From Deltaproteobacteria bacterium (lineage in GTDB: Bacteria; Desulfobacterota; Syntrophia; Syntrophales; JACQWR01), in NCBI GenBank assembly GCA_026388415.1, contig JAPLJV010000021.1:1-40870 (forward strand): a stretch of DNA of 40,870 nucleotides. Direction: 5' to 3'. The position numbers and the translations under genes were made by a program. The notes under the pieces were generated by a model. It had not been told where the DNA came from and ran no database searches. It worked only from the letters and a program-made list of their open reading frames with translations. Of the stretch, positions 1 to 40,870 are shown piece after piece (position 1 is the stretch's first letter; the number at the start of each line of letters is the position of its first letter).

Positions 1-245
1 AGGTGCGCCCATCAATATGGGCTATTTGCGAAAATACGGGTAAATAATAACCAGTCACCCTCTCTGAAGTGAGAACGGCAGAAAAACAGCAAGGGAATCG
101 TGATAACCCTCGTAACAATGCTCATTTTGCAAGAGGCTCTAATGTCTGATAATAAATTTAGCACAATGGGCAAGTCGTGGTCTGGACCTCCGGTCAGAGG
201 TGATTTAGAGCGGGTAAAACAATTAAGTTGATGGTGAGGGCTCGG

Positions 246-1109
246 TTATGAAAAAAACGGTATTTTAAAGAACAGTAAAAGATACGAAGCCGAAACAACG
301 ATCGTAAAAATTAAAGAAAGAATAATGATGATTTCCCGCGTGGGAACTTTGTTGGCAATAAGGACCAAAACTGCATCACCTGCGGCAATAGAAAGACCGG
401 AAAATGCCGCGTAAAATGAAATCAAGCCTTGAGTAAAGAGCGTCGCAATCACAACCGAAGTTCCACAGCCCGGTACAAGACCGATAATGCCCGCTAAAAA
501 CGGCTGATAAATGCCGGTTGATAAAATAGTCATTGAAATTGCTTCAAAACCATAAAAATCTTTTATGAAGTTGAAGGCCAGAAGAATCACGAAAACGAGC
601 CCGGTAATCTTTGCCCCATGGATTAAAACGTGTTTTGCCATTCCCCGCAGATCGTGAATATGATGATGGATGCTGCAACAATAGTCCACCTGAAAAATTT
701 CCAGCTTGAATGCCGTAACTACGCGCTGGGAAAATAAATCAAACAATATTCCGGTTGCCACAGCCAAACTAAATTTTGCCACATACAAAGGGATAAAATT
801 ATAACCAGCGGGAATAAAAACATAAATTGCTTCATCGGAAGTTGCCATCATCGCCGCGATTAATGTGCCTGCCGAAACTAATCCCTTGGCATAAAGAAGA
901 GCAACTGCAGCGGCTACGTTGCAACCAGGCAGAAGGGCGAGCAGGGCCGCCCATAAAGGGATAAGTCTTTTCCGTCTTTCAAAAAAAGATACTAACCTGT
1001 CGCCATATTTATGATTTGACCATTCGACAACAAAGAGCAGGGAAATAACAACAAGAGCAATATAAAACACGCGCGTCAGCGTCTCTAAGAAAACATCAAA
1101 TAAAATCAT
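246..1109 (-). CDS. Putative manganese/heavy-metal exporter permease (ArsP_2-like, PF11449 type)
   Basis: This is a 287-residue, very hydrophobic inner-membrane protein with about eight to ten membrane segments. It contains an internal duplication: 'LLPGCNVAAAVALLYAKGL' near residue 60 and 'GLVPGCGTSVVIATLFTQGL' near residue 212. Each half has a PGC motif followed about 30 residues later by an acidic residue (DEA, GDA). The halves are joined by a loop holding 'CCSIHHHIHD' (about residues 143-152), which looks like a metal-binding patch. This matches my knowledge of the putative manganese transporter / ArsP_2 family; the substrate cannot be read from sequence. A strong AGGAGGAG lies just before the ATG. 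The gene is visibly more AT-rich than radC, which could mean transfer. It is transcribed alone, divergently from radC. Confidence 0.72.
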   Translation of the reverse strand: MILFDVFLETLTRVFYIALVVISLLFVVEWSNHKYGDRLVSFFERRKRLIPLWAALLALLPGCNVAAAVALLYAKGLVSAGTLIAAMMATSDEAIYVFIPAGYNFIPLYVAKFSLAVATGILFDLFSQRVVTAFKLEIFQVDYCCSIHHHIHDLRGMAKHVLIHGAKITGLVFVILLAFNFIKDFYGFEAISMTILSTGIYQPFLAGIIGLVPGCGTSVVIATLFTQGLISFYAAFSGLSIAAGDAVLVLIANKVPTREIIIILSLIFTIVVSASYLLLFFKIPFFS

Positions 1110-1120
1110 GCTCCTCCTCT

Positions 1121-1166
1121 GTCATATTGCGTGACTTTTTGCAACAGTTTAAGGTTCCAATATGAC
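1121..1166 (-). promoter_or_regulatory. Inverted repeat in the leader of the metal permease gene
   Basis: A perfect 9-bp inverted repeat, GTCATATTG (1121-1129) and CAATATGAC (1158-1166), sits immediately upstream of the ribosome binding site of the permease. It could be an operator for a metal-responsive repressor or a leader stem with a 28-nt loop. I see no yybP-ykoY manganese riboswitch signature. The function is inference. Confidence 0.35.
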
Positions 1167-1236
1167 GGCTTGACCTGAATGATCAGTTATGAGAAAGAAT
1201 AAAAGAAGACTTGCGGCAAAACAAATTAACCCCTAC

Positions 1237-1361
1237 GCTCGAGGCAGGCACAACGAAACATGAAAATACATATCAAATCCCCCTTACTCCCCTTTTGCTA
1301 AAGGGGGACTTTACGATTCCCCCCTTTGGTAAAGGCGGGATGGGGGGGATTTTCATATAAA
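1237..1361. repeat. Dispersed G-run palindromic repeat, copy 1 (family A)
   Basis: The segment opens with a conserved flank (GCACAACGAAACATGAAAAT), continues with C-run and G-run inverted repeats around TTTGCTAAAGGGGG and TTTGGTAAAGGCGGG, and closes with GGGGATTTTCATATAAA. The same flank and the same closing sequence recur at 39355-39438. The core also recurs at 5751, 27790 and 38033. It ends 20 nt before the radC start codon, so it forms most of the radC leader. Confidence 0.8.
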
Positions 1362-1381
1362 CCAGGGAGACCGTATAAGGC

Positions 1382-2068
1382 ATGGAGATCAGGGAACCCG
1401 ATTACCTTAAGCACCGCGAACGCCTGAAAAGTAAATTTATTGACTCCGGCCTGGACGCCCTGCTCGATTACGAAGCCTTGGAGTTGCTGTTGTCTTTCTC
1501 CATCCTGCGCAGGGATGTCAAGCCATTGGCCAAGGATCTGTTGAGGGAATTCGGCTCTATCAAGGGCGTCATGGACGCCGGGTTATCGGCGCTCACCGGG
1601 ATAAAAGGCATCACCATGCACACGGCTATTTTGATAAAACTGGCCAAAGATATTGGCGCTCTTTATCTCAAAGACAAGGCCGGGGAAAAGATTCAAATAA
1701 GCTGTACCGCAGAACTGTTGAACTACTGCAAGATGTCCTTCGGCGGTCTTCAGGATGAGCGGTTTTGCATCATCAGCCTGAACGCCCAGAACCGCGTCAT
1801 TGAGATGGATATTATTCAGGAGGGTATTGTTAACCAGGCCATTGTTTATCCGCGCAAAGTCCTGGAGTGCTGCCTCAAAAGAAAGGCCTCTTCCATCATC
1901 CTGGTCCACAACCACCCGTCGGGCCACGTCCGGCCGTCTGAGGCGGACATCAGATTAACCAAGCTGATTCAAGACACGGCAAAAGTAATGGATATCGCTG
2001 TCCATGACCACATTATCATCGGCGACAACGCGACATTCAGTTTTCGGGAAGAGGGAATAATCTTCTGA
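1382..2068 (+). CDS. radC: RadC-family JAB/MPN+ domain protein (UPF0758)
   Basis: This 228-residue protein has the full RadC architecture: an N-terminal helix-hairpin-helix-like region (about 1-100; 'LDYEALELLLSF', 'GLSALTGIKGI') and a C-terminal JAB/MPN+ metalloprotease-fold domain. The zinc motif is HNHPSG at about 176-181 with an acidic residue at about 189 (EAD). Length is normal for the family. Historically linked to DNA repair, the biochemical role of RadC is not settled, and the fold suggests a zinc isopeptidase-like or DNA-associated activity. The start is an ATG shortly after repeat copy 1, with only a weak Shine-Dalgarno sequence. The gene stands alone, convergent with the IHF/HU gene downstream. 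Confidence 0.93.
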   Translation: MEIREPDYLKHRERLKSKFIDSGLDALLDYEALELLLSFSILRRDVKPLAKDLLREFGSIKGVMDAGLSALTGIKGITMHTAILIKLAKDIGALYLKDKAGEKIQISCTAELLNYCKMSFGGLQDERFCIISLNAQNRVIEMDIIQEGIVNQAIVYPRKVLECCLKRKASSIILVHNHPSGHVRPSEADIRLTKLIQDTAKVMDIAVHDHIIIGDNATFSFREEGIIF

Positions 2069-2111
2069 AGGAAGCATCTCTGTCTGTATGGTATTTATCC
2101 GCAATCAGTTG

Positions 2112-2139
2112 CACGGGCGGCTCGTGAGCGCCACCCGTG
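2112..2139. terminator. Hairpin between convergent radC and the IHF/HU gene
   Basis: CACGGGCGGC and GCCACCCGTG form a GC-rich stem with one C-A mismatch and a short loop. It lies 43 nt after the radC stop and 51 nt after the stop of the convergent IHF/HU gene. No clear T-run follows on either strand, so a bidirectional terminator role is only likely. Confidence 0.42.
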
Positions 2140-2190
2140 TAAATCTGGCCTCCTGTCAGATCGGCAGGATTAACGAGTAAGCGATTAATG

Positions 2191-2472
2191 CTACTTGCGT
2201 TTGTCAACCATTTCTTTGAGTTCTTTGCCCACTTTGAAAAAAGGCAATTTCTTGGGTAGAACCTTGATATTATCGCCCGTCTTCGGATTCCTGCCCGTAT
2301 AGGCGCCGTATTTTCTCACCACAAAGCTTCCGAAGCCGCGAATTTCAATGCGGCCGCCATTCTTTAGTTCATCTGCAAAGCCTCTAAATATCAGGTTTAC
2401 AACGTCAATGGCTTTTTTTTCTGTCAGATTTTCTTTTTTACTCAACTCTTCAATAAGTTCTGATTTATTCAT
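2191..2472 (-). CDS. HU/IHF-family DNA-bending protein (IHF beta-like)
   Basis: This 93-residue protein matches the HU/IHF family across its length: an N-terminal helical dimerisation region, 'GGRIEIRGFGSFVVRK', and the DNA-intercalating arm 'YTGRNPKTGDNIKV' with its conserved proline. The 'NKSELIEELSKKENLTEKKA' start and 'FFKVGKELKEMV' end resemble IHF subunit beta more than HU. It would bend DNA as a dimer in the nucleoid. AGGAGG sits 7 nt before the ATG. It is the last gene of the minus-strand block after rluB but has its own promoter-like sequence in the 141-bp gap. A second, more HU-like paralogue is at 5878-6150. Confidence 0.93.
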   Translation of the reverse strand: MNKSELIEELSKKENLTEKKAIDVVNLIFRGFADELKNGGRIEIRGFGSFVVRKYGAYTGRNPKTGDNIKVLPKKLPFFKVGKELKEMVDKRK

Positions 2473-2553
2473 ACTCTTTCCTCCTGGTTCGCGCCTGTGC
2501 TATTTAGAATTTATTAAGGGTATTATGGCAGTTCCTTGTTCAAGTTTTCTGAA

Positions 2554-2581
2554 CTATTATTTATTTTAGTTCGTTAGTCAA
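2554..2581 (-). promoter_or_regulatory. Sigma70-type promoter for the IHF/HU gene
   Basis: On the minus strand TTGACT is followed after 16 nt by TAATAG in an AT-rich stretch, about 82 nt upstream of the start codon. Just upstream lies a short direct repeat of AGAAATTTTTAC. Predicted by eye only. Confidence 0.45.
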
Positions 2582-2613
2582 GAAATTTTTACAGAAATTT
2601 TTACAGATTTTCT

Positions 2614-3345
2614 TCATTTGGCAAAAGAAAAAAGTTTTTGGGTTTCTGCTTTTGTTAAAAAGCGATGGGCGCCTGTTTTCAAATTACCCAGTTCCAGGTC
2701 GCCGATACGGATGCGTACAAGCTCCACAACATCATGGCCAAGAGCTTCAAAAGCCCTTCTGATTATTCTATTTTTACCCGATCGCAAGGTAATTGACAGC
2801 CGTGTGCTTTTTTCATTTACCTTTACCACCTGCACGTCCTCAGGCTTGAATTTGCCATCGTCCAATTCGATGCCGGCCTGCAAGGCACGAAATTCAGAAT
2901 TCGATAGTCTGCCTTTAATTTTTACATGATAAACTTTGGGAATGCGGAAACGGGGATGAATCAGCCGCTGGGCAAGATCGCCGTCATTGGTCAGCAAGAG
3001 CAAGCCCTGCGAATCATAATCGAGTCGGCCGGCCGGGAAAACCCTGACCACATCAGTGGGTAAAAGATCGGACACAATCGGCCTCCCTTGCGGGTCACGC
3101 AGGGTTGTCACGTAGCCGCTGGGCTTATTAAGCATGACATATACCTTTTCCAGTTCTGCATAAATAAGCATCCCGTCCACACGGATCTCATCTTTTTCAA
3201 TATCCGCCTTGCTTCCCAACTGTTTAACGACCTGATTGTTTATACTGACCCGCCCGGCGACGATCATTTTTTCCGCGTCGCGGCGCGAGGCCAATCCGGC
3301 TTGGGCGATGACCTTCTGCAATCTTTCTTCCACCCTTGTCCTCAC
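2614..3345 (-). CDS. rluB: 23S rRNA pseudouridine synthase, RsuA/RluB family
   Basis: This 243-residue enzyme isomerises a uridine in rRNA to pseudouridine. An S4 RNA-binding domain occupies about residues 5-60 ('RLQKVIAQAGLASRRDAEKM'). The catalytic motif 'GRLDYDSQGLLLLTNDGDL' follows at about 106-124, with Asp109 as the nucleophile. The C-terminal 'GKNRIIRRAFEALGHDV' is also typical. RluB fits better than RsuA by length and context next to scpAB, but the exact target uridine is not certain. The start is a GTG that overlaps the scpB stop by 4 nt (GTGA), which implies translational coupling in a trpS-scpA-scpB-rluB run. Confidence 0.92.
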   Translation of the reverse strand: MRTRVEERLQKVIAQAGLASRRDAEKMIVAGRVSINNQVVKQLGSKADIEKDEIRVDGMLIYAELEKVYVMLNKPSGYVTTLRDPQGRPIVSDLLPTDVVRVFPAGRLDYDSQGLLLLTNDGDLAQRLIHPRFRIPKVYHVKIKGRLSNSEFRALQAGIELDDGKFKPEDVQVVKVNEKSTRLSITLRSGKNRIIRRAFEALGHDVVELVRIRIGDLELGNLKTGAHRFLTKAETQKLFSFAK

Positions 3346-3866
3346 TCTTGAAGTTCCTTTAATTCCTGCAATGTAGGCAGATCAGAAAGGTCCTGGAGAT
3401 TATAAACCTCGAGAAATTTTTTCGTTGTGCCGTAGATCATGGGTTTGCCCGGAACATCTTTCCGACCCATAATCCGGATCAGTTTTTTTTCCAGCAGCTT
3501 CTTGATTGCTCCCCCGGCATCAACACCACGGATACTGTCTATATCCGATTTGACTACGGGTTGGCGGTATGCGATTACGGCCAGCGTCTCTAAAGACGTC
3601 GGAGTCAGGAGGGATCGCAGGCCCTTTAGCTTCTTGATCCAGGGACCGAGATCGCTCCTCGTTCTGAACTGAAAACCCCCGGCCACCTCTTGCAGGCACA
3701 GGCCTCCCCTTCTTTCCTCGAAATCACGCACTATTGCCTGCAGTTGGCATTCTATTTCCTTTTTATCGGCGGCACCGATGACCGCGGCTATTTTGTCCAC
3801 CGAGATAGGGCTTTCCGAGGCCAAAATCAGCGCCTCCATGATGCTCCGTATTTCATCCACCTGCAT
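3342..3866 (-). CDS. scpB: Segregation and condensation protein B
   Basis: ScpB is the winged-helix partner of ScpA and SMC in chromosome condensation and segregation. The protein shows 'IRSIMEALILASESPISVDKI' near its start and the conserved 'LTPTSLETLAVIAYRQPV' and 'IRGVDAGGAIKKLLEKKLI' in the second winged helix. The open frame extends up to 3914, but that upstream start lies inside a dispersed repeat (3910-3978), so I place the start at the ATG at 3866. A GTG two codons further in (3860) has better spacing, 7 nt, from GAGG and is an equal candidate. The stop overlaps rluB by 4 nt. Confidence 0.9.
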   Translation of the reverse strand: MQVDEIRSIMEALILASESPISVDKIAAVIGAADKKEIECQLQAIVRDFEERRGGLCLQEVAGGFQFRTRSDLGPWIKKLKGLRSLLTPTSLETLAVIAYRQPVVKSDIDSIRGVDAGGAIKKLLEKKLIRIMGRKDVPGKPMIYGTTKKFLEVYNLQDLSDLPTLQELKELQE

Positions 3867-3909
3867 ACCTCTTCGATACGTTTGAATTTCTCCTAAAACG
3901 CGGCAAATC

Positions 3910-3978
3910 GTCATACCGGCGAAAGCCGGTATCCAGTCTTTTCAATACCTTCTGGACCCCGGCTTTCGCCGGGGTGAC
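3910..3978. repeat. Dispersed palindromic repeat, family B, full copy
   Basis: GTCATACCGGCGAAAGCCGG and the nearly complementary CCGGCTTTCGCCGGGGTGAC bracket about 25 nt; each arm is itself a hairpin (CCGGC-GAAA-GCCGG) followed or preceded by TCCAG/CTGGA. The element lies between scpA and scpB and extends into the upstream end of the scpB frame. A half-size relative is at 8022-8053. Confidence 0.75.
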
Positions 3979-4006
3979 AAAAAAGGTAGAAATTCAAAGC
4001 TCTCAC

Positions 4007-4747
4007 TCAGTCCTCGGCACTATGTATTTCCTCAACGGCCCTGAAAATTCTGATTACGCCGAACGGTCCCGTCTGATAGGCTTTAATCATTCTTAATTTC
4101 ATGAGTTCTAAAATTGCCAGCAAAGTATATATGATCATTCTCCTGTCCGCAAGTCTATCAAAGAGGTCTTCAAAAACAAGATTCCCCGCCTGCGTCAGCC
4201 TGTCCATTATTTCATTTATCCGGTCGGCCAGGGACAGATGCTCGCCCTCAATCTCCAGATATTCTTCCTTGCCCAGTTGAGCGACCATTTTTTGAAAGGC
4301 GGCAACAAGATCGAAGAGATTCAGTTCGATGTCCTGGGTGTCGCCATCATCTGCTGACTGCATTTCCGGGAGGGAATAAGCCCTTTTAAAGACGTCCCTT
4401 TCCAGCAGCAGCCGCCCATCCAGGCGCAATGCCGCTTCCTTGTAGGACTTGTATTCAAGCAGTTGCTGGACCAGTTCCACCCGGGGATCCTGTCCATCTT
4501 CCGCTTCGTCATCTTCTTCGCGCGGCAGCAGCAGCCGCGATTTTATGTGAATCAGCGTTGAGGCCAGGACCAGGTATTCACCGACCAGGTCAAGATTCAG
4601 AGAACGCATGATTTCGAGATAATCAAGATACTGATCCGTGATGAGGGCGATGGGAATATTGTAGATATCTATCTCGTTTTTCTTGATCAGATAGAGCAGG
4701 AGGTCGAGCGGTCCTTCGAAAACATCCAGTTTTATCTCATAAGCCAT
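4007..4747 (-). CDS. scpA: Segregation and condensation protein A (kleisin)
   Basis: This 246-residue protein is the kleisin subunit that bridges the SMC dimer with ScpB. The N-terminal signature 'FEGPLDLLLYLIKKNEIDIY' (about residues 10-29) binds the SMC neck. The middle 'YLVLASTLIHIKSRLLLP' is family-typical, an acidic linker follows, and the C-terminal winged helix is 'VFEDLF...VIYTLLAILELMKLRMI' in type. It starts 2 nt after the trpS stop and is separated from scpB by a repeat element. No smc gene is present in the window. Confidence 0.94.
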   Translation of the reverse strand: MAYEIKLDVFEGPLDLLLYLIKKNEIDIYNIPIALITDQYLDYLEIMRSLNLDLVGEYLVLASTLIHIKSRLLLPREEDDEAEDGQDPRVELVQQLLEYKSYKEAALRLDGRLLLERDVFKRAYSLPEMQSADDGDTQDIELNLFDLVAAFQKMVAQLGKEEYLEIEGEHLSLADRINEIMDRLTQAGNLVFEDLFDRLADRRMIIYTLLAILELMKLRMIKAYQTGPFGVIRIFRAVEEIHSAED

Positions 4748-4749
4748 GC

Positions 4750-5736
4750 TTATACCTTCAGGGCTTCTCGCACCTCGGCCATAGTGTTTGCGGCAATTAC
4801 CATGGCCTTTGCTTCTCCTGCGGCGAGGATTTCCTGCACTTGCCCGGAATGCGCCCGATAATAATCCTGACGTTCATGAACAGGTTGCAGGCTGGCGGCC
4901 AATTTCCCGGCAAGCTTTCCCTTGCAATCGGTACAACCGATCCCGGCCGTTCGGCAGGCTGCGGATATCTGCCGGACATCATCCTCAGGAGAATAGAGTC
5001 CGTGATAGGCAAAAACATTGCATAGATCGGGGCGGCCAGGATCACTTTTTCTCTGGCGTTGGGGATCGGTGAACATGGAGGCCACCTTTTGACGGAGCTG
5101 CTCGCCCCGGTCGCTCAGAAAAATCGAGTTATCGTACGATTTGCTCATTTTCCTGCCATCTATTCCCATGAGCTTGGGTACAACAGTCAACAAGGTCTCC
5201 GGGATAGGAAATACTTCCCCGTAAAAATAATTAAACCGCCGGGCAATCTCCCGCGTGAGTTCTACATGGGGAAGCTGATCCACGCCCACCGGGACTCCGT
5301 AGGCCTTGTACATAATAATGTCGGCGGCCATTAGCACCGGATAACCCAAAAAACCAAAAGTCGCCAGGTCCTTTTCCACCAGTTCACTTTTAACTTCTTT
5401 ATAGGTAGGATTTCTTTCTAACCACACCAGGGGAGTAATCATGGCGAGCAGCAGGAAGAGCTCGGCATGCTCTTTAATATGGGACTGAACGAAGAGCGTG
5501 CTTTTATCCGGATCCAGTCCGACACTCAGCCAGTCAATAACCATATCGGTTATATTTTCTCTCATGAGACCGGTATCGGAGTAATCGCTGGTTAAAGCGT
5601 GCCAGTCGGCAATAAAATAATGACAGTCATAATCACCCTGATTCTGCAGTCTTACCCAATTATCAAGCGCCCCGTGCAGGTTGCCCAAATGCAGCTTACC
5701 CGTCGGGCGCATGCCGCTCGCGATACGTTTTTTCAA
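4750..5736 (-). CDS. trpS: Tryptophanyl-tRNA synthetase
   Basis: This 328-residue class I aminoacyl-tRNA synthetase charges tRNA-Trp. The HIGH-type ATP site is 'PTGKLHLGNLHGAL' (about 11-24) and the KMSKS loop is 'DGRKMSKSYDNS' (KMSKS at about 196-200). 'GVDQLPHVELTREIARRFN' is the conserved tryptophan/AMP pocket region. Length is normal. The stop codon is 2 nt before the scpA start, so trpS heads the scpAB-rluB run. The leader contains a copy of repeat family A. Confidence 0.96.
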   Translation of the reverse strand: MKKRIASGMRPTGKLHLGNLHGALDNWVRLQNQGDYDCHYFIADWHALTSDYSDTGLMRENITDMVIDWLSVGLDPDKSTLFVQSHIKEHAELFLLLAMITPLVWLERNPTYKEVKSELVEKDLATFGFLGYPVLMAADIIMYKAYGVPVGVDQLPHVELTREIARRFNYFYGEVFPIPETLLTVVPKLMGIDGRKMSKSYDNSIFLSDRGEQLRQKVASMFTDPQRQRKSDPGRPDLCNVFAYHGLYSPEDDVRQISAACRTAGIGCTDCKGKLAGKLAASLQPVHERQDYYRAHSGQVQEILAAGEAKAMVIAANTMAEVREALKV

Positions 5737-5750
5737 AACATCTCCCAGTC

Positions 5751-5808
5751 AATAATTATAATCCCCCCTTAACCCCCCTTTGCTAAAGGGGGGATGGGGA
5801 GTATTATA
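5751..5808. repeat. Dispersed G-run palindromic repeat, copy 2 (family A)
   Basis: ATAATCCCCCCTT AACCCCCC TTTGCTAAA GGGGGGATGGGGAGTATTAT forms a long inverted repeat between trpS and the terminator of the HU gene. Its core is the same as that of the copies at 1237, 27790, 38033 and 39355. Confidence 0.8.
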
Positions 5809-5818
5809 TGAATGCAAG

Positions 5819-5852
5819 AAGGCCTCCGCTCTCAGAGACAAACGGAGGCCTT
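5819..5852 (-). terminator. Hairpin terminator after the HU gene
   Basis: AAGGCCTCCG and CGGAGGCCTT form a perfect 10-bp stem with a 14-nt loop, 25 nt downstream of the HU stop codon. The T-run on the minus strand is weak, but the position and strength of the stem support a transcription end between the HU gene and trpS. Confidence 0.65.
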
Positions 5853-5877
5853 AATAAATCGTAATACTTGCGTTTTA

Positions 5878-6150
5878 TTATTTCGCTTTTTCGGAAAGCG
5901 CCTTGCCTGCCTTAAATTTTACCACTTTTTTGGCCGGAATCTTGATTGCTTTACCAGTCTGCGGGTTCCTTCCCTCTCTGGCCTTTCTCTTCACTACGGA
6001 AAAAGTACCAAAACCTACCAAACCGATCTTACCGTTTTTCTTTAGTTCCTTGGCAATGGTGGCCACGTAGGTCTCCAGAGCCAATGCCGCTGCTGCCTTG
6101 GTAATACCTGCGCCCCCTGCCATTACTGTAACTAACTCTGCTTTCGTCAT
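5878..6150 (-). CDS. hup: HU-family DNA-binding protein
   Basis: This 90-residue nucleoid protein has the HU hallmarks 'IGLVGFGTFSVVKRKAREGR' and the arm 'GRNPQTGKAIKIPAKKVVKF'. The frame is open further upstream, but the start at 6150 ('MTKAELVTVM') matches the family's normal N-terminus and has a G-rich ribosome site. A perfect palindrome, GTTGCCG-CA-CGGCAAC (6195-6210), sits in the leader. The gene is monocistronic, ending at the hairpin at 5819-5852. It is clearly divergent from the IHF-like paralogue at 2191. Confidence 0.93.
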   Translation of the reverse strand: MTKAELVTVMAGGAGITKAAAALALETYVATIAKELKKNGKIGLVGFGTFSVVKRKAREGRNPQTGKAIKIPAKKVVKFKAGKALSEKAK

Positions 6151-6295
6151 TCTCTCACGTCCCCCTTTCAAGTTGTTATTATTCAAACCACCCAGTTGCC
6201 GCACGGCAACCATAGAACCATCAAAAGCTTCAAAAATCTAAACTTCAAGGGCATTTGCAGACCGATATAGCAATACCGCTAACATAAAGAAATTG

Positions 6296-6323
6296 AACAA
6301 TCAAGAAATTTTTGTTGATTGTT
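6296..6323 (-). terminator. Hairpin terminator after mltA
   Basis: AACAATCAA and TTGATTGTT form a perfect 9-bp AT-rich stem with a 10-nt loop, starting 8 nt after the mltA stop. A moderately T-rich stretch follows on the minus strand. Confidence 0.5.
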
Positions 6324-6331
6324 GGCCGGAA

Positions 6332-7516
6332 TTACTTCTTTTTTAACAGAAAAATCAATTCCCCCCCCTCTTTCAATCTGCCCGCCATGCCTTCTGCCTC
6401 AGCACCGCCGCCACAAAAAATGTCTATGCGGCCCGCGCCGATGATGGCGGCGCCGGTATCCTGATTTAAGACAAACCTGGAAAATGTAATCCATTTAGCT
6501 ACTTCCCCTTTATCAATTAACGGCTTGCGCGTCCTTATAAAGGCTAAAGCCCCTTTAGGAAATACTCCCGGGTCCGAGGCGATGGTCCTGCCACCCGTCA
6601 CAGGAATGCCCAAAGAGCCAATCGGCCCCTTGTCCAACAGGCGGAAAAAAACATACCGCTCATTGTAGTTGAAAATCCGTTCCATCTCGTCCGGATGTTC
6701 CCGCAGGTACTTTTTGATCGCCGGCAGGGAAGTATCGTTTTTTGATAACATACACTTATCCACCATATAATTGGATATACTGCGATAAGGGTAACCGTTG
6801 GACTGTGCATAGCCGATCTGGATCAAACTGCCATCGGGCAGGCGCACTTTTCCCGATCCCTGAATCTGTAAAAAAAACAGGGCGACAAAGTCATCCACCC
6901 AGACAATCTCCAGATTCCTTCCAGCCAAAGACTTGTCGCTGTCTATATCCGCACGCTTATAATGCGGCAAGACCTCTCCCTTGACCATTCTCCCCACAGA
7001 CTTGCCTGCATTAAGCGCGACCGTCTCATCCGGAGCGCGGTAAAGCGGATATCGGTACTGCGTCGTTTTCGAAAGGGACCCGTTCAGGATCGGTTCATAA
7101 TAACCCGTAAAGATGACCCGCCCATTATTATCATCTCCCCGGGACCTGTAGAAATCGAAAGTATCCCTGATTTTTTTCTGTTTTGCCTGATCCGCTTCGG
7201 CCCCGCTGACAATATCCCGGAAGACTTTCAGTGTTTCCTCCATTTCCGCTATAGTACTTTGGCGGGCGCCCACATAATAAACGTCCGCATCATTAAACCG
7301 GCTGAAATACTGGAGACTACGATCAATGGCCAGGGACAGGGAAGCGACGTCCAGGTCATCCGTCAGGGAGTCAATGCTGCTGCTCGGTACAAGCTCAAGA
7401 AAAGAAGCGGGTTGGGAAATAATCCTGCCTGAAATCTGCTGCACCGCTTTCCCTCCGCATCCCGACACCAGAAAGATCAAAAGGAAGGACAGGCCAACAG
7501 CTTTTACTTTAAGCAT
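6332..7516 (-). CDS. mltA: Membrane-bound lytic murein transglycosylase A (lipoprotein)
   Basis: MltA cleaves the MurNAc-GlcNAc bond of peptidoglycan with formation of a 1,6-anhydro ring. The 394-residue protein begins with a lipoprotein signal peptide ending in the lipobox LVSGC (Cys20), so it would be anchored in the outer membrane. The MltA domain contains 'VIFTGYYEPILNGSLS' and 'FFLQIQGSGKVRLPDG'. The C-terminal 3D domain contains 'NQDTGAAIIGAGRIDIFCG', with the conserved aspartates of the active site. It starts 10 nt after the acetyltransferase stop, so the two are probably co-transcribed. Confidence 0.93.
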   Translation of the reverse strand: MLKVKAVGLSFLLIFLVSGCGGKAVQQISGRIISQPASFLELVPSSSIDSLTDDLDVASLSLAIDRSLQYFSRFNDADVYYVGARQSTIAEMEETLKVFRDIVSGAEADQAKQKKIRDTFDFYRSRGDDNNGRVIFTGYYEPILNGSLSKTTQYRYPLYRAPDETVALNAGKSVGRMVKGEVLPHYKRADIDSDKSLAGRNLEIVWVDDFVALFFLQIQGSGKVRLPDGSLIQIGYAQSNGYPYRSISNYMVDKCMLSKNDTSLPAIKKYLREHPDEMERIFNYNERYVFFRLLDKGPIGSLGIPVTGGRTIASDPGVFPKGALAFIRTRKPLIDKGEVAKWITFSRFVLNQDTGAAIIGAGRIDIFCGGGAEAEGMAGRLKEGGELIFLLKKK

Positions 7517-7526
7517 CTAATTTCCT

Positions 7527-7985
7527 TCATAACTCTATGATCATTGCCACTTCGTCACAGTAATCGGGATATTTTGAACAGCGAAAGCAATCCGACCATA
7601 TTTTTTCCGAGAGGGAGGAGCGGTCCACCACCTTAAAACCAAGGTGAGAAAAAAACTCTTTTTGGTAGGTTAAGGTAAATATCCGGTACAGTTCGAGGGT
7701 AATGGCTTCCGAGACGCAGGCCTCCACGAGATTTCTGGCAATCCCCTTCCCCCTGTACGGCTCATCAACATAGAGGGAACGGATTTCGGCCAGGTTTTCC
7801 CATATGATATTCATGGCGCAAATGCCCTGAATATGACGGCTTTCTTCGTCGCAGTAAACAAAAAAATCCCGCAGACTGCCGTAGATGTCCATGAGGGAGC
7901 GGTGCAACATCTCCTCCCGGCCGGCCGACACGTTGATCATCCGATGAATTGTTTTTACATCACCGATGCAGGCTTTTCTTAACAT
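7527..7985 (-). CDS. GNAT N-acetyltransferase, ArgA-like (short N-acetylglutamate synthase type)
   Basis: This 152-residue GNAT protein has the acetyl-CoA loop 'YRGKGIARNLVEACVSEA' (about 96-113). The C-terminal segment 'KIWSDCFRCSKYPDYCDEVA' is characteristic of the stand-alone ArgA-like acetyltransferases that make N-acetylglutamate, the first step of arginine synthesis. No other arginine genes are nearby, so the substrate is inferred from family resemblance. It lies between recN and mltA on the same strand; a family B repeat separates it from recN. Confidence 0.8.
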   Translation of the reverse strand: MLRKACIGDVKTIHRMINVSAGREEMLHRSLMDIYGSLRDFFVYCDEESRHIQGICAMNIIWENLAEIRSLYVDEPYRGKGIARNLVEACVSEAITLELYRIFTLTYQKEFFSHLGFKVVDRSSLSEKIWSDCFRCSKYPDYCDEVAMIIEL

Positions 7986-8021
7986 TGCAAATCTCCCTCA
8001 CCTTGGCTCGAGACGCTTTTT

Positions 8022-8053
8022 GTCATCCCCGAGTGCTTCTATCGGGGATCTGG
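8022..8053. repeat. Family B half-repeat overlapping the end of recN
   Basis: GTCATCCCCGA, a 9-nt loop, then TCGGGGATCTGG: the 8-bp stem ATCCCCGA/TCGGGGAT flanked by GTC and CTGG is the same design as the element at 3910-3978. The recN stop codon lies inside the loop, so the last recN codons (about 'PDPR') are encoded by the repeat. Confidence 0.65.
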
Positions 8054-9727
8054 TTTTGACGCATTCAGCATTTCCCGTGCGTGTTCCCTCGCTTTATCCG
8101 TTAGTTCGACACCGGCCAGCATTCGGGCTATTTCCTCAAGGCGCTCCTCTTCCGTCAGGGAACGAATGATCGTCATCGTGCGCCCGGCCGTTTCCTGCTT
8201 GGCAACGAGAAAGTGGCGGTTCGCAAAGCAGGCAATCTGAGGCAAATGGGTAATACAGATGACCTGGTAATGTCCGGACACGTCTCTGAGCTTTTCTCCG
8301 ACGATCTCGGCGACCGCTCCGCCGATGCCGCTATCCACTTCATCAAATATAATTGTCCCTACCGAACCGCTGCCGGCCAAAACCTTCTTCATGGCCAACA
8401 CTATCCGCGAGAGTTCGCCGCCGGAGGCGATCCGCGCCAGGGGTTTCAATTCTTCGCCCCGATTCGTGGAAAGGTAAAACTCGACGTCATCCATGCCCTT
8501 TGCGTTCAGAAACTGTTCTCCACCTGCCGGTAACTTTTGCAGTAACACCTCAAAGGCAGCCTTATCCATTTTCAAGGTATGAATTTCGGCCTCGATGGCC
8601 GACTGGAGCCGCGCTGCCGTCTGCCGTCTTTGCCCGGAAAGAAGGTGTGCCTGGTCTTGCAGCCTGGATTTAATCTCAAGCAACGATTTCTTTTTTTGTT
8701 CGACCTCCTCATGAAGCGCGGATTTATCCCCCAGTGATTTTTCCAAATCCGCTTTACTTTTTAAAACAGCCGCAAGCGTTCCTCCATATTTACGTTTCAA
8801 CAGGCTTAAAAGCTCCAGGCGCTCCTCAATTGCCTCCAGACGGCGCGGATCAATAGATAGATTTTTTCCGTAATCGCGCAGGCCTAACGCTATATCCTCC
8901 AATTGATAATATATACCGTCCAGGTCCTGTTCCGCTATCCTCATTCCCGCATCAATCTTTTTTATCTCCCTGATATTATTAAAGACAAAGCGGAGTCCTT
9001 CCAGCACGGAGCCCTGGCTGCCGTAAAGCTTATCATGGGCCGTATCGGCATAGGCGATTAATTTCTGCGTGTGGGTAATAACTCTCTTTTCGTCCTGCAA
9101 TAATTCATCTTCCCCCGGACTGACAGCAGCATCCACGATATCCCTAAGCTGAAACCGGTGCAGTTCTTCCAATGCCTTGTTACCGGCTTGCTGAGATTCA
9201 AGCTCCGCCAGGCTGGACTTCAAGGACAAGTAGTCGCCATAGAATCCTTCATACTCCTGCCGGACGGCCCGCAGACCACCGAAGTCATCCAGAATATCAA
9301 TATGGTTTTCCTTATTGAGAAGCACCTGATGTTCGCGCTGACCACAAATATTTACCAATAACTCGCATACGGAAGACAGCATTCCCAGGTTGCCGATACT
9401 GCCGTTGATAAAAACCTTGTTTTTCCCGGAGCGCGAGATTGTCCTTTTGATGATTAATTGATCGCCGCCATCAAGACCAAGTTCTTGCAGCTTTTCCTGG
9501 AGGGGTTCCATCCCGGCAATATGAAAACAGGCCTCCACCAGCGCCGTCTCTTCGGTAGACCGGATCATGTCTGTTGACGCCCGATCTCCCAGCAACAGAC
9601 TTATCGCGCCGATAATAATTGACTTACCGGCACCGGTTTCTCCGGATATTAAATTCAGACCGTCGCCGAAGGAAACTTGCAGCTCGTCAATGATCGCGAA
9701 GTTTCTGATCAACAAGTCAGTCAACAT
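8039..9727 (-). CDS. recN: DNA repair protein RecN
   Basis: RecN is an SMC-like ATPase used in double-strand-break repair. This protein is about 562 residues: Walker A 'GETGAGKS' near the N-terminus, a long coiled-coil middle with zinc-hook-free turn, the ABC signature 'IASGGELSRIVLAMK', and Walker B 'TIIFDEVDSGIGG'. The frame stays open ten codons further upstream (to 9757), but 'MLTDLLIRNFAIIDEL' at 9727 is the normal RecN start. That start overlaps the nadK stop by 11 nt, so the pair is likely translationally coupled. The last few residues come from a repeat. Confidence 0.95.
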   Translation of the reverse strand: MLTDLLIRNFAIIDELQVSFGDGLNLISGETGAGKSIIIGAISLLLGDRASTDMIRSTEETALVEACFHIAGMEPLQEKLQELGLDGGDQLIIKRTISRSGKNKVFINGSIGNLGMLSSVCELLVNICGQREHQVLLNKENHIDILDDFGGLRAVRQEYEGFYGDYLSLKSSLAELESQQAGNKALEELHRFQLRDIVDAAVSPGEDELLQDEKRVITHTQKLIAYADTAHDKLYGSQGSVLEGLRFVFNNIREIKKIDAGMRIAEQDLDGIYYQLEDIALGLRDYGKNLSIDPRRLEAIEERLELLSLLKRKYGGTLAAVLKSKADLEKSLGDKSALHEEVEQKKKSLLEIKSRLQDQAHLLSGQRRQTAARLQSAIEAEIHTLKMDKAAFEVLLQKLPAGGEQFLNAKGMDDVEFYLSTNRGEELKPLARIASGGELSRIVLAMKKVLAGSGSVGTIIFDEVDSGIGGAVAEIVGEKLRDVSGHYQVICITHLPQIACFANRHFLVAKQETAGRTMTIIRSLTEEERLEEIARMLAGVELTDKAREHAREMLNASKPDPR

Positions 9728-10634
9728 AAGGAGTCCGCTCAGGCAGGGGCGACGCATGCGTCGCTCCTGCGTTTACGAGGCCAACCCAGCCGAGCTTGGT
9801 GCGTAAAATCTCCAGATAGTCGCGGTGGGGAGAAGAAACAAGGGTAGTTACGTGCTGTGATTTTTTTATTTTCAAGGTGTCGCCGGATTTTAATGATAAG
9901 GAAACCTGTCCGTCCAGGGTTAACATCGCCCCCTGCTCTTTGGTGCGCAGAATTACCTGCACGCAAACATCGGCCGGCAGGATGATCGGACGGTTGGTCA
10001 GGGTGTGGGGGCAGATCGGATTAATGATGATGACGTTCTGCTGGGGAAAAACAATCGGCCCGCCGGCCGAAAGGGAATAAGCCGTTGATCCCGTGGGTGT
10101 GGCAACGATAAGCCCGTCAGCCTTGTAAGTTATGAGATAACGACCGTCTACATACGTCTCCAGGGAGATTATCCGGGAGAGATGGGCTCGATTCAAAACA
10201 ACATCGTTGAGGACCGTGTAGATCTTTTCATCCCCCTCCTGATCGTTTAACGCGGCGTCGAGCATCATTCTTTGATCAGCCTCGAAATCTCCTCTAAGAA
10301 TGATTTCCAGGGCTTCATACATCTCATTGAGGTTAACCTCGGTAAGGTATCCAAACCCGCCCAGGTTAATACCGACGATAGGCGTAGCGTATCCCAGTGT
10401 GAAACGTGCCGTGCGCAGGATCGTGCCGTCACCGCCAAAGACTATGAGCAGATCAACGTTGGCGGCCAGCGTCTTGCGTTCCAAGCCCTGTTCATCGCAG
10501 AGCCTTGCGGCAATCCCCTTTTCCAGTAATACCTCAATACCCCGCTTTCTGAGCCAATCGCGCAGTGCCAGGGTATAATCCGGTGCTTTCTCCTTTTTGA
10601 CATTCGCCACAATGCCGATTTTTTTTATCTCCAT
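9717..10634 (-). CDS. nadK: NAD kinase
   Basis: NadK phosphorylates NAD to NADP. The 305-residue protein has the 'FGGDGTILRTAR' motif (about 66-77), 'GINLGGFGYLTEVNL' and the signature 'TPTGSTAYSLSAGGPI'. Family members usually end soon after the 'LRTKLGW' seen here; in this gene a further 22 residues or so follow ('VGLVNAGATHASPLPER...'), encoded by a 28-bp palindrome (9743-9770). The extension also carries the overlap with the recN start. The enzyme core looks intact. nadK-recN is a common bacterial gene pair. Confidence 0.95.
   Translation of the reverse strand: MEIKKIGIVANVKKEKAPDYTLALRDWLRKRGIEVLLEKGIAARLCDEQGLERKTLAANVDLLIVFGGDGTILRTARFTLGYATPIVGINLGGFGYLTEVNLNEMYEALEIILRGDFEADQRMMLDAALNDQEGDEKIYTVLNDVVLNRAHLSRIISLETYVDGRYLITYKADGLIVATPTGSTAYSLSAGGPIVFPQQNVIIINPICPHTLTNRPIILPADVCVQVILRTKEQGAMLTLDGQVSLSLKSGDTLKIKKSQHVTTLVSSPHRDYLEILRTKLGWVGLVNAGATHASPLPERTPYVD
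9743..9770. repeat. 28-bp near-perfect palindrome within the 3' end of nadK
   Basis: GCAGGGGCGACGCA followed by TGCGTCGCTCCTGC is self-complementary except for one G-T pair. It lies inside the nadK reading frame, a few codons before the stop, and just upstream of the recN start. REP-like palindromes of this GGGGCGAC type are common dispersed elements; no second copy is in the window. Confidence 0.6.
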
Positions 10635-10727
10635 GATCGCACCACAAGGAAATCCTCACTTACGAATCCCGTTTATCGAGGTTCGATTTTACCAAGTAAT
10701 AATTGTTCTGATCGTTTGGTTCCTTGA

Positions 10728-11849
10728 TCAGCGAAGCGGGCGGATTTGAGCCGGATCCAGGATATTGATCCGCACCTTATCCTCCAGAATCTCGCAGACA
10801 TTGATGCCTTTTTTCAGCGCGCAATTTACTATTGGAGCACTGGGCCGCATTTTTGATTTGTCGGCGGTAAAAATCAGGCCCAACTGATAAAACGCACTCC
10901 CGGAAAGGGACTTCTTAGTGATTAACCAGTCCAGGGATAGCTTACCTTGAGGGGTATTGTCGAAAGATAACGGCTTCTCCACCTTCACCATCTGCAAGGA
11001 TGAGGATAAAAGAATTATTTTCTGCAATACAGAAGCGATACTCTGACCGCTGACGATCTTCACCACGTGATAATTCTTCCCGTTCGACTGGATAATGTCG
11101 GCCAGAACATCGGGCATACGTCCTGCGTGATCCAGCATGATGGTCGTCCCGTCTTCCAGTTCTACGACCGGGACTATTGCGCGGTCAACGATGATCTGAC
11201 CGGATTCGGGCAGGGGAATATAATGGTTGCCACTGGTAATTACCTTGCCATATAACTGCTCAATTACCTTACGGAGAACGTGCAGATATTTCTCAGTAGC
11301 GGGGGGGGGCATGGCCGGGGCGGAAGGAGAAAGCTTGCTACGCGGAATTTTTATAACCTGACCGGGATAAATCTTGTTGAAGTCAGTAACTTCCGGATTC
11401 AACTGTTTAATCAACCTTAATACTTTTACCGCCTCGGATGGCGACGTATTCAGCTCAGAGATGATGATGCTGGTTATGGAATCACCCTCTTTGGCCGTGT
11501 AATTACCGACCTCCGATAGACCGCTTTTTTCTCCCGGAAGCGTCAGGATGAGCTTCTGCCCGGGATAAATTCGGTTTAAATCAGTGATATGGGGGTTTAA
11601 CCGCCTGATCATCTTGTAATTCGGGGTTGTCCAGCCCAGTTTCTGGACGATACGGGAAATCGAGTCCCCGCTTCTGATAACGTAGGCTTGTTTATTGTCA
11701 TTACCGGGAGCCGCTTTTTGAAAGCTAAGATGAGCGGTACCCTCGGCCGCCATAAGTGAGACTGACGGCAAGAGAAGCAACAACGGCATGACCCAGAAAA
11801 ACCGGAAAAACTTGTGGCAGCACAGCAAGTAACAATTTTCTTTTATCAT
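10728..11849 (-). CDS. Secreted LysM-domain protein of unknown function
   Basis: This protein of about 373 residues has a signal peptide (hydrophobic 'FFWVMPLLLLLPSVSLMAA') and two LysM peptidoglycan-binding modules, 'YVIRSGDSISRIVQKLGW...YPGQKLIL' and 'YTAKEGDSITSIIISEL...YPGQVIKI'. A C-terminal region of about 190 residues follows that I do not recognise. It should bind the cell wall in the periplasm. The start at 11849 was chosen because AAAGGA lies 8 nt before that ATG; the frame itself opens at 11882. The gene stands alone behind a strong promoter. Confidence 0.75.
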   Translation of the reverse strand: MIKENCYLLCCHKFFRFFWVMPLLLLLPSVSLMAAEGTAHLSFQKAAPGNDNKQAYVIRSGDSISRIVQKLGWTTPNYKMIRRLNPHITDLNRIYPGQKLILTLPGEKSGLSEVGNYTAKEGDSITSIIISELNTSPSEAVKVLRLIKQLNPEVTDFNKIYPGQVIKIPRSKLSPSAPAMPPPATEKYLHVLRKVIEQLYGKVITSGNHYIPLPESGQIIVDRAIVPVVELEDGTTIMLDHAGRMPDVLADIIQSNGKNYHVVKIVSGQSIASVLQKIILLSSSLQMVKVEKPLSFDNTPQGKLSLDWLITKKSLSGSAFYQLGLIFTADKSKMRPSAPIVNCALKKGINVCEILEDKVRINILDPAQIRPLR

Positions 11850-11899
11850 GATGGTCATCCTTTCTTTGTTTTGATCAGGCATTGCTTTTTGACGGGAAA

Positions 11900-11928
11900 A
11901 CTATAAGCAGAACGGACTTGTATGTCAA
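11900..11928 (-). promoter_or_regulatory. Strong sigma70-type promoter for the LysM gene
   Basis: On the minus strand TTGACA, a 17-nt spacer and TATAGT lie about 50 nt upstream of the start codon. A second TTGACATA copy sits 13 nt further upstream. Confidence 0.72.
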
Positions 11929-12045
11929 GAAAATATGTCAAGAAGATTTTTTCACAGCATATTGTGTCAGACTCTTGTTGACAGCCCCCTATTCTCTTGA
12001 CAGCCTCGCCAAACTGCGTTAGCTTCGCCTCAAAGGAGAATATCA

Positions 12046-13170
12046 ATGGGACTACTGAAGGGAACCTGGAGCTTCTCACGCTACCATATAATCGGCAAGA
12101 TGCCTGAACAATTCAATGATTTCATTGACGAGCGCCTTAAACAGTATGCCTTCTCCAGCATGGCAGGAGAGGCCCTGGAAAAAAATATGGGCTGGACGAG
12201 CTTGGAAAACGTGCTGGATACCGATTTCACCTATGCAAAATATAAGTGCGGTGAACACCTCATATTTTCCCTACGTTCCGACCGCCGCCCCGTTCCTCCC
12301 TCCCTCCTGAAACTTAAAGTGATGGAGGCCGAAAAGAAAAAGCTTGCCGGGAGCGACAAGAAAAGGCTCTACCGCCATGAACGTGAAGAAATTAAGGAAA
12401 GGGTGCAACTGGAACTGCAAACCAAGGCCCTTAACGTTCCCTCTTTTTATGAGCTTTGCTGGTCACCGGAGAAAAAAAGCATAATATTTGGTTCCCTGGC
12501 GCCTAAGGTTATTGAAGAATTTGGAACATACTTCAAGGAATCCTTCCAGCTTACCTTGCTGCCCTTTTTGCCCTGGGAATCCTATCCCGCCGGGGGGAAG
12601 CAAGAAAAGATCGCGGACGCGGCAAGCAATGAAATCGTCAATCAACAACACCCGGATGCCAACGCCGCAACGAATCCTGTTTTCTGGGGCAGAGAATTTC
12701 TTACCTGGTTATGGTTCAAAAGCGAAGAACGGAACGGCATTATTGCTATCCCTGACAAGTATGAGATTGAACTCATATTTCTGCAAAGACTGGTTCTGAC
12801 CTCGGGCGATGGGGAATATTCGGAAACCGTCGTCTGTCAGGGATTACACTCCGACATGAAGGAAGCCAGGGAAGCACTCCGTCAGGGGAAAAAAATTACC
12901 GAAGCCCGACTGAGGCTGACCAATGACGCTACCAAATGGGAGTTTACTTTCAAGGCCGATTATTTCCAGTACCAGTCTTTAAAATTGCCGACGACTACGG
13001 ACAGCGAAGACGAGCCGGATCGGGAAGGGCAAAATATGGAGAGGATTTACCTTGTTGAAACAGCCATAGAAACGATGGACCGGCTTTTTGCCGCCTTCTT
13101 CCGCCTGCGTCATTCCCCCCAATGGGAGAAGGAGGAACTTCCGCGCATGGGAAAATGGCTGAACAAATAA
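12046..13170 (+). CDS. rdgC: RdgC-like recombination-associated protein
   Basis: This 374-residue soluble protein resembles RdgC (PF04381), a ring-shaped DNA-binding protein that restrains RecA. Supporting features are the N-terminal 'FDEF..ERLKQYAFSSMAGEALEKNMGWTSL'-type start, 'RRPVPPSLLKLKVMEAEKKK' followed by a charged helix 'RLYRHEREEIKERVQLEL', and 'SPEKKSIIFGSLAPKVIEEF', matching the order of elements in E. coli RdgC. It is about 70 residues longer than the E. coli protein, with an insertion around residues 185-225. RdgC is best known from beta- and gammaproteobacteria, so this is a divergent member. An AAAGGAGA site precedes the ATG. Confidence 0.72.
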   Translation: MGLLKGTWSFSRYHIIGKMPEQFNDFIDERLKQYAFSSMAGEALEKNMGWTSLENVLDTDFTYAKYKCGEHLIFSLRSDRRPVPPSLLKLKVMEAEKKKLAGSDKKRLYRHEREEIKERVQLELQTKALNVPSFYELCWSPEKKSIIFGSLAPKVIEEFGTYFKESFQLTLLPFLPWESYPAGGKQEKIADAASNEIVNQQHPDANAATNPVFWGREFLTWLWFKSEERNGIIAIPDKYEIELIFLQRLVLTSGDGEYSETVVCQGLHSDMKEAREALRQGKKITEARLRLTNDATKWEFTFKADYFQYQSLKLPTTTDSEDEPDREGQNMERIYLVETAIETMDRLFAAFFRLRHSPQWEKEELPRMGKWLNK

Positions 13171-13196
13171 TGACTTTAACACGATAGGAGTCGCCA

Positions 13197-13847
13197 GTGT
13201 TTGATTTGCACACCCATTCTATTTTCAGCGATGGAGAACTGATCCCTTCGGAGCTGATCCGGCGCGCCAAAGTCGCCGGTTACAGAGCCATTGCCATTAC
13301 GGATCATGGCGATCAGTCCAATGTGGATTTTGTTATCCCCCGCATCGTAAAAGTCTGCCGTAAATTGTCGGAGGCCTACGACATCAAGGTCATTCCGGGC
13401 ATTGAATTGACGCACGTCCCGCCCATATATATCGCCGAACTGGCTAAAGAAGTTCGCGGTTTGGGCGCCCGGATCGTTTTAGTGCATGGTGAGACAATTG
13501 CCGAGCCGGTAGCGCCGGGGACAAATCTGGCCGCACTGCAATCAGACATTGATATTCTGGCCCATCCCGGCCTGATAACCGAAGCAGAAGCCTCGCTGGC
13601 AGGCGAGAAGGGCATATATTTAGAAATCACCACCCGCCGCGGACATAGTTTGACTAACGGACATGTATTAAAAACAGCCCGCCAATGCGGGGCCAAGCTT
13701 GTTTTAAATACGGACACCCATTCCCCTGATGATATTGTCTCACGAAGCCAGGCACAAAATATAGCTCGCGGCGCCGGTATGACTGAGGATGAAGTTGCCG
13801 CAATGTTCAAAAACTCTGACTGCCTGGCTGAAAAGGTTTGGGCATGA
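13197..13847 (+). CDS. PHP-domain phosphoesterase (histidinol-phosphatase-like)
   Basis: This 216-residue PHP-fold metal-dependent hydrolase has the motifs 'DLHTHSIFSDGEL' at the N-terminus, 'AITDHGDQSN' (about 35-44), 'IPGIELTHV', 'ILAHPG' and 'LNTDTHSPDD', which together make the trinuclear metal site. The substrate is unknown: relatives are annotated as histidinol-phosphatase-domain proteins, but there are no his genes here. The start is a GTG with AGGAG 8 nt upstream. It lies 26 nt after the RdgC-like gene and 51 nt before the HD-GYP gene, so the three may form an operon. Confidence 0.85.
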   Translation: MFDLHTHSIFSDGELIPSELIRRAKVAGYRAIAITDHGDQSNVDFVIPRIVKVCRKLSEAYDIKVIPGIELTHVPPIYIAELAKEVRGLGARIVLVHGETIAEPVAPGTNLAALQSDIDILAHPGLITEAEASLAGEKGIYLEITTRRGHSLTNGHVLKTARQCGAKLVLNTDTHSPDDIVSRSQAQNIARGAGMTEDEVAAMFKNSDCLAEKVWA

Positions 13848-13898
13848 ATTAACATCTCTTTTAACGGAAAAACCATGAAAGCTAAGGGGGAAAACGAA

Positions 13899-15587
13899 AT
13901 GACAGAATATACCGAAGACACCCAGATCAATCGTCTCCTGAGTACCTTGGTGCGTGAAGTGAAGGGATATACAGAACATCAACTGGAATTAATCCGTAAA
14001 CTTACCCAGATAGGGGTCGCCCTGTCGGCGGAAAAAAATATTGACCGTCTTCTGGAATTAATTGTGGACGAGGCGCGTAATTTTACCCAGGCCGATGGGG
14101 GTACTCTTTACATCATGTCGGACGACGAAACGGCGCTGCAATTTGCTATCGTACAAAACACCAAACTAAACATTCGCATGGGTGGGACCGGCAGTAAAAT
14201 TACCTGGCCGCCCGTAATGCTGAAAAATGCCGATGGAAGCCCCAACTTTACCAATGTTTCCGCCTACGCCGCCATTTCAGGTAAAGTAGTCAACATTACT
14301 GATGTTTATGATGCGCATGGCTTCGATTTTCGAGGCACCCGCAAATTCGATGCCGATACCGGCTACCGATCCCAATCCATGCTGGTGGTCCCACTGAAAA
14401 ATCACGAAAATGATATTATCGGCGTCTTGCAGTTGCTAAATGCCCAGGAGAGCGTCGAGAATACTGTCGTTAATTTCTCTCATGAATGCCAACAGATGAC
14501 CGAATCATTAGCCTCTCAGGCTGCGGTAGCCCTTTCCAACAACCTCCTGATCCGTAATCTGGAAAATCTTTTGAACTCATTTATCAAGTCCATAGCCACG
14601 GCTGTTGACGAAAAATCACCTTATACCGGTGGCCATGTTAAGCGTGTCGCGGAGCTAACTGTTACTATTGCGAAAATAATAAATGATATTACTGCCGGCC
14701 CTTATGCCAGTACGCATTTTGATGACAAGCTTCTGGAAGAACTGCGAATGGCCGCCTGGCTGCACGACATAGGCAAGATCACGACGCCGGAATACGTCGT
14801 TGATAAAGCCACGAAGCTGGAAACCATTTACGACCGGATAGAAACGTTAAAGGTGCGCTTTGAGGTACTCAAGCGGGATCGTCAACTAGAAACTTGTCGA
14901 GGGGGGATCAGCGATGATGCATCTGGAATGTCCGGGAAGAAAGCATCCGAAACCTCGCGCCCGGAGATACAAGATAGTGAACAGGCAGATGAACGCTTGA
15001 AGAGTTTGGCCGCTGATTTTAATTTCCTGGTTACTGCAAACACTGGCGATGAATTTATGGCCAATGAAATGATCGCCAGGGTAAAAGATATCGGGCTGCG
15101 GACATGGATTTGTGATGGCCAGGAAATTGCCCTCCTGACGGATAATGAGATATATAACTTGACTATCGGCCGAGGCACCTTGACCAACGAAGAGCGGGAG
15201 ATCATCAACAAACATGCCATCGTAACCCATAAGATGCTTTCTCAATTACCCTTTCCCAAACACCTGAGAAATGTCCCCCGCTATGCCGCCACCCATCATG
15301 AAAAGCTTAACGGCACCGGCTATCCTTTTGGGTTGAAAGACGCAGAGATTTCCCTGCAATCACGCATCCTGGCCATCGCCGATATATTTGAAGCGCTGAC
15401 GGCCTGCGACCGTCCCTACAGGAAGGCCAAGACGCTGTCGGAAGCACTGAAAATTATGTCCTTCATGGTAAAAGACGGGCATATAGACAAAGATCTTTTC
15501 GACCTTTTTACCAAGGAAAAGATTTATCTTGATTACGCCAAGAAGGAGTTGTTACCCCAACAGATAGATAATGTAGATATTTCTTAA
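13899..15587 (+). CDS. GAF and HD-GYP domain phosphohydrolase (putative c-di-GMP phosphodiesterase)
   Basis: This cytoplasmic protein of about 562 residues has a GAF sensor domain (about 30-215) and a C-terminal HD-GYP domain. Visible catalytic motifs are 'HVKRVAELT', 'LHDIGK', 'HHEKLNGTGYPFG' (with the GYP triad) and 'ILAIADIFEALTACDRPYR'. HD-GYP enzymes degrade cyclic di-GMP. About 150 residues separate HDIGK from HHE, more than in minimal HD-GYP proteins; this spacing is known from GAF-linked relatives. I chose the ATG at 13899 because AAGGGGG lies 8 nt before it; an ATG at 13875 is possible. The 3' end overlaps the convergent M48 gene by 80 nt. Confidence 0.9.
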   Translation: MTEYTEDTQINRLLSTLVREVKGYTEHQLELIRKLTQIGVALSAEKNIDRLLELIVDEARNFTQADGGTLYIMSDDETALQFAIVQNTKLNIRMGGTGSKITWPPVMLKNADGSPNFTNVSAYAAISGKVVNITDVYDAHGFDFRGTRKFDADTGYRSQSMLVVPLKNHENDIIGVLQLLNAQESVENTVVNFSHECQQMTESLASQAAVALSNNLLIRNLENLLNSFIKSIATAVDEKSPYTGGHVKRVAELTVTIAKIINDITAGPYASTHFDDKLLEELRMAAWLHDIGKITTPEYVVDKATKLETIYDRIETLKVRFEVLKRDRQLETCRGGISDDASGMSGKKASETSRPEIQDSEQADERLKSLAADFNFLVTANTGDEFMANEMIARVKDIGLRTWICDGQEIALLTDNEIYNLTIGRGTLTNEEREIINKHAIVTHKMLSQLPFPKHLRNVPRYAATHHEKLNGTGYPFGLKDAEISLQSRILAIADIFEALTACDRPYRKAKTLSEALKIMSFMVKDGHIDKDLFDLFTKEKIYLDYAKKELLPQQIDNVDIS

Positions 15588-17025
15588 CTCCCCGGGGGCT
15601 TCTACCTGGTTCCGGCGGCTTTAATTCATTCTGGATATCCGGGGGGGCCTGCGGCTTCATCTGGTTCGCAATGTCTTTCGCCTGGGGACTATTAGGAGGG
15701 AAATACTTGAGGGCCTCCTTGAAGTGGAACAAGGCGCTCGTCAACTTGGCTTTTTTCTTAAAATAAATTCCGAAGTTATAATGGGACTCGCCGGCATTGT
15801 TCGTCTTGCCATAGGCAAAAGCCAGGCTGTAAAAGACCTCTACATCGGTTGGATTTTTCGCTGCCAATCGTCTGTAAATTGGAATTGCCGCCAGATAATT
15901 GCCGTCTGCCTCGTACGACTTACCAAGGTAAGACAGGGCAATGGCATCATTACCGTCAAGTTCCACCGCCTTCCTGAGGTATTGCGTGGCTTCACCGGGA
16001 TTACCGCTCTTAAGATAGACAATGCCGAAATCCCGTAAAATATCACTATCGTCAGGCGCCAACTTTATGGCCTTCTGGAAGCTCTCCAGGGATGCTGCGG
16101 TAAGACCCAGCTTGTCTTGCGATACCGCCAAGCCATAAAGGGAATCCAGGTCATCATTATTCTTGGCTAACGCCGACTGAAAGAATTTTAAATTCTCATT
16201 AAAATCTTTTTTCTCAAACAGCAAAACCGTCTGGATGCGTTTAAACTGGCCGGACAAGCTTTTTGAACTACCGCCGGCGTATCGGCTCTGCAACAAAGCA
16301 TCGAGATACCTGATCCTCTCATCTGTCCCCGGATGGGTTAAGAAATATGAAGGCACGTTGCTGGAATAAAACTCGTATTGTCTCATGATTTTCAAGAAAT
16401 CAAGCATGGCGTTGCCGTCGTAGCCGGCTTTAATCAAATAGGACAAACCCAGGCGATCGGCATCTTCTTCATGCTCCCGGCTGTATTTTAAATTCAAACT
16501 CGTGGCCGTAGCCAGAGAAAAACTGGCCACGGCAGCAGTCATATCGCCACCACCACCCAGAAAAGCTCCGGCCAGGATGGCTGCCAGTGTGGCAATGTTG
16601 ATTTTAGCAGATTTAGCAACAATATCAGCAATATGCCTGGCACTGACGTGGGCTATTTCATGGGCCAGCACGCCAGCCAGCTCGCTTTCATTTTCCGCCA
16701 AGGTGATTAGACCCATGTTAACATAGACGTACCCACCCGGGGTAGCAAAGGCATTGATAGTAGGACTGTTGATGACGGAAAAACGATATTCGAAGAGAGA
16801 ATAGGGAATCTTGGCGACAATTTGCCCGCCTAATTTGGTAATATATTCATCAACTCGCAAATTGTGATAGATGATATTGCTCTTTTCCATTTTATCATAA
16901 AATTCACTCCCCAGTTTCTTTTCTTCCTCGATTGTCAAGGACCCATAAGCGAGGCCGCAGGAAAAGATGATGAAACAAATATTAACAAACAGAAAACTTT
17001 TGGTTCGCCCCATATACTTATCCAA
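15508..17025 (-). CDS. Periplasmic M48 metallopeptidase with TPR repeats (BepA/YfgC-like)
   Basis: This 505-residue protein has a signal peptide (about 9-28), an M48 peptidase domain with the zinc motif HEIAH (122-126) and a downstream 'SREHEEDADRLG' glutamate ligand, then TPR repeats from about 285 to 455 ('DDLDSLYGLAVSQDKLGLTA', 'AIALSYLGKSYEADGNYLAA'). The arrangement is that of BepA, which maintains outer-membrane assembly. The start is taken as a TTG with GAGG 7 nt upstream; an ATG at 17013 is the alternative. The last 27 or so residues are low in family character and are encoded antisense to the end of the HD-GYP gene. Confidence 0.88.
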   Translation of the reverse strand: MDKYMGRTKSFLFVNICFIIFSCGLAYGSLTIEEEKKLGSEFYDKMEKSNIIYHNLRVDEYITKLGGQIVAKIPYSLFEYRFSVINSPTINAFATPGGYVYVNMGLITLAENESELAGVLAHEIAHVSARHIADIVAKSAKINIATLAAILAGAFLGGGGDMTAAVASFSLATATSLNLKYSREHEEDADRLGLSYLIKAGYDGNAMLDFLKIMRQYEFYSSNVPSYFLTHPGTDERIRYLDALLQSRYAGGSSKSLSGQFKRIQTVLLFEKKDFNENLKFFQSALAKNNDDLDSLYGLAVSQDKLGLTAASLESFQKAIKLAPDDSDILRDFGIVYLKSGNPGEATQYLRKAVELDGNDAIALSYLGKSYEADGNYLAAIPIYRRLAAKNPTDVEVFYSLAFAYGKTNNAGESHYNFGIYFKKKAKLTSALFHFKEALKYFPPNSPQAKDIANQMKPQAPPDIQNELKPPEPGRSPRGVKKYLHYLSVGVTTPSWRNQDKSFPW

Positions 17026-17329
17026 ACTGATACCTCAACAGGAAAAATATGCAACTCTCCTTCTCAGTCTATAATTCTACCCATTTCCGGGTAGTTAAGC
17101 AAGATGTCTTTCTCCCCCCTGATAAAAACATTAGTTGGACTATTTTGGGGTTGCGTATAATCGCCCGTAATGAGCAGTTTTGGAAGGGTGATTTTTCGGA
17201 TGAGCGGGGGCCGAGCAGTCCTTTCGATCATATTCTGGTGGCGGCTTGCGTCGGAATACTCAGATAATCTTTAATAGGTAATATACCCCAGGCATGTGGC
17301 TACTGCCTGAGGTACTATTGTAGAAATAC
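17026..17329. other. Intergenic region without a recognisable gene
   Basis: I see no convincing gene. It holds a TATAAT (17156-17161) with a poorly spaced TTGGAC, and a small hairpin (CAGGCA/TGCCTG, 17289-17309) that could end transcription of the 129-aa gene on the minus strand. Confidence 0.4.
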
Positions 17330-17719
17330 TCAGGCGGTAGTTTCCACACTGGGCACATCAGGCGCCGGAGGCATTGCGACAGAGATCTGCGCCATATAAC
17401 GCTCTATGTTGCTCTGAATTCTCTCTTGGGCAACAGACAGGCCTTTGCTATCAGGGTGCTCAGCGCTTCGTTCAGTTAGTTTTTCAAACGCCTGCGTCAA
17501 CCCTGCCGGAGCCGTCAGCGGTCTTCCACGCTCCGCTCCATCAATCTTGTGGGTCTCGATAGGAAAATCTTGCCGGCTGCTATTGCCTTCCTTACTGTCA
17601 CTGTCAAAAACGCTGGACGGAACATTCATGAACTGGTTACTCGCTCTTGCCCGCGCACCAGAAGCCTTCGCGTGGCTTGGCAGGGTATTTCCGATCTGAT
17701 CAATAGTAGAAACTTGCAT
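17330..17719 (-). CDS. Hypothetical 129-aa protein behind a sigma54-type promoter
   Basis: I do not recognise this protein. It starts 'MQVSTIDQIGNTLPSHAKAS', is polar and Ser/Ala/Pro-rich, has a probable amphipathic helix at about 75-115 ('GLTQAFEKLTERSAEH', 'SVAQERIQSNIERYMAQI') and no signal peptide or membrane segment. The start is well supported: AAAGGAG lies 6 nt before the ATG at 17719, and the upstream part of the open frame crosses the promoter. The sigma54-type promoter suggests control by an enhancer-binding activator, for example in a motility, surface or nitrogen/stress regulon. Function unknown. Confidence 0.72.
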   Translation of the reverse strand: MQVSTIDQIGNTLPSHAKASGARARASNQFMNVPSSVFDSDSKEGNSSRQDFPIETHKIDGAERGRPLTAPAGLTQAFEKLTERSAEHPDSKGLSVAQERIQSNIERYMAQISVAMPPAPDVPSVETTA

Positions 17720-17756
17720 GGCAAACTCCTTTCCGGTATTTAATATTATATTTAAC

Positions 17757-17772
17757 AGCAAGTTGCATGCCA
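17757..17772 (-). promoter_or_regulatory. Sigma54 (RpoN) -24/-12 promoter
   Basis: The minus strand reads TGGCATGCAACTTGCT. The GG (-24) and GC (-12) dinucleotides are exactly 10 nt apart, and TTGC is intact; this fits the TGGCAC-N5-TTGCW consensus with one change. It lies about 38 nt upstream of the ATG of the 129-aa gene. Confidence 0.7.
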
Positions 17773-18157
17773 CACGCTCAAGGCGCAACACAGGGGGCAA
17801 TGAAACCAGGCAATGTAAAACAAACCGTGCCGGCGTCATAAGCTTGAAAATCTAATGCGGCTCAGTAGGGGATATAAACCGATCATTTCAACCGCAAATC
17901 CTCAAAATATGTCATCCACCCTGCTTGCTGCTTTGTGTTAGGCGCGCGGCTTCACTGATATTTGATTACGATCGGCCCTATTGATAACCAATCGAAATGT
18001 GAAGCTATTGACCGTCGGCGCAAATTCGGGATGAAAGATACATCATCCGCTATTCAACCACCACTTTTACAGTGCCGCGCTTCTCTGGCCATCCCGTCTA
18101 TTGCTTGATATCCTCTTAAACAGCACCTCCAAAACAACATTTTACGGAACTATTTCA
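17773..18157. other. Intergenic region between two divergent small genes
   Basis: No gene or RNA is recognisable here. It would be expected to hold upstream activator sites for the sigma54-type promoter at 17757-17772; I could not pick a convincing inverted repeat by eye. Confidence 0.3.
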
Positions 18158-18186
18158 TTGACATACGGTTCCGCTTTACTTATACT
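18158..18186 (+). promoter_or_regulatory. Strong sigma70 promoter for the small lipoprotein gene
   Basis: TTGACA (18158-18163), a 17-nt spacer and TATACT (18181-18186) lie 45 nt upstream of the start codon. This is close to the full sigma70 consensus. Confidence 0.8.
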
Positions 18187-18231
18187 TCTCCTCTGAAATA
18201 GCAATATCTTATCAAAATAATGGAGGACGAA

Positions 18232-18564
18232 ATGAAATTTCATGGCAAGTCTTTCCCCTTAGCGTCCTGGGCGTTATTTTTTCTTTTTATTTCATCGTTA
18301 ACACTTACGGGTTGTGGGAATAATTCCACGGCTTACGACCCTCAAGCCGAATACGCGAAAGCGTGTGCAGACGCCGCAATTGTGACGCCAGAAAAAATAT
18401 CCAGAAACCTGACAGCAATCACACCTGACAACAATGACCTCATCTGGGAAAACAACGTCGTGGGACTGAGTGAATTTGTCGTACATGGCAAAAAATCCGA
18501 TGGGAGCAAAATATCGGTGGGAATTAAAGCTGTGACACAGACGACGGCATATTTCACCAGTTGA
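18232..18564 (+). CDS. Small hypothetical lipoprotein
   Basis: This 110-residue protein has a lipoprotein signal peptide: a basic start, a hydrophobic stretch 'WALFFLFISSLTLTGC' and the lipobox LTGC at about residues 25-28. The mature part is about 80 residues with several polar and Thr-rich segments and two cysteines. I do not recognise the domain. The start at 18232 has GGAGG 5 nt before it; the frame opens four codons earlier. It has its own strong promoter and appears monocistronic. Confidence 0.7.
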   Translation: MKFHGKSFPLASWALFFLFISSLTLTGCGNNSTAYDPQAEYAKACADAAIVTPEKISRNLTAITPDNNDLIWENNVVGLSEFVVHGKKSDGSKISVGIKAVTQTTAYFTS

Positions 18565-18625
18565 AATGACAATGTAGTGGTGTAGTTTTAGTCCCAGTCA
18601 GGTTTGTTCCCGTGATTAGAAAGCC

Positions 18626-19114
18626 ATGAGATACACAGAGCTTAAATTTATTATTGACCATAATGTGGGCAAAATGGCGAAGTGGCTGCGCATGGCAGGC
18701 TTTGATGCCCAACTATTTACGGGTGCTGACGATGCCGCGATAATTGCCGCTGCCTTGGCCGAAAATCGCATCCTGCTGACCCGCGACCGACGGATTATGA
18801 AACGTCGTGATATCGTCGGTGGCCGTATTAAAGCTATCCTCATTGAGAGTGACCGTTTCAAGGCACAGGTGCAGCAGGTCATCAGCACCCTGAGATTGGA
18901 TAAAAGCCGCTTCCGCCCTTTTACCATTTGCCTCGAATGCAACCAGAGGTTAGAGGAACGATTTAAAGAAGCGATCAAGGGCCGTGTGCCGCCCTATGTG
19001 TACCAAACCCAAGAGTATTTTGCCGAATGCCCGGCCTGCCGCCGCCTCTACTGGCAAGGCACCCATTGGCAAGCCATGAGTCGGGAAATAGAAGGGATAA
19101 GGAACCAGCTATGA
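18626..19114 (+). CDS. Mut7-C RNase-domain protein with zinc ribbon
   Basis: This 162-residue protein matches the Mut7-C family (PF01927), a PIN-fold putative RNase joined to a zinc ribbon. The PIN-like part has 'FIIDHNVGKMAKWLRMAGFD' at residues 8-27 and 'ILLTRDRRIMKRR' at about 49-61, carrying the conserved acidic residues. The ribbon has CLEC and CPAC pairs at about 97-100 and 134-137. Its stop overlaps the start of the next gene (ATGA), indicating coupled translation with the deacetylase-fold protein. The biological substrate is unknown. Confidence 0.85.
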   Translation: MRYTELKFIIDHNVGKMAKWLRMAGFDAQLFTGADDAAIIAAALAENRILLTRDRRIMKRRDIVGGRIKAILIESDRFKAQVQQVISTLRLDKSRFRPFTICLECNQRLEERFKEAIKGRVPPYVYQTQEYFAECPACRRLYWQGTHWQAMSREIEGIRNQL

Positions 19115-20232
19115 CTATTGCCATACTATACCGCGATGAGTTGCGGGAATATGATTTTGGACCTGGCCATCCCTTTCGCGGTGACCGATATGAAATATTC
19201 CCCAACTTTCTCAAGGAAAGAGTCCCGGAAGAAGACAATTACCGAATAATAAAGGCAATACCTGCAACCGACAGTGATCTTCTCCTAATCTGTAGCAAAA
19301 ACTACATAGATTTTACCCGTGAGTTCTACAAGGCTGCCCATGCAGGAACGACATTTCACGGTGATTTTGGCCGCTACCAGAGCATGGACAATATGCCGTT
19401 TGATACTCCCGGAAAATTGGAAGAGGCGGCCAGGCTCATCATCGGCCAAGCCAAACTCGGATGCGATCTTATTCAGCAAGGCGCTTATCAGAAAGCGGTT
19501 TCTATTGGAGGTGGCGTACATCACGCAACAGCCTCTTATGGTGAGGGGTTTTGTCTTTATAATGATGTTGCCTATGCAGCGCGTTACCTGATAAGCGCCT
19601 ACAAGCTCGAGCGCGTACTGATCATAGATACGGATGCCCATGCCGGCAACGGCACTTGCGATTATTTCTACGATGACCCCAGAGTGCTTTTCATAGACCT
19701 GCACCAGGACCCTCGTACACTCTACCCGGGTACCGGCTTCGCCGAAGATATCGGTACCGGTAACGGGAAGGGATATACCGTCAACGTTCCCCTACCGCCA
19801 GATGCGGGATACGATTCCTATTGCCACATTTTCGATGAAATCGTCGAGCCACTGGTACGGGCATTTAAACCCCAGTTCATTATCCGTAATGGCGGTTCCG
19901 ATCCACACCGCGATGATAGTCTGACCAACCTTGACCTTCCCATACGCGGTTTCCGGATGATCGGCGAGAAGGTCAGGTGCCTGGCGGACGAAATGTGTCA
20001 GGGCAGGGAATTAGACCTGATTGCCTCCGGCTATAACGAACACATCCTTCCTTACTGCTGGCTTGCATTGATATCAGGCCTTGCAGGCTGGAATATTGAT
20101 GTTGAAGATATTGGAACCGCGTCACAAGCATCCGGCAAAGATCCCGCTTTTGATCGGATCAAACTGGTTGCAGCTCAAATTAAGAACATCCTGAAACCTT
20201 ACTGGAAATGTTTCCAAACAACAAATCTCTGA
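19111..20232 (+). CDS. Histone deacetylase-fold amidohydrolase (AcuC/HDAC-like)
   Basis: This 373-residue zinc amidohydrolase belongs to the arginase/deacetylase superfamily. The active-site His pair is H137-H138 ('GGGVHHATASYGEGFCLYND'), the zinc ligands are Asp175 and His177 ('IDTDAHAGNGT') and Asp264 ('GGSDPH'), and Tyr308 ('ASGYNE') fits the transition-state tyrosine. The usual DVHHG is DAHAG here. The family includes acetoin-utilisation AcuC, acetylpolyamine and protein deacetylases, so the substrate is open. The start at 19111 overlaps the Mut7-C stop by 4 nt; the frame is open further upstream but that part is Mut7-C sequence. Confidence 0.9.
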   Translation: MTIAILYRDELREYDFGPGHPFRGDRYEIFPNFLKERVPEEDNYRIIKAIPATDSDLLLICSKNYIDFTREFYKAAHAGTTFHGDFGRYQSMDNMPFDTPGKLEEAARLIIGQAKLGCDLIQQGAYQKAVSIGGGVHHATASYGEGFCLYNDVAYAARYLISAYKLERVLIIDTDAHAGNGTCDYFYDDPRVLFIDLHQDPRTLYPGTGFAEDIGTGNGKGYTVNVPLPPDAGYDSYCHIFDEIVEPLVRAFKPQFIIRNGGSDPHRDDSLTNLDLPIRGFRMIGEKVRCLADEMCQGRELDLIASGYNEHILPYCWLALISGLAGWNIDVEDIGTASQASGKDPAFDRIKLVAAQIKNILKPYWKCFQTTNL

Positions 20233-20291
20233 TCGTCGTTACAACAAGAGGGTTCGTTGATTCATTCACTCGGGATGAAAGGTGGAAATGC

Positions 20292-20320
20292 TTGACAGCG
20301 GATTTCCAGTTCTGTAGAGT
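20292..20320 (+). promoter_or_regulatory. Sigma70-type promoter for the 84-aa protein gene
   Basis: TTGACA, a 17-nt spacer and TAGAGT precede a leader of about 150 nt. The leader opens with a small hairpin (TGCAGG/CCTGCA, 20320-20338). Confidence 0.6.
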
Positions 20321-20474
20321 GCAGGTGCGCTTCCTGCAGTAAAACGTCGCCCTTGAAGAAAATGCTGGATTTCGAATGGAAATGAGTGATTTGGAAAGGG
20401 CTTTACTGCATCTTAAAAGGTCTGAAATACTTGGGTGAACTTTTATCAAGCATTTAAAAAAAAGGAGGTTAGTC

Positions 20475-20729
20475 ATGCAATCCAGTGCGAAGAATACCGT
20501 AAAAAAAATCACAGAAAGCATGGTGTCCATTAAAACCGTTGACGGTTCTCTGCTGCGAGGAAAGATCAATCTGGGGGATGAAAATAGGGTGTCCGATATC
20601 TTTACCAAATCGCTCAATACTTTCATCGTTCTGTCTGACGTATTTAGCCAGAGCGGGGAAAGCAAGGTCATGATCGTCAACAAGAACCATATCGTCTGGA
20701 TCGAACCGGAAGAAAATGCCGCCGCCTGA
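20475..20729 (+). CDS. Conserved small protein of unknown function (DUF6812-like)
   Basis: This 84-residue protein is real by its perfect AAGGAGG ribosome site 6 nt before the ATG, its sigma70-type promoter and its own protein-like composition. The core 'VSIKTVDGSLLRGKINLGDE' then 'VSDIFTKSLNTFIVLSD' and 'KVMIVNKNHIVWIEPEE' looks like a small beta-barrel, resembling a family of short bacterial proteins I associate, without certainty, with DUF6812. The fold reminds me of Sm-like or PRC-type barrels. No function is known. It is followed directly by a decayed transposase. Confidence 0.75.
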   Translation: MQSSAKNTVKKITESMVSIKTVDGSLLRGKINLGDENRVSDIFTKSLNTFIVLSDVFSQSGESKVMIVNKNHIVWIEPEENAAA

Positions 20730-20735
20730 CCCTGT

Positions 20736-20986
20736 GTGAAGGCTCCTGCACTGTTTTTCCCGTTACGTACAAACAACGTCCGAAGGTTAATAGGTGTTTC
20801 ATCAAGACCTATATATCTGGAAAGGCTGAGGAAGGTCTTTATCCAGGAGGCGGTTCCGCGGAACAAATACATGCCCGGAGCCTTCATCGCCATGCGAACG
20901 TTCGGCGATTTCCTGGAATTCATCCCCATTGGCACATCCCCGTGACGGAACGATGTTTCGATGGCAGAGCAAAATCCATTAGTTGA
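20736..20986 (+). pseudogene. Remnant of an IS91/IS801-like (Y2/HUH) transposase
   Basis: The frame at 20736 reads '...LRKVFIQEAVPRNKYMPGAF' then 'IAMRTFGDFLEF' and stops soon after. If one base is restored at about 20921, the next frame continues 'FHPHWHIPVTERCFDG'. Together these reproduce the 'PGAV..IQTFGDFL.FHPHLH.LVTDGCF' block of Y2 transposases (PF04986 type), including the HUH-like HPHWH. Only about 80 codons are recognisable, and the second frame ends at a TGA at 20984-20986. The 5' part and the relaxase tyrosines are missing, so it is dead. Confidence 0.68.
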
Positions 20987-21277
20987 AGTGGTAATCATCT
21001 CGTCAATTCTGAACTCAAAGGTGCTGACTCGTGGAGACATTTTCGGGTACATCTATATTCTTCTGAAGGACTTCTCGATTATTACCAAAAGAAAGCTGCT
21101 ATACAAGCGCATCAGTCGCCGATCACGACTTCGATAAAATAACCATTTTGCCATATTAATACAAGTAGTTAATGCTGCGGTTTACTGTTGTGGACCTCCG
21201 GCAGTTGTGATAGCATGCTCGCCAGATGAGTAACTTATATTTACTGTTATCAATGCGATAACTGCGGAGGCCACATG
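20987..21277. other. Intergenic region upstream of cmk
   Basis: This stretch follows the transposase remnant and may contain more of its decayed sequence, with a stop-containing frame continuing to about 21137. I see no intact gene or RNA. Confidence 0.35.
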
Positions 21278-21952
21278 ATGGAGAAAAAGCTGGTAGTCAC
21301 GATAGACGGCCCTGGTGGGGCAGGGAAAAGCACGGTGAGTAAAGCCTTAGCGGCAAAACTTGGCTATCTATACCTGGACACCGGCGCCTATTACCGAGCT
21401 TACGCCTATCAGGCAAAACAAAATGGCATATTACCCGAAAATGATGAACAATTAGCCCAGATAGGCCGAAGCATAAAAATCCACACCGAGAACAGGGGGG
21501 GCATTTTTCTTGTCTTTGTGGATGGCGAGGATGTAACGGAAAAAATCCGGACGGAGGAAATCAGCATCCTTGCTTCCACCATATCGGCGCGCCCCTGTGT
21601 CAGGCAAGCCCTGCTTGAAATTCAAAGAAAAGTGGGATCCCCAGGAGGAATCGTTGCCGAAGGCCGAGACATGGGAACAGTCGTCTTTCCCGAGGCTGAT
21701 TTTAAGTTTTACTTAGATGCAACGACTTCGGAACGTGCCCAACGGCGCTATCAGGAGCTTTTTGCCAGGAACGCTGACGCTGATGGGAACTACGAAAAAG
21801 TGGCAAGCGCTCTCCTGCTCAGAGACAGGCAGGACAGAGAACGCGAGACAGCGCCGCTTAAACCCGCTGCTGATGCCTATATTATTGATTCCACCAATAT
21901 GACGGTCCAGGATGTCGTGGATAAAATGGCCGGGTTAATTTTAGTAAGTTAG
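21278..21952 (+). CDS. cmk: Cytidylate kinase
   Basis: Cmk phosphorylates CMP/dCMP to the diphosphate. The P-loop 'DGPGGAGKSTVSKALA' lies at the N-terminus, 'YLYLDTGAYYRA' takes the place of the usual 'LDTGAMYR' and 'VAEGRDMGTVVFPEADFKFY' is the conserved NMP-binding block. About 224 residues is normal. The ATG at 21278 has GGAGG 7 nt upstream; an ATG immediately before it is also possible. cmk followed by rpsA is a widespread arrangement; here the 202-nt gap contains a long inverted repeat. Confidence 0.95.
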   Translation: MEKKLVVTIDGPGGAGKSTVSKALAAKLGYLYLDTGAYYRAYAYQAKQNGILPENDEQLAQIGRSIKIHTENRGGIFLVFVDGEDVTEKIRTEEISILASTISARPCVRQALLEIQRKVGSPGGIVAEGRDMGTVVFPEADFKFYLDATTSERAQRRYQELFARNADADGNYEKVASALLLRDRQDRERETAPLKPAADAYIIDSTNMTVQDVVDKMAGLILVS

Positions 21953-22000
21953 ACATTATTTCCTGCATATTTCTGGCAGAAAATAATGTCGTAAACTTAC
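21944..22000 (+). repeat. Long imperfect inverted repeat at the cmk stop codon
   Basis: GTAAGTT-A-GACATTATTT-C-CTGC and GCAG-A-AAATAATGTC-GTAAACTTAC pair almost completely around a 9-nt loop, giving roughly 20 paired bases with one mismatch and a small bulge. The cmk stop codon is inside the left arm. No T-run follows, so it may be an RNA-processing or attenuation hairpin rather than a simple terminator. Confidence 0.6.
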
Positions 22001-22154
22001 TTATCCCGTTTATCGGGGTTATGTCATAGACTGACAAAATAATCATTCCCCTGTGTCAATTCCGAGCTTTTATTATCTTGATATTTCGTGATTGATGTGT
22101 TATTCGCGACTGAATTTATCAAGCATTTACAATTTTTTAGGGGGTACTTGTTTA

Positions 22155-23915
22155 ATGGTCAACGATGATAACCATGTTTCAGAACCGGATGCAGACAGTA
22201 ATTTCCTGGCAAAGGAACTGTCGAACCATCCCTCACCGGCGAGGGATGCGGATTTTTGTTTTAAAGATCTTTATGAGCAAAGTCTTCAGAATGTGCAGTT
22301 TGGCGAAATTGTTACGGGGAAGATCGTGCAAATAACTAATGACGTCGCCATGGTAGATGTGGGCTGGAAAACGGAAGGCTACATCCCGATCAGGGAACTG
22401 AGAGATGAAAATGGCATAGTTACTTTTTCAGTCGCTGATAACATCGAGGTTTTTATTGACAGGAAGGACGAAGAAGGCAGCCTCGTTTTATCCAGAGATA
22501 AGGCCGCCAAAATAAGGGTATGGGATGATATAAAAATAGCCTGCGAACAAAATGAGGCCATCAAGGGCCTGGTCAAGGAGAGGGTAAAGGGTGGGCTTTC
22601 CGTTGACGTCGGCGTGCCCGCGTTTCTACCCGGTTCTCAGGTTGACCTTAGGCCAGTCCGAGACCTGGACAAGTTTGTCGGTAAAACGATGCTTTTTCAC
22701 GTCCTCAAATACGACCGCAGAAGAAGCAATATTGTCTTATCCAGGCGGACTATCCTGGAAAAAGAACGGGAAATGGAAAAGACGAATACGCTGGAGAACC
22801 TCGCGGAAGGCAAGATAGTTGAGGGAATAGTCAAAAATATCACTGATTACGGCATATTTATTGATTTGGGCGGTATTGACGGTTTGCTCCATGTAACAGA
22901 CATATCGTGGGGAAGAATTACCCGTCCCGCTGATCACTTTACCAAGGGCAGCAAGATCAAGGTCGTTGTGCTTTCCTTCGATCGGGAAAAGGAAAGAGTT
23001 TCCTTAGGGCTCAAGCAACTGGCCGACAATCCCTGGCTCTCCATTGCCGAAAAATATCCCATCGGCTCAATTATAGAAGGGAAAATTGTCAGCATTGCCG
23101 ATTACGGCGCTTTTATCGAGATCGAACCAGGGGTAGAGGGTCTGATCCACGTCTCGGAAATGTTCTGGACCAGAGAGATTAAACATCCTTCCAAACTCTT
23201 GTCAGTCGGGAATACTATCAAGGTTATGGTCATTGACATAAATCAGGAGAACAAGCGCATTTCTCTTGGTTTAAAGCAAACAACACCCAATCCATGGGAA
23301 GCCATTAAAGAAAAATACCCCGAAGGAACCGTCATAAGAGGCGTCATTAGAAATATTACCAACTTTGGCATCTTTGTGGGCGTTGAGGAAGGCATTGACG
23401 GCTTGATACATGTGTCCGATATTTCCTGGAAACAGCGGGTGACTAATCCGGCGGAGCTTTATGTCAAGGGTCAAGAAGTAGAGGCCATGGTGCTCCATGT
23501 GGATGTGGAGAATGAAAAATTTTCGCTGGGTTTGAAGCAGATCGAACCAAATCCCTGGGAGCAGCTCAGTTCCAAATATGCTCCGGGCGCCATTGTCTCG
23601 GGAAAAGTGACGAATATCACCGATTTCGGTATGTTCGTGGAGATAGAGGATGGCATTGAAGGGTTGGTTCACATTTCTGAGCTTAGTAACAAAAGGGTAA
23701 AATCAACGACCGAACTTTTCTCAGTCGGAGATACGGTCACGGCCACGATTAAAAATATTGACGTCAAGAACAAGAAAATCCGGCTGAGTTTAAAGGATGG
23801 CGAGGCGGAAACGGAAGGACACTCGGCCAACCACTATATCAACAACCGGGAGAGTGTGGGTTCAAATCTTGGCAAAGCCTTGGCTGATATCAGGATTATA
23901 AGCGCCGAGAATTGA
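22155..23915 (+). CDS. rpsA: 30S ribosomal protein S1
   Basis: This 586-residue protein contains six S1 OB-fold domains. The last four carry clear repeats ('GIVKNITDYGIFIDLGGIDG', 'GKIVSIADYGAFIEIEPGVE', 'GVIRNITNFGIFVGVEEGID', 'GKVTNITDFGMFVEIEDGIE'); the first two, 'GKIVQITNDVAMVDVGWKTE' and 'GLVKERVKGGLSVDVGVPAF', are the divergent ribosome-binding pair. S1 delivers mRNA to the 30S subunit. The open frame begins 63 nt upstream, but the ATG at 22155 is preceded by AGGGGG and fits the family. Length is somewhat above the E. coli 557 residues because of an N-terminal acidic extension. Confidence 0.96.
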   Translation: MVNDDNHVSEPDADSNFLAKELSNHPSPARDADFCFKDLYEQSLQNVQFGEIVTGKIVQITNDVAMVDVGWKTEGYIPIRELRDENGIVTFSVADNIEVFIDRKDEEGSLVLSRDKAAKIRVWDDIKIACEQNEAIKGLVKERVKGGLSVDVGVPAFLPGSQVDLRPVRDLDKFVGKTMLFHVLKYDRRRSNIVLSRRTILEKEREMEKTNTLENLAEGKIVEGIVKNITDYGIFIDLGGIDGLLHVTDISWGRITRPADHFTKGSKIKVVVLSFDREKERVSLGLKQLADNPWLSIAEKYPIGSIIEGKIVSIADYGAFIEIEPGVEGLIHVSEMFWTREIKHPSKLLSVGNTIKVMVIDINQENKRISLGLKQTTPNPWEAIKEKYPEGTVIRGVIRNITNFGIFVGVEEGIDGLIHVSDISWKQRVTNPAELYVKGQEVEAMVLHVDVENEKFSLGLKQIEPNPWEQLSSKYAPGAIVSGKVTNITDFGMFVEIEDGIEGLVHISELSNKRVKSTTELFSVGDTVTATIKNIDVKNKKIRLSLKDGEAETEGHSANHYINNRESVGSNLGKALADIRIISAEN

Positions 23916-23934
23916 AAGCGGCAAATGGCCTGTC

Positions 23935-24834
23935 ATGAGAAAGCATCCCGTCATATATGGTTTCTGCCTGATTTTTCTATTAGGCTTGGGATCCATCATC
24001 CTTTTATATGGCTTCAATGCTTTAACGGGCGACGCTAAATTATTTAACAGCCCGGAGAAGGTTGGAATTGTCAGCATCCGCGGCGTCATCTCGAGTTCGC
24101 AGGAGGCAGTCGAGCAACTTGATGAATTCGGCAAGGATAGCAACATTAAAGCTGTTGTCGTGCGCATAGATTCCCCCGGCGGTGGCGTCGCCGCCTCTCA
24201 GGAAATCTATGCCGCCGTGAAGAGAATACGAAAAAATAAAATAGTTGTCGCCTCTCTCGGCTCCGTTGCCGCTTCCGGAGGGTATATGGTTGCCTGTGCC
24301 GCCAATAAAATTGTGGCCAACCCCGGTACGGTTACGGGCAGTATTTCGGCAATTATGTACTTTGCCAACGCTGAAGACCTGCTGAAGAAAATCGGCCTTA
24401 AACCCTCCGTCATTAAAAGCGGCAAATACAAGGATATCGGCTCACCGACGAGGGGCATGTCGGACGAAGAAAAACAGATCCTTCAGGTCCTCGTTGATGA
24501 TATTTATTTTCAATTTATAGATGTTATCGCCCAGGACAGAAAAATTCCCCTGGAAGAGGTGAAGAAAATAGCCGATGGCCGGGTTTTTTCCGGTAGACAA
24601 GCTCTCCAGCAAAAACTGGTTGATTTTTTGGGAGACAAGTCATTCGCACTGCAACTGGCAGGGAAAATGGCCGGCATAAAAGGGACTCCCGACTTTGTCT
24701 ATCCCAAGAAAAAGGATGTAACTTTCTGGGATTTCATCCTGCAGAGTACGGCCGCCTCTTTCGCGACCGCCCTGAAAAACAATGTTCCCACTATGCCCCA
24801 AGGGCTTAATTTAATTTATGAATATGGATTATAA
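23935..24834 (+). CDS. sppA: Signal peptide peptidase SppA (36-kDa type)
   Basis: SppA digests cleaved signal peptides in the membrane. This 299-residue protein has one N-terminal membrane segment (about 7-27) and a single protease domain with 'VVRIDSPGGGVAASQEIY', catalytic Ser114 in 'GSVAASGGYM' and Lys164 in 'KSGKYKDIGS'. It is the short, single-domain form. The gene starts 19 nt after rpsA and its end overlaps the crotonase start by 17 nt, so rpsA-sppA-crotonase is probably one transcript. Confidence 0.95.
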   Translation: MRKHPVIYGFCLIFLLGLGSIILLYGFNALTGDAKLFNSPEKVGIVSIRGVISSSQEAVEQLDEFGKDSNIKAVVVRIDSPGGGVAASQEIYAAVKRIRKNKIVVASLGSVAASGGYMVACAANKIVANPGTVTGSISAIMYFANAEDLLKKIGLKPSVIKSGKYKDIGSPTRGMSDEEKQILQVLVDDIYFQFIDVIAQDRKIPLEEVKKIADGRVFSGRQALQQKLVDFLGDKSFALQLAGKMAGIKGTPDFVYPKKKDVTFWDFILQSTAASFATALKNNVPTMPQGLNLIYEYGL

Positions 24835-25600
24835 GACTATTATTGTAGAGCAACGACAGGGCTATACAATCATAACCATGAATCGCCCCCGCGAAATGAA
24901 TGCTCTTTCCCGGGAAATGCGTCTGGAGATTCAGGGCTGTTTTGCCTCACTCGCCTCCGATAGGGAGATCTCGGCAGTCATTCTGACGGGAGGAGATTAC
25001 ATCTTTTCGGCCGGCATGGACATCAAAGAAATGATGCTTCTGACCAGCGATGCTGTTGATGACTATTTCAAGGCACTCAGCGAGTACTTTAAACAAATAT
25101 ACAACTTCAATAAACCTGTTATCGCCGCCGTGGGCGGTATAGCGTTAGGCGGCGGCTTTAACATGGCAACTGTCTGCGATATTATTATCGCCTCGGAAAG
25201 CGCGATTTTCAGTCACCCCGAACTAAAGTTTGGAATGAATCCTCTCTTCGCACCCTTAAAGGAGCTTGTCGGTACCGCCAAGGCAAAAGAAATCTCCATG
25301 TTTGGCGAGCCTATCGCCGCCAAGGAGGCCCTGCGTATCGGCCTGGCTAACAAAGTGGTTTCACCGGACAAATTGATGACCGAGGCCATAATTATGGCAG
25401 AAGAACTTTCAAAGAGATCGGTGCGAGCGCTTGAAGCCGTCAAGAAGATTTCCCATCTCAGCCAGAAAATGGATACGGCGTCGCTGTTGGATATTGAATG
25501 CGGCTTAACGGCCCAGCTTTTTACCAGAACCGAGCAGCGGGAACATATGACTGAGTACCTGGATGAATTGAAAAAAAATAAGAAGAACAGGTCTATATAA
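24818..25600 (+). CDS. Enoyl-CoA hydratase/isomerase (crotonase) family protein
   Basis: This 260-residue crotonase-fold protein acts on an acyl-CoA. 'SAGMDIKEM' (64-72) and '[10 protein letters not shown]' (106-115) form the oxyanion hole. The position of the first catalytic glutamate of true hydratases (GGGCE) is Asn115 here ('GGGFNMA'), while the second is kept as Glu135 ('HPELKFG'). That pattern suggests an isomerase, hydrolase or lyase rather than a classical hydratase. The ATG overlaps the end of sppA by 17 nt; an ATG two codons later is possible. It may belong to syntrophic fatty- or aromatic-acid metabolism, but nothing nearby fixes the substrate. Confidence 0.85.
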
Positions 25601-25895
25601 AATTCTGTTTTTCCCAGTCCGTATCAGGGGAAGCAAAATCCCGCAGTTGATCTCTTCTCTTTTTATGCTGTAGTTTCTTCAACGCCTTTGCCTCTATCTG
25701 CCTTATCCGTTCCCTCGTCACCCCCATCATCTCTCCCACTTCTTCCAACGTAAAGGGACCGTAATTACAGGCTACCCAGGTGCAGTTAAGAAAATTTTCA
25801 TTTCTCAGACGCCACTCACAGGCTACATCTTCGCAAATATCAGCGATCCGTTGCCCCCTTTTTTTGCATATATACATGTCTATCAAAAAAATCAC
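25593..25895 (-). CDS. Small sigma-70 region 4-like helix-turn-helix protein
   Basis: This 100-residue protein has a C-terminal helix-turn-helix almost identical to sigma70 region 4.2, '[20 protein letters not shown]' followed by '[17 protein letters not shown]'. There is no region 2, so it cannot be a complete sigma factor. The N-terminal half has five cysteines (about residues 10, 21, 26, 38, 43), a possible metal site. Short sigma-like regulators of this kind are, to my knowledge, found in Desulfobacterota. The start is a GTG at 25895 or an ATG at 25877; neither has a clear ribosome site. It overlaps the convergent crotonase gene by 8 nt at the 3' end. Confidence 0.78.
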
Positions 25896-26001
25896 CTGTA
25901 TGTTTTATATGGTAACTTGAAATATTAACACACTTTGCGTCATCTTTAGCTCACTTGCCGATTTTTTACAATAGTTCTTTTTACCCTCCCCTGATTCTGG
26001 T

Positions 26002-27663
26002 TCACTGCTTTTTAACCGTTCGCCCCTTTGACGACTTCTTGGCGGAACGGTTTTCCCCTTTCTGCTTGCCCTCATCTTGCGTGACAGCTTTCTTCTCCAA
26101 TTTCAGTTTCTGGCCAACTTTCAGGGTTAAACTTTTCAAATTATTCGTTTTTTTAATTTCATCAACACTGGTGTCAAAACGTTTTGCCAAGGCGAATATG
26201 CTATCGCCCTTTTTTACCCTGTACATTACAGTAGCATTTGACCCGCCCGACACATCGGCGCTCTTTTCCCTGTTTCCGGAAGTTTTCACCGGCTGGGAGT
26301 CGCGAACGGCGATTGCCAGCGTCTGACCGGCCTTAAGGTTACTTTTGGCCAGAAACCGGTTTTGCTTCCTGATGGCGCCGGAGGTGGTTCTGTATCTATT
26401 GGCAATGGAGGCTATCGTTTCGCCTGCCTTTACCTTATGCTTGATGGTCGCGGGACGACGCGATTCGGTGTTCCGCGGCTTCTCCGCCTGAGGGATTTCA
26501 TCTATCACCTGAACGAATTTCTCCAACGATTCCGGTGGTACTTTGAGTATATAGTCCTTATCAGGTGTTTTTTTATGCCTCAGCTCGGCATTCAGAGTGC
26601 TCAAATGCTCTTCCGAAATGTCCAGACGTGAAGCAATATCTTGCAAATTCATTACTTTGGAGGTTTTAACTTTCGCATAGACAAAAGCTGGTTGCTTTTC
26701 TGCCTGGATAACCTCAAGGTCCATACCGTATTTTTTAGGATCTTTAATAATATGCAGGGTTGCTAAAAAACGCGGGACATAACGCGCAGTTTCTCTGGGC
26801 AACTGGTTGTACAAATCCCAGAAGCGATCCAGATAATTAATGTGCTGTCCCGATATAATCCTCAGCACCCGACCTTCGCCGCAATTATAACCGGCCAGAA
26901 CCGTCAGCCAGTCGCCAAACATATCATGCAGGTCTTTCAGGTAGCCGATAGCCCCCTGGGTAGATTTTTCTACATCCATCCTTTCGTCCACCCAGTCATC
27001 GCGATTCAAACCATATTTGTAACCCGTCGAGGGGATGAATTGCCATAAGCCCAAAGCCCGTGCCCGCGAAAGAGCGCGAATCTTGAAGCCGCTTTCCACG
27101 AGAGGAAGCCAGGATAGTTCCTCAGGCAAGCCGGCTTTCTTCAAGGCCGTCACAACAACAGGACGGAAAAATGCAGCCCGCTGATAAGACGAGATGAAGA
27201 AATCCCTTTCTATTGTTTGAAAGCTATGGATTTCTCTCTCTACTTCAGTATTCATCACCAGGGGTATTTCGCCGCGCCGACCGGTGGTGACCGATTGCCG
27301 GGACGTATAGATGGCCAAGATTTTCTTGGATATCAAGAGACGCAGATCATCTTTTTGACGGGCAATATCGGCATCGCCATTGGTATCCAAAAGAATGGCA
27401 TAGGCCTGATCTAATGCCTCCAGAGCGTATTCTATGTCGCCTTTGACCCAGAATTCATGAGAACTGTTTAGCAATTCCAAGGCCTTCTCCATGATATCCT
27501 GTTCCCCTGCCAGCTTGCTGTCGAGTTTTTCCTGGGATTGGATATCATTGGTTTGACTTTCACTTTCCGCTGCAACCGCAGATTTACCGGGGATGAAAAC
27601 GGCCAATAAAATAATAAAAATTAAAGGTGATACCAGTCCAATAAAGCTTCCTCGTCTTATCAT
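26002..27663 (-). CDS. mltD: Membrane-bound lytic murein transglycosylase D (SLT plus LysM)
   Basis: This protein of about 553 residues has a signal peptide or anchor ('GLVSPLIFIILLAVFIPGKS'), an SLT lysozyme-like domain with 'LPLVESGFKIRALSRARALG' (catalytic Glu in 'VES') and 'TVLAGYNCGEGRVLRI', and two clear C-terminal LysM modules ('HKVKAGETIASIANRYRTTS', 'YRVKKGDSIFALAKRFDTSV') after a weaker one at about 370-410. It cleaves peptidoglycan in the periplasm. The start at 27663 follows AAGGAG by 9 nt; the frame opens ten codons earlier. Lys/Arg-rich C-terminus. Confidence 0.93.
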   Translation of the reverse strand: MIRRGSFIGLVSPLIFIILLAVFIPGKSAVAAESESQTNDIQSQEKLDSKLAGEQDIMEKALELLNSSHEFWVKGDIEYALEALDQAYAILLDTNGDADIARQKDDLRLLISKKILAIYTSRQSVTTGRRGEIPLVMNTEVEREIHSFQTIERDFFISSYQRAAFFRPVVVTALKKAGLPEELSWLPLVESGFKIRALSRARALGLWQFIPSTGYKYGLNRDDWVDERMDVEKSTQGAIGYLKDLHDMFGDWLTVLAGYNCGEGRVLRIISGQHINYLDRFWDLYNQLPRETARYVPRFLATLHIIKDPKKYGMDLEVIQAEKQPAFVYAKVKTSKVMNLQDIASRLDISEEHLSTLNAELRHKKTPDKDYILKVPPESLEKFVQVIDEIPQAEKPRNTESRRPATIKHKVKAGETIASIANRYRTTSGAIRKQNRFLAKSNLKAGQTLAIAVRDSQPVKTSGNREKSADVSGGSNATVMYRVKKGDSIFALAKRFDTSVDEIKKTNNLKSLTLKVGQKLKLEKKAVTQDEGKQKGENRSAKKSSKGRTVKKQ

Positions 27664-27789
27664 TTGCCTGGGCTCCTTTTTCACTGACTTCATATTTTCA
27701 GGAAATTATCACAATCGTTTCGTCCCATACCATAATTTTGCCTTTTCCCCTATGATTTTCAACGCCACCTTTCACTCGAAAATGCTCTT

Positions 27790-27872
27790 CAAATCCCCCT
27801 TCATCCCCCTTTTCTAAAGGGGGAATTTGTTGTTCCCCTCTTTGGCAAAGAGGGGTTAGGGGAGATTTTCGT
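27790..27872. repeat. Dispersed G-run palindromic repeat, copy 3 (family A)
   Basis: Two successive hairpin modules, CCCCCTT-TTCTAA-AGGGGG and CCCCTCTTTGGCAAAGAGGGG, are followed by TTAGGGGAGATTTTCG. The element fills the gap between prfB and mltD and may also act as a transcription end for prfB. Confidence 0.78.
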
Positions 27873-27930
27873 TATCGTTTGTGACGGCGCACCGTCAGGC
27901 TCGTTTCACCTCTATACTCTCCAGCGATTA

Positions 27931-29029
27931 TCACTTCTGAGCCTGCAAAAGGTAGGACTCAATGAAATCATCTATGTCCCCATCCAGAACACGGGTCACG
28001 TTTCCTACCTCCAAATTGGTGCGATGATCTTTCACCATTTTATAGGGGTGCAGGACATAAGAACGGATCTGGCTGCCCCAGGCAATGTCTTTTTTCGACT
28101 TATTTATCTCTGCCAGCGTTTCATTCTGTTCCCGCAGTTTCTTCTCATAAAGACGTGATTTCAGGTACTTCATGGCCATAGACTTGTTCTTGTGCTGGGA
28201 GCGTTCGTTCTGACATTGCACGACAATTCCCGTCGGCAAGTGGGTAATCCGCACGGCAGAGTCCGTTTTATTGACATGCTGTCCGCCGGCGCCGCTCGAT
28301 CTGAAGGTATCAATGCGCAAATCCTTTTCATCTATTTCGATTACGATACTATCATCTATCTGCGGATAAACAAAAACGGAAGCAAAGGAAGTGTGCCGGC
28401 GGGCCGCGGCATCAAAAGGCGAGATGCGGACGAGACGGTGGATACCGATCTCCGCCTTGCTATACCCGTAAACATAAGTACCTTCTATCGTCAGAGAAAC
28501 ACTCTTGATACCGGCCTCATCACCGGGCTGATAATCTATGATGGTTGCCTTAAACCCCCTCCTGTCCACCCACCGGAGATACATACGCAACAGCATCTCC
28601 GCCCAGTCCTGGGCTTCAGTGCCGCCGGCGCCCGCATGAATGGATATTATGGCATTCAAAGGATCCTGGTCGCTGCCCAGCATCCTTTTCATTTCCATTT
28701 CCCGGACCGACTTGTCGAGATCAGACAGTTCTTCCCTGATGACCTCTATGGTATTATTATCCGTTTCTTCTATCGCCAACTCATAAAGCTGCACGAGATC
28801 ATCTATAAGCTTTTTATACTGCCTCCAACTATGCACCTCATTTAGGAGCTTGTTCTTTTCTTTCAGAGTATCCCTGGCCTTATCGGCGTCGCCCCAGAAA
28901 TCATCCTTAAGTGAGGTCTTTTCCAGCTCTTTTATGACATATTCTTTATTAGCTATGTCAAAGATAGTCCTTGAGTTGTGCAATCCTGTTCTGCAGGTCT
29001 TTTACGGCTACTGCTAAATCTTCGATCAT
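27931..29029 (-). CDS. prfB: Peptide chain release factor 2, expressed by +1 frameshift
   Basis: RF2 terminates translation at UGA and UAA. The gene must be read in two frames: codons 1-23 from the ATG at 29029 ('MIEDLAVAVKDLQNRIAQLK' then DYL) end in CTT TGA, and after skipping the T at 28960 the second frame continues 'DIANKEYVIKELEKTSLKDD' to the stop at 27931, giving about 365 residues. The joined N-terminus matches RF2 ('RI..L..YLD'). The RF2 recognition motif SPF is in 'RISPFDAAARRH' and the catalytic GGQ in 'SSGAGGQHVNKTDS'. The ATG overlaps the lnt stop (ATGA). Confidence 0.95.
28957..28972 (-). promoter_or_regulatory. prfB programmed +1 frameshift site
   Basis: The minus strand reads AAGGACTATCTTTGAC. 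CTT TGA C is the universal RF2 slippery stop, and AAGGA just upstream serves as the internal Shine-Dalgarno sequence that promotes the shift (E. coli has AGGGGGTATCTTTGAC). When RF2 is scarce, the UGA is read slowly and frameshifting restores RF2. Confidence 0.93.
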
Positions 29030-30582
29030 AATTTTCTCCCCCTCCGGAAATTAAGCAATATCGCTGCCAGGGAAATAAGGCACAGGTAGACAAAGGCGTC
29101 ACCATATGCCATATAAAATGTCCTGGTGTCAATAAATCTTACCTGCCCTGACAGTGACGTCTCGACGAATAATGCCGTCCGGGCAACTATTTTACCGGCC
29201 GGATCAACAATGGCGCTGATACCTGTATTGGCCGCACGAACAACATAGAGCCTGTTTTCCACAGCCCGGAACGCCGTCATGGATAAATGCTGATAAGGCG
29301 CCGACGAAAAGCCGAACCAGGCATCGTTCGTAATATTTACCAGTAATTCTGCACCCTTGCTCTTATAAATACGACTTGCCTCCGGTAAAATTGCCTCATA
29401 ACAGATGAGCACGCCAAGCTGACGATTATTCATCGCCAGGGGATGATAGCCCTCCCCGGCACGGAAGTCTCCGACGCCTACGACTAATTTGCCGATAAAG
29501 GGAAACAAGCTCCGCAAGGGGACATATTCGCCATAGGGCACCAGATGCACCTTATCGTAACGTCCCGCAACAGCCCCCGCAGGCGAGATGAGAAAGGCGC
29601 TGTTTAAATAGGAAGCACTGCCGCCCGGCTCCTTTATGTAACTGGGGCTGCCAAATAAAAGCCAATTGCCCGTCTCTTTGGCCACCTGGTAAACCTGTCG
29701 GGACCGGTCATCCATATCCTGGAAGTAGAAAGGCACGGCCGTTTCCGGCCAGACAATAAGCCTGGAACCTGACGCCGGCTTCAGATTGGAAAGGGATTTA
29801 TAAGTCGTCAAGGTTTCCTGCTGATTTTGTGGATTCCATTTGATGCTCTGATCAATGTTACCCTGAATAAGCGCAACATCCATATACGGCGCGGTTTTGA
29901 GTTGTGCCCGGACTTCTTTGATGCGCAGCTCGCCGTAAACAAAAATGGCAATCAGCAACAGCAGGGCGCCGGTAACCTCCATGACGGGACGCTGCCAACG
30001 CCTGCCATCATCGCCGGGCAGCAAGTAATTAAGGAGGTTGCCAATTACGACATTGATGAAAACAATAACAAAAGTAATTCCGTAGATGCCTGCAATATCT
30101 GCTATCTGGATAACGTGCAGATTAAGATACTGTGAGTAGGCCAGATTTTCCCAGGGAAAACCGGTCAGCAGGTGAGACTTGAGATATTCCAGGCAAGTCC
30201 ATAAAAGAGGGGCGGCAATAATCTGGTTGATGCCCTTCTCTCTCAAGTATGCTATACCGCCGGCAAAAAGGGCTACATAAATGCTCAAGTAGGCAGCCAA
30301 AAACAACATGGCGACCAAACCTGCCGCCAAAGGTAAATAACCGTAGTTTACAATGACTAAGGATATCCAGTATATAAGCCCTACATTGAATACCAGACCC
30401 GCGCCGAAACCTGTTATTAAGGCGGACTTAACTGACTCCTTTTGCAGGGCCAATAAAAGAGGAACCAAAGCAATCCAGGCAACATTGCCTACCCCGTATT
30501 TGGGAAAGGAAAGAAAGAGCAAGCCACCCGAAATAAATGCCAATAATAATCTCTTTTTATAATGCAGGTTCCACCTCCCCAT
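29026..30582 (-). CDS. lnt: Apolipoprotein N-acyltransferase
   Basis: Lnt adds the third acyl chain to lipoproteins at the inner membrane. The 518-residue protein has about six to seven N-terminal membrane segments (to about 225) and a periplasmic nitrilase domain. The catalytic triad is Glu280 ('IVWPETAVPFY'), Lys344 ('YDKVHLVPYGEY') and Cys394 ('VLICYEAILPE'). A final membrane segment lies near the C-terminus. Its stop codon overlaps the true prfB start by 4 nt, indicating an lnt-prfB operon. It fits the lipoproteins predicted in this window (MltA and the 110-aa protein). Confidence 0.95.
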   Translation of the reverse strand: MGRWNLHYKKRLLLAFISGGLLFLSFPKYGVGNVAWIALVPLLLALQKESVKSALITGFGAGLVFNVGLIYWISLVIVNYGYLPLAAGLVAMLFLAAYLSIYVALFAGGIAYLREKGINQIIAAPLLWTCLEYLKSHLLTGFPWENLAYSQYLNLHVIQIADIAGIYGITFVIVFINVVIGNLLNYLLPGDDGRRWQRPVMEVTGALLLLIAIFVYGELRIKEVRAQLKTAPYMDVALIQGNIDQSIKWNPQNQQETLTTYKSLSNLKPASGSRLIVWPETAVPFYFQDMDDRSRQVYQVAKETGNWLLFGSPSYIKEPGGSASYLNSAFLISPAGAVAGRYDKVHLVPYGEYVPLRSLFPFIGKLVVGVGDFRAGEGYHPLAMNNRQLGVLICYEAILPEASRIYKSKGAELLVNITNDAWFGFSSAPYQHLSMTAFRAVENRLYVVRAANTGISAIVDPAGKIVARTALFVETSLSGQVRFIDTRTFYMAYGDAFVYLCLISLAAILLNFRRGRKL

Positions 30583-30721
30583 GGTACTATTTTATGAAAA
30601 AAATGACCAACATTGATAGCTGACGATTGTAATGAATATCACAATAATGACCAATATTAAAAGCGTATTGTTTGCGCGACCGTTTGACGCTTTCGCAGGA
30701 TTGGAAATGGATTTTAAGGCA

Positions 30722-30763
30722 AAGAAAAAGGGGTCACGAATTTAACCGTAACCCCTTTTTCTT
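30722..30763 (-). terminator. Intrinsic terminator after the tRNA-Val/tRNA-Asp genes
   Basis: AAGAAAAAGGGGT and ACCCCTTTTTCTT form a perfect 13-bp stem with a 16-nt loop, ending in TTTTTCTTT on the minus strand, 6 nt after the tRNA-Asp CCA. It is nearly symmetrical and could also work on the plus strand. Confidence 0.85.
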
Positions 30764-30768
30764 ATTAA

Positions 30769-30845
30769 TGGCGGGGCCGATGGGACTTGAACCCACGCCC
30801 TCCGACGTGACAGGCCGGCGTTATAACCAACTTAACTACGACCCC
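30769..30845 (-). tRNA. tRNA-Asp (anticodon GTC)
   Basis: A 77-nt cloverleaf on the minus strand has acceptor GGGGTCG/CGGCCCC, D-arm GTTA/TAAC, anticodon loop CTGTCAC (GTC), T-arm with GGTTCAAGT, discriminator G and an encoded CCA. Confidence 0.96.
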
Positions 30846-30905
30846 GCAATACTCTTATGCAAAAACTCTCCCTTTGCTGACAGGACAGTCCGACCTTGTC
30901 TTTCC

Positions 30906-30981
30906 TGGTAGGCGGAACAGGACTTGAACCTGTGACATCCACGGTGTAAGCGTGGCGCTCTCCCGGCTGAGCTACCCGCCC
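30906..30981 (-). tRNA. tRNA-Val (anticodon TAC)
   Basis: A 76-nt cloverleaf on the minus strand has acceptor GGGCGGG/TCCGCCT (G-T at the first pair), D-arm GCTC/GAGC, anticodon loop CTTACAC (TAC), T-loop TTCAAGT, discriminator A and an encoded CCA. It lies between lon and tRNA-Asp. Confidence 0.96.
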
Positions 30982-31005
30982 CCATCAACCTTCCTCACGG
31001 GCGCC

Positions 31006-31034
31006 TGTCTAACAATTACGCCCTTTTTTGTCAA
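31006..31034 (-). promoter_or_regulatory. Promoter of the tRNA-Val/tRNA-Asp unit
   Basis: On the minus strand TTGACA, a 17-nt spacer and TAGACA are followed by a GC-rich discriminator (GGCGCCCG), as in stringently controlled stable-RNA promoters. The predicted start is about 20 nt before the tRNA-Val 5' end. The -10 is weak. On the other strand the same bases read as a small hairpin with a T-run (30999-31029), but no gene there needs one. Confidence 0.55.
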
Positions 31035-31069
31035 GCAATAAATGAAATAATATCGCGGCGAGATACCAT

Positions 31070-33511
31070 TTAATGATTTATTTGCAACTGGGTAGCACCC
31101 TGCGCGGCTGGCAAAACAATCAGCGGTAATTCATCGGCGCCTGTTTCCTTCCGGGCAATTTCTCCGGCCGCAGGTAGCAAGGCGACCTTTAGCACATCGT
31201 CCACGTTGCCAACAAAAACTATATTCAAGGCCTTTAATATATTGGCCGGAACATCCGCCAGATCCTTTTCGTTATCCTCGGGAATTATAACCGTTTTAAT
31301 ATTGCCGCGATGCGCCGCCAGCAGCTTCTCCTTTAATCCTCCGATCGGGAGGACTCTGCCACGCAGGGTAATTTCCCCGGTCATGGCCAGGTCGGCGCGA
31401 ACCTTTCTTTTGGTAAGTACCGAAGCAATGGAGGTGGCAATAGCAATCCCCGCCGAGGGACCATCCTTTGGTATCGCGCCTTCGGGAACATGGACGTGGA
31501 TGTCCATTTCCTTGTAAAAATTGTCCTCCAAGCCAAACTGCTCCGCCCTGGCCCGCACATAAGTCAAAGCCGCCTGAGCCGATTCCTGCATCACGTCGCC
31601 CAGTTTGCCCGTCAGGGTCATCTTCCCGTTACCCTTCATGACGGAGGTTTCCACTACCAGCAATTCACCTCCTACTTCCGTCCAGGCCAGACCTATCGTC
31701 AAGCCAATTTCGTCCTTGCCTTCTGTTTCACCATGCCGGTGCTTCGGCACGCCCAGATATTTCGCCACAGATTTGGATGATATTTTAAACTGATTTTGAA
31801 AACCATTGGCAACAATCTCGCGGGCAATTTTGCGACAAATGGAGGCAATTTCCCGCTCCAGATTTCTGACGCCAGCCTCCCGGGTATACTGGCGGATAAT
31901 GGCCAGGAGGGCGCCATCTGTAAACACCAGATTGGCGCTGGTCAAGCCATTGGCTTCCAATTCCTTGGCCACCAGAAACCGCTGGGCAATACTCAATTTT
32001 TCCGGTTCCGTATATCCCGCAATACGGATCACTTCCATCCGGTCCTGCAATGGCGCCGGTATGGTTTGCAGGACATTGGCCGTCGTGATAAACATTACGT
32101 CGGAAAGGTCATAATCTACCTCCAGGTAGTTGTCATTGAAGGCATTATTCTGCTCCGGATCAAGAACCTCCAACAGCGCGGAGGATGGATCACCGCGGAA
32201 ATCAGAGGTTAATTTATCAACCTCGTCCAGGCAGAAAACGGGGTTATTGGAACCGGCTTTTTTTAATAACTGAATGATCTTGCCCGGCATAGCGCCGATG
32301 TAAGTTCGCCGGTGCCCCCTGATCTCGGCCTCGTCCCGGACACCCCCGAGCGACATGCGGACAAATTTTCTATTGGTGGCGCGAGCGACAGATTTCGCGA
32401 TGGAGGTCTTGCCAACACCCGGCGGTCCTACCAGGCAGAGGATGGAACTTTTATTCTTTTTGACCAGACTCTGTACGGCCAGATATTCTATTATCCGCTC
32501 CTTCACCTTCTTCAGACCATGATGATCTTCCTCAAGCATGGCTTCCGATTCCAGCAAGTTATGCGTATTTTCGGTTTTCTCCTCCCAGGGCATATCCAGC
32601 AGCCATTCTATATAGTTTCTGACCACCGTGGATTCAGCCGACATGGGAGCCATCATCTGCAGCTTTTTTATTTCCTGCTTGACCTTTTTACTCGCCTCTT
32701 CTGATAATTTCTTCGCTTTTAGACGTTTTTCCAGTTCGGCTATTTCATTTTTAATATCATCCTTATCCCCCATCTCTTTCTGGATGGCGCGCATCTGCTC
32801 GTTTAGATAATAGTCCTTCTGCGTCTTTTCCATCTGCTTTTTGACGCGGCGCTTGATCTTTTCCTCCACCTGCAGGATTTCGTTCTCCGCAACGATCATG
32901 GCATAGATGGCTTCCATCCGCTCATTGATATTGAATATCTCGAGTATTTTCTGCCTGTCCTCGAGTTTGACGTTAATGTTGGAAATTACGATATCCGCAA
33001 ATTTGGAAGGATTATCCATGGCCGCAACGGTGCCCGATATTTCGACATGCACCTTCTTGCTCAGCTTCAAATAGGCCTCGAAGGCCTCCTTGATGCTCCT
33101 CATCAGGGCGTCGGTCATTTGCAGGTCGGGATCCGGCAGCTCGGCAATCTCTTCCACATTGGCATAGAAAAATTCTTCATCGTGTAGATATTCCTTAATT
33201 ACGCCCCGGACACGTCCTTCAACAAGAACCTTGACTGTTCTATCAGGCAGGCGCAATAACTGAATTATTGTGCCAATGGTACCAACATTGTAAATATCTT
33301 CCTCGTGCGGCTCATCCTTCTTGGCATTTTTCTGGGCCACTAAAAAAATGCTTTTTTCAAACTTCATGGCCGATTCCAGCGCGAAAATGGATCTCTCGCG
33401 GCCTACGAAAAGCGGCACAATCATGTGGGGAAATACAACCACGTCCCTTAAAGGTAAAAGTGGCATAGCTGTAATCTTATCCTGTTCATCTTTGTTAATG
33501 AAATCAACCAT
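31070..33511 (-). CDS. lon: ATP-dependent protease Lon
   Basis: Lon degrades misfolded and regulatory proteins. The 813-residue protein has the LAN substrate-binding domain at the N-terminus ('[20 protein letters not shown]'), a coiled region, the AAA+ module with Walker A '[11 protein letters not shown]' and '[10 protein letters not shown]', and a C-terminal serine-lysine protease domain with '[17 protein letters not shown]' (catalytic Ser in 'PSAG') and '[14 protein letters not shown]' (catalytic Lys). It is a typical housekeeping Lon with a short C-terminal tail. It follows clpX by 67 nt on the same strand. Confidence 0.97.
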
Positions 33512-33578
33512 AGTTTCCTACCTGTATCCTGACCCCTAATAAACGGGCAAATTTTTAACTTACTAATTCAGCATTGTC

Positions 33579-34841
33579 TTATGCCGTTTCTGATTGCGGT
33601 TCGAAAAGTAAAATCGGCTGGGCGCCGTTAATAACGACATCCTCCGTAATCACGCATTCTCGCACATCATGGCGCGATGGCAGGTCATACATTATGTCCA
33701 GCATCGTGTTTTCAATGATGGAACGCAGCCCCCGGGCGCCTGATTTCCGTTCCACCGACAACTTGGCTATCGCGGTCAGGGCGCCATCGGTAAATTTCAA
33801 TTTCACCTTGATGAGTTCAAAAAGCTTCTTGTATTGCTTGATAATGGCATCCTTGGGTTCTATCAGAATCCTTACCATCTCCTCCTCTTCCAACTCGTTC
33901 AAGGTCGTTATCACGGGCAGGCGGCCCACAAACTCCGGGATCAGGCCATATTTCAGAAGATCCTCGGATTGGATTTTTGAAAGTAGTTCACCAACATTTT
34001 TCTCCTTTTTACTTATTATATCGGCGCCAAACCCCATGCTGTTATGTCCCACGCGCTGGGCAATAATCTTGTCCAGGTCATTGAAGGCCCCCCCGCAAAT
34101 GAATAAAATATTATTTGTGTTGACTTGAATAAATTCCTGCTGGGGATGTTTTCTTCCTCCCTTGGGGGGAACGTTGGCTATGGTGCCTTCCATAATTTTC
34201 AACAGCGCCTGTTGCACGCCCTCACCAGATACATCCCGGGTAATAGAAGGGTTCCCGGATTTCTTGGCAATTTTGTCAATTTCATCAATATACACGATCC
34301 CGCGGGAGGCCTTTTCCGCGTCATAATCGGCGTTCTGCAACAGGCTCAGGATGATATTTTCGACATCCTCGCCCACATATCCGGCCTCCGTCAAGGTCGT
34401 AGCATCGGCTATGGTAAAGGGAACCTTCAATAGTTTGGCCAGAGTTTTCGCCAGCAATGTCTTACCCGATCCCGTGGGACCGATCAGCAATACGTTGCTC
34501 TTCTGAATTTCTACATCATCATTTTTTACTCCGGAAAATAGACGGCTATAGTGATTATAAACGGCTACCGAAAGGACTTTCTTGGTGCGCTCCTGACTTA
34601 TAACGTACTGATCTAAAAATAACTTTATATCCTTAGGCTCCGGTGTGCCCCTCTTGACGCCTTCGTTCACGGAGGGTATATTTTGCTCCTCAACGATAGA
34701 CTTGCACAGATCTATACATTCGTCACAAATATAGGCGGAAGGACCAGCCACAAGTTTTCTGACTTCCTCCTGCGACTTGCCACAAAAAGAACAAAACAGC
34801 ATTCCCTGTATGTCTCTGTGATTGTCAAATTTCTTTGTCAT
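33579..34841 (-). CDS. clpX: ATP-dependent Clp protease ATP-binding subunit ClpX
   Basis: ClpX unfolds substrates and feeds them to ClpP. The protein of about 420 residues has an N-terminal zinc finger ('CSFCGK' and 'CDECIDLC'), Walker A '[16 protein letters not shown]', the pore motif 'GYVGEDVE', 'DEIDKIAKK' and the ClpP-contacting loop here as MGFGA in place of IGFGA. The ATG at 34841 was preferred because GAGG lies 8 nt before it; a TTG two codons upstream also keeps the frame. It lies 29 nt after clpP. Confidence 0.97.
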
Positions 34842-34870
34842 CAGCAATACCTCTTTGTTTGTTCATATAC

Positions 34871-35470
34871 TTATGTTGAAGTCTTTAATGGTTTTTTTAC
34901 GATAATCTCGTCTATCAATCCATAGGCCTTAGCTTGTTCGCTGGTCATGTAATAATCCCGTTCCGTATCCGATTGAATCTTCTCCAGGGATTGATCGGTC
35001 AAATTGGCCAGAATGCGGTTCAATTCGTCCTTTAATCTCAATATCTCGCGCGCCTGAATATCAATGTCGGTCGCCTGTCCCTGAAAGCCGCCCAGGGGTT
35101 GGTGGATGAGAATGCGGGCATGGGGCAAGGCGAACCGCTTGCCTTTATTACCGGCGCAAAGCAGCAGCGCCCCCATACTGGCCGCCTGACCCATGCAGAA
35201 CGTAGAGATCGGCGATCTGATGTATTGCATCGTGTCATAAATGGCCAGCCCGGAACTTACATGCCCGCCGGGGCTGTTGATGTAGAAGAAGATTTCCCGG
35301 TCCGGGTCTTCCGCCTCGAGAAAAAGCATCTGGGCCACAACCAGATTGGACACGTTGTCGTCTATGGCCGTTCCGAGAAAGATAATGCGATCCTTTAAAA
35401 GCCGCGAATATATATCATAGGCACGCTCTCCCCGGCCATCCTGTTCCACCACCATCGGAATGAGCGTCAT
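34871..35470 (-). CDS. clpP: ATP-dependent Clp protease proteolytic subunit ClpP
   Basis: This 199-residue serine protease forms the double heptamer that partners ClpX. The catalytic triad falls exactly at the usual places: Ser98 ('GQAASMGA'), His123 ('[10 protein letters not shown]') and Asp172. '[20 protein letters not shown]' is the oxyanion region. Its ATG overlaps the tig stop by 4 nt (ATGA), so chaperone and protease are translationally coupled. Confidence 0.97.
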
Positions 35471-36807
35471 GTTGTTTCAACCCCTTTCGTATCCATGTCC
35501 TTATCTTCCTTGACTACTTTAATTTGCGCATGATCTTCTATAAATTTGAATATCTTGTTATGCAATATCTCTCTGGAGAGGTTAGCTTTAATTTCCTCTT
35601 TTTCCAGATACTTTTTCGTAGTGTCATAATTCCGTGACTGCGTGGCCATCTCGTCAATCCTGGCCTGAAGCTCGCTATCTTCAACTGTAATACCTTCCTT
35701 GCGGGCAATGCTGTCTAATAAACTGGCCACCTTCACCATCCGGATAGCTCCCTGCCGGTATTGATCCTGAAATTTCGCTTGTAATCCGGCTGCCGCGTCC
35801 TTATCCAATCCCTCCATGGCCATCCTTCTTTTTGTATCAGCCATCATATACTGGTACTCACGTTCCACATAGCACTCCGGAACCTCGAATTCATTTACTT
35901 TCAGGAGTTCAGTAACGGTCAGATTGCGCAGGTCATTTTGCGATCTGGCCTTGTTTTGTTCCGTCAGTTTCTGACGGATATCATCTTTAAGTTCCTCAAT
36001 AGAACCGAATGTATCGAAATTTTCTATGAAACTGGAGTCTAACGGCGGAAGCTTCTGCTCCTTGATATTTTTTACCGTAAAGTTGAAGACAGCATCTTTT
36101 CCGGCCACATCCTTGGCATAATAATCGTCGGGGAACTTCAGGTTAATCTCTTTTGGTTCACCTCTCACCACACCGATCAACTGCTCCTCAAAGCCAGGGA
36201 TAAATCTTTTCGCGCCGACTTCGAGAAAAAAACCTTCCGCAGACAGTTCCTTCTTGCTTACGCCATCAATTTTACCAGCAAAATCCAGGGTGATAAAATC
36301 ACCCTCTTTGATGCCCCTGTCTTCCTGAATCTCATCCATGGTGGCAAACATGCGGCGGTACTCTTCCAGCTTGGCTTCCACATCTTTCTCGGTCACGTCC
36401 CGCTCAATTTTTTCCAAAGCCAGATCGGTATAACCTCTGGGCTCGATAACGGGCGCCACTTCCACCGTGGCCACAAAGGTAAAGTTTTTCTCGTGTTCAA
36501 TGCCCTGCCCCTGTTCAATATCCGGATGGTTGACGGCCATTATGGCGTTAGCCTGCAAAGCCTCAAAGTATAATCTTTCTATGAGCTTGGTAATCGTCTC
36601 AGTCTCAGCATATTCTTTATAGAGAGTTTCTAAAATATTGCGGGGAACCTTGCCCTTTCTGAACCCTTTAACCTTGGCCGTCCTGCTGACCTCCCGATAA
36701 ACCGCGTCCATTTCCTTTTTTACATCATCCCAGGGAACGTCAAAAGACAACTTCTTTTTAACAGGATTGACATCTTCCACCTTCACCGCCATTATCGTCT
36801 CACTCAC
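35467..36807 (-). CDS. tig: Trigger factor
   Basis: Trigger factor is the ribosome-bound chaperone and peptidyl-prolyl isomerase. The 446-residue protein has the N-terminal ribosome-binding signature '[13 protein letters not shown]' (about 46-58), an FKBP-type PPIase domain around 150-245 ('[15 protein letters not shown]', '[17 protein letters not shown]') and a long helical C-terminal chaperone domain. Length is normal. It follows tRNA-Leu by 54 nt and leads the tig-clpP-clpX-lon run. Confidence 0.96.
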
Positions 36808-36861
36808 AATATCTCACTCCTCGTCATATAATTTTCCTGATCCCGGTAAAAAACACTATTC

Positions 36862-36948
36862 TGGTGCGAGAGAGGGGAGTTGAACCCCTAACCGCTCGCG
36901 CGGGCTGGATCCTAAGTCCAGTGCGTCTGCCATTTCCGCCACTCTCGC
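36862..36948 (-). tRNA. tRNA-Leu (anticodon TAG)
   Basis: An 87-nt class II tRNA on the minus strand has acceptor GCGAGAG/CTCTCGC, anticodon stem CTGGA/TCCAG around CTTAGGA (TAG), a variable arm (CCGCGCGAGCGG) and an encoded CCA. It is the first gene of the transcript that goes on into tig. Confidence 0.96.
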
Positions 36949-36968
36949 GAAGCTGCAATGCCTTGTTG

Positions 36969-36997
36969 TATATATTCATTAGCAAACCAATTGTCAA
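36969..36997 (-). promoter_or_regulatory. Sigma70 promoter for tRNA-Leu and tig
   Basis: On the minus strand TTGACA, a 17-nt spacer and TATATA lie about 21 nt upstream of the tRNA-Leu 5' end. It probably drives the tRNA and, by readthrough, tig and clpPX. Confidence 0.75.
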
Positions 36998-37061
36998 CGG
37001 CAATTGTTCCCCGCAGCCGCCCGCCATCTCACGAAATGTCACACCGGACAGCATTTTATTA

Positions 37062-37089
37062 TTGACAGAAGGATAAATATCACTATATT
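37062..37089 (+). promoter_or_regulatory. Sigma70 promoter for the HExxH protein and fmdB-like gene
   Basis: TTGACA, a 16-nt spacer and TATATT lie 37 nt upstream of the ATG at 37127. The position argues that the open frame upstream of this point is not translated. Confidence 0.68.
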
Positions 37090-37126
37090 AGGCACGGCGT
37101 TGATAACAATGGGAGTTGCGGGTTAT

Positions 37127-37651
37127 ATGTATTTTGATGCGTCCCAGATATCTCTGGCAACCCGGGCCTTCGACCAGGCGGAGAAAATGGCGGCCCGGCA
37201 TTATCGCCTGAGCGGCGACCAGCTGAAGGGCCTGCGCTACGATGTAAAAACTCTGGCCCATCTTGACCAGCATGAGATAAATGAACACGCGTTCGCCCAT
37301 TTGTGCCGCTATCATTATCGAACTGAGCGCAGCGCCGAGGATGAAACCGGCTTCTATTTTTACCGGATATGCCTGCAGGACGACCGGATACTGGATGCGG
37401 TGGAAAGAACAGCGGCCTTCATTAAGTTGCCGCCTTTGTTGCTTTACATTGCCGCCCACGAAATCGTTCATGTAATCCGCTTTGTTGCGGGTGATGAAAA
37501 TTTTGAGGCGTCGCCCGCAGAAAAAGACCAGGAGGAACAACGGGTACGTGCCATTACGGGGGAGATGCTGTCTTCAATATCATTTCCCGATTTAAAAATA
37601 GTTATGGATTGCTTTAGCGATCGCCATCGTTTGGACGATCTCTTGAATTGA
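37127..37651 (+). CDS. Putative zinc metallopeptidase-like protein (HExxH), unknown family
   Basis: I do not recognise the family. The 174-residue protein has the zinc-peptidase motif HEIVH (residues 111-115) inside a hydrophobic helix 'LPPLLLYIAAHEIVHVIRF', and a downstream acidic stretch 'DQEEQRVRAITGEML' that could supply a third ligand. There is no signal peptide with this start, so it is probably cytoplasmic. The ATG at 37127 was chosen because the promoter's predicted start point is near 37096; an ATG at 37109 is possible. It precedes the FmdB-like gene by 21 nt on the same strand. Confidence 0.65.
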   Translation: MYFDASQISLATRAFDQAEKMAARHYRLSGDQLKGLRYDVKTLAHLDQHEINEHAFAHLCRYHYRTERSAEDETGFYFYRICLQDDRILDAVERTAAFIKLPPLLLYIAAHEIVHVIRFVAGDENFEASPAEKDQEEQRVRAITGEMLSSISFPDLKIVMDCFSDRHRLDDLLN

Positions 37652-37672
37652 TATTATTACGGGAGGGCTAAT

Positions 37673-38011
37673 ATGCCGATTTATGAATATAAGTGCAAGA
37701 AATGCGGGAGTGAATTTGAGGTTTTCCAAAAGATTACTGAGGCCGATGCCAAGAGCTGCAAGTTTTGTCACGGTCCCGTCAATAAACTAATGTCTCTTTC
37801 CTCCTTCCAGCTCCAGGGATCAGGCTGGTATGTAACTGATTATGCTGGGAAAAAACCTAATGTAAGAGATGACAAGTCCGGCGTAAGTGAAGGTAAAAAA
37901 GAGACGGTCGCCGCAGATTCCAAACCAGCAAGCACCGATTCCACAGCCACTCCTGCTGCATCTGCCGCGACTACAGCGACAGCGACGGACAATAAAGCCA
38001 AGGCCGCTTGA
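37673..38011 (+). CDS. FmdB-family zinc-ribbon protein
   Basis: This 112-residue protein has the FmdB N-terminal zinc ribbon (PF09723 type): '[20 protein letters not shown]' with C8-x2-C11 and C29-x2-C32, then '[13 protein letters not shown]'. The C-terminal 45 residues are a low-complexity Ala/Thr/Ser tail. FmdB-like proteins are putative regulators; their function is not established. GGGAGG lies 7 nt upstream of the ATG. It is probably co-transcribed with the HExxH gene. Confidence 0.88.
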
Positions 38012-38032
38012 TTCTACAAGATTATCATGCAC

Positions 38033-38192
38033 AAATCCCCCTTAATCCCCCTTTACTAAAGGGGGAATTTCATAATTATCCCCCTCTTCGACAGAGGGAA
38101 GAATTTCATAATTATTCCCCTCTTCGGCAGAGGGAAGAGTTTTATTATTATTCCCCTCTTTGACAAAGAGGGGTTCGGGGAGATTTTTATTA
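38033..38192. repeat. Dispersed G-run palindromic repeat, copy 4, with a 36-bp tandem array
   Basis: After a family A core (CCCCCTT-TACTAA-AGGGGG) comes a 36-bp unit repeated three times at 38066-38101, 38102-38137 and 38138-38173. Units 1 and 2 differ at only two positions; unit 3 is more diverged. Each unit carries a small hairpin CCCTCTT-CGAC-AGAGGG. The element ends with GGTTCGGGGAGATTTTT. It separates the fmdB-like gene from selD, convergently, and may end both transcripts. Confidence 0.8.
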
Positions 38193-38209
38193 TCTTGTCG
38201 GAATGTCAG

Positions 38210-39265
38210 CTAAGCGAGGACTCTTATGACCCCGTCCGCCGCAGCGACGACTTCCCCGACAATGGCGGCTTCTGTGATGCCTTTCTGATGCATTTTTTCA
38301 AGCAATTGCTCCGCGTCATCTGCAGGCAAAGCGATAAGCAATCCTCCTGCCGTCTGCGGGTCAAAAAGGATATCCAGCAACCAGGGAGGACAGGCGGAAT
38401 CAACAGCGATCATCGGTAAGCGGAACTGTTTATTGCGGTGGAGACCGCCCGGTACGATGCCGCTTTCCGCCAGCCTCTGTACCCCGGGGAAAAATGGGAC
38501 TTGGGAGGCGGATATAATCATCGAAAGACCGCTCCCCTCCATCATCTCGCAGGCATGACCGAGGAAGCCAAAACCAGTGATGTCTGTGGCGGCATGGACA
38601 TTGCCGGCTTCAATCATCAGCTCGGCCGCCTGTTTATTCAATCGTGTCATGGAGCTTACCGATATAGCCGCCAATTCATCCTCGACCATACCCCGCTTCA
38701 GCGCCGTAGAAACAATGCCCGTCCCCAGGGCCTTGGTAAGAATCAGCTTATCCCCTGCTTTCGCTCCCCTGTTCAGCAAGACCTTGTCCGGATGAATCAC
38801 ACCGGTAACAGAAAGGCCGTATTTCAGTTCAGCATCATCCACACTATGACCACCGACCAGTAATACTCCGGCTTCCCGCATTTTTTCCAACCCGCCGCGC
38901 AATATATCGCGCAGAATCGAAATGTCCATCTTGCCGATGGGGAAGCAGACCACATTCATGGCGGTCAGGGGTTTGCCACCCATGGCATAGACGTCGCTGA
39001 GCGCATTAGTCACGGCAATCTGGCCGAAAGTAAAGGGGTCATCAACAATAGGTGTAAAAAAATCAATCGTTTGCACAATTGCAAGGTCATCGCGGAGTTT
39101 GTAGACGCCCGCATCTTCGGCATGCTCCATACCGACAATCAGATTCGGATCAGCAATTAGCGGCAAGTCGCGCAATGCTTCCTTCAGGTCGCCCGGACCT
39201 ATCTTGCATGCTCAACCAGCGCCGTGCACTGTTTCTGTCAGACGTTTCGTAACGTTCTCGATCAT
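38210..39265 (-). CDS. selD: Selenide, water dikinase, a selenocysteine-containing SelD
   Basis: SelD makes selenophosphate for selenocysteine and selenouridine synthesis. The frame must be read through a UGA (39212-39214). From the ATG at 39265 the N-terminus is 'MIENVTKRLTETVHGAG', then Sec18, then 'ACKIGPGDLKEALRDL'. The G-U-x-x-K-I-G-P-G-D-L motif is the SelD active site, with Lys21 the second catalytic residue. The rest ('TIDFFTPIVDDPFTFGQIA', 'GGHSVDDAELKYGLSVTG', 'TDITGFGFLGHACEM', 'DPQTAGGLLIALP') is typical; total about 351 residues. AAGGGTGAA lies upstream. Without recoding, the gene would be annotated about 30 residues too short, lacking its catalytic Sec. Confidence 0.95.
39175..39214 (-). 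promoter_or_regulatory. selD UGA codon and candidate bacterial SECIS hairpin
   Basis: Starting 11 nt after the UGA, AGGTC and GACCT form a stem with the loop CGGGC (39186-39200). Outer ATGC (39206-39209) and GCAT (39175-39178) can extend it across internal loops. The placement immediately 3' of the UGA is as expected for a SelB-binding SECIS. Confidence 0.7.
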
Positions 39266-39354
39266 GGAATATTCACCCTTCGTTTAATTTGGTTGATCGT
39301 ATCCGGAAATTGTAGTATTTGCAAGAGCGTCTTCAAATATCAAATAACGCCCAT

Positions 39355-39438
39355 GCTCGGCGCGGGCACAACGAAACATGAAAATCCCCCCTTAACCCCC
39401 CTTTGGTAAAGGGGGGATGGGGGGGATTTTCATATAAA
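39355..39438. repeat. Dispersed G-run palindromic repeat, copy 5 (family A)
   Basis: The flank GCACAACGAAACATGAAAAT is followed by CCCCCC-TTAA-CCCCCC-TTTGGTAAA-GGGGGG-ATG-GGGGGG-ATTTTCAT. The palindrome 39378-39433 is nearly perfect. Flank and end are shared with copy 1 at 1237-1361. It ends 17 nt before the thrC start codon, between divergent selD and thrC. Confidence 0.85.
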
Positions 39439-39455
39439 ATTGGTGAGCGAATATA

Positions 39456-40844
39456 ATGACAATGATCCGTTACTACAGTACAAACAGAAACTTGGACGCC
39501 TCTTCCGGCATTGAACCATTTCAAAAGCTGGTTTCCTTTCAGGAGGCGCTGCTGATGGGACAAGCGCCCGATGAGGGTCTTTTTATGCCTGATCAAATCC
39601 CGCACTTATCGCTGCCCGATCTCAAGTCACTGCAAGGCGCTCCCTATGCCGATACGGCCATGCTGATCGCCGAGTCATTTTTGAAAGACGAAATAACCAA
39701 AGAGGATTTACGCAGAATTGTTGACGATTCTTATAATTTCGCTGTGCCCCTCGAATTGGTGCGGAAGAGGCAATATATCATGCGCCTGGATCAGGGACCG
39801 ACGGCCTCTTTCAAGGATTTTGCCGCCCGCCTGATGGCCCGCCTGATGAGTCATTTCCTGAACCCCGGGGAGCGGTTGAACATCCTCGTCGCCACCTCGG
39901 GCGACACGGGCGGCGCTGTAGGAGATGCCTTTCATGGCGTACCGGGCGTGGATGTTTACATTCTTTATCCCGATGAAGAGGTAAGCGGCATGCAGAAAAA
40001 GCAGCTTGACACCATCGGCGACAACGTGCGGGCCCTGTCGGTCGCAGGAAAATTCGATGACTGTCAGAACCTTGTCAAACGGGTATTTGCCGATCCGGAC
40101 TTTGCCGGGATGAATGTTTCTTCTGCCAATTCAATCAATTTCGGCCGTATTATGCCTCAGATCATCTACTACGTCTATGCCTATGCCCAGCTTGCCGAGG
40201 CCGGGGAAGAGATAATTTTTTCCGTTCCCTCCGGAAATTTCGGCGATGCCCTGGGTTGCGAGTACGCCCGACGGATGGGCTTGCCGGTCAAAAAGCTTAT
40301 CATGCCCACCAATGAAAATGACGAATTCCCGCGCTTTTTGCAGACCGGCGTTTACGAAAAGGTATCCCCTTCCCGCGCCTGTCTTTCCAATGCGATGAAT
40401 GTGGGCCATCCGAGCAACCTGGCACGTTTTTTTGATTTATTCGGCGGCACCGTGGACCGGCTGGGTAAGGTTCATAAATACCCCGATCTCGATGAGATGC
40501 GGAGGCACATCTTCTCCGCGGGCATCTCGGATGAGGAAACAAGGAAAACCATAAAAAGGATTTATGAAAGTTACGGCACTATTCTGGAACCCCATGGCGC
40601 CGTGGGTTGGAAGGGATTGGAACTTTATCTGGCCGCATACGGCGGTGAATCGCCTTGCGTCTCCCTGGAGACCGCCCATCCGGCCAAGTTCCCCGAAGAA
40701 ATCAAGTCACTGCTGAATATCCTGCCCGAGCTCCCACCCAGTATGCAGGAGCTGGAAAGTAAAACGGGAGTGGCCCTCCCCATTGACAACGACTACGATA
40801 AACTGAAGGTTTATCTGCAGGAACACCTCCGGGCCGGTGATTGA
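39456..40844 (+). CDS. thrC: Threonine synthase
   Basis: ThrC converts O-phosphohomoserine to threonine with pyridoxal phosphate. The 462-residue protein begins with the family's 'MIRYYSTNRNLDASSGIEPF' start, has the PLP lysine Lys120 in 'DQGPTASFKDFAARLMARL', 'VATSGDTGGAVGDAFHGV' for phosphate binding, and 'SANSINFGRIMPQIIYYVYA'. Length fits the longer (E. coli/yeast) type. The ATG at 39456 has GGTGAG upstream; an ATG two codons on is possible. It is transcribed divergently from selD. Confidence 0.96.
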   Translation: MTMIRYYSTNRNLDASSGIEPFQKLVSFQEALLMGQAPDEGLFMPDQIPHLSLPDLKSLQGAPYADTAMLIAESFLKDEITKEDLRRIVDDSYNFAVPLELVRKRQYIMRLDQGPTASFKDFAARLMARLMSHFLNPGERLNILVATSGDTGGAVGDAFHGVPGVDVYILYPDEEVSGMQKKQLDTIGDNVRALSVAGKFDDCQNLVKRVFADPDFAGMNVSSANSINFGRIMPQIIYYVYAYAQLAEAGEEIIFSVPSGNFGDALGCEYARRMGLPVKKLIMPTNENDEFPRFLQTGVYEKVSPSRACLSNAMNVGHPSNLARFFDLFGGTVDRLGKVHKYPDLDEMRRHIFSAGISDEETRKTIKRIYESYGTILEPHGAVGWKGLELYLAAYGGESPCVSLETAHPAKFPEEIKSLLNILPELPPSMQELESKTGVALPIDNDYDKLKVYLQEHLRAGD

Positions 40845-40870
40845 ATTTTGCTGTCAGCAAATCTGACGAC

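What the first reader, a model, noticed from the sequence alone, without database searches (positions are those of the whole stretch)
17330..17772. Orphan 129-aa gene behind a sigma54-type promoter
TGGCATG-N4-TTGCT with the exact 10-nt GG-GC spacing lies 38 nt before a well-supported start codon (AAAGGAG). The protein has no family I recognise. A sigma54-type promoter on a solitary small gene is unusual and suggests regulated use, for example in motility, surface attachment or stress.
Basis: partly seen in the sequence, partly recalled or inferred. Interest (0 to 1): 0.52.

Follow-up and report, generated by a model that had tools for sequence, protein, structure and literature searches.

The report
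Sigma54-driven small helical-hairpin protein gene
A small stand-alone gene of unknown role really does sit behind a sigma54-type switch, and its two detectable relatives carry the same switch, but such genes are ordinary in this bacterium, in which no flagellin gene and no flagellar export core gene was found.

Summary
On the minus strand, TGGCATG-CAAC-TTGCT (17757-17772) ends 37 nt before the ATG of a 129-codon gene (17330-17719) with a good ribosome site. Only 3 of 20,000 shuffles of the 120-nt upstream stretch score as well. The genome has rpoN and 14 strong enhancer-binding-protein ATPase domains. The promoter is conserved: the only two convincing relatives among 155 genomes of the order (both in one genus, not syntenic) have a -24/-12 site whose GC ends 50 and 37 nt before their start.

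The protein matches no Pfam, NCBIfam, PHROGs or PADLOC family. Its model is a disordered N-terminus plus a confident two-helix hairpin of about 45 residues, the part shared with the relatives.

Sigma54 sites on small stand-alone genes are not unusual here: 13 of 45 sites, against 1 of 25 control sites, precede plausible starts, among them ammonium transporters, pilins and small exported proteins. Flagellar motility is very unlikely: no flagellin or FlhA-type gene found. I read it as a lineage-restricted, signal-induced cytosolic accessory protein acting by protein contact; that function is inferred.

The parts
17330..17719 (-). 129-aa protein gene (stop codon included), start ATG at 17719
   Evidence: relatives L003 and L004 support the start and the coding nature
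17375..17506 (-). codons 72-115: predicted two-helix hairpin, the part shared with the relatives
   Evidence: pLDDT 80-86 in the full-length model; about 94 over the hairpin in the core model
17726..17732 (-). AAAGGAG ribosome-binding site
   Evidence: sequence
17757..17772 (-). -24/-12 sigma54-type promoter TGGCATGCAACTTGCT; predicted transcription start near 17746
   Evidence: counterparts in L003 and L004
17745..17773 (-). overlapping sigma70-like match GTGGCA-17-TATAAT (rival or second promoter)
   Evidence: 10 of 12 consensus bases; 5 such sites in the region against 3.1 (sd 1.9) expected
17294..17349 (-). stable RNA hairpin that takes in the stop codon; possible transcript end or stabilising element, without an obvious T run
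   Evidence: -29.2 kcal/mol for the folded stretch, z -3.35, 1 of 200 shuffles as stable; not called as a terminator

Best explanation
A real, stand-alone protein gene transcribed by sigma54 RNA polymerase from a -24/-12 promoter, silent until an enhancer-binding protein (one of about 14 in this genome, which one unknown) receives its signal. Its product is a small soluble protein with no recognisable export signal or membrane segment: about 70 disordered residues, then an amphipathic two-helix hairpin, then a short disordered tail. The hairpin most likely docks on a partner protein, so the protein acts as an inducible adaptor or modulator in a nutrient- or envelope-type response, not as an enzyme, a flagellar part or an exported protein. 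Shown by computation: promoter, its conservation, rpoN and activators in the genome, a predicted hairpin, no flagellin or FHIPEP gene found. Inferred: dependence on sigma54 in the cell, the docking role and the response it serves.
For: Promoter; present in 3 of 3 family members. rpoN: G000:C4, E 7.4e-64. 18 PF00158 matches, 14 of them at 180 bits or more. Other sites of this pattern in the genome precede AmtB twice, pilin-type proteins, LpxC, BON and Metal_resist/LTXXQ proteins. Family relationship: a profile from the two relatives alone finds this gene at E 7.9e-6 among 8,019 ORFs, and 0 of 5,000 shuffles match either pairwise score. Hairpin. No membrane-type hydrophobic stretch and no cysteine. 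Not flagellar.
Against: No transcript data. An overlapping sigma70-like TATAAT match exists. No shared activator-binding motif or IHF site was found upstream of the three genes. The fold is a generic hairpin with no significant structural match. Neighbours of the relatives differ from those here, so context gives no function. The exact site word is not enriched genome-wide.
Confidence: 0.55

Rival explanations
1. The gene is transcribed (also or only) by the housekeeping sigma factor from the overlapping GTGGCA-17-TATAAT, and the sigma54 look is incidental or blocks it.
For: Perfect TATAAT and 10 of 12 bases in all.
Against: Such sites are expected by chance (3.1 per region, 5 found). By eye, L004 has no TATAAT at this place and L003 only TATATT, while the -24/-12 site is present in 3 of 3.
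Confidence: 0.1
2. A flagellar or type III exported regulator of the FlgM kind (disordered front, helical back, sigma54 timing).
For: Small size, disordered front, sigma54 promoter; some letters of the core recall FlgM (recalled, not a search hit); needle-type hairpins recur among the insignificant fold matches.
Against: No Pfam family of this kind for any of 3 members even at E 10. Flagellin and the FHIPEP export protein were not found in this genome though present in G001, G004 and G023. The fold matches with the core model all have E above 0.8.
Confidence: 0.04
3. A piece of a mobile element or phage, recently arrived, whose promoter is a borrowed host signal.
For: Patchy distribution (3 of 155 genomes of the order); the stretch between M48 and the S1 gene differs in G001.
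Against: No relative in viral contigs, phages or plasmids; no integrase or phage gene among the window genes scanned.
Confidence: 0.08
4. Not a protein gene: a chance open frame behind a promoter that makes a small RNA.
For: Codon-position G+C is not clearly gene-like (58, 50, 52%); stable hairpin at the 3' end.
Against: Good ribosome site; the encoded core is kept in two relatives whose open frames, starts and ribosome sites are also sound; no Rfam family at this place.
Confidence: 0.05

Closest known systems
Sigma54 (RpoN) regulons of Geobacter sulfurreducens and Desulfovibrio vulgaris
   Same: Same promoter type (consensus quoted as mrNrYTGGCACG-N4-TTGCWNNw in PMC2725144, passages read); many unknown genes (63 of 196 there; 8 operons of unknown function in the Desulfovibrio table, PMC4641369, passages read); nitrogen metabolism and pili among the functions there and, by ammonium transporters and pilins, here.
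   Different: I did not find this protein in the passages read; the flagellar branch is missing in this genome.
FlgM anti-sigma28 factor
   Same: Small, disordered front, helical back (recalled).
   Different: No Pfam match; no flagellin or export protein found in the genome.
Type III secretion needle proteins (MxiH, PrgI)
   Same: Two-helix hairpin; they recur in the fold lists.
   Different: No significant E-value; no FHIPEP export protein found in the genome; long disordered front.

Membership tests
sigma54-dependent promoter | GG-N10-GC with -24/-12 consensus | tested here: met
sigma54-dependent promoter | rpoN in the genome | tested here: met
sigma54-dependent promoter | enhancer-binding activators in the genome | tested here: met
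   14 matches at 180 bits or more, 4 weak ones; none on the window contig
sigma54-dependent promoter | conserved before the starts of related genes | tested here: met
   2 of 2 relatives
sigma54-dependent promoter | upstream activator or IHF sites | tested here: inconclusive
   none found; motifs of these activators are unknown
sigma54-dependent promoter | transcription lost without rpoN | not testable with these tools
   needs an experiment
FlgM or flagellar exported protein | profile match | tested here: not met
   3 members, E up to 10
FlgM or flagellar exported protein | flagellum in the organism | tested here: not met
   0 flagellin, 0 FHIPEP in G000
Type III secretion needle | export apparatus in the genome | tested here: not met

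The most novel reading that the evidence does not exclude
A new family of sigma54-locked adaptor proteins whose hairpin feeds back on an enhancer-binding protein, its sensor kinase or sigma54 polymerase itself, so that the small gene is the output and the brake of one activator circuit.
Probability: 0.1. Interest if true: 0.5.

Novelty: new member of a known kind. Interest (0 to 1): 0.22.

Why it matters
It turns a single promoter-like word into a conserved promoter-gene unit and defines a small protein family that the libraries searched here do not hold. If true it adds one more unknown output to the large sigma54 regulons of these bacteria, and one that cannot be explained by flagella. It is a modest addition: sigma54 control of small unknown genes is already common.

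Tried and rejected
Rejected: flagellar or type III role. Rejected relatives: L022 Holophagaceae is a chance frame opposite another gene; L029 is a toxin-antitoxin-type ORF by eye; L042 is a direct-repeat array that looks like CRISPR; L043 had a site and a weak match, but its ORF reads by eye as a methyltransferase-type protein and its site lies inside the gene upstream. The remaining weak hits were mostly partial, E 0.001 to 0.1; alignments of nine of them in all were looked at. No hits in viral contigs, plasmids or phages, none useful in PDB sequences (one at E 0.81). Synteny gave nothing: the HD-GYP/M48 pair is kept in G001, G004 and G023 without the gene beside it. No shared upstream word of 8 or more bases in all three. 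Paper searches 'sigma54 / small proteins / promoter / Deltaproteobacteria' and 'RpoN-dependent / small protein / unknown function / intrinsically disordered' found 0 papers. I did not name the organism.

Limits of the tests: the scoring weights are mine, set after I had seen the sites in the relatives by eye. The rule was set after viewing 30 of the 45 sites; it was applied unchanged to all 45 and to all 25 controls. It leaves out some likely real targets (the AMP-binding gene L070 and the pilin-like L059, where a long frame covers the site) and lets in at least one doubtful one (L129). The two relatives are of one genus.

Full report
What is there. The minus strand of the window holds a 129-codon gene (17330-17719) with AAAGGAG before its ATG and TGGCATG-CAAC-TTGCT at 17757-17772. 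The next gene on the strand, an M48 protease with TPR repeats, starts about 300 nt further on, and a stable hairpin takes in the stop codon, so the gene stands alone.

Is it more than chance. The exact word occurs 3 times in the 2.79-Mb genome against 2 for the backwards pattern, which proves nothing. With up to one mismatch there are 45 against 25. I asked which of these lie 30-220 nt before a start with a ribosome site and are not under an open frame of 200 aa or more: 13 of 45 against 1 of 25 (the rule was set after seeing 30 of the 45). The downstream genes make sense for sigma54: two ammonium transporters, type IV pilin-type proteins, LpxC, a BON protein, a Metal_resist/LTXXQ protein, a PAS-LuxR protein, a response regulator and small Ala/Lys-rich or secreted-looking proteins. 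The genome has rpoN and 18 activator-ATPase matches, 14 strong. In the 120 nt before this gene only 3 of 20,000 shuffles give a site as good.

Conservation. A first search of 60 relatives gave two borderline matches with E about 0.001. Both are small proteins (196 and 192 aa) of one genus in another family of the order, sharing with the window protein a core whose invariant positions include GL, EKL, RS, P, GL, A, I, N and ER. A profile from those two alone finds the window gene at E 7.9e-6 among 8,019 ORFs, and 0 of 5,000 shuffles reach either pairwise score. Both have a sigma54-type site whose GC ends 50 and 37 nt before their start, GGGCACGGTAATTGCT and GGGCACAAAGTTTGCT, reached by 9 and 11 of 20,000 shuffles. 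A profile search of all 155 genomes held of the order (the class search returned 155 genomes with the same strong hits) found no further strong member; nor did 395 genomes of the phylum. So the promoter and the gene travel together, although the neighbourhoods differ.

The protein. It matches nothing in Pfam, NCBIfam, PHROGs or PADLOC (the only Pfam line, at E 0.082, is for another member of the alignment). The model of the whole protein has a disordered front and two helices at 72-87 and 92-115; the core alone models at mean pLDDT 87 with about 94 across the hairpin. Structure searches give only generic hairpins and other matches with E of 0.19 or more. There is no membrane-type stretch and no cysteine.

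What it is not. Flagellin and the FHIPEP export protein were not found in this genome but are present in the three relatives tested, with completeness given as 98.1%. That makes a flagellar or type III role in this organism very unlikely.

Most likely mechanism. An activator protein bound upstream senses a signal, contacts the sigma54 polymerase waiting at 17757-17772 by looping of the DNA, and opens the promoter; the product is a small soluble protein whose hairpin contacts a partner. The first half rests on the evidence above and on established knowledge of sigma54; the second half is inference. I put the promoter being real at about 0.9 and the adaptor-type role at about 0.5 or a little more, hence 0.55 overall.

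Known or new. Sigma54 control of unknown genes is common: passages of PMC2725144 give 63 of 196 RpoN-affected Geobacter genes as hypothetical or unknown, and a table passage in PMC4641369 lists 8 operons of unknown function. I read passages only, not whole papers. The family itself is not in the libraries searched, so I file it as a new member of a known kind.

Noticed in passing
window 38210-39268 (-): selD (selenide, water dikinase): the called ORF starts late; upstream it reads on through one in-frame TGA in the motif GAGUACK, so SelD looks like a selenoprotein here.
   Followed up: partly
window 18220-18564 (+): Orphan 114-aa lipoprotein-like gene behind a near-perfect sigma70 promoter TTGACA-17-TATACT; no family found.
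   Followed up: no
window 17294-17349 (-): Strong RNA hairpin that includes the stop codon of the gene, without a T run.
   Followed up: partly
G000 (the window's own genome): No flagellin and no FHIPEP gene found, while a relative in the same family (G001) has both: apparent loss of flagella.
   Followed up: partly
L042: Direct-repeat array of about 72-nt period that looks like CRISPR; it produced spurious profile hits.
   Followed up: no
window 20180-21052 (-): 290-aa ORF without Pfam or NCBIfam match.
   Followed up: no
window 2191-2472 (-): Integration host factor / HU-type protein (below the curated cut-offs), of interest because IHF often serves sigma54 promoters; no IHF-like site was found before the gene studied.
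   Followed up: no
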